NCBI RefSeq assembly: GCF_900108915.1
Contig: NZ_FNYH01000001.1
Span: 434,001 to 498,000 of the forward strand
Direction of reading: 5' to 3'
Length of the DNA: 64,000 bases
Origin: Allopseudospirillum japonicum
GTDB taxonomy: Bacteria; Pseudomonadota; Gammaproteobacteria; Pseudomonadales; Halomonadaceae
Under the pieces are notes generated by a model. It saw only the letters and a list, made by a program, of their open reading frames with translations, was not told the origin of the DNA and ran no database searches. Of this stretch, positions 1 to 64,000 are shown in pieces. How positions within the stretch are numbered: position 1 is the stretch's first letter; every line of letters begins with the position of its first letter. A program made the translations under genes and the position numbers.

Positions 1-125
1 AATTGGTCGAATGATTCGATTTGACCTTGCAACTTAATTCCATTCACAAGAAAGATGGAAACTGGAATGCGCTCCTTACGTAAAATATTGAGGTAAGGGT
101 CTTGTAATGATTGCCCTTTTGACAT
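1..125 (-). CDS. hfq: RNA chaperone Hfq, N-terminal part (cut by window edge)
   Basis: The 41 visible residues begin [20 protein letters not shown] and continue with [20 protein letters not shown], the Sm1 motif of Hfq. Hfq is a hexameric RNA chaperone that pairs small RNAs with mRNAs. A GGAG ribosome-binding site lies 6-9 bases before the ATG. The gene lies downstream of miaA on the same strand, its usual place in gammaproteobacteria. The 180 bases between miaA and hfq hold no other gene that I can see and could carry an hfq-proximal promoter. The C-terminal half lies outside the window. Confidence 0.96.
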
Positions 126-305
126 TACCGCTCTCCTTTAAGTGGAAAGTTCTCATTTGTTGTTAAGTGATTCAAGCTTTAGTCATGCAAAACTTGAATA
201 AGTGCTGGCTGACATTCAATAAAATAACATCAGAACGCAAGCTGATTGCGCAGGCGCGAAAAGCGCACTTAGGCATTATACCTACCTAGTGCCAACTTTG
301 CCTGT

Positions 306-1250
306 TTAATTAATCTCACGTAAACAAGCTTGTACATGCTGTAAAAATGCGCTTTTTTGCTGCACTTGCTCAGGATGAAAAATCTGTAAATCTGGCCAAG
401 AACGCAACCAAGTGAGCTGACGTTTCGCCAATTGCCGTGTCGCCACAATGCCTTTTTCCTGCAAGCTTGCATAATCAAAAGCACCATCCAAATATTGCCA
501 TACTTGGCGATAACCCACAGCACGCATCGATGGCAAACCTAAATGCAAATCAGCGCGTGCTTTTAAACCTTCAACTTCTTCTAGCAAACCCTGCTGTAAC
601 ATTAACCGAAAACGCTGGGCAATACGCTCATGTAAATGCGCACGCTCCTGCGGTATTAAGGCGATACTATGCAATTCAAATGTCAGTTCCGGTGTTTTTT
701 GCTCTGCCCACAAGGCGCTCAGTGCACGTCCAGTAATCAGAAAAACCTCTAACGCTCTTTGCAGGCGTTGTGGATCATTAGGATGGATTCTTTGTGCTGA
801 CACAGGATCAACTTGTGCCAAACGCGCATGTAAAGCTGGCCAACCTTGTGCAGCAGCTTGTGCTTCTAGCTCGGCGCGGATCTCAGCATTTGCACTAGGC
901 AGATTATCACCACCTTCTAATAAACGCTTAAAATACAGCATGGTCCCGCCCACAAGCACAGGGACACGCCCTTGGGCATGGCTATTTGCAATCGCAACCA
1001 AGGCATCTTCACGAAATTCCGCAGCCGAGTAAGCTTGTGCTGGGTCACGAATATCAATGAGCTGATGCGGTGCCTTTGCCAAAGTGGCTGCATCCGGTTT
1101 CGCTGTACCTATATCCATACCAGAATATACAAGTGCAGAATCTACACTAATCAAGTCACAGGCAAACTCTTGATGCAATTGAATGGCCCAATCTGTTTTT
1201 CCTGCTGCCGTTGGCCCCATTAATGCAATCACAGGTAGCCTTGGTTTCAT
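306..1250 (-). CDS. miaA: tRNA dimethylallyltransferase MiaA
   Basis: The 314-residue protein transfers a dimethylallyl group to N6 of adenosine 37 in tRNAs that read codons starting with U. The P-loop GPTAAGKT is at about residues 12-19. It is followed by [16 protein letters not shown], the family's tRNA and prenyl-donor binding segment. The length is normal for MiaA. AGGA lies at a good distance before the ATG. It sits between mutL and hfq in the conserved superoperon, 47 bases after mutL, so cotranscription is likely. Confidence 0.97.
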
Positions 1251-1297
1251 ACATTGATTCCTACATCTTAAAAGTCATTGAGACCGCTCGCGTTTGT

Positions 1298-3220
1298 TTA
1301 ACGCCCACGCATAAAAAGTGCATCCAGCTGTTGCAAATCGAGCTGAATCCAAGTCGGACGCCCATGATTACATTGATCTGTACGTAAATTATTTTCCATG
1401 GCGCGTAGCAAGGCATTCATTTCTTCTAAAGTCATGCGCCGGTGTGCACGCACTGCGGTATGACACGCCATGCGTGCCAGCAAGGCATTTTGATGTTTTT
1501 GTAGGCTAAAACTGCTGCCATATTCCACCAACTCATTCAAAACTGCCGCCACTAAAGCACTAGCATCCACGCCTTTTAATAACACTGGTAACTCACGAAT
1601 CGCCGCTTGCGTTGGAGAAACTAAAGCAACGCCTAAGCCTAAACGTTGCAATGCCTGCGCGTGAATCTGTAATGCCTCTGCTTGCATGGGGTTAAGTGTC
1701 ACAGTTTCTGGGACTAACAAAGGCTGCGCCTGCAAGCTTTCTTTTGCCCATGCTTGTTTTAAAGCTTCATACTGAATACGCTCATGTGCAGCATGCATAT
1801 CAACTAACACCAAGCCGGCCTCATTTTGCGCCAAAATATAAACACCATGAACTTGTCCTAAGGCATAGCCTAAAGGTGGTGTTTGTAAGCTTGGATTTAG
1901 ATTCGGCTGTTGCACCTCTGCAACAACTTGGGGTAATAAAGGCACTTGCACGGCTTCTTTTTTAGCCGGCTCGTTTTGCGGCTTTGGATGCAAGGCTTGA
2001 TAGGTTTGCATCCAATCTTGTACTTGCTGTGGCTTGGGAGCTTGTGCTTTTAATTGCACCTGATACCCTGATGAAGACATACGCTGAGGTGCAGGTGATT
2101 TCACCGGTGGCGTGCTTGACAGCTCTAGCGGCTGCTTGTGTACTTCATCTACATCTACTGAAGAATCTACTGAATCCACTGGTGTCTGTTTTTTGATCTG
2201 CACAGAAGCTGGCACACAAGTCCCTTGTGCTAAAACATCTTGTAAACCAGTCAACACAAACAGATGAACACGACGCGCATCATGAAAGCGGACTTCGTGC
2301 TTCGTTGGATGCACATTCACATCAACATCTGCAGGCGATACCTGCAAATACAGCACAAAGCTTGGATATTTGCTTGTGTGTAGAACGTCTTGGTAAGCCT
2401 CACGAATCGCATGGGTTAGCACTTTATCCCGCACAGCACGACCATTCACGAACAGGTATTGCTGATCTGCTTGATTGCGTGCTTGTGTCGGATGACAAAT
2501 CCACCCTTGTAACCCCAAGCCACCACTGGCTTGTGCTTGTACCGTTAAAGCCGTGTGTACAAATTCATCACCTAAGAGCCTTTGTAAACGCTGGCGGTGT
2601 TCTGCTTCGCAACTGACTCTAGGCAAGGCATAAATGCGCTTTTTCTGATGGGTCAAGCGCATGGCGACATGAGTATAGCTCAAAGCTAAACGCTTAAAGA
2701 TCTCTTCACAATGATTGAATTCCGTTCTTTGAGTGCGCAGGAATTTGCGCCGCGCTGGCGTATTAAAAAACAAATCCTGCACGTGCACACTGGTCCCTTG
2801 TGGGTGAGGTACCGGCGTGATTTTAGGCAACATATCTCGCCCTTCTGCAATCACTTGCCAACCTTGCTCTTGCGCTTGTGGACGTGAACGCAAGGCTAAA
2901 CGCGATACAGAACTAATACTAGCGAGGGCTTCACCACGAAACCCCAAGGTCATCACGGTTTCCAAATCTGTGATCGAGCTAATTTTACTCGTCGCATGCC
3001 GTGCTAAGGCCAAAGGTAAATCTGCTTGCGCAATACCCGCACCATCATCACGCACCAAAATGCTTTTAATACCGCCTTGTTCCAACTCCACATCCAGCTG
3101 AGATGCCCCTGCATCTAAAGCATTTTCCATAAGCTCTTTCATCACAGCAGCAGGACGTTCTACAACCTCACCCGCAGCAATTTGGTTTGCAAGACGTATA
3201 GGTAAAACCTGTATCGACAT
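1298..3220 (-). CDS. mutL: DNA mismatch repair protein MutL
   Basis: A 640-residue MutL. The N-terminal GHKL ATPase shows ENALDAGA, DDGAGI, GFRGEALASI and TSVHVQDLFFNTPARRKF. A proline/glutamine-rich linker of roughly residues 330-450 follows, then the C-terminal dimerisation domain. That domain contains DMHAAHERIQYE, which fits the DxHA(x)2E(x)4E metal-binding motif of endonuclease-active MutL, and a CNHGRPTW motif near the end. This suggests the nicking type of MutL rather than the MutH-dependent E. coli type. I prefer the ATG at 3220 (AAAGG upstream) to the GTG at 3226. It follows amiB/C by 17 bases, so it is operonic. Confidence 0.97.
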   Translation of the reverse strand: MSIQVLPIRLANQIAAGEVVERPAAVMKELMENALDAGASQLDVELEQGGIKSILVRDDGAGIAQADLPLALARHATSKISSITDLETVMTLGFRGEALASISSVSRLALRSRPQAQEQGWQVIAEGRDMLPKITPVPHPQGTSVHVQDLFFNTPARRKFLRTQRTEFNHCEEIFKRLALSYTHVAMRLTHQKKRIYALPRVSCEAEHRQRLQRLLGDEFVHTALTVQAQASGGLGLQGWICHPTQARNQADQQYLFVNGRAVRDKVLTHAIREAYQDVLHTSKYPSFVLYLQVSPADVDVNVHPTKHEVRFHDARRVHLFVLTGLQDVLAQGTCVPASVQIKKQTPVDSVDSSVDVDEVHKQPLELSSTPPVKSPAPQRMSSSGYQVQLKAQAPKPQQVQDWMQTYQALHPKPQNEPAKKEAVQVPLLPQVVAEVQQPNLNPSLQTPPLGYALGQVHGVYILAQNEAGLVLVDMHAAHERIQYEALKQAWAKESLQAQPLLVPETVTLNPMQAEALQIHAQALQRLGLGVALVSPTQAAIRELPVLLKGVDASALVAAVLNELVEYGSSFSLQKHQNALLARMACHTAVRAHRRMTLEEMNALLRAMENNLRTDQCNHGRPTWIQLDLQQLDALFMRGR

Positions 3221-3237
3221 AAGCACCTTTATGACGT

Positions 3238-4659
3238 CTATGATGTCGGAATTTGCAAGACTTGACCGACTTGAATCTGGTCGTCTTTTAATTTGTTGAC
3301 TCGTCTTAACTCGCCCATGTCCACACGATGACGGCGAGCAATTTCTGACAAAGTATCACCACGGACAATCACATAAGTGCGAAAAGCATTACGTTTTTTT
3401 TCCGTCGCTAACAAGGTATTGGGCGGTGGATTAGAGTAAAAATATTTTTTGACACCGGTCCCAATAGAATCTGCCATTTTGCGTTGATAGCTGGCTGTAC
3501 GTAAGCGTCTTTCCTCTTGCGGATTAGAAATAAAGCCAGTTTCTACCAAGATGGAGGGGATATCCGGTGATTTCAACACCACAAACCCCGCTTGCTCAAC
3601 ATCCGATTTGTGCAATTTATTAATACGTCCAATGGACTTAAGCACTTGACTGCCCACATTCAGACTATCAGATAAGGTGGCTGTCATGGTTAAATCCAAC
3701 AAAACACCGGCTAAGGTTTCATCCTTATCATCCAAAGACAATAAGCCTTCTACCCCACCGATTAAATCCGCGCGGTTTTCACTTGCGGCTAACCAACGTG
3801 CAGTTTCTGAGGTTGCTCCCCTTTGGGATAAGGCATAGACAGAAGACCCTCGAGGCTGTGGCGAGCGAAACGCATCTGCATGCACAGAAATAAATAGGTC
3901 TGCACGCTTTTTACGGGCAATTTGTGTACGCTTACGCAAACCAATATAATAATCCCCTGTACGCACGAGAAAGGGCTCAAAACCGCGCTCTTTCCCTAGC
4001 TGATCATGTAAATAACGGGCAATTTTGAGAACCACATCTTTTTCATGGGTACCTGCAGGTCCTTTGGCCCCCGGATCATCGCCACCGTGCCCAGCATCAA
4101 TCGCAATAATAATATTTCGCTCCCCATCTGGCGCTTGAATCAAGGTCGCTTTGCTTTGTGTATCTGGGCTTGGCTGCGTTTGATTTTGTACAGGTGGACT
4201 TGTGCTACTTTTGCTTGGACTTTTATTTGAGGGATTGGCAGCGAGCTTCTCATACACCAAATCAATGACAAGCCGGTGCCCATATTGTTGATTGGGTGCT
4301 AAGGTAAAGTCTTTCACCTCAACGCTTTGGCTTAAATCCAACACTAAACGCAGGGTTCTATCTGATTTGGTCGCACTACGAATTCTTTTAATGGGCGTAT
4401 TATCTAAAGGCAGGCGGTTAAATTCAGCTTTGAGGCGCGAAGTTTCAATATCAATCACAATACGCTCAGGATTTTTCAACGCAAACCAAGTGTATTTAAT
4501 TGGGCCACTCATATCGAAGACCAAACGCGTATGATCGGGCGCAGGCCATAAACGTGCCCCTTCGATTGTAGCGGCTTGGACATGCCATCCACTGAGCAAC
4601 AAAAGGGTTCCAACAAAGCTATAGCCTAATAAGGCGCTGATACGCCCCCATGCTCGCAT
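3238..4659 (-). CDS. N-acetylmuramoyl-L-alanine amidase (AmiB/AmiC type) with AMIN, Amidase_3 and LysM domains
   Basis: A periplasmic zinc amidase that cleaves the peptide stem from peptidoglycan at septa. An N-terminal hydrophobic segment ending VQAA looks like a Sec signal. An AMIN domain covers about residues 30-130, followed by a proline/serine/glutamine linker. The Amidase_3 domain shows the zinc-ligand motifs IDAGHGG, a Glu in THEKD, SVHADAF and the catalytic ETGFISN. A C-terminal LysM domain follows (YVIVRGDTLSEIARRH to VLQIPTS). ATG 4659 has AAGGG eight bases upstream; a GTG lies nine bases earlier. It starts 13 bases after tsaE. AmiB in E. coli lies at this locus, but the AMIN-amidase-LysM layout is shared by related amidases, so no symbol is assigned. 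Confidence 0.93.
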   Translation of the reverse strand: MRAWGRISALLGYSFVGTLLLLSGWHVQAATIEGARLWPAPDHTRLVFDMSGPIKYTWFALKNPERIVIDIETSRLKAEFNRLPLDNTPIKRIRSATKSDRTLRLVLDLSQSVEVKDFTLAPNQQYGHRLVIDLVYEKLAANPSNKSPSKSSTSPPVQNQTQPSPDTQSKATLIQAPDGERNIIIAIDAGHGGDDPGAKGPAGTHEKDVVLKIARYLHDQLGKERGFEPFLVRTGDYYIGLRKRTQIARKKRADLFISVHADAFRSPQPRGSSVYALSQRGATSETARWLAASENRADLIGGVEGLLSLDDKDETLAGVLLDLTMTATLSDSLNVGSQVLKSIGRINKLHKSDVEQAGFVVLKSPDIPSILVETGFISNPQEERRLRTASYQRKMADSIGTGVKKYFYSNPPPNTLLATEKKRNAFRTYVIVRGDTLSEIARRHRVDMGELRRVNKLKDDQIQVGQVLQIPTS

Positions 4660-4671
4660 ACTCACCACCCT

Positions 4672-5226
4672 TTATTGATCATGTGTGTTATCTTTCTGAT
4701 TCACTGAGTTTTCCGCACTCGCCTTGGCTGGTAACACTTCTTGTAGCGCTTGCCAAACGTGTGACCATTGTTGCTGCGCCTTTGGCGAGATCGCCTGCAA
4801 ACACAATTCGCGCCCGCCCGTTGCTAACCAACATAAATCAATTTGCCAATCGGGTGTCGGTAATACTCCAGCGCCACACTCTGGCCATTCAAGAAGGCAA
4901 ATCGCTTCTTGATGAAAATAATCGCGGATACCAATAAATTCTAATTCTTCCGCATCCTGCACGCGATATAAATCAAAATGATACACTTGAACCCCTGAGG
5001 GCAACAGATAAGGCTCTACCAAGGTATATGTTGGGCTTTTGACTGTACCTTGGTGCCCAAGTGCACGCAAAAAGCCACGACTTAAAGTGGTTTTTCCTGC
5101 ACCTAAATCACCTTGCAGATAAATCACCTGAGGTGTTGGCAAAACGCTGGCAAAAACGGCACCAAAAGTTTCTTGTGCACGCTCATTATCTAGCAGCCAA
5201 GTGGCTAAGTAAGTGGCAGCATCCAT
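4672..5226 (-). CDS. tsaE: tRNA threonylcarbamoyladenosine biosynthesis ATPase TsaE
   Basis: A 184-residue member of the TsaE/YjeE family, the ATPase that works with TsaB and TsaD to make t6A at position 37 of ANN-decoding tRNAs. The Walker A motif [13 protein letters not shown] is at about residues 40-52. It is followed by [11 protein letters not shown] and HFDLYR, both diagnostic. The C-terminal tail after about residue 150 is longer than usual and low in conservation. The gene is in the superoperon between nnrD and amiB/C. Confidence 0.95.
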
Positions 5227-5255
5227 AGAAGTGTCTCTCGCTATCAGAGGTCGAA

Positions 5256-5366
5256 ATGATGGTATGGCGTCTGTTTGTCTGGGGCTCTATTGCGCCACCT
5301 GCAAGCGTATTGTGGCTTGAGTTGATTACACAAACGGCAACCAAGCCGCCGTATCGTAAAATTTAG
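5256..5366 (+). CDS. possible 36-residue small ORF, unverified
   Basis: In the 159-base gap between nnrD and tsaE, a plus-strand ORF starts ATG ATG with AGAGGT five bases upstream. It encodes [10 protein letters not shown], then a mixed hydrophobic stretch, and ends PPYRKI. It runs against the flanking operon. Nothing in it is recognised and it may be chance. It is listed because it has a ribosome-binding site and is too short to be called by ordinary length cut-offs. Confidence 0.15.
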
Positions 5367-5385
5367 GTGCGCAGATTGTACAGGA

Positions 5386-7044
5386 TTAGCGCCAAAGTGC
5401 ATCCCACTGGCTTGGGCTTTTTACTTGCATCAGTTTGGCAATTTCAGGAATCAAATCCTGAGCTAACATGCTAGTTTCCCCCCAAGTTTTCACTGCCAGA
5501 TCTGCCGCTAGCGCATGGATTGCCACTGCATAAGCTATTGCTTGGCCTTGTACCTGGATGGATAAAGTGCATTTTGTTGGCGGTGCAAGCAAACCCGCAA
5601 TCAATCCTGCCAAAGTATCCCCCATCCCTGCACTTGCCATACCAGGATTGCCCCATGGGCAGACCCAAGGTCTTGCTAATTGTGGATGATAGATCAAACT
5701 TCCTGCACCTTTAAGCACAACAAAAGCTTGTGTCTGTGTCGCTATTGTTTGTACTGCCCGATAAGGATCAGCTTGTATTTGTGCCACCGAAGTATTAAGT
5801 AGACGTGCACCTTCCCCAAAATGCGGTGTTAAAACACAAGTCTTTGGTAAAAGTGGCTGATGTGGACTTTGGGCGTATAAATTCAAAGCGTCTGCATCTA
5901 GCACCCAAGTTTTTGTTGAATCTTGTTGCCAAGTCTGGACAGCCGCTTGGTATAAAGCACGCCCCCAAGCAGTTTGTCCTAAACCTGGTCCTAACAAGAT
6001 CACATCCGCTTGGTCGATTTCTTGCGCTAGGCGTTGTGGATCCGCATTCAAGACCATAGCTTCTGGAGTACGCGTTAAAATGGGTGCCATATGCTCTGCC
6101 CGTGTTAACACCCGCACCCAGCCCGCTCCAGCTCTTAATGCCGCTTGGGTGGCTAACAAAATTGCACCTCCATATCCAAGATCCCCACCCACTATTAACA
6201 CGCGGCCATAGTGCCCTTTATGTGCGTGGGCAAGACGTGCTTTTGGTGCTTGTTGCCAAACACCTGCTGCCAATAATAAATCGGCTTGTTGTGCAAAAGA
6301 CAAACTCGTGTAGGCAGTTGCCAACGCATGTGCAGGCACCAAAGGTGCTAAAGCCAGCTCACCGACATAGGTCGGCGCTTGTCCAGTGACCAAACCGGCT
6401 TTTACACTAATCAAACTCAGGGTTGCTTGCGCACGCACACACTCGTTACCTAATAAGGCAGAGGTGCTGGCGTCTAAACCGGAGGGGACATCTACTGCTA
6501 AAATATACGCAGACATCTGATTTATATACGCAATGGCATCACACCAAGATGCTTGAATCGGCGCCTGTGCCCCAGTGCCTAGTAACGCATCCAGCACATA
6601 TAAATCGCCCTGACCATGTGCTTGCTGTAATTCGAGGCTCAGCACTTGTGGCCAAAGGTGTATAGGAATCCCTAACGCTTGGGCTTGTTGATACGATTTC
6701 TGGGGTTCACCTTGCAGCTTTTCTGGCGCAACTAGACTTATTATCTGCACCGGCCAACCGGCTTGATAAGCCAAAGCTGCACACAAATAGCCATCACCCG
6801 CATTATGTCCCGCACCAGTCAAAACCAGTAATGCAGGCGCTTGTGCTTGGCGCACTGAGGCAAGACGCTGCAAATATTGCCACAAGGCATCAGCCGCATA
6901 CTGCATAAGTAAGGGGCTGGTATATCCTTGTGCTATCAGTGCACGATCCAGAGCTTGGCTCGTTGCTGCGGAAACTAAAGGCCACAGGCGTTGTGTGCCA
7001 TAAGTAAACTTGTGTTGACTCAATGGAATGTAAAGGGGCTGCAT
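5386..7044 (-). CDS. nnrD: bifunctional NAD(P)H-hydrate epimerase / ADP-dependent NAD(P)H-hydrate dehydratase
   Basis: About 552 residues. It repairs damaged NADHX and NADPHX: the N-terminal YjeF_N half epimerises the hydrates and the C-terminal ribokinase-like half dehydrates them using ADP. The N-terminal half shows LTGAGHNAGDGY and AVDVPSGLDAST. The C-terminal half shows GHYGRVLIVGG, VLTPHFGEGARLL, VLKGAGSLIY and GMASAGMGDTLAG, the last being the GMGDxLxG catalytic motif. ATG 7044 has AAGGA eight bases upstream; the ATG at 7050 sits too close to it. It heads the minus-strand operon, divergent from queG. Confidence 0.95.
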   Translation of the reverse strand: MQPLYIPLSQHKFTYGTQRLWPLVSAATSQALDRALIAQGYTSPLLMQYAADALWQYLQRLASVRQAQAPALLVLTGAGHNAGDGYLCAALAYQAGWPVQIISLVAPEKLQGEPQKSYQQAQALGIPIHLWPQVLSLELQQAHGQGDLYVLDALLGTGAQAPIQASWCDAIAYINQMSAYILAVDVPSGLDASTSALLGNECVRAQATLSLISVKAGLVTGQAPTYVGELALAPLVPAHALATAYTSLSFAQQADLLLAAGVWQQAPKARLAHAHKGHYGRVLIVGGDLGYGGAILLATQAALRAGAGWVRVLTRAEHMAPILTRTPEAMVLNADPQRLAQEIDQADVILLGPGLGQTAWGRALYQAAVQTWQQDSTKTWVLDADALNLYAQSPHQPLLPKTCVLTPHFGEGARLLNTSVAQIQADPYRAVQTIATQTQAFVVLKGAGSLIYHPQLARPWVCPWGNPGMASAGMGDTLAGLIAGLLAPPTKCTLSIQVQGQAIAYAVAIHALAADLAVKTWGETSMLAQDLIPEIAKLMQVKSPSQWDALWR

Positions 7045-7170
7045 ACTCATTATCCTTCTCGGTGAACGGATCTTTTAAGCAGCTTATGCGATAAGTTTTT
7101 TGCAACCTACCACGTTTTGTTGCATCTTGTGGCCTAGATCATTTGCTTTCCTATTCGACAAAGTTTCCCT

Positions 7171-8271
7171 ATGCCGACACAAGCCGAACTTGCAACTCTA
7201 GCCGATTTTGCCAAACACACAGCGCGTGACCTTGGATTTAGTGCCTGTGGTATTACAGACACTCACATTCCCGCAGAAACCTTGCACCAATATCAAGCTT
7301 GGTTAGATGCTGGCTATCATGGGGAGATGGACTATCTTGAGCGCAATATTGATAAGCGTGCCGAGCCTGCGCGTTTGGTCGAAGGCAGCACTCGAATTAT
7401 TTGTGTACGTATGGATTATTTGCCTGCGCAAGTTGACACCCTCAAGGTATTACAACAAGGTGAACGCGCATATATCTCTCGATACGCGCTCGGGCGTGAT
7501 TATCATAAGTTAATCCGCAAGCGTTTAACTCAATTGGGGCAAGCCCTGCAACAAAAAGCGGCTGATTTAGGTTTTCGTGCCTTTGTTGATAGCGCCCCTG
7601 TTTTAGAACGCCCGTTAGCACAACAAGCTGGTTTAGGCTGGATTGGCAAAAATACGCTGGTCATTCATCCACGCGCTGGTTCCTTATTTTTTCTAGGTGA
7701 ATTATTTATCAGTTTGCCTTTGCCAATCGATACACCTTATACCCGCGAGCATTGTGGCCAATGTGATGCTTGCCAAAGATTATGCCCAACACAAGCCTTT
7801 GTCGCCCCCTATGTACTGGATGCAAGGCGTTGTATCTCGTATTTAACCATTGAATACAGTGGCAGTATTCCGTTAGCACTACGGCCTTTAATCGGTAATC
7901 GTATTTTTGGCTGTGATGATTGCCAACTTGTCTGTCCTTGGAATCGCTTTAGCCAACCCACTCAAGAAACGGACTTTAGCCCACGCCATCATCTAGATCG
8001 CGCGCACTTGCTAGATTTACTGGCATGGACACAAGAGGAATTTCTGACACGCACACAAGGTTCACCGATACGGCGTGCAGGCTATCGCCAATGGCAACGC
8101 AATCTCGCGATTGCGCTAGGTAACGCACCTTATCACCTAGAAATTTATCAGGCACTAGCGCACCAGTGCCATCAACACCAAGAAGATGCTTTGCTACTTG
8201 AGCATTTCACATGGGCTTTGCAACAACAAACCAACAAACAAGCAACTTTTATTGAAGTTCAAGCTGTATGA
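7171..8271 (+). CDS. queG: epoxyqueuosine reductase QueG
   Basis: A 366-residue cobalamin- and iron-sulfur-dependent enzyme that reduces epoxyqueuosine to queuosine in tRNA. The N-terminal half carries the DUF1730 region ([23 protein letters not shown]). Two [4Fe-4S] motifs follow: [16 protein letters not shown] and [14 protein letters not shown]. The C-terminal part is HEAT-like ([19 protein letters not shown]). It is divergent from nnrD, as in E. coli. Its stop overlaps the end of the convergent orn gene by 13 bases. Confidence 0.96.
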
Positions 8272-8810
8272 ACGTGTAGCAAGTGTTCGCGATAAAAGGC
8301 TAATTCAGCGACAGATTCACGAATATCCGCTAGTGCAAGATGCACATTTTGTTTTTTAAAGTGCGGCAAAATTTCTGGTTTCCAGCGTTTAGCCAATTCT
8401 TTTAAGGTACTCACATCCAGATTACGATAGTGAAAAAAGGCCTCTAACTGAGGCATTTCATTCACTAGAAAACGCCGATCTTGATGCACACTATTGCCAC
8501 ACATAGGCGATTGGCCTGGGGCGCAATATTGGCGCAAAAATGCCAGTGTTTGAGCTTCTGCTTCTGCAGTTGTCACCTCACTTGCTTGCACACGCGCGCT
8601 CAGTCCGGATTCCCCGTGAGTCCTTGTACACCAAGGATCCATCGCATCTAATAAAGTTTGCGGCTGAGAAATCGCTAACACAGGTCCTTCGGCCAGAATA
8701 TTTAAGTCTTTATCTGTCACTAAGGTCGCGATTTCAATAATGCGCTCTTGTTTTGGATCTAATCCTGTCATTTCCAGATCAATCCAAATTAAATTATGCT
8801 CGTGCTGCAT
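8259..8810 (-). CDS. orn: oligoribonuclease Orn
   Basis: A 183-residue DEDDh 3'-5' exonuclease that degrades di- to pentaribonucleotides. The first exonuclease motif is [12 protein letters not shown] (Asp and Glu ligands). Further motifs are [10 protein letters not shown] and the C-terminal [18 protein letters not shown] with the active-site His and Asp. ATG 8810 is chosen because a strong GGAGG lies five bases upstream and the protein then starts [13 protein letters not shown] as in homologues; a longer frame begins at 8831. It follows serB by 17 bases on the same strand. Confidence 0.96.
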
Positions 8811-8827
8811 GTATGCCTCCACACTAA

Positions 8828-10084
8828 TCAATCTTGGGTTAAGTCGATATTCGTTTGACTTTCAATCAGGTCCCGATCACTAAAACCTATCAAATATAAA
8901 ATACTATCGAGCCCTAAAGTTGATAAAGAGTGTTGTGCATTGGCTTGCACAATCGGCTTAGCACGGAAGGCAATTCCCAAACCTGCCAGACCCAACATGG
9001 GCAAATCGTTTGCCCCATCCCCTACGGCAATCGTTTGTTGTAAGCCAATCCCTTCTTGTTGGGCAATTTGTTGCAGCAATTCCGCTTTACGTGCACCATC
9101 GACAATGGTCCCGACAACTCGACCTGTAACTTGGCCTGATTCGATTTCTAGTTCATTGGCATAAACGTAATCAATACCCAAGCGTTCTTGTAAGTAACGT
9201 CCAAAATAAGTGAAGCCACCGGATAAAATTGCTGTGGTATAGCCCAGTGCTTTTAAGGTAGATACCAGCTTTTCCGCACCTTCTGTAATTGGCAAACGTG
9301 CCGCAATGTGTTCAAGTACACAGGCGTCTAGTCCTTTTAATAAAGCGACGCGTTCACGGAAGCTCGCTTGAAAATCGAGTTCACCACGCATCGCACGCTC
9401 GGTAATTTCTGCAACTTGCGCACCTACGCCTGCTTCTTTAGCCAGTTCATCAATCACCTCTGCTTCAATCAGGGTGGAATCCATATCAAAAACCACTAAA
9501 CGACGATTGCGGCGATAAATGTTATCTTCTTGAATCGCAATATCTAAATCCAACTCAGCAGAAACCGCTAAAAATTCGCGTCGCAAGGCTTCTGCATCCA
9601 ATACCTCACCACGTACAGATAATTCCACACAAGAGCGTCCTTGATCGTGTACACAATCTAAAGGAATACGTCCAGATAAACGGTGAATTCTATCAATATT
9701 TAAATCGCGTGCTGCCACAATGGAAGTCACACGCTGTAAATGTTCTGCACTAATGCGGCGTGCTAACAAGGTCACAATATAGCGGCTTTTACCTTGCGCA
9801 CTCACCCAGTGTGCGTAACTAGTTTCAGTCACTGGGGTAAAACGTACACTCACGCCAAGTTCATGTGCACGAAATACCACATCACGCAAGACAGGCGCTG
9901 ATTGGGCACTTTCAGGCAAATACACTAAAATCCCTAAAGACAAGGTATCATGAATCACAGCTTGACCTATGTCTAAAATATCCACTTTGTAATGCGCCAA
10001 AATATGCGTGATAGATGCTGTTAGCCCCGGCTTATCCGCACCAGAAATGTTAATTAAAATAATGTTGTGACTTTCACCTTGCAT
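8828..10084 (-). CDS. serB: phosphoserine phosphatase SerB
   Basis: A 418-residue enzyme catalysing the last step of serine synthesis. Two ACT-like domains occupy about residues 1-190 ([14 protein letters not shown] and a second copy around [15 protein letters not shown]). The HAD phosphatase core follows, with [23 protein letters not shown] and [12 protein letters not shown]. It is longer than E. coli SerB and closer to the two-ACT-domain form. GAGG lies at a good distance before the ATG. It is upstream of orn and probably cotranscribed with it. Confidence 0.95.
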
Positions 10085-10265
10085 ACAGGGTCCTCAGGGT
10101 TGAATACGGTCGTGGTTTAAGCGAGATAGCGGGTACGACAAAGCCAAACACTCGATTTTACATCTACTCAGGTTGAGCTTGCTTGTAAGCTTGGCTATTT
10201 CCCTGCCAAAATACACCACCTAGAGATTGTCCTTTATTATACCTTGTTAGTTAAGAGAGTGTTCA

Positions 10266-13200
10266 GTGCCTGTAGAAGCTCAACGCCTTGCGCGTTTACG
10301 TACCCTTGCGTTACTTGATACGCCAGAAGAAGACGCCTTTAATCGTGTTGTGCGCGTTGCTGCTTATAGTTTTCAAGTCCCTTTTGCTTTTTTTACCTTA
10401 GTAGATGCCGACCGAGTGTGGGCTAAAGCCAGCTTAGGCTTAGGTCAGTGTAGTTTCGTACGCGAACATTCTATTTGCGGTTACACCATCAGCCTGCAAC
10501 AGCCTCTTGTTGTAGAAGATTTAACCCAAGATCCACGCTTCCAACAACTGGATTTAGTCACTCAACAAGGGTTACGTTTTTATGCGGGCATCCCCTTATG
10601 TTTGGAAGGTCATAACCTAGGAACTTTGTGTATTGCAGATACACAAGTTCGTACTTTTAACACTTATGATCTCGCCCATTTGCAGGACTTGGCCGCTTGG
10701 GCACTCGATCTGTTACGCCATCATGAACAAGTCCATACACTAGAAGATGCACAGACACAATTACAAAGCGTACTTACGAGTGCTGCTGATGCAATTATTA
10801 CGCTTGACGAACATGGCTATATTTTGGGTGCTAACCCTGCCTGTGAACATTTATTTGGCTATCCAATTCAAGAGCTTATTGGTATTAAAATCAATGAGCT
10901 TATGCCAAAAAAATATGCTGATGAACATGATTTTTATCTCGCGCGTTATTTAAAAAATCCTAGTAAAAGGCATATTATTGGTATCGGTCGAGAAGTCGAA
11001 GCCTGCCACAAAGATGGTCGTGTTTTTCCAGTACGTTTATCTGTAGGAGAAAATATCTTTCCTGATGGTCGACGCACTTTTACCGGTATTTTACATGATC
11101 TTTCTGAGTTTAATAAAATCAAGCAAGCACTTGAGCAACAAAAAGTATTATTTAATACCATTTTAGAATCTTCCTCCGACCCTATTTTTGCTAAAGATAC
11201 CCAAGGCAACTACTTATTTGCTAATTCTGCAGCACAAAAAATTATGCAAATCAGTATGGATCCCAATACAAGAACATCCATTACCGAAGGGCATCATAGT
11301 TATATATTAACGAATGCTTTAGAAAAAGAACAGCAGGTATTAACACAGCGCCGCACCCTCACCTATGAAAAGACTTTGCGCACGCCAGATCAAGATTATG
11401 TCTTACAACTTACCAAATCCCCTTTAATTGATTCTGAAGGCCAATTACTTGGGTTGGTCGGTGTCGGCCATGATATTAGTCGACGCAAAAAAGTAGAACA
11501 AGAATTAGCAGAAAGCCACCAACGCCTTGAGTTGACACATTCATTGGCTAAGCTTGGGGTGTGGGAATGGAATCTAGAAAAAAATTATTTATGCTGCAAC
11601 CAGCAAATGCTTAACTTATTTAATGTTGTTGGTCAATGGCCTGAATGCATTACCCAGCCAGACGAAATTTTTCAGCTTATTGATCCAAAAGATCATGCGA
11701 GTGTACAAAAAGCACTTGCTTTATGTCTTGAGGGAGAACCACTGGATATTGAATATCGTGTTTCTTATCAAGATGAACAAGGGCAAACACAAACACGCTG
11801 GATATTACAAAGAGGAGATGCTCTAAAAGATACGCAAGCAAATCCTATAGGCATTCTAGTGGGTGTCGTACAAGATATTACGCAAATTAAAACCACCCAA
11901 ATGCAAGCCAAATCACTACAAACGCAACTAGAAACCGCGATTGAAAACATCCCCGATGGATTCGCATTATATAATCAAGATAATATTCTTGTATTATGCA
12001 ATCAAAGATACCGAGAAATTTACCCTTTCGCCGCTTCTGCTATGTATACAGGAAATTCTTTTGAAAATATTATCCGCACTGGCGTCCAGCAAGGCCAATT
12101 TACTGCTGCCTTAGGTCAGGAAGAACACTGGATTGAATGGCGTTTAGCAGAGGCTAAAAAACCTATGTCCAGCTTTATTTATCCTATTGAAGGCAAACGC
12201 TGGATTCAGGTTGCCAATCGTATGATTGATCATTTAGGTTGGGTCAGTGTACAAACAGATATTACAGAACTAAAAGTTGCACAAGAAGCTGCTGAATCGG
12301 CTAATCAAGCAAAGAGTGAATTTTTATCAAGTATGAGCCATGAATTGCGCACGCCAATGAATGCAATTTTAGGTTTTGCTCAATTAATGGAAAATAGTCG
12401 CCGAGAACCCTTGAGCGAACGCCAACGTAAGCAAATACAGCAAATTATTCGCGCAGGCAAACACTTACTAGAGCTTATTAATGAAATTCTAGATTTAGCT
12501 CGGATAGAAACAGGGCGTTTAAGCTTATCACTAGAAAACATTGACTTATACGCAAATATACAGGAAGTTCTTAGCTTGACTCAGCCTCTTGCACAGGCAC
12601 GTCAAATTAAAATTTCACTACAACCTCAAGCCAATAAAAATATTTTTGTTAAAGCGGATTATGTACGCATTAAGCAAATTTTAATCAACTTGGTTTCCAA
12701 CGCTATTAAATATAACCAAGAAAAAGGCCAAGTATTTCTTGATTATAATATTATTGAAGACACTGGAACTTGGGTGCGTATTCACGTTAAAGATACAGGT
12801 CCAGGTTTAACTCAAGAGCAACAAGCCCTTTTATTTCAACCCTTTCAACGCTTGGGTAAAGAAACCAGCGGCATTGAAGGGACTGGAATCGGCTTAAGCA
12901 TTACGCGCCATCTAGTAGAACTTATGGGTGGGCGAATTGGTGTAGCAAGCGTGCCTAATCAAGGGGCTGATTTTTGGTTTGACTTACCTTGTGCAGAGCA
13001 ACAAGCACGCAATCCTCAAGAGGCCGCATTAAACACAACACAAGCCAATACACTGACCCCTAACACCTTATTAAATAAGGTCAGCTTATTATACATAGAA
13101 GATAATCCGCAAAATATTTCTTTAATGCAAGAAATATTACAGGAATATCCGCAGATTCAATTAATAACAGCTTCTCATGCACAGGAAGGCATTCAACTTG

Positions 13201-13442
13201 CACAACATCATCAACCTAAGTTAATTATGATGGATCTCAATCTACCTGAGATGGACGGATTTGCTGCATTTCGTGCCTTACAAATGTACGAAGAAACCCG
13301 ACATATTCCTGTAATTGCCTTAAGTGCTGATGTCATGGAAGCCAGTATTCATAAAGCACAAAAGTTAGGCTTCCATGATTACTTAACTAAGCCTATCGAT
13401 TTACAACGCTTACAAAACATCATCCATGAACTTTTAACCTAA
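10266..13442 (+). CDS. hybrid sensor histidine kinase: GAF, four PAS, HisKA, HATPase, receiver
   Basis: A 1058-residue, apparently soluble hybrid kinase. A GAF domain covers about residues 1-150 (TPEEDAFNRVVRVAA, HSICGYTI, FYAGIPL). PAS domains lie at roughly 165-285, 291-410, 419-545 and 551-675. HisKA carries SMSHELRTPMNAILGF with His692 as phosphoacceptor. The ATPase shows NLVSNAIKYN, DTGPG and GTGIGLSI. A C-terminal receiver begins near 935 with Asp990 in MMDLNLPEMDG and a conserved Lys in LTKPID. The start is GTG, preceded by a weak AAGAGAG. Its stop is 11 bases before the next kinase, so the genes are almost certainly cotranscribed. Multiple PAS domains imply an intracellular redox or ligand signal, but none can be named. 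Confidence 0.9.
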   Translation: MPVEAQRLARLRTLALLDTPEEDAFNRVVRVAAYSFQVPFAFFTLVDADRVWAKASLGLGQCSFVREHSICGYTISLQQPLVVEDLTQDPRFQQLDLVTQQGLRFYAGIPLCLEGHNLGTLCIADTQVRTFNTYDLAHLQDLAAWALDLLRHHEQVHTLEDAQTQLQSVLTSAADAIITLDEHGYILGANPACEHLFGYPIQELIGIKINELMPKKYADEHDFYLARYLKNPSKRHIIGIGREVEACHKDGRVFPVRLSVGENIFPDGRRTFTGILHDLSEFNKIKQALEQQKVLFNTILESSSDPIFAKDTQGNYLFANSAAQKIMQISMDPNTRTSITEGHHSYILTNALEKEQQVLTQRRTLTYEKTLRTPDQDYVLQLTKSPLIDSEGQLLGLVGVGHDISRRKKVEQELAESHQRLELTHSLAKLGVWEWNLEKNYLCCNQQMLNLFNVVGQWPECITQPDEIFQLIDPKDHASVQKALALCLEGEPLDIEYRVSYQDEQGQTQTRWILQRGDALKDTQANPIGILVGVVQDITQIKTTQMQAKSLQTQLETAIENIPDGFALYNQDNILVLCNQRYREIYPFAASAMYTGNSFENIIRTGVQQGQFTAALGQEEHWIEWRLAEAKKPMSSFIYPIEGKRWIQVANRMIDHLGWVSVQTDITELKVAQEAAESANQAKSEFLSSMSHELRTPMNAILGFAQLMENSRREPLSERQRKQIQQIIRAGKHLLELINEILDLARIETGRLSLSLENIDLYANIQEVLSLTQPLAQARQIKISLQPQANKNIFVKADYVRIKQILINLVSNAIKYNQEKGQVFLDYNIIEDTGTWVRIHVKDTGPGLTQEQQALLFQPFQRLGKETSGIEGTGIGLSITRHLVELMGGRIGVASVPNQGADFWFDLPCAEQQARNPQEAALNTTQANTLTPNTLLNKVSLLYIEDNPQNISLMQEILQEYPQIQLITASHAQEGIQLAQHHQPKLIMMDLNLPEMDGFAAFRALQMYEETRHIPVIALSADVMEASIHKAQKLGFHDYLTKPIDLQRLQNIIHELLT

Positions 13443-13452
13443 ATAGGTTTTT

Positions 13453-15996
13453 ATGACTAGCAAATCTAGAATGCTTGGGCATCCAAATACTGCATGGATG
13501 CTGGTCAGCTTTATTGGCATCTTGCTTACTCTAACTGCAATTTTTATTTATAGCACAGATAAGCAACAGACGCTTAATAAACACCTTTACACCCAAGCAC
13601 TGATCTGGAATGCTTACAACTATGAAAAGCAGCAACTAGGTCGCCAAGCGAAAGATTTAGCTTACTGGAGTGAAGCTATTAGAAAACTTTTAATAACACC
13701 AGATCCAACTTGGGCAGATGCTAACATAGGTAGCTATCTACATAAAAATTTTGCTATGGATTTAGTTCTTGTTGCTCAGATGCAGAAGTCGCCTCAATGG
13801 ATGCATTTTTATTATCAGGGCGAAAATTTGATCTGGAATCATCTTTGGTCAGATGTACCTACACAAACACGTTGGCAAAGCGCTTTACAAAATAGTTCTG
13901 AGTTACAGCAAATATTAAAACATAGTTTACACCCCCTCTATATTAGCAATAAAAAATATTATGCTGGTTTAGTAGAAATCGACCAAGTACTTTATCTTGC
14001 TGCTGGTTTTACTTTCCAACCAGATTTACCACTTGATTTAGCATTTGACTCTGAAAGTGAAATTACAGGTATATATGAAGATAAGATATTAATCCTTGCT
14101 AAAAGGCTAGATCAGAACTTCCTTCCTTTAATCAAAAGCAATTTTTTATTACAAGAAGCCAAAGTAAAAAGGTTTCCACATCAGGCACAGTTAAAAAACT
14201 TACCGATACAGAATAATCAAATTCTTTTAGGGCAGACTCAAAACGAAGCAATATTTATTGATTTTCACCCACGAGCAGAAGCACATACTTGGATGAATAA
14301 AATCTCTTACATAGGGATCAGTTTGGTTTTTATTTGCTTAGCTTTTGGCCTTTATTTATGGACACGAATTTACAAACTGAATTTAAACTACCAGTCTGTC
14401 AACCAAAAACTAATTATTGAAAATCAAAGGCGATGCCATACAGAAAAAGCACTTAACCAATTTAAGTCTAGCTTAGAAAAGCAAGTAAAAGAGCGAACTT
14501 TGGCGTTAGAAGAACAAAAAAATTACCTTAGCTCTATTATTCTAAATATTTCAGAAGCTATTATTATTACGAATCAGCAAGGCAAAATTTTATCCAGTAA
14601 TGCGATGGGATACCAGCTCTTTAGCACTTATCGGGAAACTTTACTAGAGCTTAATATTCAGCAGCTGATTACCAGCTCACAACACCCTGTAAGCTTTGAT
14701 TTTATCAAAAACAAGCTATTTGAAATAGAATTCTGTCAACTTTATGCTATTACTGCAGAAAACCAGCATTTGCCTATTGATTTAAGCTTAACTGAATTAC
14801 GTACGCAAAGAGGGATAGAATACGTCTTAATTATTCGTGATATTTCTTTAGAGTTTGCCTTGCAAGCAGCAAAAGAACAAGCAGCTCAAGGGCTCGCTTA
14901 TATTCTTGAGAATACAGACGAAGCGTATCTTGTCTTGGATAAACAAGGTATCCTTCAAGAGGTCAATACGGCCTTCTGCCACCTTGTTCATCAAGAGAAA
15001 AAATATTTGTTAGGGCTTAAACTCTCACAAGCTCTATATCCAAATGTCGATCAAATACCACCTGAAATTAACTTATGGCTAGAGACTGTACAACATAAAG
15101 GGCATGGGCATTATCAATTACAGCTTGAAGTAGGCCATACTTGTATTTATTGCTCTGTACTCGCTACTCCGATTCTTAATGATGCAGATGAGTTTAACGG
15201 TTCTTTTGCTTTTATTCGTGATATTAGTGCCCAACAAAGATATGCGGAATCTTTGCGTGTAGCGCGTGATGCGGCTGAGCAAGCAAACCGTGCTAAAACA
15301 GAGTTTTTATCCAGTATGAGTCATGAATTGCGGACACCAATGAATGCTATTTTAGGTTTTGCACAACTTTTAAAAGACTCACGACGCGAACCTTTAAGCT
15401 CACGCCAACTGAAACAAGTCGAATATATTTTAAATTCAGGTCAACATTTGCTAACGCTTATTGATGAGGTCCTTAATCTTGCTCAAATTGAAGCAGGTCA
15501 CTTAAGCTTAAAACCTGAGGCTGTTCATTTATCTGAGCTCATTATTCAAGTCATCGAATTAACACAGGTGTTACAGGCTCGCTTCCAAGTCAAGGTACAT
15601 TTTACTCCAGCGTCAGAAATACCCTTATTTTATTTAGATCCTGTAAGGTTGAAGCAAATCTTATTAAACCTTCTTTCCAATGCCATCAAATATAACCAAG
15701 TTAATGGTGAGGTTCATATTCAGGTACAGCTTGATACACAAGATTTAATTATACGTGTCCAAGATACAGGAATAGGGATGTCCCCAACACAGATCAATAA
15801 AATGTTTGAGCCTTTTCAACGTTTAGGTCAAGAACATACCCAAATTGAAGGGACAGGCATTGGCTTAAGTATTACACAGCGCTTGGTCCGTGCAATGCAG
15901 GGCCGTATTCAAGTGCAAAGTGAAGTGCACCAGGGGACTTGCATCCAAGTGTGTCTCCCTTTAACGAGTATTTTAGTGAAAGACTTGCAAGCCTAA
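13453..15996 (+). CDS. membrane sensor histidine kinase with periplasmic CHASE4-like sensor, two PAS, HisKA, HATPase
   Basis: 847 residues. A transmembrane segment at about 14-33 and another at about 283-302 bracket a roughly 250-residue periplasmic domain resembling CHASE4 (KDLAYWSEAIRKLL). A coiled coil (about 310-350), two PAS domains (about 355-475 and 485-605), HisKA (SMSHELRTPMNAILGF, His624) and HATPase (NLLSNAIKYN, DTGIGMS, GTGIGLSI) follow. It has no receiver. Its HisKA segment closely matches that of the upstream kinase, including a shared SRREPLS stretch, which suggests paralogy. The downstream HD-GYP regulator is a natural phosphoacceptor, but this is inference from position. Confidence 0.88.
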   Translation: MTSKSRMLGHPNTAWMLVSFIGILLTLTAIFIYSTDKQQTLNKHLYTQALIWNAYNYEKQQLGRQAKDLAYWSEAIRKLLITPDPTWADANIGSYLHKNFAMDLVLVAQMQKSPQWMHFYYQGENLIWNHLWSDVPTQTRWQSALQNSSELQQILKHSLHPLYISNKKYYAGLVEIDQVLYLAAGFTFQPDLPLDLAFDSESEITGIYEDKILILAKRLDQNFLPLIKSNFLLQEAKVKRFPHQAQLKNLPIQNNQILLGQTQNEAIFIDFHPRAEAHTWMNKISYIGISLVFICLAFGLYLWTRIYKLNLNYQSVNQKLIIENQRRCHTEKALNQFKSSLEKQVKERTLALEEQKNYLSSIILNISEAIIITNQQGKILSSNAMGYQLFSTYRETLLELNIQQLITSSQHPVSFDFIKNKLFEIEFCQLYAITAENQHLPIDLSLTELRTQRGIEYVLIIRDISLEFALQAAKEQAAQGLAYILENTDEAYLVLDKQGILQEVNTAFCHLVHQEKKYLLGLKLSQALYPNVDQIPPEINLWLETVQHKGHGHYQLQLEVGHTCIYCSVLATPILNDADEFNGSFAFIRDISAQQRYAESLRVARDAAEQANRAKTEFLSSMSHELRTPMNAILGFAQLLKDSRREPLSSRQLKQVEYILNSGQHLLTLIDEVLNLAQIEAGHLSLKPEAVHLSELIIQVIELTQVLQARFQVKVHFTPASEIPLFYLDPVRLKQILLNLLSNAIKYNQVNGEVHIQVQLDTQDLIIRVQDTGIGMSPTQINKMFEPFQRLGQEHTQIEGTGIGLSITQRLVRAMQGRIQVQSEVHQGTCIQVCLPLTSILVKDLQA

Positions 15997-16048
15997 GAGA
16001 GCTTTTTTAAGCTAAGGTCTTTTGTCTTCCTTGTTGCAGGATGTTTTC

Positions 16049-17146
16049 ATGCCTACGCCCGATTTAAGCCAAGCGCCAATTCTCATTGTGGATGACAATC
16101 CCGCGAACCTTGCTTTATTGGAAGATGTACTTTACGAAGCTGGGTATGATGTTGTTACTAGTTTATCCGATCCACGCGAAGTCATGCCTTTAATTCGCTC
16201 TACAACCTCTATCGATTTGATTTTACTTGATATTCGTATGCCGCATTTAAGTGGCATTCAAGTACTAGAACAGCTCAGTGCTCATTATGAACAAGATCCA
16301 GGTGCCATGCCGCCTGTGATTGTCTTAACAGCACAAACAGACGAACAAACGCGCCAGCAGGCCTTGTCTGCAGGTGCACGTGATTTTCTCACCAAGCCTT
16401 TCGCACATTGGGAAGTCGAACTACGCATCCGTAATCATTTAAATGCACGCGCACACTATAACCAAAATCGCTTATATAGCCAGCATTTAGAAAGTCTCGT
16501 CACTGAACGAACCCATGAGGTTAAAGAGACACAATTGGAGATTGTACGTCGCTTGGCACGCGCCGGTGAGTATCGGGACAACGAAACTGGGATGCATGTC
16601 ATTCGCATGAGTAAAATGTGTCAGCAACTAGCCAAGCTGGCACAATGTGATGACGATTTTTGCGAAATGATTTTATTTGCTAGCCCGTTACACGATTTGG
16701 GTAAAATTGGTATCCCTGATGCTATCTTGCTTAAACCTGGACGACTGACAGAAGATGAATTTAAGATCATGCGCCAACATGCACAAATTGGTCATGATAT
16801 TCTTAAAGACCATCCAGCGCCCTTACTACAAATGGCTGCACGCATTGCCATTACACACCATGAAAAGTGGGATGGCTCCGGTTATCCACATCAGCTCGCA
16901 GGCGAGGATATCCCACTCGAGGGCAGAATCAGTGCTATTTGTGATGTATTTGATGCTTTGATGTCCGAGCGTCCTTATAAAAAAGCCTGGCCTGAAGCAA
17001 AAGCCGTGCAGCTTCTCAAAGATGAGGCAGGCCGCCATTTTGATCCTCATTTAGTCGCTTTGTTTCTTGATCATCTTGAAAGCATGCAACAAATACGCGC
17101 CCAATATGCAGATACGGGCGAGGCTTTTATTACCCTAGTCTCCTAG
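16049..17146 (+). CDS. response regulator with HD-GYP c-di-GMP phosphodiesterase domain
   Basis: About 365 residues. The N-terminal receiver shows ILIVDDNPANL, phosphoacceptor Asp in LLDIRMPHLSG, and FLTKPF. A short coiled linker (TERTHEVKETQLEIVRRLARAGE split across about residues 155-180) leads to the HD-GYP domain with HDLGKIGIPD, HAQIGH and HHEKWDGSGYP. Such proteins hydrolyse c-di-GMP. I choose ATG 16049 (AGGA about 8 bases upstream); a TTG-started frame begins at 16022. It is third in the signalling cluster, so output is likely c-di-GMP-linked behaviour such as motility or attachment. Its end overlaps the convergent GNAT gene by four bases. Confidence 0.92.
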   Translation: MPTPDLSQAPILIVDDNPANLALLEDVLYEAGYDVVTSLSDPREVMPLIRSTTSIDLILLDIRMPHLSGIQVLEQLSAHYEQDPGAMPPVIVLTAQTDEQTRQQALSAGARDFLTKPFAHWEVELRIRNHLNARAHYNQNRLYSQHLESLVTERTHEVKETQLEIVRRLARAGEYRDNETGMHVIRMSKMCQQLAKLAQCDDDFCEMILFASPLHDLGKIGIPDAILLKPGRLTEDEFKIMRQHAQIGHDILKDHPAPLLQMAARIAITHHEKWDGSGYPHQLAGEDIPLEGRISAICDVFDALMSERPYKKAWPEAKAVQLLKDEAGRHFDPHLVALFLDHLESMQQIRAQYADTGEAFITLVS

Positions 17147-17664
17147 GGGGCATCTCGTCCTAAAATGGACAGATCACATTGACGCTCACCTAACTGAGCA
17201 ACGTGAGGTAACTGCCCCCAAAGCCTAAAACCCTCGCTCGTAAAAAGACCTAAACTTGGTGTGTTGTGACTAAAAATATAAGCGACTAGTTTGCTCACCC
17301 CTAATAAGGGGGCTCGTTGTAAGGCATCTTTTAACAATTGGCGACCTATGCCTTGGCCTCTTGCCTCGGATGCAATGTACAGACTGAGCTCTGTGGTTTT
17401 GGCATAAGCAGGACGCCCATAAAAATCTTCGAAACTGATCCAGCCCGCTAAGGGTGCATAAGAATCTTCTTGAGCGACAAGCAGAGGGCGGCGCTCAGGA
17501 GTGTGACGATGGAACCAATCACGACGTGCATCCACACTAACAGGCTGAGTATCTGCGGTTGCCAAACCTTCGGGAATACTTTGGTTGTAAATAGCCACAA
17601 TGGATTCTAAATCATCATAGCGTGCATAACGTATTAACAAGCGTGTTTTTCCTTTTGACGACAA
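17143..17664 (-). CDS. GNAT family N-acetyltransferase, phosphinothricin-acetyltransferase-like
   Basis: A 173-residue acetyl-CoA-dependent N-acetyltransferase. It begins with IRYARYDDLESIVAIYNQ, typical of the Pat/MnaT group. The acetyl-CoA pocket is formed around SLYIASEARGQGIGRQLL (Q/RxxGxG/A). The C-terminal GLFTSEGFRLWG is the usual GNAT end. The substrate cannot be read from sequence; relatives act on phosphinothricin, methionine sulfoximine or other amino-acid analogues. Its start is one base after the yaaR-like gene, suggesting cotranscription. Confidence 0.85.
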   Translation of the reverse strand: MSSKGKTRLLIRYARYDDLESIVAIYNQSIPEGLATADTQPVSVDARRDWFHRHTPERRPLLVAQEDSYAPLAGWISFEDFYGRPAYAKTTELSLYIASEARGQGIGRQLLKDALQRAPLLGVSKLVAYIFSHNTPSLGLFTSEGFRLWGQLPHVAQLGERQCDLSILGRDAP

Positions 17665-17665
17665 G

Positions 17666-18136
17666 TTAAGAAAGTAAATCTACCACCAAGCCTTTAATCT
17701 GCACGACGCGCCGTGTGATAGCAACGCGATCTTTTTGTTCTTGAAGGACTAAATCCAGCAGGTGCGTTGCGTCTTCATCCAAGGTCCGGATAATTTGGTG
17801 TCTATCTTGCGCTTGCCAGCCTGGTCCCAAATTATCAATCGCAAAGCCTTGTTGGGTGACTTTTTTCACAATCGAAGCCAGCAAGGCACGAAATACTTCT
17901 AGATTTCCCAAGGTAGGGTTACGTTCTAACTCGTCCCCCGCTTTACTCAAAGCCTCTTGCATGCGCCCCAATTCAACCCGCAAAGGCACAGCCTGATGTG
18001 TATTGACTTGTTGCGTCAGGTGATCACTAAAAGAAACACTTTCTTCTATATCTTCGGCATGTTCTGCATGACGCTGGCCTATACGTCCACTTTTACGTTC
18101 ATTACGTAAAGATTTGAGTTTATCGTTAATTTGCAC
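17666..18136 (-). CDS. YaaR-like protein (DUF327)
   Basis: A 156-residue, charged, mainly helical protein. The C-terminal region (residues about 70-156, with NPTLGNLEVFRALLASIVKK and DLVLQEQKDRVAITRRV) matches the layout of the YaaR/DUF327 family, whose role is unknown. The N-terminal 50 residues are polar and probably disordered. No signal peptide or membrane segment. It lies between mltF and the GNAT gene with gaps under 20 bases. The family assignment is by eye. Confidence 0.65.
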   Translation of the reverse strand: MQINDKLKSLRNERKSGRIGQRHAEHAEDIEESVSFSDHLTQQVNTHQAVPLRVELGRMQEALSKAGDELERNPTLGNLEVFRALLASIVKKVTQQGFAIDNLGPGWQAQDRHQIIRTLDEDATHLLDLVLQEQKDRVAITRRVVQIKGLVVDLLS

Positions 18137-18154
18137 CTGAGATCCTCACAGAGC

Positions 18155-19636
18155 TTATAAAATCGGTGGCACTATACTAAAGGCTTGATCTGCCTGAATA
18201 TCAACACTACGTTGCTGTAGCTGATCCAACAGATTTTCCTGTGTACGATAATACCACTGTAAAATCTCATGGTAACGACGAATATTACGCACATAAATCA
18301 CAGGTGCACCACCACGTGCGTAACCATAGCGCGTTTGTGAATACCACTGACGGTATTGTAATAAAGGCAAGTGCTCGCTAACATCCTGCCAAAGATCTGG
18401 ATTTTTACCTTGGGACTGGGTGAGAATGCGCGCGTCTTCCAAATGCCCCAAACCTATATTATAAGCAGCCAGTGCCATATACGTTCGGTCTGGTTCAGCA
18501 ATACGTTCAGGTAAGCGCTCAATTAAATGACGTAAATAACCTGCACCACCAAAAATACTTTGTTTAGGATCACGCCTATCTTCTACCCCCATTTGCCGAG
18601 CTGTTGCATGCGTTAGCATCATGAGTCCTTTCACCAAGGTGGGTGAAACTGCATCGGGACGCCAGTGCGATTCTTGATAAGCCACCGCGGCCAACAGCAA
18701 CCAATCAAAATCATACTTTTGTGCCGCCGCTTGGAAAAGATGAAGATATTCAGGCAAACGCCCTTCCACATGTTTTAAAAAATATTGCGCGCCGACATAA
18801 CCAAAATAGCGTTCATGGCCAAAATAATGCTCATATAAGGTATTTAAATGGCCATTTTGCCGCTGTTGCGCCAAGAATGTATTCAGTGCATCAATGAGGC
18901 TCGTTTCTGCATGGGGAAGGCTCATCCAGACCAAGGACATAGGCTCTTGTAATGTAAAAGCCGCCGCTACTTGGGGGAAAAACCAGCGATTGGCCACCCA
19001 TTCATGGATATTAATAATGGCATAATCTAGTTCGCCGGCTTGGATTCTTTGTAATAAGTCGCTAGCTTCAAGCTCGCGGGTTTCTTTCCATGTAAGATTT
19101 TTATAAGTTTCTTGCCATTTTCTTAATAAATCTGCGTGTTTTGTTCCAGCAACGACTGCAAGATTTTGCCCAGCTAAATCAGCAACATCTTTCGGAACAG
19201 AAGCACCACGTCGATAAACAACCTGTGGCTGCACTTTAATCACAGGGTGTGTTAGTGCAAAAGTATGTAGACGTTTTGGCGTAATGGCGACTCCCGCAGC
19301 AGCTAAATCTGCTTGCCCTTTACTCAAACGGGTTTCGATATCTTCAATACTTGGGCTGGTGATGACTTCTAAAGTAAGCCCTTGCTGCTGCGCAAAGGCT
19401 TTTAACAGATCGTATTCAAAGCCTGCCGGACCATCGCGACCTTCATAATAAGTCACAGATGTATTACGCATGAGCACGCGCAATACACCTGTTTCTTGGA
19501 TTTGTTCTAGTTGGCTTTTTTGCAGCTGTGGGCTACAACTTCCTACAGCCGCCAGCCCCACCATAGCTCCTATCAAAAACCCTAAGGGATGGCGTGGATT
19601 AAACAAACGTTTTAACCAGAGAATCCAAGATACCAT
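18155..19636 (-). CDS. mltF: membrane-bound lytic murein transglycosylase F
   Basis: A 493-residue exported protein. The N-terminal hydrophobic segment ends AAVGSCS, a possible lipobox or a signal cleavage site. A solute-binding family 3-like domain covers about residues 40-280. The SLT lytic transglycosylase domain follows at about 300-460, with AVAYQESHW (catalytic Glu), GLMMLTHATARQMGV and AAYNIGLGHL. It cleaves glycan strands to 1,6-anhydromuramyl products; MltF also binds muropeptides through its regulatory domain. It is first in a three-gene minus-strand group. Confidence 0.93.
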   Translation of the reverse strand: MVSWILWLKRLFNPRHPLGFLIGAMVGLAAVGSCSPQLQKSQLEQIQETGVLRVLMRNTSVTYYEGRDGPAGFEYDLLKAFAQQQGLTLEVITSPSIEDIETRLSKGQADLAAAGVAITPKRLHTFALTHPVIKVQPQVVYRRGASVPKDVADLAGQNLAVVAGTKHADLLRKWQETYKNLTWKETRELEASDLLQRIQAGELDYAIINIHEWVANRWFFPQVAAAFTLQEPMSLVWMSLPHAETSLIDALNTFLAQQRQNGHLNTLYEHYFGHERYFGYVGAQYFLKHVEGRLPEYLHLFQAAAQKYDFDWLLLAAVAYQESHWRPDAVSPTLVKGLMMLTHATARQMGVEDRRDPKQSIFGGAGYLRHLIERLPERIAEPDRTYMALAAYNIGLGHLEDARILTQSQGKNPDLWQDVSEHLPLLQYRQWYSQTRYGYARGGAPVIYVRNIRRYHEILQWYYRTQENLLDQLQQRSVDIQADQAFSIVPPIL

Positions 19637-19669
19637 GCAAATTCTTTAATGACCTTTATGACTTATTGA

Positions 19670-20602
19670 TTAACCATCTTGGTTAATACGTTCAATCAGT
19701 TCAGCGAGCACTTGATCTGCCTTGTCATTGTCTACCTGGCATGTCCCTGCGTTAAAGTGACCACCACCACCATAACCTAAGCAAAGTTCGCCCACATTTG
19801 TGTTTGAGGTACGCGATAAAATCGATTTACCAATGGCAAAAACCGTATTTTGTTGACGCAAGCCCCACATTTGGTGAATCGAGATATTGCATTGTGGGTA
19901 TAAGGCATAAATCATAAAACGGTTAGTAGCCCATATGGTGTTTTGATCTCGTAAATCAAGGACCACAAGATTGCCATATACTTTGGAACAGGCTTGTAAC
20001 TGTGCTTTAGCTTTTTCTTCATGATCAAAATAAAGCTCTACCCTTTCTTTGACATCAGGCAAGGCCAAAATATCGTCAATGGAATGGTGTGCACAGTAGT
20101 CAATTAGCTCCATCATCAGTTGATAGTTAGAAATACGGAATTCACGGAAACGACCTAAACCAGTCCGTGCATCCATTAGGTAGTTTAATAAAACCCAACC
20201 GGTCGGATGCAGGACTTCTTCACGGTTAAAGTTGGCCGAATCCCCTTTATCGACCGCTTCCATCATTTCATCCCAAGCTGTAGGAAAGGCTTGGTGACCA
20301 CCATAGTATTGCCATACGACACGTGCGGCTGAAGGCGCATCCGCATCAATAATGTGATTTTTTACACCTTCTTCATTACGCAAGGTTTCACTTAGATGGT
20401 GATCAAACGCTAAATGACAACCTGCCACATAAGGCAAGTTAGTCGTGATATCTCGGCTGCTAATTTCAATTTTGCCATCTTGCATATCTTTTGGGTGCAC
20501 AAACAAGATGTCATTAATCAAGTTGAGGTGCTTTAGCAAAACAGCGCAGACAAGACCATCAAAATCGCTACGTGTAACTAGGCGGTATAAAGGCTCAGAC
20601 AT
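19670..20602 (-). CDS. DHH/DHHA1 family phosphoesterase
   Basis: About 310 residues. N-terminal TRSDFDGLVCAVLLKH and FDHHLSE are the DHH metal-binding motifs. The C-terminal LCLGYGGGGHFNAGTCQV is the DHHA1 GGGH substrate motif. Members include exopolyphosphatases, nano-RNases and c-di-nucleotide phosphodiesterases; this protein lacks CBS or GGDEF-like domains, so the substrate is open. ATG 20602 has AGAGGGA upstream and is preferred to the start at 20629. It is separated from mgtE by 144 bases and from mltF by 33. Confidence 0.82.
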   Translation of the reverse strand: MSEPLYRLVTRSDFDGLVCAVLLKHLNLINDILFVHPKDMQDGKIEISSRDITTNLPYVAGCHLAFDHHLSETLRNEEGVKNHIIDADAPSAARVVWQYYGGHQAFPTAWDEMMEAVDKGDSANFNREEVLHPTGWVLLNYLMDARTGLGRFREFRISNYQLMMELIDYCAHHSIDDILALPDVKERVELYFDHEEKAKAQLQACSKVYGNLVVLDLRDQNTIWATNRFMIYALYPQCNISIHQMWGLRQQNTVFAIGKSILSRTSNTNVGELCLGYGGGGHFNAGTCQVDNDKADQVLAELIERINQDG

Positions 20603-20746
20603 GAAAGCTTCCCTCTTAAGATCAATCAAAGGTAAAAAACAGGCCGGATGCCGAGCAGCACCCTAGATGAGTTGCGGCAAACATAGCATATTTTGATGCC
20701 AAAATGGATGTTTGCCTGTGTTGCTTACCCCAGCCAAACCTAGGTA

Positions 20747-22114
20747 TTAGCTTAAATAAAACACGGTTGCTAGCCCTAAAAAGGCCATAAAGCCGACAAC
20801 ATCTGTCACTGTAGTGAGAATCACACTGCCAGCAAGGGCTGGATCTATGTTGAGTTTTTTCAATAACATAGGCAATAAAGTACCAGATAAGGCGGCAACC
20901 ACCAGATTGATAATAATGGCCGCACCTATCACCACACCAAGCACCCAATCACCAAACCACAGCATAGCGACTAAGGCCACAACAAAGGCCCATAAAACGC
21001 CATTTAAAGCCCCTACAATCAGTTCGCGATTTAACAGCCATTGCGCATTGGAACTGGAAACATGACCTAACGCCATCCCACGAATCACCACGGTGAGTGC
21101 TTGACTCCCTGCAATTCCTCCCATGCTCGCCACAATAGGCATTAATACTGCCAATGCGACGACCTTTTCAATGGTCGCATCAAACAAACCAATTACCGCT
21201 GAAGCTAAAAAAGCAGTCAATAAATTGACACCAAGCCAGACCGCGCGCCGCCTTGTGGTGCGCATTACAGGTGCGAAAGTATCTTCTTCATCTTCCAAAC
21301 CGGCCATACTCATCACCGCATGGTCCGCATTTTCACGAATGACATCAACCACGTCGTCAATCGTGATACGCCCAAGTAAGCGCCCCTCTGCACTGACAAC
21401 GGGTGCGGAAATCAAGTCAAATTTTTGGAATAAATTGGCAACTTCATTTTCTGGTAGGCTTGCAGGAATCACCACACATTCGGTTTCCATCACCTCGCGC
21501 ACAGTAATATTTGGATCCGACACTAACAGTGTATTTAATTGTAAGCGCCCAATAAATTCATCGCGCCGTGAGACCACCAACAAGGCATCGGTTGAATCTG
21601 GGATACGCTCATGCCGGCGCAAATAACGCAGGACCACATCCAAGGTAATATCCGCACGTATGGTGATAGTATCTGTATTCATCAAGCCGCCGGCGGTATC
21701 TTCTGGATACGAGAGCACAGATTCCACTCTGTGCCTATCTTGCGTATCCATCGATTGCAGGACTTCATGAATCACAGCATTTGGCAGGCGCTGCAACATA
21801 TCGGCAATATCGTCTGTATCCAGACCTTCCGTCGCTGCCAGCAGTTCCTGCGCATCCATGCGTGTTAAAAATTCTGTTTGCACGTCATAGCTTAAATACT
21901 GGAGCACTTCCCCTTGTTGCTCCGCATCGACCAAACTCCACAGCAACTCACGCTCTTTAGGTGGTGTTGATTCCAACAAGTGGGCCACATCAACTGGCGG
22001 CAAGCCTGAATTCAACATCCGCCTGACTTGCGTCCAAGCGCCGCTTTCAAAAGCTTGGTTAAAACGTGCTAGTTTTGTGAGGGTGATTTGTTTAGTATCA
22101 GGTGGATTTGCCAT
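20747..22114 (-). CDS. mgtE: magnesium transporter MgtE
   Basis: A 455-residue magnesium channel. A cytoplasmic N domain of helical repeats (about 1-130), a CBS pair (about 140-260, with DTITIRADITLDVVLRYLRR and GRITIDDVVDVI) and five membrane helices in the last 170 residues make the classic MgtE layout. The signature MGGIAGSQALTVVIRGMALG is present. The N and CBS domains of the family close the pore when magnesium is high. It is transcribed alone, opposite to the next gene. Confidence 0.95.
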   Translation of the reverse strand: MANPPDTKQITLTKLARFNQAFESGAWTQVRRMLNSGLPPVDVAHLLESTPPKERELLWSLVDAEQQGEVLQYLSYDVQTEFLTRMDAQELLAATEGLDTDDIADMLQRLPNAVIHEVLQSMDTQDRHRVESVLSYPEDTAGGLMNTDTITIRADITLDVVLRYLRRHERIPDSTDALLVVSRRDEFIGRLQLNTLLVSDPNITVREVMETECVVIPASLPENEVANLFQKFDLISAPVVSAEGRLLGRITIDDVVDVIRENADHAVMSMAGLEDEEDTFAPVMRTTRRRAVWLGVNLLTAFLASAVIGLFDATIEKVVALAVLMPIVASMGGIAGSQALTVVIRGMALGHVSSSNAQWLLNRELIVGALNGVLWAFVVALVAMLWFGDWVLGVVIGAAIIINLVVAALSGTLLPMLLKKLNIDPALAGSVILTTVTDVVGFMAFLGLATVFYLS

Positions 22115-22249
22115 CCCCGACCTCGCTTATTAATCAGAATATGCACACGCTCGGCGCTTAAAATAAATATCCTGTATGCTAGCCTAGCAAGCTTTTGGCC
22201 TATTTAATTGCGCGTTTATAACGCAAGTGCTTTGCTAAGGATATGCCCC

Positions 22250-22627
22250 GTGGTTACTCGTACTGCTAATGATAAAACTTCTTCCAAGGCTTATAAGCCT
22301 AGCTTTAGCTCTTCTGCCTCTGCCCTGCGCACTTTAAGAGCTGGTAAACGTCATCCTAATTGGCTTGATGCCGCTGAGTATTTATTGGAACGTGCGGCAC
22401 CTGATGTCAAACTCCTGATTGAAGCCGCCTTAGACCTTGAAACCAGCAAACAAGGAGAAGCACGCCACGCCTTACATCCAGAACGCCCTTTTAAAGCACG
22501 TCCTTGGTATCAAAAACCCGCTGGCCCTTTTTCCATCCTACAATGGTTAATGATGTTGGTGATTGGCGGTATTTTCACCGGACTTGTGATCTGGATTGTG
22601 AATAACGCTATGATTCGTCAATGTTAA
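22250..22627 (+). CDS. conserved hypothetical single-pass membrane protein
   Basis: About 125 residues, function unknown. The N-terminal 40 residues are serine/threonine/lysine-rich and probably disordered. A predicted helical stretch follows (WLDAAEYLLERAAPDVKLL), then one membrane helix near the C-terminus (residues about 95-118, FSILQWLMMLVIGGIFTGLV). The start is chosen at GTG 22250 because AAGGA lies about 9 bases upstream; the frame is open from 22208. It precedes the sulfurtransferase by 49 bases. Confidence 0.6.
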   Translation: MVTRTANDKTSSKAYKPSFSSSASALRTLRAGKRHPNWLDAAEYLLERAAPDVKLLIEAALDLETSKQGEARHALHPERPFKARPWYQKPAGPFSILQWLMMLVIGGIFTGLVIWIVNNAMIRQC

Positions 22628-22676
22628 ATTAAAATGCTTTAATGCAGCTTGCCTAATTTGATCGAGGACGCACCTT

Positions 22677-23510
22677 ATGCATTCATCTGAAGCCAATATG
22701 TTACCGCATCTTATTTCTGTACAGACACTTTATGAGCACTTAGATCATCCTCAAATACTTATTCTTGATGTCCCTTGTCGCCCTGAATCTTATACGCAAG
22801 GCCATATTCCCAACGCGATTTATCTAGATCCACAAGCTTTATTAGCAGGAACAGGCGACGCACCGCAAAAACTTCCCAGTGTGGAAGCCTTATCCAGACT
22901 TTTCTCACAACTTGGACTCACACGCGACACCCATGTCATCGCGTGCGATGATGAAGGGGGTGGCTGGGCAGGCCGTTTATTATGGACTTTAGAAGTCATT
23001 GGACACACCCGCTGGTCTTACGTCAACGGCGGTACTTGTGCTTGGAAAGCGGCTCATTTACCCACAGAAACCCAAACACGCCAACCGCAAATTTCTGACT
23101 ATCAAGCACAAATTTTGCGTCCCGAACTTATTATGACCCAAGAAGAGTTACGCCAACGTTTAAATGATCCTGATTTAGTGATTTGGGATGCCCGTTCCCC
23201 TGAAGAATATCAAGGACTTAAAGTTAATGCTGCACGTGCTGGCCATATTCCCGGCGCGGTTAACTATGAATGGACTCGAGCAATGGATCAAGATCAGGCA
23301 TTGCAAATCCGTGGATTTGCTGAAATTTTATGTGAACTTGCCCCTTTGGGGATTCAGGCAGACAAAGAAATTGTTACCCATTGTCAAACCCATCATAGAT
23401 CCGGTTTTACTTGGCTAGTCGGTTATTTATTAGGTTTTAACATCCGTGCTTATGACGGTTCTTGGAAAGAATGGGGCAATCATCCGCGTTTACCCATTGA
23501 ATGCCCTTAA
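22677..23510 (+). CDS. sulfurtransferase with two rhodanese domains
   Basis: A 277-residue protein of two tandem rhodanese domains (about 10-130 and 145-275). The catalytic cysteine lies in the second domain, VTHCQTHHRSGFTW. CQTHHR is neither the classic thiosulfate rhodanese loop nor the CGSGVT loop of 3-mercaptopyruvate sulfurtransferase, so the donor is uncertain. The first domain is inactive, with Asp in place of Cys (VIACDDEGGGWAG holds a Cys outside the loop position). Name it as a rhodanese-family sulfurtransferase only. Confidence 0.87.
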   Translation: MHSSEANMLPHLISVQTLYEHLDHPQILILDVPCRPESYTQGHIPNAIYLDPQALLAGTGDAPQKLPSVEALSRLFSQLGLTRDTHVIACDDEGGGWAGRLLWTLEVIGHTRWSYVNGGTCAWKAAHLPTETQTRQPQISDYQAQILRPELIMTQEELRQRLNDPDLVIWDARSPEEYQGLKVNAARAGHIPGAVNYEWTRAMDQDQALQIRGFAEILCELAPLGIQADKEIVTHCQTHHRSGFTWLVGYLLGFNIRAYDGSWKEWGNHPRLPIECP

Positions 23511-23526
23511 TTTACTCTTGTCACAT

Positions 23527-23560
23527 CAGGGGCATTCACAACTTTTACGTGAATGCCCTG
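23527..23560 (+). terminator. hairpin after the sulfurtransferase gene
   Basis: CAGGGGCATTCA pairs with TGAATGCCCTG (one bulge) around an 11-base loop, followed by a moderately T-rich run (TGTTTGCCTCTTT). It lies 17 bases after the stop and before tldD. It could terminate or attenuate readthrough; the T tract is imperfect. Confidence 0.45.
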
Positions 23561-23592
23561 TGTTTGCCTCTTTATCATCCTAGGAGCACCCT

Positions 23593-25035
23593 ATGCAAGC
23601 AAATACCTCATGCGTACAAGCGACCTTACTGGATCCGGCGGGTATCCAAACCAGTCAACTCACGCAGTGGTTAGACCGCTTGATGACCCCAGGCGTTGAA
23701 TATGCCGATCTTTATTTTCAACAAAATCAAAGTGAAGCTTGGGTGTTGGAAAACTCCTGTGTGCGTAATGCAAGTTTCAACCTTGATCGTGGTGTTGGCG
23801 TGCGTGCTGTCAGTGGTGAGAAAACAGGATTAGCTTATTCCGATCAGATTCAGATTCAGGCCATTGAGCAAGCTATTCAAGCTGCCGCCTCGATCAGTCG
23901 TCAAGGCCAGCACACGCGCGCGGCTTTAGGCACTCCCCAAGTGAACACCCCCTTATACCCTGGGATTAATCCATTAGACACTTTATCGCCTGTAGAAAAG
24001 GTCGCTTTATTACGGCATGCCGACCAATGCGCTCGTTCAGCAGACACACGGGTTACTCAGGTTTCTGCGAGCTTATCTACCCAGTATGAAGAAGTGCTGG
24101 TGGTAGGTTCCGATGGTACCTTGGCGACAGATATTCGCCCTCTAGTGCGTTTCGGTATTTCAGTGGTTGTTGAAAATCAAGGCCGTCGCGAAAGTGGACA
24201 AGCTGGCGGCGGCGGCCGCTTTAGCTTAGCTTATTTTAGCGATCAACAAATCGCCGAATACGCGCAAGAAGCGGTACGTTCGGCTTTGGTGAATTTAGAA
24301 GCCATCGCCACACCTGCAGGAGAAATGCCTGTCGTCTTAGGATCTGGTTGGCCTGGCATCTTATTACATGAAGCGGTCGGTCATGGCTTAGAAGGTGACT
24401 TTAACCGTAAAGGGAGTTCCACATTTAGTGGTCGTCTTGGTGAACAAGTCGCTTCCTCTTTATGTACTGTAGTCGATGATGGCACCTTAAAAGAGCGTCG
24501 TGGCTCACTCACCATTGATGATGAAGGGACTCCAAGCCAACATACAGTGTTAATTGACTCTGGGAAATTGGTCGGCTACATGCAAGATAAAATGAATGCA
24601 CGCCTGATGGGAATGCAACCTACTGGCAACGGCCGCCGCGAATCTTACGCCCACATGCCGATGCCACGAATGACCAATACTTACATGCTCCCTGGTGAAC
24701 ATAGCCGTGATGAGATGATCGCTTCAATCAAAAAAGGGATTTACGCCGCCAACTTTGCCGGCGGCCAAGTTGATATTACTTCGGGGCGTTTTGTTTTCTC
24801 CGCCAGCGAGGCTTACTTAATCGAAGATGGACGTATTACCCAGCCTGTCAAAGGTGCCACCCTGACAGGCAATGGTCCTGAAGTTATGCAAAATATTAGT
24901 ATGGTTGGCCAAGATTTAGCCCTTGATCCTGGTATTGGTGTATGTGGTAAAGAAGGCCAAGGCGTGCCTGTAGGCGTCGGCCAGCCTAGCATCAAAGTAG
25001 ATCATTTAATTGTTGGTGGTACTCAGGGCCACTAG
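23593..25035 (+). CDS. tldD: metalloprotease TldD
   Basis: A 480-residue subunit of the TldD/TldE heterodimeric zinc protease, which matures microcin B17 and degrades unfolded peptides such as CcdA. The zinc-binding [11 protein letters not shown] motif (HExxxH) is at about residues 256-266. The C-terminal [19 protein letters not shown] matches the family. An AGGAG box precedes the ATG. The partner pmbA (tldE) lies 1.9 kb downstream, beyond yjgA and an inserted IS element. The gene itself is intact. Confidence 0.96.
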
Positions 25036-25120
25036 GTGTATTCAATATCTTAAATGACCAAAATGCGCGACAAGCCCCGTACTTTGAGCGAAGGGTAGCG
25101 CAGGGAGGCGTCAGCTTCCC

Positions 25121-25230
25121 TTAATGGGGTTGGGTTTGTTGTTCAATATATTGGCGTATCACTGACATAGGCACACCCCCAAGGCTACCGGCGTAGTCAC
25201 TTGAACTCCATAGCACATTCTTTATGTATA
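25121..25230 (-). pseudogene. tnpA: 3' remnant of IS200-type Y1 transposase tnpA
   Basis: The minus-strand reading shows VLWSSSDYAGSLGG, then VPMSVIRQYIEQQ and a stop. This is the C-terminal end of IS200/IS605 TnpA, including the helix with the catalytic Tyr (IRQYIEQQ). The HUH region and the N-terminus are absent because the remnant runs directly into the start of tnpB at 25240. An internal deletion is the simplest explanation. Confidence 0.75.
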
Positions 25231-25239
25231 CTTGAAGGC

Positions 25240-26301
25240 ATGAAATACACCAAGACCTTAAAAGTTCGCGTCCGAGACAAGCACTGCCCGTTGCTGAACC
25301 AGATGGCACGGTCGGTTAATTTCGTTTGGAACTATATCAATGAACTGAGTCACCGTTCCATCAAGGAACGGGGGGGCTTCCTGTCCGCCTATGATATCCA
25401 GAAATACACCCAAGGTGCGCATAAAGAATTAGGGTTGCACAGCCATACGGTTCAGAAAGTGGGTGCTGAATACGCTGCCCGCCGTAAGCAGTTTAAGAAG
25501 AATCGCTTAAACTGGCGCAAATCTGGCGGTGTGCGTCGTTCACTGGGCTGGATTCCGATTAATACCGGCATGGCGAAGTGGAAGAATGGACAGGTGTACC
25601 ATAACGGTCACTACTTTAAAGTCTGGGATAGCTACGGTTTAGGGCAATACAGCTTCCGAACAGGTTCGTTTAACGAAGATGCCCGTGGCCGTTGGTACTT
25701 CAATGTGGTGGTTGAAGTCGAGGCAGAGATACCCGCAGGTCAAGACAAAATCGGTATCGACCTTGGCCTGAAAACCACTGCGACCTGCTCCGATGGCACC
25801 AAGCTGGAAGCATGCCACTTCTATCGTGATTTAGAGCCGAAACTCGCTACAGCGCAACGGGCCGGAAAGAAAAAACAGGTCAAAAATATTCACGCCAAGA
25901 TTGCCAACCGACGCAAAGACGCCTTGCACAAGTTCAGCCGCCAACTGGTGAATCGTGCCGGTGAAATATACGTGGGCAATGTAAAAGCTTCCTCATTAAC
26001 CCAAACCACCATGGCCAAGTCTGTGCAGGATGTAGGCTGGGCCCTGCTGAAAACTATGCTGGAATACAAATGCGATCACGCAGGCATTGTTTTTAAAGAG
26101 GTTAACGAATCGTACACCACCCAAACCTGCTCGCATTGTGGCGCTTTGCCCGATGAGAGGCCGCAAGGTATCCCAGGTCTTGGAATAAGAGAATGGACTT
26201 GCCGTGCGTGTGGTGTCACGCACGACCGCGATATCAACGCGGCCAAGAACATGCTTGCGCTCGGGCATGAGCGTCCTGCAGAGGGAATCCCCGTCCTTTA
26301 G
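25240..26301 (+). CDS. tnpB: TnpB RNA-guided nuclease homologue (IS605 orfB) with altered RuvC-II position
   Basis: A 353-residue TnpB. Wedge/REC-like N-terminal part; RuvC-I GIDLGLKTTATCSDG carries the first Asp; a zinc ribbon shows CSHCG and CRAC; RuvC-III HDRDINAAKN carries the last Asp. The RuvC-II segment reads GEIYVGNVKASSL, with Gly where most TnpBs have Glu (as in VVVETL of the second element here). A nearby VNESYTTQTCS contains a Glu that could substitute, as in TnpB subgroups described as having rearranged catalytic centres. The guide (omega) RNA would come from the right end. No frameshift. The start is set at MKYTKTLKVRV. Confidence 0.85.
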   Translation: MKYTKTLKVRVRDKHCPLLNQMARSVNFVWNYINELSHRSIKERGGFLSAYDIQKYTQGAHKELGLHSHTVQKVGAEYAARRKQFKKNRLNWRKSGGVRRSLGWIPINTGMAKWKNGQVYHNGHYFKVWDSYGLGQYSFRTGSFNEDARGRWYFNVVVEVEAEIPAGQDKIGIDLGLKTTATCSDGTKLEACHFYRDLEPKLATAQRAGKKKQVKNIHAKIANRRKDALHKFSRQLVNRAGEIYVGNVKASSLTQTTMAKSVQDVGWALLKTMLEYKCDHAGIVFKEVNESYTTQTCSHCGALPDERPQGIPGLGIREWTCRACGVTHDRDINAAKNMLALGHERPAEGIPVL

Positions 26302-26308
26302 GGCGGGG
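26289..26308 (+). other. right-end hairpin of the IS element, likely within the omega RNA
   Basis: CCCCGTCC and GGGCGGGG pair around TTTA, overlapping the stop codon of tnpB. In IS605-group elements this structure is recognised by TnpA and the overlapping transcript supplies the guide scaffold of TnpB. The same bases on the minus strand encode the last residues and stop codon of yjgA. Confidence 0.7.
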
Positions 26309-26840
26309 AGGATGTCAAAGGACTGAGTTCACGTAAATAACGAAATAGCTTGCGTGCACTTGCAGGTGGCTTACCTTGGTCGGCTTCCTTATGTGCATTA
26401 CGAATCAGTTGGCGCAGTGTTTGCCGGTCAGTCTGTGGATGCAATGCAAGCCACTGTTCAAAAGCTTGTTCTGTATCAGTCAACAAACGATCGCGCCATT
26501 GTTCTAGTTGATGAAAATGCTGTTGGTGTAAACGGCTTGTAGGATCAAAAGCCTGTAAAGTGCGTTGAATTTGTTCAACATCTTCAGCACGCATGAGCTT
26601 ACCGATATACTGCAAATGGCGACGCTGGGCCTCATTCGAATGAATTCTACGCGCCTCTATCAAGGCGGCACGCATATCATCCGAAATAGGCAATTGCGCC
26701 TGTTGCTGTGAATTAAGCGCCAACATTTGCTGGCCAATTTCCTGCAACGCATGCATTTCACGCTTGCGCTGGGATTTACTGAAGAATTCAGCTTCATCAA
26801 CAAAATCGTGAGACATAAGACAACCCAAATAATCAAACAC
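26298..26840 (-). CDS. yjgA: ribosome-associated protein YjgA/DarP family
   Basis: 180 residues, DUF615 family; E. coli YjgA (DarP) associates with 50S precursors late in assembly. It starts MFDYLGCLMSHDFVDEAEFFSKSQRKREMHALQ; MSHDFVDEAE may be the true start (26816). The core SARKLFRYLRELSP matches the family's C-terminal end. The last residues (TSSPP) and the stop codon are encoded by the right end of the adjacent IS element, so the native C-terminus has been replaced over a few residues. It lies between tldD and pmbA, the usual order in gammaproteobacteria. Confidence 0.88.
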   Translation of the reverse strand: MFDYLGCLMSHDFVDEAEFFSKSQRKREMHALQEIGQQMLALNSQQQAQLPISDDMRAALIEARRIHSNEAQRRHLQYIGKLMRAEDVEQIQRTLQAFDPTSRLHQQHFHQLEQWRDRLLTDTEQAFEQWLALHPQTDRQTLRQLIRNAHKEADQGKPPASARKLFRYLRELSPLTSSPP

Positions 26841-26927
26841 AAAGGCTTATGCTACCACAGCTTATCACCTGCTTAACTGAGCTTAGCTAGATTTTATTTT
26901 TCGCTTGACCTCTTAGGAGTGCTTATC

Positions 26928-28307
26928 ATGTCCGCAACCCAGCCTATCGCTTCTCCACAAATGCTCCAAGAAAGTGCGCAACAAGCACTTGCCTATGCAA
27001 AAGCCCAAGGCGCAGATGCGGCCGAAATTAGCTTAGGTATCACCCAAGAACAAAATGTTTCCGTACGTCTTGAAGAAGTCGAGACTTTAGAATTTGCCCG
27101 TGATCAAGGCATCAGTATTCAAGTCTATTTTGGCCAACGCCAAGGCTCAGCTTCTTGTAGCGATCTTGCACTAGATTCAATCAAAACTAGCGTGGATGCT
27201 GCCTGCCATATCGCACGTTATACAGAGGAAGATCCAGACTTAGGCTTAGCCGATGCGCACTTGATGGCAACCGATTTTGTCGATTTACAACTGGATCACC
27301 CTTGGGACCTTTCTGCCGACCAAGCGATTGAATACGCAAAGCGTTGCGAAGCAGCTGGCCGCCAACATGCCGGAATTAACAATTCAGAAGGTGCTTCCTG
27401 CAGTACCCGACGCAGTCAGGTGTTATATGCAAATTCACATGGTTTTTTTGATCTTGAAGCAAGCAGTCTTCATTCTTTGAGCTGCAGCCTGATTGCAGGC
27501 AGTGGCAGCCAAATGAAACGTGATTATTGGTACGATCTCAAACGCGCTGCCACTGATTTAGCCAGCCCAGAATCTATTGGTCAGCAAGCGGCTGAGCGTA
27601 CCCTCGCACGTTTAGGCGCTCATGCGCGCATTCCCACGGGACGTTACCCTGTGTTATTTGATCCAAGTATGGCCGCTTCCTTATTGTCTAGCTTGGTTTC
27701 CGCTATCAGTGGACGCAACCTTTACCGTGAATCATCTTTTTTGCTAGATCGCTTAGGGGAAACCTTATTCCCTGAGTTTGTACGTATTGATGAACGCCCC
27801 AAACTGCAAGGTGGGTTAAGAAGTGCAAATGCAGATAGCGAAGGGGTTGCCACCCGTAATAACATTTTTATCGACCAAGGACAGCTTGTATCCTATGTCT
27901 TGTCCAGCTATTCAGCACGCCGCCTAAATCGCATGGGGAAACGGAATCTCCAAGGAGAAATCTTTGCCACCACAGCTAATGCAGATGGTTTGCATAACCT
28001 GCATATCTCAGACACAGGTCAAAGTACCCAAACACTGATCTCTAGCATCCAAGAAGGTCTCTGGGTGACCAGCCTGATGGGAAGTGGCGTCAACCTAGTC
28101 ACTGGTGATTATTCACGCGGTGCTGCGGGCTTCTGGATTAAAAATGGCCAAATTGCCTATCCAGTGGAAGGCCTCACCCTTGCTGGCAATCTCACCGACA
28201 TGTTCCAACAAGTACAAGCGATTGGCGCAGAAACAGACCCAAGAAGCAGCATCCACACAGGCGCTTGGCTGATCGAAGGTATGACAGTGGCAGGACAAAC
28301 CAATTAA
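26928..28307 (+). CDS. pmbA: metalloprotease PmbA (TldE)
   Basis: About 459 residues. It is the partner of TldD in the zinc protease that processes microcin B17 precursor; this subunit lacks the HExxxH motif. Family features include GRYPVLFDPSMAASLL, ATRNNIFIDQGQLVSYVLSSYSARR split over residues about 310-335, and the ending GSGVNLVTGDYSRGAAGFW. ATG 26928 has TAGGAG eight bases upstream; a GTG lies nine bases earlier. It is followed by a bidirectional terminator. Confidence 0.95.
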   Translation: MSATQPIASPQMLQESAQQALAYAKAQGADAAEISLGITQEQNVSVRLEEVETLEFARDQGISIQVYFGQRQGSASCSDLALDSIKTSVDAACHIARYTEEDPDLGLADAHLMATDFVDLQLDHPWDLSADQAIEYAKRCEAAGRQHAGINNSEGASCSTRRSQVLYANSHGFFDLEASSLHSLSCSLIAGSGSQMKRDYWYDLKRAATDLASPESIGQQAAERTLARLGAHARIPTGRYPVLFDPSMAASLLSSLVSAISGRNLYRESSFLLDRLGETLFPEFVRIDERPKLQGGLRSANADSEGVATRNNIFIDQGQLVSYVLSSYSARRLNRMGKRNLQGEIFATTANADGLHNLHISDTGQSTQTLISSIQEGLWVTSLMGSGVNLVTGDYSRGAAGFWIKNGQIAYPVEGLTLAGNLTDMFQQVQAIGAETDPRSSIHTGAWLIEGMTVAGQTN

Positions 28308-28340
28308 TAATCACTAAAGTACCAAAAAGCCACCAAAATA

Positions 28341-28366
28341 AAAGGCGCCGTCATTACAGCGCCTTT
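28341..28366. terminator. bidirectional rho-independent terminator
   Basis: AAAGGCGC pairs with GCGCCTTT around a ten-base loop. A T run follows on the plus strand (GCGCCTTTTTTG), and the minus strand also continues with T-rich sequence. It lies between the convergent ends of pmbA and the acidic repeat protein. Confidence 0.85.
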
Positions 28367-28390
28367 TTTGATACTCAGGGTGCCTATATC

Positions 28391-29695
28391 TTATGCATCA
28401 TTGTCCGAGTTTTTACGCGCTTGGCTTAACTCACTGATGATTTTACGTACAATATAGGTGACCAGCTGCACATCTGTTTGTTCAGCATAGTAAGGCTGAT
28501 CACGCAACCACTGCTGATACTCTCCCACTTGCGTGGTTGCTTCTGCTTGAGTTTCTTTCAACTCGCCGGATAAGGCTTCTACCTGCTTGCGCAAGGCTTG
28601 GATTTCTTCTTTAAGCTCAGATTCTTTTTGAATCGCAGCCACCAGCGTTTGCACACGATCATGCTCAGATAGTGGCATTTCCTCTGGTGCTGTCGTTTCA
28701 CTTGCGGCTAAACCTGCTGCAGCGGTGGCAGCCATGTCAGCGATTGGGGCTTCTTCCGCTTGAACTTCTTCGGCTTGAATTTCTTCCGCTTGAACTTCTT
28801 CCGCTTGAACTTCTTCGGCTTGAGCTTCTTCGGCTTGAGCTTCTTCGGCTTGAGCTTCTTCGGCTTGAGCTTCTTCGGCTTGAGCTTCTTCGGCTTGAAC
28901 TTCTTCGGCTTGAGCTTCTTCGGCTTGAACTTCTTCGGCTTGAGCTTCTTCGGCTTGAGCTTCTTCGGCTTGAACTTCTTCGGCTTGAACTTCTTCGGCT
29001 TGAACTTCTTCGGCTTGAACTTCTTCGGCTTGAACTTCTTCGGCTTGAACTTCTTCGGCTTGAACTTCTTCGGCTTGAACTTCTTCGGCTTGAACTTCTT
29101 CGGCTTGAACTTCTTCCGCTTGAACTTCTTCGGCTTGAATTTCTTCCGCTTGGGCTTCTTCCATTAACTCAGGCGTGACATTTGGATAGTCTGGTAATTC
29201 AGCAAGGTCATTTTCAGGGTCGAGGCTTAAATCTTCCTCAGGTTCTAAAACAAGCTCTTCTTGATCATCTAAAGCCGCTTGTAAATCATCTTCTACAGAA
29301 GACAATTTTTGCAGTTCTTGCTCCACATCTTCAAGCGAAGCATCTTCATCTTCAATTTCTAAACGCAAGTCTTCTTCCAAAGCGGCGTGATCTTCTTCAT
29401 TGATTTCTTCAGGGAATTGTAAATCAGGCATATCTTCTAGCTCATCTAATGACAAAGCTTGAATATCCTCACCTAAATCTGCATCTTCAGCCGGTGCTGT
29501 AGGGGTAAATTCTTGGGACGCTTCTGATGAAAAATCAAATTCCTCATCAAATTCAGTTCCTTGTCCATCCACTGGCTCAAAATTGCCCAGATCGCTAATA
29601 TCTGAGTTGGTATGCCCGAAATCCGCATTGAGGTCCTGCTCTAACAGCTCTTGAAACGGATCTTTTTCTTTGTTGATTTGATCTGGATTGGCCAT
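28391..29695 (-). CDS. acidic protein with 27 tandem QAEE[VAI] repeats, function unknown
   Basis: 434 residues, strongly acidic, no signal peptide or membrane segment. Residues about 1-180 are low-complexity and Asp/Glu-rich (LSLDELEDMPDLQF). Residues about 182-316 consist of 27 copies of a five-residue unit QAEE[V/A/I]. The last 120 residues hold an alanine-rich spacer, a coiled coil (ELKEEIQALRKQVEALSGEL) and a short conserved-looking end (QPYYAEQTDVQLVTYIVRK). GGAAAA precedes the ATG. The repeat block resembles acidic spacer regions of large scaffold proteins, but I recognise no family. Convergent with pmbA and divergent from the DUF2489 gene. Confidence 0.8.
   Translation of the reverse strand: MANPDQINKEKDPFQELLEQDLNADFGHTNSDISDLGNFEPVDGQGTEFDEEFDFSSEASQEFTPTAPAEDADLGEDIQALSLDELEDMPDLQFPEEINEEDHAALEEDLRLEIEDEDASLEDVEQELQKLSSVEDDLQAALDDQEELVLEPEEDLSLDPENDLAELPDYPNVTPELMEEAQAEEIQAEEVQAEEVQAEEVQAEEVQAEEVQAEEVQAEEVQAEEVQAEEVQAEEVQAEEVQAEEAQAEEAQAEEVQAEEAQAEEVQAEEAQAEEAQAEEAQAEEAQAEEAQAEEVQAEEVQAEEIQAEEVQAEEAPIADMAATAAAGLAASETTAPEEMPLSEHDRVQTLVAAIQKESELKEEIQALRKQVEALSGELKETQAEATTQVGEYQQWLRDQPYYAEQTDVQLVTYIVRKIISELSQARKNSDNDA
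28748..29152 (-). repeat. 27-unit, 15-bp in-frame tandem repeat
   Basis: 405 bases are 27 consecutive 15-base units, on the plus strand CGGCTTGAACTTCTT or close variants (GAGC or GAAT in place of GAAC; CCG in place of CGG). Because the unit is a multiple of three, copy changes keep the frame. Units near the middle are identical at DNA level (nine or more consecutive), pointing to recent expansion; the edge units have diverged. Confidence 0.97.
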
Positions 29696-29911
29696 AATTT
29701 TTCCTCTTATACGCCAAGGCTAGGCAGTTATCTCATGTAGGTGAACTGGCCCATATAAAAACAACTTACCTAGGTTATCGTCAACTTTTGCTAAAAACTT
29801 CAACTTTATAAGTACTTTTTATCAAGGAAGCCATTAGCTTGTATGATATTGACTTTGATTGCAAAAGATTGGCTGCAAACCCTTTCCATTCATTTACACA
29901 GGTCCATACTT

Positions 29912-30448
29912 ATGACTGCTTGGTTAGCTTATCTACTGCTGGCATTGGCCCTTTTAATTATCTGTGCGCTTAGCGCCTATGCCTTACATTTGTGGCGCAA
30001 GGTAGCACGTGTAGAAAAATTTCGCGCGTATGAAGCACAACAAGCACGTATCCATATTTTAGAGAACCTAGAAGTTGTGGCGCGCGCATTGAAGGAGGGG
30101 CAAATCAATTTAACAGAAGCCTGCCTACGGATTTATGTATTATTAGACTTATATGAAGAAGGCGCGCATTGGTCACAACAAGCGAGTTGGCAAGTTTTTC
30201 AAAGAGTTCATCAAGCCGCCCAAGCTTGGGCTACCCATCAAGCGCGTGAAGCTTTAGATAGTAAGGAAAAATATCAGCAAGATAAGGCACGACGTGCACT
30301 TGAAGAACAGCTCGAAGAGGAAATTCTCCAAGCCAATCACGATGTGCTGCAATTTATCCACACACAACGCCAACAACATCAGATTGTGAAATCTCAAGTA
30401 CAAAGTTTTACACCGCCCAAGCAAGCCACCCCAAGCACGCAGCAATAG
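29912..30448 (+). CDS. DUF2489 membrane-anchored protein
   Basis: About 178 residues, function unknown. One N-terminal membrane helix (WLAYLLLALALLIICALSAY) is followed by a long charged helical region with LTEACLRIYVLLDLYEEG, characteristic of the DUF2489 family, and a glutamine-rich tail. ATG 29912 places the helix at the N-terminus as in homologues; the frame is open from 29843. A strong terminator follows. Confidence 0.68.
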   Translation: MTAWLAYLLLALALLIICALSAYALHLWRKVARVEKFRAYEAQQARIHILENLEVVARALKEGQINLTEACLRIYVLLDLYEEGAHWSQQASWQVFQRVHQAAQAWATHQAREALDSKEKYQQDKARRALEEQLEEEILQANHDVLQFIHTQRQQHQIVKSQVQSFTPPKQATPSTQQ

Positions 30449-30460
30449 TTTGTGCAAAAA

Positions 30461-30488
30461 AAAGCCGCTTTCAATAGAAAGCGGCTTT
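30461..30488. terminator. bidirectional rho-independent terminator
   Basis: A perfect 12-bp stem (AAAGCCGCTTTC / GAAAGCGGCTTT) with loop AATA, preceded by a run of A and followed by TTTAT. It separates the DUF2489 gene from the convergent small ORF at 30503. Confidence 0.92.
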
Positions 30489-30502
30489 ATGATCAGATGA
30501 CT

Positions 30503-30643
30503 TTACTGAGTTTCAGTGTCATCTTGTCGATGCGTTTCTTCTGCAGACATCAAGGTATCTTCTGGATACCAAGCATCCAGCATCGCTTGCTGGTGCTGCA
30601 TTTCTTCACCCATCAGTGTCAAAGTTTCTTGCGTTGCACACAT
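30503..30643 (-). CDS. small acidic protein of 46 residues, unknown
   Basis: Starts MCATQETLTLMGEEMQHQQA and ends ETHRQDDTETQ. ATG 30643 has GAGGG about seven bases upstream; the frame remains open to 30688. It is polar and methionine/glutamine-rich with no membrane segment. It ends just before a strong bidirectional terminator, which supports real transcription from this strand. No family recognised. Confidence 0.5.
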   Translation of the reverse strand: MCATQETLTLMGEEMQHQQAMLDAWYPEDTLMSAEETHRQDDTETQ

Positions 30644-30776
30644 AAATACACCCTCTGCCAGTTTGGCTATTTTTGCCGTACCCAACACTGTTTGTTATGA
30701 CAAGAATCTCTCGCTTTTACATGGGCTAGGTACTTATCCCTCAATAGCTATTTTTTTAGGAAGGGACACTTAAGAT

Positions 30777-30815
30777 TGTCATTTTTTAATGACAGCTTAG
30801 TGATTTTTTAATGAC
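30777..30815. promoter_or_regulatory. two tandem palindromic operator-like sites upstream of the CBS-protein gene
   Basis: TGTCATT-TTTT-AATGACA (30777-30794) is a perfect 7-bp inverted repeat with a four-base centre. A second, imperfect copy (30799-30816, GTGATTTTTTAATGAC core) starts 22 bases later, about two helical turns, so both present the same DNA face. The direct repeat ATTTTTTAATGAC is exact in both. A TATAAT sequence at 30854-30859 lies 38 bases further on. This is the arrangement of two dimer sites for a transcription factor. Confidence 0.55.
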
Positions 30816-30900
30816 GCTCACGTCAAAAGCACAGGTTTAAGGTCTCTTCCCACTATAATACTAGACCAAAGTCTTAATCTGTAAAGGCCTATCTAGAAAC

Positions 30901-30927
30901 TTGTTTAGACGCCGTTAATCTAAACAA
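30901..30927. promoter_or_regulatory. 9-bp inverted repeat in the 5' leader of the CBS-protein gene
   Basis: TTGTTTAGA and TCTAAACAA flank CGCCGTTAA. The repeat lies 33 bases before the start codon, downstream of the TATAAT at 30854, and could be an operator or an RNA hairpin in the leader. It lacks a T run, so it is not a terminator. Confidence 0.45.
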
Positions 30928-30959
30928 GTAGTTAGCGCACTTTGGCAGGAGGAAATTTT

Positions 30960-31667
30960 ATGGTCTTTGCAGTCTATGAACAGGGGATGCGTATTCATAC
31001 GCCTGCCGATAAAATGCTTAATCGTCCAGAAATCCAAGCCGCAGCAGCTATTAGTGCGCAAAGACGTTTGGCTGATGAAGCCAGTGATATGGATCATCTG
31101 CAGCAAATGGCAGAGCAGCCTTTTTTCCGTCTCAACCCTTCTTTAAAAGAGCGTGAAGAACACAATCCTAATCATGGGCAAGAAGCCATAAAAGCGTATG
31201 CCAAAGCCGAGGAAGCTTTGGACACTCATACCTCAGATCAAAAACGCATTCCTGCCTATCAAGTCATGCATTCCCCAGTTGTGTTTGCTTCTACAGCAAC
31301 AAGCCTTAACCAAGGCTGGCGTTTGATGCAGGATAACCAAGTAAGTTTTTTGCCTTTGCTTGATCAAGAGGAGCGCGTGGTAGGCGTGATCAGTGAGGTC
31401 GATTTACTACGTGAGGCCGCTGGCGTAGGTCGTTTACTCACGCGTGATAACGCCAGCCAAGCAAAAGATCTAAAGTTAGGTGATTTTATTATTGAACCTC
31501 TGATCAGTGCTGTACCTAACACAGATATTCGTGATATTGCGCGTTTGATGCTAGAACGTCACATCGCAGTGATGCCCATTTTAGATGATGAAAAGCTTGT
31601 TGGGATTATCACACGCAAGGATTTATTACTGGGCTTAGTCAACGAAGCACTCGATTTAATGACTTAA
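30960..31667 (+). CDS. CBS-domain pair protein
   Basis: 235 residues. The N-terminal 95 residues are unlike known domains (VYEQGMRIHTPADKML). A CBS pair follows (about 100-232): MHSPVVFASTATSLNQGWRLM, VGVISEVDLL, then RDIARLMLERHIAVMPI and LVGIITRKDLL. CBS pairs bind adenosyl nucleotides. The start is set by AGGAGG six bases before ATG 30960. It leads a three-gene operon with a two-helix membrane protein and a DUF411 protein. Confidence 0.85.
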   Translation: MVFAVYEQGMRIHTPADKMLNRPEIQAAAAISAQRRLADEASDMDHLQQMAEQPFFRLNPSLKEREEHNPNHGQEAIKAYAKAEEALDTHTSDQKRIPAYQVMHSPVVFASTATSLNQGWRLMQDNQVSFLPLLDQEERVVGVISEVDLLREAAGVGRLLTRDNASQAKDLKLGDFIIEPLISAVPNTDIRDIARLMLERHIAVMPILDDEKLVGIITRKDLLLGLVNEALDLMT

Positions 31668-31686
31668 CACGAAGGAGAAGCCACAC

Positions 31687-31962
31687 GTGCTACGTTTAGG
31701 ATTAGCTGTACTGATTTTGCCTTTGCTTGGGCTTATGCTGGTATTTTGGCAAGAGTTTCAGCAGGTCGATACCTGCTTACAAGCAGGTGGTGCCTATGAC
31801 TATCGGGAGCACCTTTGTCTTTATGAAGCAGGCGCACAATCTGAGTTTATTCCTTTTAGTGCCCGTTACCCTTGGCTCGTTAATACTAGCTTATTGGCTT
31901 CTTTACTCGGCTTACTGATGTGCGTGTTTGCTTTGTATCGCCCGACAAAACCCTCCTCTTAA
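31687..31962 (+). CDS. small membrane protein with two predicted helices, unknown
   Basis: 91 residues. One helix at the N-terminus (LGLAVLILPLLGLMLVFW) and one near the C-terminus (SLLASLLGLLMCVFALY). The loop between has two Cys (VDTCLQAGG and EHLCLYEAG) and is probably periplasmic. The start is GTG with AAGGAGA eight bases upstream. It begins 20 bases after the CBS gene. No family recognised. Confidence 0.6.
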   Translation: MLRLGLAVLILPLLGLMLVFWQEFQQVDTCLQAGGAYDYREHLCLYEAGAQSEFIPFSARYPWLVNTSLLASLLGLLMCVFALYRPTKPSS

Positions 31963-31985
31963 CTGTGACTCGATAGGTATTGTTT

Positions 31986-32426
31986 ATGTCTGTTAAAGCT
32001 TATTTACTGCCGCTTCTTGCTGTGTTCACACCGAGTTTAAGCTTGGCGGCGGATGGGATTGTCTATAAACATCCCCAATGTGGCTGTTGTGAAGATTGGA
32101 TCGAGCATATGCGTACTGCGGGTTTTGAATTAGACGTACAGAATTTAACCGAAATGTCCGCCAAAAAGCAGGCGTTAGGCATCCCAGATCAGTTAGCTTC
32201 CTGTCATACAGCACAAATTGGTGATTATTTGATTGAAGGCCATGTACCTGCGCAAGATGTACGGACTTTGCTTGCACAACAACCAAAAATTGCAGGTTTG
32301 AGTGTCCCTGGTATGCCGCATGGCTCGCCAGGGATGGAAACAGGGCGTTTTGATCCTTATACCATTGTTGGTTTTAACCACCAAGGCCAAGTTCGTTTAT
32401 GGCGTCAGGTTAGCCATGCAGAGTAA
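31986..32426 (+). CDS. DUF411 periplasmic metal-binding protein (CopG-like)
   Basis: 146 residues with a Sec signal peptide (VKAYLLPLLAVFTPSLSLAA). The mature part begins with YKHPQCGCCEDW, a CxCC metal-binding motif. DQLASCHTAQIGDYLIEGHVP and the MPHGSPGME motif complete the DUF411 signature. Members are linked to copper handling, but the metal is not shown here. It is third in the operon and is followed by a terminator. Confidence 0.88.
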   Translation: MSVKAYLLPLLAVFTPSLSLAADGIVYKHPQCGCCEDWIEHMRTAGFELDVQNLTEMSAKKQALGIPDQLASCHTAQIGDYLIEGHVPAQDVRTLLAQQPKIAGLSVPGMPHGSPGMETGRFDPYTIVGFNHQGQVRLWRQVSHAE

Positions 32427-32438
32427 TTTTCATAATAA

Positions 32439-32460
32439 CAAGGCCCAATTCAGGGCCTTG
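32439..32460 (+). terminator. rho-independent terminator
   Basis: CAAGGCCC pairs with GGGCCTTG around AATTCA, followed by TGCTTTTCTT. It closes the CBS-DUF411 operon, just before the second IS element. Confidence 0.85.
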
Positions 32461-32521
32461 TGCTTTTCTTAGAGAATATCAGTGACTGCTCCCCGCCCTG
32501 TCGGGCGAGGCTTCCAACTTC

Positions 32522-33707
32522 TCAGGCCGCAACCGGCGCGTGACCGGATTTACGCAAGCCTCCATTGGCAGGAACCGACAGTCCTTCGGCCCGTAGTTTC
32601 ATAACACCCTGCTGGCGGATATTGATCGCGGCGTTGATGTCGCGGTCTCTCACTACCGAACAAGCCGGACAAGCCCAGGTGCGAACCGACAACGGCAGGA
32701 TGTCTATCTTGTGTCCGCAGCAAGAACAGGTCTTGGAGCTGGCGAACCACGGGTCGATTTTAACCAGATGCTTACCTTGCGCTTTGGCCTTGTACTCCAA
32801 CTTCTGGATTAACCCGAACCAGCTGGCATCGGCAATATGCTTCGCTAATTTCCGGTTCTTAAGCAGGTTTTTTACTTTTAGCGTCTCAACAACCACCGCT
32901 TGGTTTTCGTCAATCAGTTGTCGGGACAGCTTGTGCTGAAAGTCAGCACGGGCATTCGCCAGACGCTCATGCGCCTTGGCCAGTTTAAGACGCGCTTTTG
33001 CCCGTCCTTTGCTGCCTTTCTGACAGCGGGACAAGGCTTTTTGTTTGTGTCGAAGATTGGCAGCGGCACGCCTCAGGAACCGCGGGTTGGCGGTCTTGTT
33101 ACCGTTCGAGTCGATAGCCAAATGGGTAAGCCCCATATCGACGCCCAGCACGGTATCAACGCTCTGCACGGGTGTCGGTGCTGCTACGTTATCTTCGACC
33201 AACAGCGAGGCATAGTATTTTCCTGTTGCCGTGCGCGACAACGTGATGCTCTTGAGCTTTCCGACCAGCGCACGGTGAACCCGTGCTTTGATCGGCTTCA
33301 TCTTCGGCACCTTGATCCAGCGATCACCCGCACTGACGCTCATGCAGTGGTAGCTGGATTGTTTACCGTGTTTACGTTTGAGCTTGGGATAACGGGAAGG
33401 CAGCTTTGGGTCAAAAAAATTCTGGAAGGCTTTATCGAGGTTGATGCATGCACGCTTGCTGAAGTGCAATCGAATCAAAACCCTTGAGCCAGTGATACTT
33501 GCGGGACTTTTTCGCCACCGCCAACAACGGCTTAAGGTCTTTCTTGGCCTTAAGCTTCAGGCCGTGGCGTTTGTATTGCGAGCTGATGATATGCAGCGCC
33601 TTGTTGTACACGAACCGCGTAGCACCGAACTGACGGTTTAAAAAATCCGCCTGCTCGGGAGTCGGGTAGATGCGTACTTTTGTGGCCTTTAACATTTCAG
33701 TGCTCAT
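32522..33707 (-). pseudogene. tnpB: tnpB, frameshifted by a 4-bp duplication
   Basis: The 5' part (33707 down to about 33450) encodes MSTEMLKATKVRIYPTPEQA through SIALQQAC. The rest is in another frame, continuing INLDKAFQNFFDP. The junction near 33443-33451 reads GATGCATGCACGC where GATGCACGC would keep the frame, so four bases (TGCA) are duplicated. The 3' part keeps RuvC-I VLGVDMGLTHLAI, RuvC-II VVVETLKVKNL, zinc ribbon CSCCG/CPAC and RuvC-III RDRDINAAINI, a canonical Asp-Glu-Asp set. Restoring the frame would give a full TnpB of about 394 residues. Confidence 0.88.
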
Positions 33708-33750
33708 TGATATGATCAAGCAATTATAAACTACCAAGGTCATAATTCAA

Positions 33751-34185
33751 GTGAGTGTGCATCATAAAGATAAAGAGTTGTTATCAGGTTACCTCCGAAA
33801 ACGCCACAGTGTCACCAAACTGATTGTACATCTGGTCTTTACCACCAAGTACCGACGAAAACTGTTTGATGGTTCTATGATTCAGCAACTGCGCGAAGCG
33901 TTTGAGTCGGCTTGTGAAAAGCTGGAATGCGACCTGCTGGAAATGGACGGTGAATCAGACCATGTTCGCCTACTGATAGCTTATCCGCCGAAGCTGGCGA
34001 TCAGCGTCATGGTGAACAACCTGAAATCGGTTTCATCACGCCGGATACGCATACTCAATACCCATATCCCCCGGCAAAGCAAAAGTGCAGCGCTCTGGTC
34101 ACGTTCTTACTTTGCCTGCAGTGCAGGCGGGGCAACGATCGAAACACTGAAAGAGTATGTGCAAAGTCAGACAACGCCTGATTAG
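33751..34185 (+). CDS. tnpA: IS200-type Y1 transposase TnpA, probably inactive
   Basis: 144 residues with the TnpA layout: KLIVHLVFTTKYRRKLF, then ESDHVRLLIAYPPK and the C-terminal LKEYVQSQ with the catalytic Tyr. The HUH motif normally reads HVH in this family; here it is HVR (CAT GTT CGC), which removes one metal-coordinating His and would be expected to stop single-strand cleavage. The start is GTG. Divergent from tnpB. Confidence 0.85.
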   Translation: MSVHHKDKELLSGYLRKRHSVTKLIVHLVFTTKYRRKLFDGSMIQQLREAFESACEKLECDLLEMDGESDHVRLLIAYPPKLAISVMVNNLKSVSSRRIRILNTHIPRQSKSAALWSRSYFACSAGGATIETLKEYVQSQTTPD

Positions 34186-34249
34186 AACCGCTGCGCGGTT
34201 CCCGCTTGTATCCCCGCCCGATTGGGCGAGGGTTTACGCGGAGTTTTTG

Positions 34250-36055
34250 CTAAATTGCGAAACCTAGATCAAAATCCTGCGCTGACATTTGCATCAGAGA
34301 TTGTGCATCTTGCTGCAAGATATGTGCATGAGTACGGGTGCGCGGTAACAAACGTTGATAATAAAAGGTCGCTGTGTGCAGTTTCGCTTGATAGAAATCG
34401 GCCTCTTGGGTACCAGCTTCTAATGCTTGTAAAGCGCGTGCAGCCATTTGCGCCCAAAAATAAGCTAAACAGACATAACCCGAATACATCAAATAATCGA
34501 CTGCCGCTGCACCCACCTCTTCCTTATCTTGTAAAGCACGCATCCCAATTTGCATGGTGAGCTCGCCCCACTCTTTGTTGAGTTGGCTCAGCGGCTCAAT
34601 AAAGATCCGCATATCAGGCTTGTCTTCTTGCGCCTGACAAAAGAGATGGATTTGTTTAGTAAAGCTGCGTAGGGTTTGCCCTTGATCCAATAGGACTTTA
34701 CGCCCTAATAAATCTAGTGCCTGGATACCTGTTGTGCCTTCATATAAACGGGTAATACGCGCATCACGAACAAACTGTTCCATACCCCATTCTTGAATAA
34801 AGCCATGCCCCCCAAAGACCTGCAAACCTTCATTGGTGGATTCAAAAGCCACCTCAGTTAAAAAGGCTTTCACAATCGGGGTGAGCAAGCCTAATAACTT
34901 ATCTGCTTCTTGCGCATATTCTCCTTGTGCCTCCACAGTATCAACCAGTTGTGCCGTGTAATAAATCAGCGCCCGCCCACCCTCAGCAAAGGCTTTTTGT
35001 GTCAGCAGCATACGACGTACATCTGGATGCACAATAATAGGATCTGCGACCTGCTCAGGGGCTTTCGCACCGGTTAAAGCGCGCATTTGTAAACGCTCAC
35101 GCGCATATGCAAGTGCATTTTGATAGGCGACTTCAGTTAAACCTAGACCTTGAATGCCAACACCAATCCGTGCCGCATTCATCATGGTGAACATACATTT
35201 CAAACCTTTATGAGGTTCACCCACCAACCAGCCTTGGGCAGCATCAAAATTCATCACACAAGTCGAATTCCCATGAATCCCCATTTTGTGCTCTAAAGCG
35301 CCACACGTGACCGTATTTGCTGCACCCACCTGACCTTGCGCATCCGGTACATATTTAGGCACGATAAATAAAGAAATACCACGCGTTCCCTCAGGGGCAT
35401 CTGGCAATTTAGCGAGTACAAGGTGAATAATATTCTCTGCTAAATCATGGTCACCTGCAGAAATAAAAATTTTGGTACCACTAATGTGATAACTGCCATC
35501 AGCTTGAGGCTGTGCTTTGGTTTTAATTAACCCCAAATCCGTGCCGCAATGCGGCTCCGTTAAGCACATGGTCCCGGTCCAGCGCCCTTCAATTAAAGGT
35601 TTAAGGTAAGTGGATTTTTGCTCTGCATTGCCATGATGACGCAAAGCATCCATAGCTCCATGCGATAATCCAGGGTACATACCCCATGCTAAGTTCGCGG
35701 AACATATCATTTCATTAAGTATCATGCCTAATGAGGGCGGCAACCCTTGACCACCATATTCGGGATCTTGTGCCAAGCTTGGCCAACCGCCATCAACATA
35801 AGCCTGATACGCTGCTTTAAAACCTGCTGGCGTGCTCACTTGTCCAGCAGCATCCCGCTGACAACCTTGCTGATCGCCCACTTGATTGAGAGGTGCCAGT
35901 ACCTGCTCGGCAAACTTGGCTCCTTCTTGCAAAATCGCATCTTGTAATTCGTGTGCTTCTTGCGCGTTCGGCAAGGCTTGATAATGCTGGGTAAAGCCTA
36001 ATACTTCTTGAGTGACAAAGCGTATATCACGTAAAGGGGCTTGGTAGCTTGGCAT
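34250..36055 (-). CDS. acyl-CoA dehydrogenase, DmdC/AcdA-like long form
   Basis: About 601 residues. N-terminal YQAPLRDIRFV is typical of the large acyl-CoA dehydrogenases that include 3-methylmercaptopropionyl-CoA dehydrogenase. FAD and substrate motifs include TMCLTEPHCGTDLG, GTKIFISAGDHD, the catalytic Glu region RLYEGTTGIQALDLLG and GGHGFIQEWGMEQ. A C-terminal extension of about 120 residues is normal for this subgroup. ATG 36055 has AGAGG upstream. The acyl substrate cannot be assigned, and there is no neighbouring beta-oxidation gene. Confidence 0.9.
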   Translation of the reverse strand: MPSYQAPLRDIRFVTQEVLGFTQHYQALPNAQEAHELQDAILQEGAKFAEQVLAPLNQVGDQQGCQRDAAGQVSTPAGFKAAYQAYVDGGWPSLAQDPEYGGQGLPPSLGMILNEMICSANLAWGMYPGLSHGAMDALRHHGNAEQKSTYLKPLIEGRWTGTMCLTEPHCGTDLGLIKTKAQPQADGSYHISGTKIFISAGDHDLAENIIHLVLAKLPDAPEGTRGISLFIVPKYVPDAQGQVGAANTVTCGALEHKMGIHGNSTCVMNFDAAQGWLVGEPHKGLKCMFTMMNAARIGVGIQGLGLTEVAYQNALAYARERLQMRALTGAKAPEQVADPIIVHPDVRRMLLTQKAFAEGGRALIYYTAQLVDTVEAQGEYAQEADKLLGLLTPIVKAFLTEVAFESTNEGLQVFGGHGFIQEWGMEQFVRDARITRLYEGTTGIQALDLLGRKVLLDQGQTLRSFTKQIHLFCQAQEDKPDMRIFIEPLSQLNKEWGELTMQIGMRALQDKEEVGAAAVDYLMYSGYVCLAYFWAQMAARALQALEAGTQEADFYQAKLHTATFYYQRLLPRTRTHAHILQQDAQSLMQMSAQDFDLGFAI

Positions 36056-36213
36056 AGGACACCTCTTCTTGCTTGTTGTTATTATGATTTCCGCAAAGAT
36101 CAAACGTATGTTTGAAATTTAGATACAAGCTTGAGGGATGTCAATCTTTTTTGTTATATGCGTTCTTGATACAAAAAATTTAAGATCATGTCTGTATCGC
36201 TTTCTTCAACGAA

Positions 36214-36633
36214 CTACAACAACTTGTTAAGTGATTCCAAGCTCTCAGGCCCACCATCAAGACGAACACATTCGGTAGATTCTTGCTCCCAAGTGGCAGC
36301 GGATTTCGTATAGAGATGGACGGAAACCTTCGATGCGACCGGTTCATCAAGCAAACCGGCAGGCACCCAAACCATTCCGCTGTCTTTCAGGCTGTTGGGA
36401 ACAGGACTCCCGCATACTGAGCAAAAATCACTTCGGAAACCACTGGGCTTGCTGTAAGACCTAATATCACTTTCACCTGATACCCAGCGAAAAGCAGTGG
36501 CCCGCACAAAGGTAGCTGCATTAGCTGCTGCTCCAGTGGCTTTGCGGCACAACGAACAATGGCATTGATAGAGGTTTCGAATCTCTTCCTCAATTTCAAA
36601 CTTTACGTTTCCGCAGAGACATTTACCTTTCAT
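36214..36633 (-). CDS. GFA family (CENP-V/GFA) zinc protein
   Basis: 139 residues. The zinc ligands are in KCLCGNVKFEI, YQCHCSLCRKATG and FCSVCGSPVP, the GFA pattern of glutathione-dependent formaldehyde-activating-like proteins. The catalytic role of this group is uncertain and substrates differ. GFA proteins are frequent integron cassette products. Its start is 26 bases from the attC-like site at 36659. Start AAAGG is visible upstream (GGACTCATCG). Confidence 0.87.
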   Translation of the reverse strand: MKGKCLCGNVKFEIEEEIRNLYQCHCSLCRKATGAAANAATFVRATAFRWVSGESDIRSYSKPSGFRSDFCSVCGSPVPNSLKDSGMVWVPAGLLDEPVASKVSVHLYTKSAATWEQESTECVRLDGGPESLESLNKLL

Positions 36634-36658
36634 CGATGAGTCCTTTGATAATTAATAT

Positions 36659-36703
36659 CTCAATCAGCCGATGCGTTAGCGGCCAGTTGCTTGACTTGTT
36701 AGC
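36659..36703 (-). other. attC-like site, truncated or degenerate
   Basis: Read on the minus strand it begins GCTAACAAGTCAAGC and ends CGGCTGATTGAG. It matches the 46-base site at 38641-38686 with three differences and one indel. It follows the stop of the DCL-family gene directly. The left half is a good attC arm (TAACAAG...), but no clear GTTRRRY core closes it. Confidence 0.5.
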
Positions 36704-37352
36704 TTTTTAACCTAGGCAAATTCGCTTCTGCACTTAGCAGTTGTAAATTTGCTTTCTTTTGGTGAAAAGAACACCAATCATCAAGCAATTCTTGATCCGT
36801 AATCTGACCTCTCTGATCAGTATCAACTGGTTTAGGGTTTGTTAAAGCAACAGACTCAATATCTATGGGACGCTGCTGCAAAAACTCCATTAACAGATCA
36901 TCAAATGAAGGTGATAGGTAAGATACATGACTATTTTCATAAGTTAATTTAGTTCCAAGAACTGGGCATATATCTACTTGATCCAAGGAGGCAGATTTAT
37001 ATGCCATAATAATTTCTTTTGCCGCTCTCCGAAAAGCCATAGAAACAACAGTTTTCTGAGAAGCAGGCCGTATACAATGAACCCAGCTACAATCTATGCT
37101 CGTTCCATCTACTCTGTGAATATAAAGACAACGATTATTGTGAAAGTCCCTTTCTACAGATATGTAATCTATTCCAGCACCCTTCTTTTCTGAGTACTCA
37201 GAGTGCAAAGTAAATAATGAAACGAAAAATTGCTCATCTTCCAACTGAAGTCGTTCACCTGCTTCATATCGGTTAATTCTATTCCTAGCCTCTTCAGTGG
37301 CTCTTTTTTTGGTCTTAAACTGATATGTTCCAAATGCTATCGGTTTTGCCAC
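36699..37352 (-). CDS. DCL family protein (DUF3223-like)
   Basis: 217 residues. The N-terminal half resembles the DCL (Defective Chloroplasts and Leaves) domain: YQFKTKKRATEEARNRINRY, LHSEYSEKKGAGIDYISVER, CLYIHRVDGTSIDCSW. Plant DCL proteins act in plastid rRNA processing; bacterial members are uncharacterised. The C-terminal half matches nothing that I recognise. AAGGAGAG precedes the start (ATG at 37352). A cassette gene by context, followed directly by an attC-like site. Confidence 0.65.
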   Translation of the reverse strand: MAKPIAFGTYQFKTKKRATEEARNRINRYEAGERLQLEDEQFFVSLFTLHSEYSEKKGAGIDYISVERDFHNNRCLYIHRVDGTSIDCSWVHCIRPASQKTVVSMAFRRAAKEIIMAYKSASLDQVDICPVLGTKLTYENSHVSYLSPSFDDLLMEFLQQRPIDIESVALTNPKPVDTDQRGQITDQELLDDWCSFHQKKANLQLLSAEANLPRLKS

Positions 37353-37370
37353 GTTACTCTCCTTAAAAAG

Positions 37371-37431
37371 TTAACATTTTAATATCAGACATGCACGTTT
37401 TGCCAATTTCGATATACTGGCAATTCTGGAA
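37371..37431. repeat. imperfect repeat, copy 1 (upstream of the DCL cassette)
   Basis: 61 bases align with 39601-39661, 47 identical by hand count. The copy contains an internal inverted pair TTGCCA/TGGCAA. On the minus strand both copies end in a GTTA core (GTTAACT here, GTTAGGT in copy 2) and sit just before a cassette gene's ribosome-binding site. They could be attC halves or a cassette-boundary remnant. Confidence 0.7.
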
Positions 37432-37548
37432 TTAAAAATTTGATTAATAAGAAAAAATCCGTTTTCTGATAGAGAAAAACATCATACTAGATGCACTAGT
37501 TCCAATTGCTGGTAAAAACTGGACATAGACATTGACATCTTCCCTTAC

Positions 37549-37604
37549 CTTAACGCCTGACGTTTGCCGACACATTTGTTATTGGTTGCAATGCCGTGCG
37601 TTAG
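37549..37604. other. attC-like site upstream of the toxin-antitoxin cassette
   Basis: CTTAACGCCTGACG at one end and GTGCGTTAGC at the other form a partly paired palindrome around a loose middle, like an attC with TAACG and GCGTTAG termini. The promoter of the dinJ-like gene starts about ten bases further on. The 333-base gap between the DCL gene and dinJ holds this site, the repeat at 37371 and the promoter, plus about 110 AT-rich bases with nothing recognised. Confidence 0.5.
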
Positions 37605-37613
37605 CTATTTTTC

Positions 37614-37664
37614 TTGAAGCCTTTGTAATGTGCCACTATACTGATGTCTAACTATGTAATACAT
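37614..37664 (+). promoter_or_regulatory. promoter and palindromic operator of the dinJ-yafQ pair
   Basis: TTGAAG (37614-37619), a 17-base spacer and TATACT (37637-37642) form a good sigma-70 promoter. ATGTAATACAT (37654-37664) is a perfect 11-base palindrome located at the expected transcript start, a likely autoregulatory site for antitoxin or toxin-antitoxin complex. The promoter makes the pair independent of any integron promoter. Confidence 0.7.
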
Positions 37665-37685
37665 CGTATAACAAAAGGTGCTATT

Positions 37686-37964
37686 ATGAAAACAGAAATG
37701 CTAAGTACTCGCATAGACCATGACACTAAAGTTGCTTTTACTAGCATCTGTGACGAAATGGGGCTTAGTACATCACAAGCTATTAAAATTTTTGCAAAAG
37801 CCGTGATTAATCATGGTGGTATACCATTTGACTTGCGCGTACCTCAACCAAATGAAACAACGATTTCAGCAATGAATGAACTTGTTCAAGGTCATGGGCA
37901 TAAAGCTGAATCGATTGAAACTATGCTGACTGAGCTAACTGAAGGCAAAGTTAAGAATGTATAG
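37686..37964 (+). CDS. DinJ/RelB family antitoxin
   Basis: 92 residues with a ribbon-helix-helix N-terminus: MLSTRIDHDTKVAFTSICDE, then MGLSTSQAIKIFAKAVI and GGIPFDL, typical of DinJ. AAGGTG lies six bases before ATG 37686; a frame from 37644 is open but overlaps the operator. It overlaps the toxin start by eight bases, giving translational coupling. The C-terminal part would wrap and neutralise the toxin. Confidence 0.9.
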   Translation: MKTEMLSTRIDHDTKVAFTSICDEMGLSTSQAIKIFAKAVINHGGIPFDLRVPQPNETTISAMNELVQGHGHKAESIETMLTELTEGKVKNV

Positions 37965-38226
37965 CCTAGAGTACTCAACACAATTCAAAAAAGACTTTAA
38001 AAAAATCACCAAAATGCCAATTTCGGACATCATTGAAGTCGGTAATATCATATCAAAGCTACAAAGAGGCGAAAAACTCGATCCTAAAAATGTTGATCAC
38101 CCTTTAAATGGCGGATGGATTGGATTTCGAGACTGTCACATTAAACCAGATTTAGTACTTATTTATCGCATTTTTGATAGCCAACTCCAATTAGCTAGAA
38201 TTGGCGCGCACAGTGATTTATTCTGA
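37957..38226 (+). CDS. YafQ-type mRNA interferase toxin
   Basis: 89 residues of the RelE/YafQ superfamily; such toxins cleave mRNA in the ribosomal A site. MYSLEYSTQFKKDFKKI, DHPLNGGWIGFRDCHIKPD and the end RIGAHSDLF carry the His and Asp residues used by E. coli YafQ (DH, CHIKPD, HSD). The Trp after the Asp in E. coli is Leu here. It appears intact and is paired with the upstream antitoxin. Confidence 0.9.
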   Translation: MYSLEYSTQFKKDFKKITKMPISDIIEVGNIISKLQRGEKLDPKNVDHPLNGGWIGFRDCHIKPDLVLIYRIFDSQLQLARIGAHSDLF

Positions 38227-38409
38227 TGAATTCCAGAATGTGTATATAGGTAATATCATCTCGCTTTCACTTGGATTTTCAAGATTAAGTAAAATACTTT
38301 TATTACGTGTAGTGCAGATAACCTCATTAATTCCTGCTCAGTGTTTGCATCGGCAATAGATATGCCCACCAAATCCATGCATAGGAAAGCTAACACGTCG
38401 CGAATCACT

Positions 38410-38626
38410 CTTAAGAAAAAGCTAATCGAGCGCTTAGATAACCTGCATGTTCCGGCTGCAAAACTTTCTGGAGCTGACAACATGTATAAAATTAAGCTGC
38501 GTCAAATCGGGCTACCGTCTCGTCTACAAAGTTGACGATGATGTCATCATTGTAACCGTCTTAGCAGTCGGAGAACACGAACGTAGCCATGTCTACCGTG
38601 CAGCGATGCAAAGATTAGATGATTGA
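38410..38626 (+). pseudogene. RelE-type toxin remnant, 5'-truncated and frameshifted
   Basis: Reading starts with LKKKLIERLDNLHVPAAKLSG and continues NMYKIKLRQIG. An extra G in ATCGGGCTACC shifts the frame; removing it restores YRLVYKVDDDVIIVTVLAVG and ERSHVYRAAMQRLDD, then a stop at 38626. The first 25 or so residues of RelE are missing. No antitoxin gene was found beside it. About 180 bases upstream (38227-38409) hold nothing recognised, only a short minus-strand open frame. Confidence 0.75.
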
Positions 38627-38640
38627 TTGCAGTATCACAC

Positions 38641-38686
38641 CTCAATCAGCCGATACGTTAGTGGCCGGTTGCATTGACTTGTTAGC
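38641..38686 (-). other. attC-like site, second copy
   Basis: On the minus strand GCTAACAAGTCAATGCAACC and onwards to CGGCTGATTGAG. It is nearly identical to 36659-36703 but is read through in frame by the GIY-YIG-like fragment, which takes its last 15 or so residues from it. As in the other copy, the closing core is not clear. Confidence 0.5.
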
Positions 38687-38821
38687 TTTTGATATTTCTG
38701 ATTCCTCGACGGATTTTAATTCCTTGCCATTCCAGTTCGATAGCTCACAAGCCATTCTTCCATCAGGCTCAGCATCTATTAGAAATAATTTAATTGTTTT
38801 TCCATATTTCGTGGAATACAT
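38642..38821 (-). pseudogene. N-terminal fragment of a GIY-YIG-type nuclease-family protein
   Basis: A 59-codon minus-strand frame starts MYSTKYGKTIKLFLIDAEPD and continues GRMACELSNWNGKEL. This resembles the N-terminal 40 residues of a family of GIY-YIG nuclease-containing proteins (xGKxIKxFLxDGxPxG...ELxNWTGK). It then runs into attC-like sequence and stops. The GIY-YIG catalytic domain is absent. No ORF of useful length remains. Assignment is from memory of the family and needs a search. Confidence 0.5.
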
Positions 38822-38838
38822 CCATTCTCTCCGAGAAA

Positions 38839-38910
38839 GCTAACGCCCAAAGCAGTGGCGCGCGTTAGCGCGTACAGCCCGCGGGACGATGCTGCCTTTG
38901 CTTGTTAGGT
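38839..38910 (-). other. complete attC-like site
   Basis: On the minus strand it starts ACCTAACAAGCAAAGGCAGC and ends CTGCTTTGGGCGTTAGC. The outer arms (38839-38855 and 38892-38908) are imperfectly complementary, and the R'' core CCTAAC and R' core GTTAG are both present. It begins eight bases after the stop of the HEPN-like gene. This is the best attC in the window. Confidence 0.75.
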
Positions 38911-38917
38911 TGCAAAC

Positions 38918-39580
38918 TCATTGGTCTAGGTGGTGAGCCAAGAATTGCTCTACTTCGTTTATCATTGTTTTTACATCGTTCGCTGAGAATTCTTCAGGCT
39001 TTCCGTGTGCGGCGCTATTTCTGATATCAGCGAGTGCCGTGATTCTTTTCTGCTGCAGCTTGTTGTATGTGCCATTCTTTGCTAGATCAGCATTCATTTT
39101 GTCTAGCTTGCCGTAGGCTATTCCGTTTCTGTCACAAAGCTCTCTCAGCCCAGTTTCAAGCACCACCCCAGCAATAACAGCTGCAGCTACATGGTAGCCG
39201 TTTGAAAGAAGCTCTCCTGCTTGCTGCAGTTCGCTATCAAAAACTTCTGCCTGCACTAAGGACTTTATGGATGTTAAATAGCCACCTTCAAAGTCATCTT
39301 TTGCGGCGCTAAAAACGGCTCTTGTTCGCTTTAATGAGCCGTGGTGGCTGTCATCTAGGCCGGAGAGTTTCTCAGCCTGAGTGAATGCGATGAAGTGCTG
39401 GGATTCTTCTCCGCAAACCTGGACTATGATGTTCTTTGCTTTAACGCGCCATGCAAGAAATGCATTGCTATCAATTGTCCAGCCATCACCAAAATGTCCA
39501 GAGGTTCTGGTCTTTGCTGCTTCTATGGAGTCAATCTCTTCCATAAGAACTGTGAAGCGCTGAGAGATTTTGTGGCTCAT
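38918..39580 (-). CDS. HEPN/DUF4145-like protein, cassette-encoded
   Basis: About 220 residues. The N-terminal half is of unknown type (WTIDSNAFLAWRVKAKNIIV). The C-terminal half is helical and looks like a DUF4145/HEPN domain, with GYHVAAAVIAGVVLETGLRELC and the Rx4H motif in DIRNSAAHGKPEEFS, the RNase signature of HEPN proteins. HEPN RNases act in toxin-antitoxin and anti-phage systems, but single-domain members may only bind nucleotides or scaffold. ATG 39580 has AAGGAA upstream. A complete attC follows the stop. Confidence 0.65.
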   Translation of the reverse strand: MSHKISQRFTVLMEEIDSIEAAKTRTSGHFGDGWTIDSNAFLAWRVKAKNIIVQVCGEESQHFIAFTQAEKLSGLDDSHHGSLKRTRAVFSAAKDDFEGGYLTSIKSLVQAEVFDSELQQAGELLSNGYHVAAAVIAGVVLETGLRELCDRNGIAYGKLDKMNADLAKNGTYNKLQQKRITALADIRNSAAHGKPEEFSANDVKTMINEVEQFLAHHLDQ

Positions 39581-39600
39581 GCTGATTCCTTTTTTATAAC

Positions 39601-39661
39601 CTAACACTTTAATCATAGGCGTGCTCATTTCGCCAATTTCAATATACCGGCAACTTTGGAA
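39601..39661. repeat. imperfect repeat, copy 2 (upstream of the HEPN cassette)
   Basis: Second copy of the 61-base repeat at 37371-37431. On the minus strand it ends AAAGTGTTAGGT, a GTTRRRY-type core, just before the HEPN gene's ribosome-binding site. The roughly 115 bases from here to 39778 hold no gene. Confidence 0.7.
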
Positions 39662-39778
39662 ATAATATTCTGATTAGAATATCTTCTGGTCTGGCCGCTT
39701 CCTTGCTAAACACGCATGCGCGATATCAAAAATACACTGTATGTTTAATCAGGAAACACAAATATCATACAGACACGG

Positions 39779-40525
39779 CTAAAAATGACACTGAGGTGCG
39801 TTTTCAGTAAGCGCTTGAATGCACAAAAAATAGGCTTGTCCGTAGGTTTTTTGCGTTCCGTATGTGGTCACTGAGGGAGTATCTTGTTGGCCTGCTTGGG
39901 TTGTTTGTCCTAAATGTGCCACCTTTTGCCATTGGCCCAAGCGCAAACGAAAGCGGCTGGCAACTTCTTGTGGACCTGAAATGGCTTGATCTTTTTCATA
40001 GGGTGCAGGCGTATTTTCCTGTCCATACGCTTGCACCTGACCAATAAAATCAACCTGAACATATTCGTCTAAAGGGGTAATATCAACCTGAAAACCGCGC
40101 GTCATACGGTAAAAATACCTGTGTTGTGCAAAAATAAAATCTTGCTGCACTTGTGCCGGTGTCCCTGGTGCCACCTCCACAGAAAAGACCTGATTTTGTT
40201 GCGTTGTATACATTTGCACATTACGCGTTAAGTCACGTAATCCATAGCTAAAATACAAACGGTAGCTTGCAGGCACTTGATCTAAACGGGCTAATAAATC
40301 CAATAAAGGCGCTACCGCTTGTGGATCACCACTTAAAATCAAGTTTTGTCCCTGCTGGCTCAATTGTACCTGCCCTAAATGCGGTGCTAATGCCTGCGCC
40401 AAGGCTGCCGCTGGCAAGGCTTGTGCACGATAAATTTCTAGTGAGGATGCTTGGCTTATTGCTGCTACGAATAAACAAATCAGCAAGCAAGCCCAAGCGG
40501 AAAGAAAATTCGTTCGCATCATCAT
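39779..40525 (-). CDS. exported protein with secretin-N-like domain
   Basis: 248 residues with a signal peptide (LSAWACLLICLFVAAISQAS). Residues about 28-90 (LEIYRAQALPAAALAQAL to PQAVAPLLDLLARLDQVP) have the fold signature of secretin short N-terminal domains. The remainder (YRLYFSYGLRDLTRNVQM, QVDITPLDEYVQVDFIG) looks like a beta-rich periplasmic domain. No secretin pore domain exists. It is last in a minus-strand group, 21 bases after the DUF3108-like gene. Confidence 0.6.
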   Translation of the reverse strand: MMMRTNFLSAWACLLICLFVAAISQASSLEIYRAQALPAAALAQALAPHLGQVQLSQQGQNLILSGDPQAVAPLLDLLARLDQVPASYRLYFSYGLRDLTRNVQMYTTQQNQVFSVEVAPGTPAQVQQDFIFAQHRYFYRMTRGFQVDITPLDEYVQVDFIGQVQAYGQENTPAPYEKDQAISGPQEVASRFRLRLGQWQKVAHLGQTTQAGQQDTPSVTTYGTQKTYGQAYFLCIQALTENAPQCHF

Positions 40526-40546
40526 GGCCTTCTATGTATTGATCAG

Positions 40547-41293
40547 CTAGTTTGTGGTGCGTACATGCCAACGCGCTAAACGAATCGACACGACTTCTTC
40601 TTGTTGATCGTAAGCTTGTGCTTTTAAAATCAGCCCCGGATAAGCGGCTGACATCCACATCAGCACTTTTTGTTCTGGTTTATCTGCAAACCAAAAACCA
40701 AATTCTAAGATAGGGATCAGCCGAGGGTCAGCGAGGATTTGCAAGCTTGCTAAATCATCCAAGTGATGATAATCAGCATACTTTTGATAGACCAAAGGCT
40801 TAAGACGCGCCTTCGAATCCAGTAAACTTAAATGCGCTTGATAACCCAAGGGTTTATCTGCCAGATGCTGCCCCAGCCATAATAAAGCGCTTTGTCGATC
40901 CATATAAGGCAGATCTTGGGCAGCCGGTTGCAAGTGCGTATCAACGTCTGTGATGGGTGTGATAAAGGCAGCGGCATCTAATGCGCGATCTTTTTTCGAT
41001 GTGAGTAAACGGCTACGCATCCGAAATTTTTGGCTGACAGGCTGCGTACCTTCCAAAATAAAACGCCCGTATTCTAACCAAGAAGCGACCTGCATATCCG
41101 CTTGCATGGTCGCTTGATAATAGGCTTGCCCCTGTCCCTGTTGATGATATTTCACATCATGCCGCACAGAGACTTTGGGGATTAAAGGGTGCTTAATATC
41201 CACTTGATAATGCGCTTCAAACTCTGGGTATTGTGCACTCGCACAGACAGAGCTCAACCCCAATAGCATACCTAACATCCAGTGTTTTAACAC
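40547..41293 (-). CDS. DUF3108-like exported protein
   Basis: 248 residues with a Sec signal (MLGMLLGLSSVCASA). The mature part begins YPEFEAHYQVDIKHPLIPKV, resembling DUF3108 proteins of the periplasm, which start with a beta-strand-rich region (F.ARY.V...). No catalytic motif is seen. It lies 18 bases after the upstream gene, so cotranscribed. Function unknown. Confidence 0.6.
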   Translation of the reverse strand: MLKHWMLGMLLGLSSVCASAQYPEFEAHYQVDIKHPLIPKVSVRHDVKYHQQGQGQAYYQATMQADMQVASWLEYGRFILEGTQPVSQKFRMRSRLLTSKKDRALDAAAFITPITDVDTHLQPAAQDLPYMDRQSALLWLGQHLADKPLGYQAHLSLLDSKARLKPLVYQKYADYHHLDDLASLQILADPRLIPILEFGFWFADKPEQKVLMWMSAAYPGLILKAQAYDQQEEVVSIRLARWHVRTTN

Positions 41294-41311
41294 AATCAGC
41301 CCCTTACGTAA

Positions 41312-42283
41312 TCAACGATAAAGATGCACTTCTAATTTTAGTGTAAAACGCCAATCCCCATCATAGACCACATCAGCCGCACTACGATCTTCTGCAACCC
41401 AAGCATATTCAGGTTGGAGTTCGTAAAACAACCAAGGACGCAAAAAGCTACGCCGGTACTTCACATGGACATAATATTCTTCTGCAACCCATTGGGGCTC
41501 ATCACTACCAAAAGCGCCTAACTCCAAGCCTACCCCTTCCTGTGGCCCATGTCGGGTGTAAGCACCTAGGCTACTTGCCCATTCAAAACGTTCATCTTCA
41601 TCGTAATAGGTCCCCGTCCCTGTTAAACGCAGCAAGTGTTGTGGATGCCATTGCCATTCCCAATCCAAGCGGGTTTGTGTGCCTAATTTTTCATCCAAGC
41701 GCCAAAAAAGACTTTGTGTCCAACGTGTTAACTGGGTATCAGTTAAAGGCAATTGATATCTGTGACGCGCAATTGCATAAGGATCTGGCGGGAAACGTGC
41801 TTCTAACCCACCTTCAAGGGTGGTTTCACTGCGTTCTGTTTGCGCCGCCAGCCAACGCAAAGCAAGACGTGTTCGCGTCACACTAGAGCTCTTACCGGAA
41901 GGATCATCTTCCGTAAACTCACCCCGAATATCTTCATCACGTGTGGTCAGCAAACGTACTCTTTCAGAAAGATGCGGTAGGCGTACACTGGCATATAAGC
42001 GCGTACGAAAGCGCCAGTCATCACGTTCAGACCAATCGATCTCATTACGCCAGCGGAAATAATTTTTATTGGTGTATTCATATTCGTCACTACGCTGGTT
42101 AGCAAAAAAACGATCAAAGCCCAAAATAGGATCATTGAGTTGTTGATACATATAAGCACGCGAACTATCCAACCAACTTGGGGCAGGTGTTGCTTCCGAT
42201 GTGGTCGCTTGGTTATTTGCACTCGCAAATACAGGCACCAAGCCCCCTAAGCAACATAAAGATAATGCAGTGACAAAACGCAC
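41312..42283 (-). CDS. exported beta-rich protein, probably outer-membrane associated
   Basis: About 323 residues. The signal peptide (VRFVTALSLCCLGGLVPVFA) is at the N-terminus when translation starts at GTG 42283, which has AGGGG about eight bases upstream. The body alternates aromatic and charged residues (YFRWRNEIDWSERDDWRFRTRLYASVRL as a series of short strands), like an outer membrane beta-barrel, but a closing aromatic C-terminus is only weakly present (KLEVHLYR). No family recognised. Confidence 0.6.
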   Translation of the reverse strand: MRFVTALSLCCLGGLVPVFASANNQATTSEATPAPSWLDSSRAYMYQQLNDPILGFDRFFANQRSDEYEYTNKNYFRWRNEIDWSERDDWRFRTRLYASVRLPHLSERVRLLTTRDEDIRGEFTEDDPSGKSSSVTRTRLALRWLAAQTERSETTLEGGLEARFPPDPYAIARHRYQLPLTDTQLTRWTQSLFWRLDEKLGTQTRLDWEWQWHPQHLLRLTGTGTYYDEDERFEWASSLGAYTRHGPQEGVGLELGAFGSDEPQWVAEEYYVHVKYRRSFLRPWLFYELQPEYAWVAEDRSAADVVYDGDWRFTLKLEVHLYR

Positions 42284-42346
42284 CTTAATCACCCCTCTTG
42301 GTTGATTGATCTTTCCACTTGAGTATGCCAAGCACCTTAAGGGAAT

Positions 42347-44068
42347 TTAATACATTAAGCTTAAAATTAATAACAAAAGTAACAGACCAGATAAGCCTTG
42401 CCAGAAAGCCAAAGGGTTACGCTGCATTAAAGGTGCTTGGGTTTCTTGTGTATAACGCGGGTTTGGCTTTTTCAAGTCGTAAATAAACTCAGATAAACGT
42501 GCGTATCTTAATTCAGGATTAGGCTGGAGTGCGCGCCGCAAAGCCGCATCCATCCACACAGGAATAATAGGATTTAACTGGAAGCTAGGGCGGTACTCAA
42601 GGCGTGCAAAGTCAAGTTGTGTATGCCCTGTGTGTACCTGATCTGCATAGGGCACTTGACCTGTCAATAACTCATACGCCACAGCAGCTAATGAAAATTG
42701 ATCACTGGTTTCATTGGGTTCACGGTTTAAATAATACTCAGGTGCTGTGTAAGGCGTAAAACCTACTTCGCGCGCTAAGGCCAATGCAGAAAGACCTTCT
42801 TGCGGATTTTTTAGGCAACAAGCTGCAAAATCGACCAGTTTCACTTGTCCTTGTGCATCAACCAGAATATTTTCTGGGGTCAGATGTTGATGCAAGATTT
42901 CTCGCCGATGTAACGCACGCAACCCTTTAGCAATTTTTTCTATCAGTACAATTTTTTGATGCAAATCAGCTAAGGGGAGACGCTGGTTATAATCACTTAA
43001 ACGCTCACCTTGCACATATTCAAGCAAATAATACAAATAGTTCCTTGGTTTGGAACTAGTAAGTACTCGGACAACATGCGGCGAGTTCACACGCTCCATC
43101 ACCCATTGTTGCATCATAAAATGCTGTAAAAAGCGGGCTTGCTGTGCTTTTTCTTCTGGGGGTGTTTTCAATACAGCCACTTGGGCAGTTTGCTGATCGC
43201 GCACTAAATACAAATGGCTGCGGGCACTTTGTTCAATAATCGCGTCAACCTGATAAGCATCTAAAGTATCCCCTACTTCCAGCCGAGGCGCTACCGGCAA
43301 AACACTGTAGGCATCACCTAAAGTTTCATCATGATGTAAGGGTAAGGTTTCTACTTGCACCAATTGAAAACAAAAATTAGAGCTAGAATAACCACGTGCC
43401 CCTGCTTTTTCGATAGCGAGTTTTAAAATCTGATCACAAGCTTGATGCAGATTATGCTTATATTCACGAATCAGGCGTACATAATCGCTTGGGGTTAAGG
43501 TGCCACGCGCAGCTTGCGTGGTCAGCAAAAAGATATCCCCTTGTTTTAACGCGAAAGATTGAAAGTCTATATCCAAGCTAGGGTCCATCCCTAAAGCACG
43601 CGAGGGATATCTGTATCCGCCTAAGTAGGTCGTGTGTTCACGGTTGATTTGTTCAAACTCTAAACCACGAAGACGAAACACCAAGGTATCGCCCAAATGG
43701 AATAAGTAGGCCGTGCGTGCGCGCAGAATGATGCTACTAAAGGAACTCACATAGCTACCATTAGCCACACTACGGCTTTGGCTAAACATCCAAGTATTTA
43801 ACGCACTGAGCACCCGTTTGACTGAGGTTTTCACATCCCAATTATCAGGGGTCGCAAAATAATCTGCCAAAAAGCCTTTCACACAAGTTTCACCGGCTTG
43901 TTTGGCAATCGCATTGCGCCATGTCGAATCGGCAATAACCGCAGCAACACCCTTAGTCGCCAGTTGTGACCCAGAAGGAATCGCTGTGGCCATCGACGAG
44001 CGCACACTACGACGATCGGGGGCAATATAGGCTTGCCCATAATTCACCTTAAGTTGGCCGACTTGCAT
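42347..44068 (-). CDS. PP2C-like/Ser-Thr kinase-like fusion, catalytically degenerate in both domains
   Basis: 573 residues. The N-terminal part (1-235) resembles the PP2C domain of bifunctional kinase/phosphatases, but metal-ligand motifs are changed: ADG is ADS, the LATDG site is LTTQA, and DDN is SSN. The C-terminal part (about 255-510) is a kinase fold with VLKTP (Lys), but HRD is HQH (HQHLTPENILV) and DFG is DFA. One membrane helix ends the protein (WQGLSGLLLLLLILSLMY). Both active sites look dead, so a regulatory or scaffolding role is likely. It is downstream of the chemoreceptor gene by 114 bases. Confidence 0.85.
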   Translation of the reverse strand: MQVGQLKVNYGQAYIAPDRRSVRSSMATAIPSGSQLATKGVAAVIADSTWRNAIAKQAGETCVKGFLADYFATPDNWDVKTSVKRVLSALNTWMFSQSRSVANGSYVSSFSSIILRARTAYLFHLGDTLVFRLRGLEFEQINREHTTYLGGYRYPSRALGMDPSLDIDFQSFALKQGDIFLLTTQAARGTLTPSDYVRLIREYKHNLHQACDQILKLAIEKAGARGYSSSNFCFQLVQVETLPLHHDETLGDAYSVLPVAPRLEVGDTLDAYQVDAIIEQSARSHLYLVRDQQTAQVAVLKTPPEEKAQQARFLQHFMMQQWVMERVNSPHVVRVLTSSKPRNYLYYLLEYVQGERLSDYNQRLPLADLHQKIVLIEKIAKGLRALHRREILHQHLTPENILVDAQGQVKLVDFAACCLKNPQEGLSALALAREVGFTPYTAPEYYLNREPNETSDQFSLAAVAYELLTGQVPYADQVHTGHTQLDFARLEYRPSFQLNPIIPVWMDAALRRALQPNPELRYARLSEFIYDLKKPNPRYTQETQAPLMQRNPLAFWQGLSGLLLLLLILSLMY

Positions 44069-44182
44069 GCTTGCCAGTTCCTCTTGTGTCTGATAAATAC
44101 CGCGACTTTATAAGTATCATACACAAGACTTCTCTTAGCTGCCGTTACGCTTTTGGCGATACTCCTGCAAGAACTCTGCCAA

Positions 44183-45802
44183 CTAAAACCGGAAAGTATG
44201 CAAGCTCGATTGCAAGTTCAGGGCGACTTGGTGCAACTGATGGCTTGCCGAACTCACTGCTTGCGTTGATTGTAAAGTTTCTTCGGAAACTTGACGGATA
44301 GAAGTCAAGCTCTGGCTAATATCTTCAGCAACACTGCCTTGCTGATGCGCAGCGGAGGCAATATGTCCGCTCATTTGATTAATGCGCATCACCTGTTGTA
44401 CGACCTTTTGTAAATCTTCTCCAACCGCTTGGACATGTTGCACACTCTGTTGAGAGTTTTGATAACTCAGAGCCATTTTATCCGCAACCTGGTGCGCACT
44501 GGTTTGCAAAGCTTCTATCATGGTTTGAATTTCTAAAGTGGCCTCTTGCGTCCGTTGTGCCAGTGAACGCACCTCATCGGCAACCACGGCAAACCCCCGA
44601 CCATTTTCACCGGCCCGCGCTGCTTCAATCGCGGCATTTAAGGCTAATAAGTTGGTTTGCTCAGAAATGGTTTGAATCACTTCAATCACTTGACCAATGC
44701 GCTGGGTTTGTTGATGTAAATCCTGCATCGCCTGCCCAGAATCTTGGTTTTGGGTTGCCAGCTGTGCAATCGTGGTAATAGTCGTTCGCATGACTTCTTG
44801 GCCATGTTGCATATCGGTATTGGCCTCTTCCGTTGAAGTGGCAGTTGAAGCCGCACTTTGGGCAACTTCTTGAATCGTCGCGGACATTTCTTGCATGGCA
44901 CTAGCAAGCGTATCAACTTGTTCAAACTGGTGTTGCATCCCTGAACGGGTTTGCTCAACCGTACTACTGAGGCTTTCTGTTTGCTGATACAAATGATCGG
45001 ATGTCTGTTCGACTTTAGAAAGAATCTGCCGCAAGCTGGTCATCATTTGATCAGCGGCATCGGCTAAACGCCCTAACTCATCACGACGCCCTAAATGCAA
45101 GGTATGGGTTAAATCCCCTTGGGCAATTTCTTCCATTTGCAACACCATAGATTCTAAAGGCTGGCTAATATGGCGTGCGATCGCTTGTACAATCAGCATG
45201 ACCAGCACGACCACCACAGACAAAGCCAGCAGATTTTGTATTAAGTTGGCATAAAAAATATCGTTCACATCCTGCAAAAACACCCCGCTACCAAGCACCC
45301 AACCCCAAGGTTGGAAGCCTTGTACATAAGATACCTTGTCCTGGGGCTGATCAAATTGCGGGCCAATATAAGTATAATCAACAAAACCTGCACCTTTTTG
45401 CTGTACCACTTGCACCATTTCCTGCCAGTGGAACTTCCCTGAAGCATCTTTGACTTGAGTCATATCCTTGCCCTCACTTTGCGGCTTCATCGGGTGCATA
45501 ATCAAACGGTGCTTTTGGTCATTGATCCATAAGTAGCCTGATTTACCATAACGAATCGCGCGAATCGCTTCCATCGCAGCAAGGCGTGCACCCTCCTCTC
45601 CAAGTTGATCTCTTTGCTGATAATAATATTCTGCTAAGGTGTAAGCGCCTTCGACCATTTCCTGCACTTTCTCTTTGCGCGCATTTAAAAGCTCTTCATG
45701 CAGGTTACGCAAGGAAACCCCCTGAGTTAGCACAACGCCCAGAACGAATACCCATACGATAAGAGATAACTTCCAACGGATCGCAAGATGCTTGAAGCTC
45801 AT
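44183..45802 (-). CDS. methyl-accepting chemotaxis protein with single Cache domain
   Basis: 539 residues. A membrane helix at 12-30, a periplasmic single-Cache domain (about 35-185, with [16 protein letters not shown]), a second helix (about 190-210), HAMP and the cytoplasmic signalling domain. The hairpin tip [19 protein letters not shown] and [12 protein letters not shown] are conserved. There is no C-terminal CheR-binding pentapeptide (ends LHTFRF). Ligands of single-Cache chemoreceptors are often carboxylates, but this one is unknown. Confidence 0.93.
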
Positions 45803-46067
45803 AAGGCGTCAGCCTCCTTAATTAGGCACACAAAAGACGGGAGTAAATAAGAATTTACGGATATAAAGCGTGTTTTTATCAAAGATAAGCGTCAATACAT
45901 GACATACACAGTCAGCCCATCCATAGACTTCAAGGCTTTGCAGGGGTTTTTATTGTTGGAAAGCAACTAACAGCAAAATACCATATCCTAGCTAGAAGAT
46001 ACAAAAAATTACCTATTTTGCTTTATACTAGCCGCCCCCCATTTTCCTGATCACAAAGGCAAACATT

Positions 46068-46853
46068 ATGCGGCTAGATGCGCTTATAAGCATGAAAGAT
46101 CTTTTTATATGCGGATTTTTTTTATTAGCATCTAGCTTTGCTGATGCCAGCGCCTATCAAGTCAATCCGCATCCCAGCCAAGGAGCGCCCCTATGTACAC
46201 GCGTATATCCAGCAAGCCCGCTCACCTTATACACAGGGCTGGAGCCTGTACATTTTTTAGAAGTAAAACAACGTTTAGAATTTGCTGGTCGTAAAATTGG
46301 CCGTGCGCTCGATGTGATTCCGCTCAATAGTCAGCGGGCACTAATTAAAGCCAATCAGGAGGGGGATGGGGACGCCGCCCGCGTGCGACATATTCATCAG
46401 TTAGTTCCTGCACAACATTTAACACATTTACGCCAGCTCAAAGTCCCCGTGACTCGGCTTGAGTTTATCATTTACAGTTTGCAACCAGAATTAGTAAAGG
46501 CGCATTGGGCACAGTTAAGACAAACAGCCGTTGGCGTACGCAAAGGAGTACGTTTATTGCAATTTCAACTGCCGCAGGCTTATGTCTCTTTGAATCCAGA
46601 AACTTTATTTCGCCTATTATTGAAAGGAGATTTACAAGCGTTAGTGATGGATCGTCTCACGGCTGAAAGCGTCTTAGCCAATTTCACTTGGCCTTTACGC
46701 TTACATGTTTTGCGCTCACCGCCTTTAGCAGTTGAAGCCTTATATCCTTTGATTCATCAATGTCACCAAGCAGAAATTCCTGCATTGGAAGCTGCTTTAT
46801 TAGAAGTTGCGCCGGCTTGGTTTCAAGCCAGCGAGCATATGTTAACGCCTTGA
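46068..46853 (+). CDS. orphan periplasmic solute-binding family 3-like protein
   Basis: 261 residues with a signal segment (LFICGFFLLASSFADASA). The body is reminiscent of SBP family 3: a basic N-terminal strand pair, NQEGDGDAARVRHIHQLVP (compare the D-G-D-x-x-R segment in this family) and a C-terminal helix-rich lobe. There is no adjacent permease. Start at 46068 has AAAGG nine bases upstream. A 265-base divergent gap with the chemoreceptor holds TATACT at 46024, but no clear -35 box. Family match is by eye. Confidence 0.6.
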   Translation: MRLDALISMKDLFICGFFLLASSFADASAYQVNPHPSQGAPLCTRVYPASPLTLYTGLEPVHFLEVKQRLEFAGRKIGRALDVIPLNSQRALIKANQEGDGDAARVRHIHQLVPAQHLTHLRQLKVPVTRLEFIIYSLQPELVKAHWAQLRQTAVGVRKGVRLLQFQLPQAYVSLNPETLFRLLLKGDLQALVMDRLTAESVLANFTWPLRLHVLRSPPLAVEALYPLIHQCHQAEIPALEAALLEVAPAWFQASEHMLTP

Positions 46854-47078
46854 CCCTTTTTTATGACCTGCACGTTGAGCAATCGCCAGCTGATACTTAT
46901 CACGGATTCAGACTTTAAGGGTTGTAGCGTGGCCGGACTTTTTTATAGGTTATATTTTAGCAATACACCCTATTTGAACATTGAGATAGGCCAACGTGGC
47001 GTTGGCTGTGTTATTCATTTTTCACTAAAACATCTGCTTGAGATCTGTGCTATTAGAAGGACACTTTTGCACTATCTG

Positions 47079-47642
47079 TTAAAACATCCCTAATTCTAAA
47101 CGCGCATCCTCAGACATCATTTCACGATTCCAAGGAGGATCAAACACAATTTCAATATTCACTGCATCTAAATCTTCTGCACCTAGAATTTTACGCTTAG
47201 CATCTTGCGCAATGACCTCTCCCATACCACACCCAGGCGCGGTTAAAGTCATCTTAATTTGTGCTAGGGTACGCCCATCAAGCAAGTGCACGAGTTTGCA
47301 AGCATAGACTAAACCTAAATCAACAATATTGACCGGAATTTCTGGATCGAAACAGGTACGCAATTGTGCCCAAATAAAGGCTTCTAGATCCGCAGCACTG
47401 GCACCTGCAGCAAGATAAGGCCTTTGTGTTGGCGGCAAACCTAAAGCGTCTAAATGATGGCTTTCAACCAGATACAAACGCCCTTCAAAGCTCACGCTAA
47501 TACTGGTGCCTTTCGCTTGCATCACACTGACCTGCGTCCCTGCAGGTAAAGTGAGTGTTTTACCAAAAGGAATCGAAATCACATCCAAATCGCGCTGCAA
47601 ATCTAAGACCTGGCCGCGCGTTAACTCTGGCTGGTTACTCAT
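47079..47642 (-). CDS. sufT: putative Fe-S cluster assembly protein SufT
   Basis: 187 residues. The N-terminal part is SufT-specific (VISIPFGKTLTLPAGTQVSV). The C-terminal MIP18/DUF59 domain shows DPEIPVNIVDLGLVYAC, KMTLTAPGCGMGEVI and FDPPWNREMMSEDARLELG. SufT aids cluster maturation. It is last in the suf operon, three bases after the sufS stop (TAG CCT ATG). The 225-base gap beyond it holds only a weak overlapping open frame. Confidence 0.92.
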   Translation of the reverse strand: MSNQPELTRGQVLDLQRDLDVISIPFGKTLTLPAGTQVSVMQAKGTSISVSFEGRLYLVESHHLDALGLPPTQRPYLAAGASAADLEAFIWAQLRTCFDPEIPVNIVDLGLVYACKLVHLLDGRTLAQIKMTLTAPGCGMGEVIAQDAKRKILGAEDLDAVNIEIVFDPPWNREMMSEDARLELGMF

Positions 47643-47645
47643 AGG

Positions 47646-48878
47646 CTAACTCATCATTTGACGAACTTTGTGAATCCCAGCCACCAAGGCGTCGATTTCT
47701 TCGAAGGTATTATATAAAGCAAAGGACGCACGTGCTGTTGCATTAACTCCAAAATGATGCAGCACAGGCATAGCACAATGGTGTCCTGTACGGATCGCAA
47801 TCCCGAGTTGGTCTAGCAATAAGCCTAAATCTTGTGCGTGCACATCCTGCATCACAAAAGAAATCACCCCAGCTTTATTTGGTGCTTGGCCGATAATGCG
47901 TAAACCTTCAATGGCAGACATTTGTTCAGTGGCATAGGTTAGCAGCTCATGCTCCCAGGCTTGGATATTTTCTAAGCCGACATGGGTGAGATAATCCGCA
48001 GCAACCCCTAGACCTATCGCCTGTGCAATGGCAGGCGTACCGGCTTCAAAACGGTGGGGTAAATCTGCATAGGTGGTTTGCGCAAAACTCACTTGTTTGA
48101 TCATCTCGCCGCCCCCTTGCCAAGGGGGCATTTGCTCTAGCAAAGCTTGCTTGGCGTATAAAATGCCAATCCCTGTGGGACCATACATCTTATGGCCTGA
48201 AAACGCATAAAAGTCGCAATCTAAGGCTTGCACATCAACCTGTAAATGCGGCACAGCTTGAGCACCATCAACTAAAATAGGCACATTAAAATCATGGGCA
48301 ATAGCAGTCATTTCACGTACTGGGTTAATCGTACCCAAGGCATTAGAAACATGAGTCACAGCGACTAAACGCGTTTGCGGGGTAAACATCTGCTGATAGG
48401 CATCTAAATCCAGTTCACCTAGCGCATTGACAGGAATGACTTTAATTTGAATCCCTAGCTGATCACGCAAAAGTTGCCAAGGCACAATATTGGCATGATG
48501 CTCCATCATAGAGACAAGCACTTCATCACCCGCACGTAAATGGGTACGCCCCCAAGTTTGCGCCACGAGGTTAATTGCTTCTGTGGTACCGCGGACAAAA
48601 ATCATCTCTTTATGACTTGCCGCATGAATATAATGCTGCAGCTTAACCCGAGCCCCTTCATAAGCTTCGGTTGCTAACTCGGCTAATTGGTGCAAGCCAC
48701 GATGAATATTTGCATTGTAATCACGATAATAATGATTCAAAGCTTCAATTACAGGCTGCGGCTTTTGCGTGGTCGCTGCATTATCTAAATAAATTAAAGG
48801 CTGCTCGTGTACTTGGCGTGCCAAAATGGGGAAATCCTCACGCAATGCCCAAGGATCTAAATTGGTATCTATACTCAT
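47646..48878 (-). CDS. sufS: cysteine desulfurase SufS
   Basis: 410 residues; a PLP enzyme that takes sulfur from cysteine for cluster assembly. YLDNAATTQKP at the N-terminus, PLP Lys in FSGHKMYGPTG, and the active cysteine in RTGHHCAMP. It is coupled to sufD by a TAATG overlap. No sufE or sufU gene is in this cluster, so the sulfur acceptor must be elsewhere. Confidence 0.96.
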   Translation of the reverse strand: MSIDTNLDPWALREDFPILARQVHEQPLIYLDNAATTQKPQPVIEALNHYYRDYNANIHRGLHQLAELATEAYEGARVKLQHYIHAASHKEMIFVRGTTEAINLVAQTWGRTHLRAGDEVLVSMMEHHANIVPWQLLRDQLGIQIKVIPVNALGELDLDAYQQMFTPQTRLVAVTHVSNALGTINPVREMTAIAHDFNVPILVDGAQAVPHLQVDVQALDCDFYAFSGHKMYGPTGIGILYAKQALLEQMPPWQGGGEMIKQVSFAQTTYADLPHRFEAGTPAIAQAIGLGVAADYLTHVGLENIQAWEHELLTYATEQMSAIEGLRIIGQAPNKAGVISFVMQDVHAQDLGLLLDQLGIAIRTGHHCAMPVLHHFGVNATARASFALYNTFEEIDALVAGIHKVRQMMS

Positions 48879-50197
48879 TAGAGCACCCCTTTCAAGTTGT
48901 AGGCTGCCGGCAAACGCCCTGCGATGGCTTCTTCGATCCGCTGGTGAATCGCCAAGATTTCTATGTTATCGAGAATTTCATTTGCGAAAGCCAAAGTGAG
49001 CAAGCCACGTGCTTGGGTTTCATCAATACCACGCGAACGCAGGGCAAAAACTGCTTCCTCGTTCAAACGTCCAGTCGTCGCGCCATGCGAACATTTAACA
49101 TCATCCGCATAAATTTCTAGCTCAGGCTTGGTATTGATTTGTGCACCATCGGCAAGCAGCAAGTTCGCGTTGTTCTGATGCGCTTCAATTTTTTGACTTT
49201 GCGGCTGCACAAGGACACGCCCATTAAATACCCCTTGGGCTTTGGCATTTAAAATACCCTTGTAGTTTTCTTGGCTGTACGTATGGCCTGCCGCATGATT
49301 AATACGGGTATGAGTATCAATAAACTGACGTCCCGCAGCAAAGAAAAGCCCATCCAGCTCAACATGAGCCCCTGGTTCTGCCAACACCACATCTAAATCA
49401 TGACGTACCCACTTCCCCCCCAGATTAATATGCTGACTGGTGAAATGGCTATCACGCGTTTGATACACATCTAACTGGGAAAGATGCTGATCTGTATTTG
49501 CTAATTCTTGTATATAGTAATGCTTAAGCTGCGCACCCGCATCAAGCTGAATTTGTGCTTGGCGATGGCTACAGTTGTTCGGGCTACCTAGGCTTAGGTG
49601 ATGCTCAATCAAGGTGGCTTGCGCACCCGATGCCACTTCGACCTTCAGTTGGCTTAAGCTCAGGTAAGCTTGCTCGCTCGCTTGTGTAGAGAGATACACC
49701 AAATAAATTGGCGTATCCAAACAACCTTGCACCTTGAGTTGAAGCTGGGTTTTTCCTAATGCTTGGTTAAGCGCACAAAAAGCAGCCTGTGCATTCGCTT
49801 TTTTATCTTGAGCCACCTGCGCTGGATAAGCGGCGGTTAAAGGGTGCTCCGCCGGTGTCGTCACTTGATAGCTCACTTGTGCGTGAGCGGTTTGCTGTGA
49901 ATGCTCAGGGGCAAACACACCATTGACAAAGACTAAGCGAATGGCTGCTGTTGCCAAAGGCAACCAAGCGGCTTCTAGCTGGGTATCCTCAAGTTTTACT
50001 AAGGATGGATCCCATTGAAAACCCTGCTTTAGCAAGGCTTTTAAATCGGCATATTTCCAGTTTTCATCTCGAGTCGTTGGCCAACCTAAACGACAAAACT
50101 CTTGTGCAGCTTGCGCTTGTTGCGGTGTTAGCTTGGCTTGCTGCTGTGGATCTGCCAGCAAGCTAGGCAAATCTCCCAGACGTTCGATTTGATTCAT
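48878..50197 (-). CDS. sufD: Fe-S cluster scaffold subunit SufD
   Basis: 439 residues of the SufB/SufD beta-helix fold. WKYADLKALLKQGFQW, HAQVSYQV and EAHQNNANLLLADGAQINTKPELEIYADDV (given as a region at about 320-350) are typical, as is KCSHGATTGRL. It is coupled at both ends by TAATG to sufC and sufS, which implies near-equal translation. SufD forms SufBC2D and provides cluster binding sites with SufB. Confidence 0.95.
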   Translation of the reverse strand: MNQIERLGDLPSLLADPQQQAKLTPQQAQAAQEFCRLGWPTTRDENWKYADLKALLKQGFQWDPSLVKLEDTQLEAAWLPLATAAIRLVFVNGVFAPEHSQQTAHAQVSYQVTTPAEHPLTAAYPAQVAQDKKANAQAAFCALNQALGKTQLQLKVQGCLDTPIYLVYLSTQASEQAYLSLSQLKVEVASGAQATLIEHHLSLGSPNNCSHRQAQIQLDAGAQLKHYYIQELANTDQHLSQLDVYQTRDSHFTSQHINLGGKWVRHDLDVVLAEPGAHVELDGLFFAAGRQFIDTHTRINHAAGHTYSQENYKGILNAKAQGVFNGRVLVQPQSQKIEAHQNNANLLLADGAQINTKPELEIYADDVKCSHGATTGRLNEEAVFALRSRGIDETQARGLLTLAFANEILDNIEILAIHQRIEEAIAGRLPAAYNLKGVL

Positions 50198-50946
50198 TAG
50201 CCAGCATCCTCCAATAACCAGTCGTAACCACGGGCCTCCAACTCTAATGCCAAGCCTTTATCACCTGATTTAATAATCTGGCCATCTGCCAGCACGTGAA
50301 TATGATCTGGCACAATATAATCCAGCAAACGCTGATAGTGGGTAATCATCAACATGGAGCGAGATGCACTGCGTAAGGAGTTGACCCCTTCGGCAACAAT
50401 TTTCAGCGCGTCAATATCTAGCCCAGAATCTATCTCATCCAAAATGGCTAGATGCGGCTGCAAAATTAACATTTGCAGGATTTCGTTACGCTTTTTCTCA
50501 CCGCCGGAAAACCCTTCGTTCACTGCACGATGTAAAAAGCTGTTATCCATTTTCATAAAAGCTAAGTGCTCACGCACCAACTTCATAAAGCTAGGGGCAT
50601 CAATTTCTGCTTCACCGCGCGCTTTACGTTGTGCATTTAAAGCCGCTTTGAGTAAGTAGACGTTTTTTACTCCAGGAATTTCCACAGGATATTGGAAACC
50701 CAACATCACCCCAGCACAAGCGCGCTCTTCGACGCTCATCGCCAATAAATCTTGTCCCTGATATTGAACACTGCCAGAAGTAATTTCGTAACCTTCACGC
50801 CCTGCCAATACAGCAGATAGGGTTGATTTACCCGCACCATTTGGGCCCATAATGGCATGGACTTCACCAGCACCTAGATGCAAGTTTAATCCCTTTAAAA
50901 TCGGTTTATCATCAACACGAACATGTAAATCTTGAATTTCTAACAT
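50197..50946 (-). CDS. sufC: ABC-type ATPase SufC
   Basis: 249 residues. Walker A GPNGAGKST, signature FSGGEKKRNEI, Walker B LAILDEIDSGLD. SufC powers conformational change in SufBC2D. Its stop overlaps the sufD ATG (TAATG). 30 bases after sufB. Confidence 0.97.
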   Translation of the reverse strand: MLEIQDLHVRVDDKPILKGLNLHLGAGEVHAIMGPNGAGKSTLSAVLAGREGYEITSGSVQYQGQDLLAMSVEERACAGVMLGFQYPVEIPGVKNVYLLKAALNAQRKARGEAEIDAPSFMKLVREHLAFMKMDNSFLHRAVNEGFSGGEKKRNEILQMLILQPHLAILDEIDSGLDIDALKIVAEGVNSLRSASRSMLMITHYQRLLDYIVPDHIHVLADGQIIKSGDKGLALELEARGYDWLLEDAG

Positions 50947-50976
50947 GACTGGACATCCTAAATATTCTGGAAAAAC

Positions 50977-52422
50977 TTAACCCACAGCACCTTCTAAGGA
51001 CACGTTCAACAAGGCTTCAGCTTCTACTGCAAATTCCATTGGCAACTCTTTAAACACATCTTTACAAAAGCCGTTGACGATCATATTCACCGCATCTTCT
51101 TCAGAAATGCCACGCTGTTGGCAGTAAAAAAGTTGATCTTCGCCGATTTTTGAAGTGGTCGCCTCGTGTTCTACTTGGGCACTGCTATTGGCAATTTCTT
51201 GATAAGGAAAAGTATGTGCACCGCATTGATCACCAATCAGTAAGGAGTCACATTGGGTAAAATTACGTGCCCCTTGAGCACCTGCAAGGACTTTCACCAA
51301 GCCTCGGTAGGTTTGTTGGCTACGCCCTGCAGAAATCCCTTTTGAAATAATCGTAGAACGGCTCCCTGCACCAATGTGAATCATCTTGGTGCCCGTATCC
51401 GCTTGCTGATGATGGTTAGTCACCGCAACCGAGTAGAATTCCCCTACAGAATCTCGACCACGCAACACACAGGAAGGATATTTCCAAGTCACTGCTGAGC
51501 CTGTTTCGACTTGCGTCCAGCTGATTTTGGCACGATCTCCACGACATTCACCGCGTTTGGTGACAAAGTTATAAATGCCGCCTTTGCCTTCTTCGTCTCC
51601 TGGGTACCAGTTTTGTACAGTAGAATATTTGATGTTGGCATCATCTAATGCAACCAGCTCAACAACAGCGGCATGGAGTTGATTTTCGTCACGTTGTGGC
51701 GCGGTACAACCTTCCAGATAAGAAACTTGCGCCCCTTCAGCACACACAATCAAGGTACGCTCAAACTGGCCGGTGTTGGCTTGATTAATACGGAAATAAG
51801 TGGATAGCTCCATCGGACAAGTCACGCCTTTGGGCACATAAACAAAGGAGCCATCGGTAAACACGGCAGAATTCAGGGCCGCAAAAAAGTTATCTTCACG
51901 AGGGACAACCGTGCCTAAATATTGACGTACCAGTTCTGGATGTTCGCGCACGGCTTCAGAAATAGAACAGAAAATCACACCGGCTTCTGCCAGCTTTTCT
52001 TTAAAGGTGGTGGTTACAGAAACAGAATCAAACACCACATCCACGGCAACACCGGCCAAGGCGGCACGTTCATGCAAAGGGATCCCCAGCTTTTCATAAG
52101 TTTCTAATAACTTAGGATCCACCTCATCCAAACTTTTAGGGCCGTCTTTTTTGGATTTAGGCGCGGAGTAATACGAAATGCTTTGATAATCTACACGAGG
52201 ATACTCAAGGTGCGCCCAATGATGCGGTTCTTGCATGGTTAACCAATGACGATACGCTTCTAGCCGCCATGCCAGCAACCATTCAGGTTCCTGTTTCTTC
52301 ATAGAAATATGACGAATGACCTCTTCATTGAGACCAGGCGGCAGGGTATCGCTTTCAATATCTGTGTAGAAGCCTTGCTTATACTCAGTACGTACAAGCT
52401 GCTCCATACGTTCACTTGCCAT
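50977..52422 (-). CDS. sufB: Fe-S cluster scaffold SufB
   Basis: 481 residues, the main cluster scaffold of SufBC2D. Motifs include [45 protein letters not shown], and the C-terminal [21 protein letters not shown]. It starts [18 protein letters not shown]. It follows the regulator by 91 bases, where an internal promoter could lie. Confidence 0.97.
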
Positions 52423-52513
52423 AGTCAGGGTCTCCTACATCGGCTATCTAGGGCTGAGATCGGTTCACCTTAGGTCAGGATGGCGAACAAATCTTAAAAG
52501 ATCTAAAAATCAA

Positions 52514-52966
52514 TTAGTTAGATTCTTGGTATACGGGAATAGGCACTAAAGGCAAACGAATCGCTTGGCGATCTGCCAACTGTGCAAGGCTAATTCCAGC
52601 GAGTAATTGCTGTATTGCTTGGGTTACTTTTTGCCAATTACCTGCAACCTGGCAAGAAGCAAGCAAATCACAGGCATCACGACCATGGCTACAAGCGGTC
52701 ATCGCTACTGGGCCTTCAATGGCAACAATAATGTCGGTTACGGCAATCTTGCTTGCAGGACGCGCTAGCTGGTAACCACCTTGTGCACCACGTTGTGATT
52801 TCAGCAAGTGTGCATGCACTAGCATTTTAACTAGCTTGACCACTGTAGGTTGTGGAATACCTGTTGCAACTGCCAACTGCTTGCTAGAGCAGGTATGGTG
52901 TGCTTCTTGCGCTAGTTGCGCCATCAAGACCACAGCATAATCCGTTAATTTACTGAGTTTTAGCAT
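52514..52966 (-). CDS. Rrf2-family SUF operon regulator
   Basis: 150 residues. The N-terminal winged helix is Rrf2-like (MLKLSKLTDYAVVLMAQLAQ, LVHAHLLKSQRGAQGGYQL). Three Cys at ACSHGRDACDLLASC, about residues 90-105, fit Fe-S coordination as in IscR and the SUF-system regulators. It likely senses cluster status and controls its own suf operon. A promoter precedes it (53003-53030). Confidence 0.92.
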   Translation of the reverse strand: MLKLSKLTDYAVVLMAQLAQEAHHTCSSKQLAVATGIPQPTVVKLVKMLVHAHLLKSQRGAQGGYQLARPASKIAVTDIIVAIEGPVAMTACSHGRDACDLLASCQVAGNWQKVTQAIQQLLAGISLAQLADRQAIRLPLVPIPVYQESN

Positions 52967-53002
52967 AATACAACGAAAATCAATGCTCGTAGGTTGATGG
53001 TA

Positions 53003-53030
53003 TTTGTATCCTTATCCATCCGCATGTCAA
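53003..53030 (-). promoter_or_regulatory. candidate sigma-70 promoter of the suf regulator operon
   Basis: On the minus strand TTGACA (53030-53025), a 16-base spacer and TACAAA (53008-53003) lie about 40 bases before the regulator's ATG. The AT-rich element upstream of the -35 box (AATAGTATGATA) might be an activator site or a regulator box. Confidence 0.55.
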
Positions 53031-53067
53031 TATCATACTATTTTAGTCTGTTTTAAACTCAAAGGGA

Positions 53068-53085
53068 AGCCTGCAAGTGCAGGCT
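53068..53085. other. perfect hairpin beyond folX
   Basis: AGCCTGC and GCAGGCT pair around AAGT, eight bases after the folX stop. No T run follows on the folX strand, so it may be a transcript end stabiliser or a weak terminator. Confidence 0.4.
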
Positions 53086-53093
53086 ATCTCGGT

Positions 53094-53471
53094 TTAAGCG
53101 CGACTTTCACTCAAGGTAATAGATACAGAATCGGAGAAACGCAATGCATGCGGCTTATCAATCTCAACTTGTGCATGCAACACTTGGCGATACGACATCA
53201 CAATATCTAGGATTTCTCGTGTGAGACGTTCCAAAAGTTGAAACCTCCCTTCTTCCACATGTCGAATAATGTGCTTAGTAATCGTACGGTAATTTAAAGC
53301 TTCATCAATATGATTAAAAGCCACCGCGCGGTCAGCAGGATATTGAAGCACCACATTAACAATCACATCTTGGCGATTACTAATTTCTTCTTCTTTGATG
53401 CCAATAAAGGTGCGCAATCTGAGGTTTTTAATCCGTATCGTGGCTAAATTGGGCGCTGCTTGCATACGCAA
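53094..53471 (-). CDS. folX: dihydroneopterin triphosphate 2'-epimerase FolX
   Basis: 125 residues. [15 protein letters not shown]-type segment (here [20 protein letters not shown]), [28 protein letters not shown] and [19 protein letters not shown] match FolX rather than FolB aldolase. FolX makes dihydromonapterin triphosphate, the first step of tetrahydromonapterin synthesis. It lies 14 bases after folE on the same strand, consistent with shared use of dihydroneopterin triphosphate. Confidence 0.92.
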
Positions 53472-53485
53472 ATCCTACCTAAAAG

Positions 53486-54040
53486 TTAACGCTGTAAGAG
53501 TTGCAAAAATTCTTGGCGCGTGTTTTGCGAATTACGGAAAGCCCCTAACATCACCGAGCTTTGCATCCAAGAGTTTTGCTTTTCTACCCCACGCATCATC
53601 ATACACATGTGCTGGGCTTCGATAATGACCGCCACCCCTTTTGCACCTGTCACTTCTTGCACAGCTTGAGCAATTTCACGCGTTAAGTTTTCTTGAATTT
53701 GCAAACGGCGTGCATACATATCTACAATCCGTGCGAACTTGGATAGACCCAAAACTTGACCATTTGGCAGATAACCAATATGACATTTACCAATAAAAGG
53801 TAAAATATGGTGTTCACACAAAGAATAGAGTTCTATATCCTTGACAATCACCATCTCATCATTTTCTGAGCTAAACACAGCCCCATTAACTACGGCTTCT
53901 AGTGATTGCTGGTAACCTTGGGTCAGAAACTGCATCGCTTTAGCAGTACGTTTTGGGGTATCTTTTAACCCTTCGCGTTCTACATCTTCACCAAGTAGGC
54001 TAATGACTTGGCTATAAAGCTGGGTAAGTTCTTCGGTCAT
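53486..54040 (-). CDS. folE: GTP cyclohydrolase I
   Basis: 184 residues, converting GTP to dihydroneopterin triphosphate. Zinc ligands sit in [11 protein letters not shown] and in [27 protein letters not shown]-type segment (here [20 protein letters not shown]) is at the N-terminus. First gene of a folE-folX operon; an inverted repeat lies in the upstream region. Confidence 0.97.
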
Positions 54041-54076
54041 GCGTGCAGCTCCTCAAGCGTAGGACAGCTCAATATT

Positions 54077-54111
54077 TATACAAAAAATATATCATGTAAA
54101 CTCTTTGTATA
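54077..54111. promoter_or_regulatory. inverted repeat upstream of folE
   Basis: TATACAAA and TTTGTATA, 8-bp arms, are separated by 19 bases, 37-71 bases before the folE start. The arms are AT-rich and could hold -10/-35 elements or an operator. The rest of the 206-base gap shows nothing else. Confidence 0.4.
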
Positions 54112-54246
54112 ACAAAGATCCAGAACACCTTAATTTAACCCAGTGATTTAGTCAAGTTTAGCCACCCCCTCAAACAAAACGGCTGGCTTCAACTGAGTAA
54201 CTACTGCCCACCCTTTCAAGCACAGATTGATGCTACATCAGCGAAC

Positions 54247-55431
54247 CTAAAATAAAACAATGGTATCTTCTTGTTGGTTCAAACAAGGCTGATTGTGTGT
54301 TTCTTCTTGCACATAAGGATTGGGGATACTCAATAAACGTTTCAATAATACGCGCATTTGATAATCAATCCTTTCCCCTTGTTCAAAATGGGTTTGATAC
54401 TCATCATTGGAGCTACCTACCAAATGAATCAAAATATTTTCTTGCTCCTCCGAAAGCCCCCAAGAATCAAAGGTTTGTTCTAAATTCTTCAGCAGATCAT
54501 CCATAAGGATTTGCGTTTTTTTCCTATGGGCTAATTGTTGCTGATCTACTTGATGTAAAACCTCTTTCGCATCTTCCACTAGTGTTGCTAGTGCTTGTTC
54601 ATAATGTAAAGCTTTTAGTTTTTCTACTGCAGTTTCCAAAATCAAGGCTAAAGTATCTCGATAGCGCCCACGCACATCCATACCCTCTGGCATACATTTA
54701 ATTAGTAGAGAAATATCACCAAAGTTAAAAATACTACGCTGTTTATACTCTAAAATACGCCCATTTTGGTTGAGTTTATAAAGCAAATCTTTTTCCAAAG
54801 GGGTAATATCTTGGCAACTAGACGCATAATAATCATGATTTGGTGTGCGTATTTGTACTAAGGCGTTGAGCTGATATTCATTCATCGCTTGGATAAGACG
54901 TTTGGCGAGATCTTGAATATGGCGCACTGAGTGCAAAGCTCGAGTAAAATTCAGCACTACTCCTAACTCACCCGCAGAAGTAATTGCCGTCATTGCAGTA
55001 CTAAAAGCTTGATTTTTTTCTTGTATTATCAAATTTTGCCGCTGTTTTGCCTCAATGGCTAGGCGGATCTTTTGATGCAATTCTAATGGCTGCACAGGCT
55101 TCGTTAAATAATCGACCCCACCAGCATCATAGCCTTTAAGTTTTTCTTCTGTTGAATGATGTGCAGATATAAAAATGACACAAATATCTTGTGTGTGTGT
55201 ATTTTCTTTTATTTGTCGGCAAGTTTGATAGCCATCCATTTCCGGCATCATCACATCCATTAAAATTACATCAGGCCGATAAGGGCCTTGGGCAATTTCT
55301 AAAGCTCTTTTGCCATCATTTGCAATTTGTACCCTATATTTTTCTGCTAGTGCATTGAACAAAAAGCTAATATCTGCAGCTGAATCATCTACAATCATCA
55401 CACTTGGCTTATCCACATGATTGACATTCAT
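54247..55431 (-). CDS. response regulator with uncharacterised C-terminal domain
   Basis: About 394 residues. The receiver (residues 8-125) shows MIVDDSAADISF, phosphoacceptor Asp in LMDVMMPEMDGY and TKPVQ. The rest is helical and not recognised (SAGELGVVLNFTRALHSVRHI; a possible output or sensor domain), with no DNA-binding, GGDEF or EAL motif. GGGAGGA precedes ATG 55431. It is 35 bases after the Hpt gene, so cotranscribed. Confidence 0.8.
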   Translation of the reverse strand: MNVNHVDKPSVMIVDDSAADISFLFNALAEKYRVQIANDGKRALEIAQGPYRPDVILMDVMMPEMDGYQTCRQIKENTHTQDICVIFISAHHSTEEKLKGYDAGGVDYLTKPVQPLELHQKIRLAIEAKQRQNLIIQEKNQAFSTAMTAITSAGELGVVLNFTRALHSVRHIQDLAKRLIQAMNEYQLNALVQIRTPNHDYYASSCQDITPLEKDLLYKLNQNGRILEYKQRSIFNFGDISLLIKCMPEGMDVRGRYRDTLALILETAVEKLKALHYEQALATLVEDAKEVLHQVDQQQLAHRKKTQILMDDLLKNLEQTFDSWGLSEEQENILIHLVGSSNDEYQTHFEQGERIDYQMRVLLKRLLSIPNPYVQEETHNQPCLNQQEDTIVLF

Positions 55432-55466
55432 TCGACATTCCTCCCTTATCACTAGACAAGACTCAA

Positions 55467-56168
55467 TTAATTAGCACGGCTGCTTTCAAGATCTAACATT
55501 AAGGCATCCAAATGCTCGGCGGCTGCTTCTATGTCAAACTGATTCAAAATAGCAAAGCATGTTTCCAATCGACTTTTATAAGCACCTGCTTGTGTGTTTA
55601 ACAATAATTCCTCTATTAAATTTATTGCTTGCACATAATCTATCCATAAAATTTTTTTAATCTGTGTGACTCCTTGAATTAATGCCTGTTGATCCAAGGG
55701 CTTCGTCGATATTTCTTTAGATAGGCGCCCTGACTTGAGTGCTACTTTCTCTTTCCAAAGTGACAAGGCCATTATGATATCATCAACAGCGGTATCCAAA
55801 GATTTAATTTCCTGCTGCAAATATGACAAGTCCATGCATTTGCAAGAAGCTTTGATTCTATATTCCAACTCAGCTGCACAGCTTGCTAATTTTTTAGCTC
55901 CTAAGTTCGCTCCACTACCTTTTAAAGTATGTGCCAACCTAGCTAAGGCTTGCCAATCTTGGGTACGTACATATTCCATCATTGTGAGCCTTGTTGTCTT
56001 ATGCTGGTGATAAAAGCCTAGAAGTACATTTTGGTAGGCTTTTTCATTAGCTTGCAAACGCTCAAAACCATCATTAATATCAATGACCTGCTGCAGGTCA
56101 GCAAATATATCTAGGGTTTTATAGCCTTCTAAACCGCTATTTTTTTGTTGTCCATCACGATCAAACAC
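55467..56168 (-). CDS. Hpt phosphotransfer protein
   Basis: 233 residues. The Hpt domain (about 30-140) has the phosphoacceptor His in ARLAHTLKGSGANLGA. The preceding IDINDGFERLQANEKAYQNVLLGFYHQ is usual in Hpt domains at the ends of hybrid kinases, which suggests the protein is a detached part of such a kinase. The C-terminal 80 residues are unlike known domains. Paired with the response regulator downstream. Confidence 0.8.
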   Translation of the reverse strand: MFDRDGQQKNSGLEGYKTLDIFADLQQVIDINDGFERLQANEKAYQNVLLGFYHQHKTTRLTMMEYVRTQDWQALARLAHTLKGSGANLGAKKLASCAAELEYRIKASCKCMDLSYLQQEIKSLDTAVDDIIMALSLWKEKVALKSGRLSKEISTKPLDQQALIQGVTQIKKILWIDYVQAINLIEELLLNTQAGAYKSRLETCFAILNQFDIEAAAEHLDALMLDLESSRAN

Positions 56169-56555
56169 CTTTTTAGCATCCCAAGTTAAATGTTACCTTG
56201 TATATGTGTAGCGCTTAAACAATATATTTTTGCGCTACAGAAAATTTTATGATGCATTTAACTTTTAGACAAAAAAAATTTTTCTAGCAAGAAAATAATA
56301 AAATACAAATAACACGCTATTAAAAATAATGTATTGATAGTAAAAAGCTTTTTATCAGTATCCTCCTATTTTACTTTACTGATGAAGCTCTCCTGTAAGC
56401 GGACACTTTTTCGATCGGCACTTTTGATAAAGATCAGACAATCACCAAGCAAATGCTAGACAAAAGCGCCTATTTTCGGCAAACTTGTCGCTTAAGTAAG
56501 GTTTTATACCTTGTTTTCCTCTCTTGAACCACCTGCCATCTGGAATCCTTTGCTC
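56169..56555. other. AT-rich intergenic region with an inverted repeat
   Basis: 387 bases without a gene. TGTAGCGC (56207-56214) and GCGCTACA (56232-56239) form an 8-bp inverted repeat with a 17-base spacer, in the upstream region of the Hpt gene. The remainder is very A/T-rich. It must hold the divergent promoters of hpt and aroQ; I cannot place their boxes confidently. Confidence 0.5.
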
Positions 56556-57023
56556 ATGGCTAATATTTTGCTGCTACAGGGTCCTAACTTAAACTTACTT
56601 GGGCGTCGGGAGCCGCATATCTATGGCGCATTAACGCTAGAGCAAGTCCATCAAGGCTTGATACAGCAAGCATGCGATTATGGGTGCCAACTCACTTGCT
56701 GGCAGACGAATGCAGAAGCCGAACTCATCACTAGGATTCATCAAGCACAGGATGAACAAGTTGATTTTATTTTAATTAATCCTGCCGCTTGGACACATAC
56801 TAGCATTGCCTTGCGTGATGCTTTGTTAGGGGTAAAAATTCCTTTTATTGAGATTCACCTTTCTAACGTCCATGCACGTGAGCCTTTCCGCCATCATTCG
56901 TATTTGGCAGATATCGCTGTTGGGGTGATTTGTGGCCTAGGTGCGCAAGGCTATCAACTGGCATTAATGGCAGCTTGCCGACATTTGGGGATCACAACCC
57001 CCACAGATCCTTACTTTGCCTAG
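56556..57023 (+). CDS. aroQ: type II 3-dehydroquinate dehydratase
   Basis: 155 residues. The start at [16 protein letters not shown] is the canonical N-terminus; a longer frame starts at 56511. GPNLNLLG and [25 protein letters not shown] and [16 protein letters not shown] carry the catalytic Tyr, Arg and His residues of the family. It acts in the shikimate pathway. accB follows, as in many gammaproteobacteria. Confidence 0.96.
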
Positions 57024-57037
57024 CGGCATCAAATTTT

Positions 57038-57066
57038 AAAAGCAGTGTTGATCATGGCACTGCTTT
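57038..57066 (+). terminator. hairpin after aroQ
   Basis: AAAGCAGTG pairs with CACTGCTTT around an 11-base loop, then TAATAC. The T run is short, so termination may be partial before the acc genes. Confidence 0.55.
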
Positions 57067-57179
57067 AATACAGGCGCTTTAAGAATAGGTGATGCGCCTA
57101 TCCTTCAAAGTGAGCTTCCACCCGTATGCGTTTGGTTACCCTTAATTAGCCACGCCTAACAGACAGAGATACCTTAACT

Positions 57180-57653
57180 ATGGATATTCGCAAAGTAAAA
57201 AAACTGATTGAATTACTTGAAGAATCCAACATTAGCGAGATTGAAATTCAAGAAGGTGAGGAATCTGTACGTATCAGCCGTTATCCCAGTGGCGGCGTGA
57301 TGCCAATGCAAGCACCTCAAGTGCAACATGTGTTTGCTGCGCCTACCCAAATGCCTAATATGCCTACACCAGCAAGCGCCCCAGCGCCTGTGCAAGAAAC
57401 GGCAACAGCTGAGCCTGCCGGCCATGCTGTTTGTTCTCCTATGGTGGGTACTTTCTACCGTGCACCTGCACCTGGTGCTAAGCCTTTTATTGAAATAGGC
57501 AAAAAAGTGAAAAAAGGTGACAGCATTTGTATCGTAGAAGCGATGAAAATGATGAACCAAATCGAAGCTGATCGCGATGGTGTTGTCGAGGCAATTTTAG
57601 TTGAAGATGGCCAACCGGTTGAGTTTGATCAACCCCTGATCATCCTGAGTTAA
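57180..57653 (+). CDS. accB: biotin carboxyl carrier protein of acetyl-CoA carboxylase
   Basis: 157 residues. The N-terminal helical segment is followed by a Pro/Ala linker (about 60-80) and the biotinyl domain with [12 protein letters not shown] (Lys is biotinylated). accC begins 60 bases later. Confidence 0.97.
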
Positions 57654-57712
57654 GCTGCCTTGAGCTAGGCTCGGATTTTCTCCTTTGCGCTTAACCTAAG
57701 GATTGTATTCTC

Positions 57713-59050
57713 ATGCTGGATAAAGTTGTTATTGCCAACCGCGGCGAAATTGCACTACGCATCCTGCGCGCTTGTAAAGAATTAGGCCTAGGTACAGTGG
57801 CAGTGCACTCAAAAGCAGACCGTGATTTGATGCATGTGCGTCTTGCTGATGAAGCTGTTTGTATTGGCCCTGCACCTTCTGGACAAAGTTATTTAAATAT
57901 TCCTGCGATTATTTCTGCAGCTGAAGTCACAGATGCCACAGGCATCCACCCTGGCTATGGCTTTTTAGCAGAAAATGCTGATTTTGCAGAACAAGCCGAA
58001 AAATCAGGCTTTATTTTTATCGGTCCGACAGCGGATGTGATCCGTTTAATGGGGGACAAGGTTTCTGCAATTGCTGCCATGAAAAAAGCAGGGGTGCCTA
58101 CTGTTCCAGGTTCTGATGGCCCTTTACCTGAAGATGGCGACGAGATTCTCGCAACGGCTCGCCGCATTGGTTTTCCTGTGATTATCAAAGCCGCTGCAGG
58201 CGGTGGTGGCCGCGGTATGCGCGTAGTGCATTCAGAAGCCCACTTGCTCAATGCCGTCCATGTGACTAAATCTGAAGCCAAATCAGCCTTTGGTGACGAT
58301 ACAGTTTATATGGAAAAATTCCTAGAAAACCCGCGCCATGTGGAAGTACAAGTCTTAGCCGATGGCCAAGGCAACGCTGTACACCTGTATGATAGGGACT
58401 GTTCTTTACAACGCCGTCACCAAAAAGTGCTAGAAGAAGCACCCGCTCCCTTGCTAGATCCTGAAGCACGTGCGCAAGTCCTACAATCTTGCGTCGATGC
58501 GTGTATCGAGATTGGCTATCGTGGTGCAGGCACCTTCGAGTTCTTGTATGAAGACGGTGGTTTTTATTTTATCGAAATGAACACTCGGGTTCAGGTCGAG
58601 CACCCGGTGACAGAAATGGTCACAGGTGTTGATATTGTGAAAGAGCAACTTCGTATTGCTTCTGGCTTGCCTTTATCTATCTGCCAGCAAGATATTCAAA
58701 TACGTGGCCACGCGTTCGAGTGTCGCATTAATGCCGAAGACCCGAAAAGCTTCTTGCCCTCTCCCGGTCAGGTTACTATGTTCCATGCGCCAGGTGGGCT
58801 AGGAGTGCGGATGGATTCACACCTTTATAGTGGCTACACAGTGCCGCCATATTATGATTCCCTGATTGGCAAACTTATTACGCATGGTAGTGATCGGGAA
58901 ATTGCCCTGACTAGAATGCGCAATGCCTTAGATGAAATCTTGGTAGAAGGGATTAAGACCAATATCGACCTGCACAAGGATTTAGTCCGAGATACTAATT
59001 TCCAACAAGGTGGTATTAATATCCACTATTTAGAGAAAAAGCTGGCCTAA
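57713..59050 (+). CDS. accC: biotin carboxylase of acetyl-CoA carboxylase
   Basis: 445 residues, ATP-grasp family. Motifs include [27 protein letters not shown], the Gly-rich [13 protein letters not shown], and [15 protein letters not shown]. It carboxylates biotin on AccB. A strong terminator follows. Confidence 0.98.
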
Positions 59051-59099
59051 TCTGGCACCGCTTTCTAAATCAAGCGTTTGCTGATATACATATCAGCCC

Positions 59100-59130
59100 G
59101 CCCCTAGCTGATCAGTTAGGGGCTTTGTTT
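59100..59130 (+). terminator. rho-independent terminator after accC
   Basis: GCCCCTA and TAGGGGC form a stem that extends into the near-palindrome GCTGATCAGT, followed by TTTGTTTT. It lies 50 bases after the accC stop. Confidence 0.85.
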
Positions 59131-59175
59131 TCGGGTTTATCCCTTCTTTCATTTTGTCAAAGAGGCACTGCTGTT

Positions 59176-60072
59176 ATGTCTTGGTTGCAAATCAAAATTC
59201 CAGTTCTCCCTGAACAAGCTGAGTTTTTAGAGGACATTTTACTGGAGTTAGGCGCTTGTGCCCTGACCTTAACGGATGCCCAAGACACACCCGTTTTTGA
59301 GCCGATTCGTGGCACAACACCTTTATGGCAAGATACCTTGCTGACAGGTCTTTATGATGGTCATGCGGATGTTGATCGCATGTTGATCGCTCTACAACAA
59401 CAATGGCAGCAAGCCTTCCCAGCAGCACAGGCTCTACCAGTAAAAGTGGAGATATTAGAAGATAAAGACTGGGTACGCGAATGGATGGCCAGCTTTCAGC
59501 CTTTGTGTATGGGGCAAAGACTATGGATCGTCCCTTCTTGGCTCAGCGCACCTCAAACCGATGCGGTTAACTTGACTTTAGATCCAGGATTGGCCTTCGG
59601 TACAGGAACCCATCCTACAACTGCCTTATGTTTACAATGGCTTGATAGCATGGATTTAACCGATGCCACTGTGATTGATTACGGTTGTGGCTCAGGTATT
59701 TTAGGGATTGCTGCTTTATTATTAGGTGCACGCCAAGCTTGGGGCACAGATATAGACCCACAAGCTCTGCAAGCCAGCCAAGAAAATGCACGTCGTAATC
59801 ATCTAGATCCCGCACGTTTTCCTGTTTACTATCCGCATGCTTGTCCTCAAGTTGAAGTTGATATTGTACTTGCTAACATTTTGGCCGGTCCTCTGATTGA
59901 TTTAGCACCACAGATTGCTGCTTATGTAAAGCCACAAGGGCATTTGGTGCTCTCTGGAATTTTACAGCATCAGGCACACGCCGTCATTCAAGCCTATCAG
60001 ACTTGGTTTGATTTTGAGCCACCAGCAATCCAAGAAGACTGGGTGCGCTTGTGTGCACGTAAAACCCGCTGA
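59176..60072 (+). CDS. prmA: ribosomal protein L11 methyltransferase PrmA
   Basis: About 298 residues. The start at MSWLQIKIPVLPEQ matches the family; AGAGG is upstream; a longer frame starts at 59125. LDPGLAFGTGTHPTT, VIDYGCGSGILGIAA (SAM-binding) and LANILAGPLI are PrmA motifs. It trimethylates L11. Downstream of accC, but separated by a terminator. Confidence 0.96.
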   Translation: MSWLQIKIPVLPEQAEFLEDILLELGACALTLTDAQDTPVFEPIRGTTPLWQDTLLTGLYDGHADVDRMLIALQQQWQQAFPAAQALPVKVEILEDKDWVREWMASFQPLCMGQRLWIVPSWLSAPQTDAVNLTLDPGLAFGTGTHPTTALCLQWLDSMDLTDATVIDYGCGSGILGIAALLLGARQAWGTDIDPQALQASQENARRNHLDPARFPVYYPHACPQVEVDIVLANILAGPLIDLAPQIAAYVKPQGHLVLSGILQHQAHAVIQAYQTWFDFEPPAIQEDWVRLCARKTR

Positions 60073-60213
60073 GGTGATTTTGGTTTTTTTCAGCCAATTG
60101 CATTAAACTTGGGCGCATCTTCTTGATCCAAGCAAGTGCTTTAATCTAGTCAGTAACCTTGGAAGCGGAAAACTTCCGGCCAACTAATAATCCATCTTGT
60201 GAGTGAGCCCCTG

Positions 60214-61779
60214 ATGAGCTTATTGCTAACCCGATGTCCACGCTGCCAAGCCTCCTTTGAGCTAAGTGAGGAAGAGTTAGACTCAGGTCATGGGGCGGTG
60301 CGTTGTGGATTTTGTGGGCAAATTTTCAATGCCAAACACCACTTGTTTGAGTTAGAACACGCGCAGGATCAAGAAACGCCTATCCCTACCATACGTACTT
60401 TTTATGCCTTGCCGCCGGCGCTCAAACAGTCAACTAAGCAAGATCTTGCCGACCCTAAAACTACACCAGAGGCGACAACACCAGCGCCTTCAGTGACAGA
60501 ACCTGCGGCAGAACCCGCCACCAAAACCCATGATCACAAAATAGTGATGCATTGGCTTGCGCCGGACCCAAACGCACGCACTGAGGTGGAAGGGTATGAT
60601 TTACCAGACAATATTCGTGCTAATGAGCAAGCCTTAGATGAGGCGAGCTTAGACGCTGCCTTGGCAGATGAATCTTGGCGTGATCTGCCCTTGGAAGAAG
60701 AGGAACCGCAAACACAAGCACCACCACGTAAAACCCTAGATACCAGCGTTCAATGGGCACCGATTACAGAGCAAGCACCTAAGCCACTTGCAGAAGATCC
60801 TCCGGCGTCTTTGCCAAAGGTGTCGCCAGATACTTATCCACAACAAGAATCACCTGTGGATTCCTTAGCTACGGCCATAGACGCGACTGAGGTAGACTAT
60901 GCTGCGCCTGCATCTCGGCAAGAAGCTGAACTAACACGCTCATTAGCGGCAGCGCGTCATCAAGCACAAAAGCCCCCTTTAGAATCTGCACCAACACCTG
61001 AATATACAGATTTAGATCCTTTATTTGATGAAGTACCAACGAAAAGGTCACCGGATCCTCTTGATACACAGAATGTACAAGATTACTACCAACATGTAGA
61101 ACAACGAGCTGAAGACCAAAGCTATCGCCATCCTAGCGCGTATCGCCTAGAAGAAGAGGCGGTCGAAGAAATGTTGGGATCACCTGTGGACGAGGATCAA
61201 ATCGCGCCGCAACCTTTGGTGGCAGGGCGTGATGAAGAAGGCACCGAATGGGAAGCCATCAGCGCTCAAGCATCAGGTCACAATCAGCTGAAAACCAAAA
61301 CCCAACGCCAAGCACGTAAGCGCCCACGCACGAAAGAAGCCCAGCCTTGGTGGCGCACGTTAATGTGGCCTTTAATTGCCGGTAGCCTGATTTCGTTACT
61401 TTTAGTCTTTGTGATCTGGTTTTGGCCAGAACCTAGCCAAGAATGCCAAGGGGCCGGTTGTCAAACGGCATTAGTGGTAAAAGAAGTTGCTTTGGGCCAG
61501 CACCCTAGCCAAGATAATTTACTGTTAGTTGAGTTAGAATTACAAAACCTCGCCGAACGCATCGCGCCTGCACCACGTTTGGAAGTGATCTTATTTAATC
61601 TCAACCAGCGCATGATAGATACCTATTACTTTGCTCCTACGGATTATCTCCCTACACATTTGCAAAAATTTATTCCTGAACACGGGCGCATTAGCTTGAC
61701 GGTCGCTGTTCCTAAGCCAAGCGCTTTAGTCGGCAGTTATCGCGCTCGTTTAAGCACTGCTTCAATAAAGGCGCCTTAA
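60214..61779 (+). CDS. zinc-ribbon and DUF3426 membrane protein
   Basis: About 521 residues. N-terminal zinc ribbon (TRCPRCQASF and VRCGFCGQIF). A long acidic, Pro/Glu-rich, probably disordered region spans about 50-370. A membrane helix (LMWPLIAGSLISLLLVFVIW) precedes a C-terminal periplasmic DUF3426 domain (LELQNLAERIAPAPRLEVIL). The gene order prmA, this gene, dusB and fis is conserved in some gammaproteobacteria. Function unknown. ATG 60214 is chosen; GTG 60199 is possible. A hairpin GGAAG/CTTCC lies at 60162 in the 5' region. Confidence 0.85.
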   Translation: MSLLLTRCPRCQASFELSEEELDSGHGAVRCGFCGQIFNAKHHLFELEHAQDQETPIPTIRTFYALPPALKQSTKQDLADPKTTPEATTPAPSVTEPAAEPATKTHDHKIVMHWLAPDPNARTEVEGYDLPDNIRANEQALDEASLDAALADESWRDLPLEEEEPQTQAPPRKTLDTSVQWAPITEQAPKPLAEDPPASLPKVSPDTYPQQESPVDSLATAIDATEVDYAAPASRQEAELTRSLAAARHQAQKPPLESAPTPEYTDLDPLFDEVPTKRSPDPLDTQNVQDYYQHVEQRAEDQSYRHPSAYRLEEEAVEEMLGSPVDEDQIAPQPLVAGRDEEGTEWEAISAQASGHNQLKTKTQRQARKRPRTKEAQPWWRTLMWPLIAGSLISLLLVFVIWFWPEPSQECQGAGCQTALVVKEVALGQHPSQDNLLLVELELQNLAERIAPAPRLEVILFNLNQRMIDTYYFAPTDYLPTHLQKFIPEHGRISLTVAVPKPSALVGSYRARLSTASIKAP

Positions 61780-61785
61780 ATCCTC

Positions 61786-62787
61786 ATGAATACCAAAACT
61801 GCTGCTTTGTTTAAGCCATTACACCTTGGCCCCTACTGTATCCAGACCCCTTTGGTCCTTGCACCTATGGCAGGCGTCACAGATCGCCCTTTTCGCCAAC
61901 TTTGCCTTAAACTTGGCGCAGGCTTGGCGGTTTCTGAAATGGTCACCTCTGATCTTTCTTTGTGGCATACGCGTAAATCCCAACAGCGCCTGATCCACCA
62001 AGATGAAGCTGAGCCTAGAATGGTGCAAATTGCTGGGGCTGATCCACAACAAATGGCCCAAGCGGCCCAAGCGAATCAGGCTTTAGGTGCACAAATCATT
62101 GATATTAATATGGGGTGCCCTGCGAAAAAAGTGTGTAAAAAAGCAGCAGGATCCGCGTTATTACGCGATGAAACCTTGGTTGCACAGATTTTAGAAGCTG
62201 TGGTGCAAGCGGTTGATCTCCCTGTCACCTTAAAAATACGCACAGGCTGGTGCACGCAAACACGCAATGCGCGCCGCATCGGGTATCTCGCCCAAGAAGC
62301 TGGTATCCAAGCACTGACTATTCACGGACGCACTCGGGCAGATAAATTTTTAGGGCAGGCAGAATATGATACCCTAGCCGAAGTCAAGCAAGCCTTGCAA
62401 ATTCCCGTGATTGCTAATGGTGATATTACTTGTGCCCATAAAGCGGCTGAAGTTTTGCAATACACGCAAGCCGATGCTTTGATGATCGGACGTGCAGCCC
62501 AAGGGCAACCCTGGATCTTCCAGAATATGGCCCACTTTTTACGTACAGGTGAGCACTTAACCGAGCCTAGCTTAATGCAAAAACGGACTTGGATAACCGA
62601 ACATTTACAAGCGGTGCATGCTTTCTATGGTGAATACCTTGGTGTACGCATCGCACGCAAACATGTGGGTTGGTACTTGCAGACCTATGCTACTGAGCAA
62701 ATGCAGGCAGCGCGTGCGACCTTCAATCATTTAGAAAATGCAGCAGCCCAACTTGACTGGTTACATGCCTTTCATCAACCAGCCTAA
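61786..62787 (+). CDS. dusB: tRNA-dihydrouridine synthase B
   Basis: 333 residues, FMN enzyme that reduces uridine in the D-loop. LAPMAGVTDRPFRQLC, NMGCPAKKVCKKAAGSALL (catalytic Cys region), TIHGRTRADKF, and the FMN-binding NGDI and MIGRAAQGQPWIF are DusB-like. It starts six bases after the upstream gene's stop. In gammaproteobacteria dusB and fis are cotranscribed, as here. Confidence 0.96.
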   Translation: MNTKTAALFKPLHLGPYCIQTPLVLAPMAGVTDRPFRQLCLKLGAGLAVSEMVTSDLSLWHTRKSQQRLIHQDEAEPRMVQIAGADPQQMAQAAQANQALGAQIIDINMGCPAKKVCKKAAGSALLRDETLVAQILEAVVQAVDLPVTLKIRTGWCTQTRNARRIGYLAQEAGIQALTIHGRTRADKFLGQAEYDTLAEVKQALQIPVIANGDITCAHKAAEVLQYTQADALMIGRAAQGQPWIFQNMAHFLRTGEHLTEPSLMQKRTWITEHLQAVHAFYGEYLGVRIARKHVGWYLQTYATEQMQAARATFNHLENAAAQLDWLHAFHQPA

Positions 62788-62832
62788 TACCCCAAGATTG
62801 TGACCTCTTACTTTGAGAATTAGTATCCTTCT

Positions 62833-63090
62833 ATGCAGCCTGAGTTACCTCCTTCCTTACGTGATACCGTACAAGCCGCTTTAGAACACTATCTTGCCCA
62901 TCTTGAAGGTGAGCCTGTCACCGCCTTATATGACAAGGTATTGCAGGAAGTAGAAGCGCCTTTGTTAGCCACTGTGATGCAATACACACACAATAACCAG
63001 AGCCAAGCATCAGAAATTTTGGGATTAAACCGAGGCACCCTACGTAAAAAACTACGTCAGTATGGCCTGCTGCATGACACTAAACTCTAA
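62833..63090 (+). CDS. fis: nucleoid protein Fis
   Basis: 85 residues. The C-terminal helix-turn-helix with [20 protein letters not shown] and [11 protein letters not shown] is diagnostic. The N-terminal beta-hairpin region is shorter and more divergent than in E. coli Fis. It lies 45 bases after dusB and is followed by a terminator. Confidence 0.94.
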
Positions 63091-63109
63091 GACATGTATT
63101 TTCACCTTG

Positions 63110-63135
63110 GGCAAGTTGCTACTTGCCTCTTTTTA
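63110..63135 (+). terminator. rho-independent terminator after fis
   Basis: GGCAAGT and ACTTGCC pair around TGCT, followed by TCTTTTTATT. It separates fis from purH. Confidence 0.88.
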
Positions 63136-63158
63136 TTGGCCTTATAAACCAGGTATTT

Positions 63159-64000
63159 ATGCTTATGCCAGCGCCCGTTCAAGCTTGTATGCCAGTGAAA
63201 CGCGCCCTTATCAGTGTGTCTGATAAAAGCGGTATTGTTGATTTTGCCCGCGAACTTCAACAACGCGGAGTAGAACTTTTATCAACCGGAGGCACTTATA
63301 AACTACTACAGGAAGCCCAAATCCCTGTGACTGAGGTTTCTGATTACACAGGCTTTCCAGAAATGATGGATGGCCGCGTGAAAACCTTACACCCTAAAAT
63401 TCATGGCGGAATTTTAGGTCGTCGTGGTCAAGATGATGCCGTCATGGCTGAACACCACATTCAAGCCATTGATATGGTGGTGGTCAATCTTTACCCCTTT
63501 ACACAAACGGTCGCTCGCGATGATTGCACACTGGAATTAGCCATCGAAAATATCGATATTGGTGGCCCCACTATGGTACGCTCTTGTGCTAAAAATCATG
63601 CATTTACCAGTATTGTCGTGGATACAGCGGACTATGCGCGTGTTTTAAATGCCTTAGATACTAACGAACAACACATTCCTTATGAATTGCGTTTTGATCT
63701 AGCAGTAAAAGCTTTTGAGCACACAGCAGCTTATGATGCAGCAATTGCCAATTACTTAGGCGCCCGCGTTGCAGCAAGCGAGCTTCCAGCGCAAGAAGAA
63801 GCTGAACCTCAAACCTTCCCACGGACATTCAACACCCAATTTATTAAAAAACAGGATATGCGCTATGGGGAAAACCCTCATCAGCAAGCGGCTTTTTATG
63901 TAGAAGCCAACACACAAGAAGCCAGTGTTGCCACCGCACGTATGCTTCAAGGCAAAGCCCTATCTTATAATAATGTGGCTGATACGGATGCTGCCTTCGA
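63159..64000 (+). CDS. purH: bifunctional AICAR transformylase/IMP cyclohydrolase PurH, N-terminal part (cut by window edge)
   Basis: About 280 of roughly 520 residues. The MGS-like IMP cyclohydrolase domain starts with [55 protein letters not shown]. The transformylase half begins with [17 protein letters not shown] and the Lys-His region lies further on. Starts at ATG 63159, 63165 and 63189 are in frame; AGG lies before 63159. It catalyses the last two steps of purine synthesis. Confidence 0.96.

Follow-up and report, generated by a model that had tools for sequence, protein, structure and literature searches.

A PP2C-kinase fusion degenerate at both catalytic sites across the Halomonadaceae, probably a membrane-anchored binding protein

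Why would a bacterium keep an intact gene for a phosphatase fused to a kinase when both halves have lost catalytic residues? The question is raised by a gene of Allopseudospirillum japonicum at positions 42347-44068 (minus strand) of the window, i.e., the whole analyzed stretch of 64,000 nucleotides (contig NZ_FNYH01000001.1, positions 434,001 to 498,000). The gene encodes a fusion of a PP2C-like pseudophosphatase and a Hanks-type pseudokinase, 573 residues long and ending in a membrane helix. An earlier sequence-only reading had listed substitutions in both active sites and proposed that losing both activities while keeping the frame reflects a selected, non-catalytic role. The open reading frame is indeed intact and the listed substitutions are all present. 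In our best explanation, to which we give a probability of roughly 60%, a nitrate-linked PP2C-kinase fusion lost its partners and, in a single event in the family ancestor, both of its activities, and is now a non-catalytic, tail-anchored binding or scaffold protein.

The PP2C-like half covers residues 1-242 (43343-44068, minus strand), and its metal site appears degenerate when aligned with 117 active homologues. The Pfam search of the protein gave no PP2C match in this half, which has a weak match to the NCBIfam Stp1 PP2C model (2e-9). This stretch matches PF13672 in full-length homologues with intact catalytic residues, but not in the host protein. The pseudokinase half, delimited by Pfam and alignments, spans residues 269-535 (42464-43264, minus strand) and contains a PF00069 (Pkinase) match at residues 283-521 (1e-30). 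It is followed by a predicted hydrophobic helix, the tail anchor (residues 552-572; 42353-42415, minus strand), with no domain beyond it, and the alignment shows this hydrophobic stretch to be kept across the family. An AlphaFold2 model of the protein (mean pLDDT 63.6, a moderate confidence) matched the solved structures of PknB and of the PP2C phosphatase PstP. Within that moderate confidence of the model, the test of the PP2C fold against PstP (1txo) gave an E-value of 2e-10 and a TMt of 0.67.

The comparison included 192 homologues: 75 orthologues from the family, which we read as the Halomonadaceae of GTDB (Halomonas-type bacteria, Cobetia, Marinospirillum, and relatives; NCBI places Marinospirillum in Oceanospirillaceae), and 117 active proteins, of which 27 are from the class and 90 from the order, the latter including second copies carried by family members. 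The partition is sharp. The key residues of both catalytic sites are absent in 75 of the 192 sequences and all present in the other 117, and no sequence is mixed. The 75 doubly degenerate proteins span all 24 genera of the family, every genus being sampled, so that the substitutions are shared in an orthologous clade, a check that the sequence-only reading had suggested.

In the PP2C half, the host motifs read AVIADST (Asp47-Ser48), FLLTTQA (Gln185), and GYSSSNF (Ser230-Asn231), and the residues of the metal site are Ser24 (NxD), Asp47-Ser48 (ADG), Gly126-Asp127-Thr128 (GDS), Gln185-Ala186 (SDG), and Ser230-Asn231 (DN). Two losses concern all 75 family orthologues and had been missed as such: Asp24 of NxD is replaced by Ser or Ala (Ser24 in the host), and the Gly of ADG, whose change to ADS in the host had been noticed, is replaced by Ser, Thr, or Ala. 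Asp185 of SDG became Gln or Arg. The acidic losses previously described at LTTQA and SSN are real in the host, but the second is not uniform, since position 230 is still Asp in 33 of the 75 family members. Asp127 is retained in all of them and Asp47 in 74, and each protein keeps only two or three of the five metal-ligand Asps. With Asp47, Asp127, and sometimes Asp230 persisting, a single metal might be retained, as it is in PHLPP2 and TAB1 (PMC12002173). This is what favors the idea that one half remains catalytic, as phosphatase or kinase, through an unusual active site. We regard this as very unlikely, given the small number of ligands left and the fact that PHLPP2 with a single metal is inactive (PMC12002173). 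The clade also has fixed residues of its own that are absent from active members (among them R23, M26, N52, Q57, G151-Y152-R153-P155, R225-G226-Y227, C233-F234, R523, and R524), many of which adjoin the former PP2C motifs, a placement made by sequence motif alone.

The kinase half has motifs VLK (Lys301), ILHQH (His395), and VDFA (Asp413, Ala415) in the host. The Asp of the HQD motif, at position 395, is found in none of the 75 family orthologues, which have Gln, Arg, Gly, Asn, His, Leu, Ala, or Ser instead. The change had been described as HRD to HQH. The loss of Asp395 holds, but Q394 is ancestral and only the Asp changed, because the active relatives read HQD. HQD-type and DFG residues are kept in all 117 sequences outside the clade, as the earlier reading had stated for homologues. 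We found in addition that Glu320 of the alphaC helix, previously overlooked, is replaced by Gln throughout the clade. The host fusion has thus replaced D24, G48, D185, E320, and D395. The DFG motif, correctly reported as DFA in the host, has Ser, Ala, Gly, Asn, or Val in place of its Gly across the family orthologues (Gly itself being kept in some), while its Asp413 is kept in 75/75. The absence of a Gly-rich loop is no evidence of inactivity, since active relatives also lack it. The ATP-anchoring Lys and the membrane helix do remain, as had been stated; Lys301 is found in 73 of the 75 family orthologues and Asn400 in 70. With Lys301, Asn400, and Asp413 in place, it is plausible that most members bind ATP. 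ATP is probably not needed everywhere, because the ATP site has decayed further in at least three genera, which have lost Asn400 (Ala or Ser in L118, L119, L120, and L121, genera 17, 18, and 19), and Lys301 is Ala in one member, L121.

Pseudokinases such as SelO and SidJ are known to perform other chemistry (AMPylation, glutamylation). The kinase-like half could likewise use Lys301, Asn400, Asp413, and ATP for a different reaction. Nearly all members keep the Lys, the Asn, and the DFG Asp, and for the pseudokinase SidJ a different activity has been documented (PMC8548325). We nevertheless find this unlikely: the losses of Asn400 and Lys301 just described speak against it, the residue at the old catalytic position varies freely, and the alignment of the clade with active homologues reveals no newly fixed Asp or Glu able to replace the lost acidic residues. 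That the fusion protein is non-catalytic is, at the level of these sequence comparisons, well supported.

Catalytic residues that are gone could also indicate a decaying pseudogene or, at the HQH codon, a sequencing error. The latter is excluded by the 74 further orthologues that lack Asp at position 395. The gene was found in 200 of the 201 genomes of the family, in all 24 genera (the genome where it is missing is 88% complete), and the frame is intact in all 75 family orthologues. The whole-protein dN/dS, where computable among 26 pairs of close relatives, ranges from 0.009 to 0.13 and is low in both halves. These values are comparable with those of the active relatives (0.04-0.12). Such low pairwise values indicate that the gene is not decaying, and decay is refuted as an explanation. 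Together with substitutions common to 24 genera, this signal of strong purifying selection supports the proposal of a selected role that would be non-catalytic.

We built trees of 67 and 66 sequences, with and without the motif columns, and the degenerate proteins form a single clade (SH-aLRT 100) whose long stem measures 0.93 changes per site in the first of the two. Outside the family, identity reaches no more than 41% over about 560 residues, the order of the domains being unchanged. Some family members also carry active second copies, which belong to another, nirC-linked clade, and an origin of the degenerate gene as a recent duplicate of these copies was rejected on this ground. About 2 kb ahead of one active fusion copy there is a related stretch that consists of PP2C only (G004:C1:413484-414194, locus L128).

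The existence of these second copies, and the frequency of this mode of action among pseudoenzymes, would fit a regulatory decoy, i.e., a dominant-negative or allosteric partner of an active kinase, phosphatase, or paralogue. However, the gene is single-copy in the host and in most of the family genomes sampled. Moreover, the search of the host genome with the Pkinase and PP2C_2 profiles gave no other Hanks kinase or PP2C_2 match, so a helper of a paralogous kinase is unlikely there. We consider a decoy improbable.

The gene neighborhoods, where names were assigned by us from the sequences of the genes, suggest where the fusion comes from. Active relatives are of two types. Those of the first immediately follow a nitrate-type MFS transporter gene and have nirB-nirD on their opposite side, often with mpl-ubiX downstream; those of the second follow nirC/focA. 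One or the other transporter directly precedes the active fusion in most of the outgroup loci examined (L070, L085-L089, L093, L094, and others). This suggests that active PP2C-kinase fusions regulate nitrate or nitrite uptake, a role for which we found no paper. Family loci usually read ppa (divergent), the fusion gene, pfp (convergent), mpl, and ubiX, with no nitrate gene, and none of the 26 family loci has a nitrate MFS or nirC transporter adjoining the gene. A locus of another family, L091, has flanks that match those of the family on both sides, orientations included, but there nirB-nirD and one more gene separate the kinase from ppa. Since the flanks are the same with or without nirBD and the transporter, the family gene is best read as the positional orthologue of an active, nitrate-linked kinase-phosphatase. 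Its retention is independent of nitrate assimilation, because nirB, present elsewhere in 153 of the 201 family genomes, is absent in 48, including the host.

Of the 26 family loci, 24 have ppa immediately upstream and one has it at a distance of 5 kb; it is missing from the window, the host ppa being on another contig. A function through ppa or pfp was rejected, as the adjacency looks like a leftover housekeeping order that is broken in the host. We found no conservation of same-strand neighbors at the family loci; the gene stands mostly alone between ppa and pfp, and the locus therefore suggests no interacting protein.

Hence, a signaling enzyme formerly linked to nitrate uptake has probably turned into a membrane-anchored binding protein. 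The ancestral fusion would have been encoded beside nitrate transport and assimilation genes; in the family ancestor these neighbors would have left the locus and both active sites would have been lost, once. The protein would then have been retained as a non-catalytic, tail-anchored cytosolic binding protein. In most members the kinase half may hold ATP as a structural or switch ligand, and the former PP2C cleft, with many clade-fixed residues next to its motifs in sequence, may hold a protein or phosphate ligand. The output would be scaffolding or allosteric control of a partner other than a paralogous kinase. The lack of an enzyme partner and of a conserved operon, the single tail anchor, and the two preserved folds make binding or scaffolding at the inner membrane the most likely role. 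More tentatively, the two opposed activities may have disappeared within a single period of the family's history, leaving a double pseudoenzyme that would serve the family as a core, nearly universal sensor or hub anchored in the membrane, and that would read a ligand through its former PP2C cleft and ATP through its former kinase cleft.

The tethering of PP2C and kinase domains in bacteria was reported in 2005 (PMC1262709). The Pseudomonas-type fusions reported there share with the host protein the order PP2C, kinase, C-terminal membrane helix, are mostly 33-41% identical to it over the full length, and are often annotated as bifunctional protein-serine/threonine kinase/phosphatase. In contrast with the host fusion, those examined here retain every catalytic residue of the two halves and lie mostly behind nitrate or nitrite transporters. 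A 2025 review describes the bacterial pseudokinase families ActPs1-3, GLW, CP1, DYD, and DLHK, as well as EssB/YukC and MviN (PMC12599244). Like the fusion, these have a kinase fold with a lost catalytic motif, and several have a C-terminal membrane helix; the text of the review mentions neither PP2C nor Halomonas. The fusion is not a GLW pseudokinase, as these have GLW in place of HRD and no beta3 Lys, whereas it has HQH and Lys301. TAB1 and PHLPP2 are PP2C pseudophosphatases, with the fold kept and metal ligands lost, and the active site of PHLPP was lost once in an ancestor (PMC12002173). They differ from the fusion in being animal proteins that are not joined to a dead kinase. The kinatases of kinetoplastids also combine kinase and phosphatase domains in one chain, with kinases predicted to be dead, but they are eukaryotic, have LRR repeats, and their DSP-class phosphatase is predicted to be active (PMC2175518). 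While pseudokinases and PP2C pseudophosphatases are known singly, here the dead pair would be fused and fixed family-wide, and we found no report of such a pair in the open-licence papers searched, including those on PA1782, on Halomonas pseudokinases, and on nitrate-linked kinases. With an active, nitrate-linked ancestor traceable by synteny, the family offers a clean natural experiment on the conversion of enzymes into binding proteins. Since many hosts are culturable, knock-outs and pull-downs are practical.

Other genes of the window deserve mention. Right behind the pseudoenzyme, at 39779-42331 on the minus strand, there are three genes for proteins of 339, 248, and 248 residues with secretion-signal-like starts, which have no Pfam or NCBIfam match and do not occur at the locus in relatives. 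A small ORF on the plus strand (37644-37964) resembles, by eye, antitoxins of the RelB/DinJ type. Finally, a chemoreceptor with a Cache sensor (44183-45802, minus strand) lies upstream of the fusion on the same strand, and a related chemoreceptor is found near the fusion gene in Marinospirillum and Terasakiispira.
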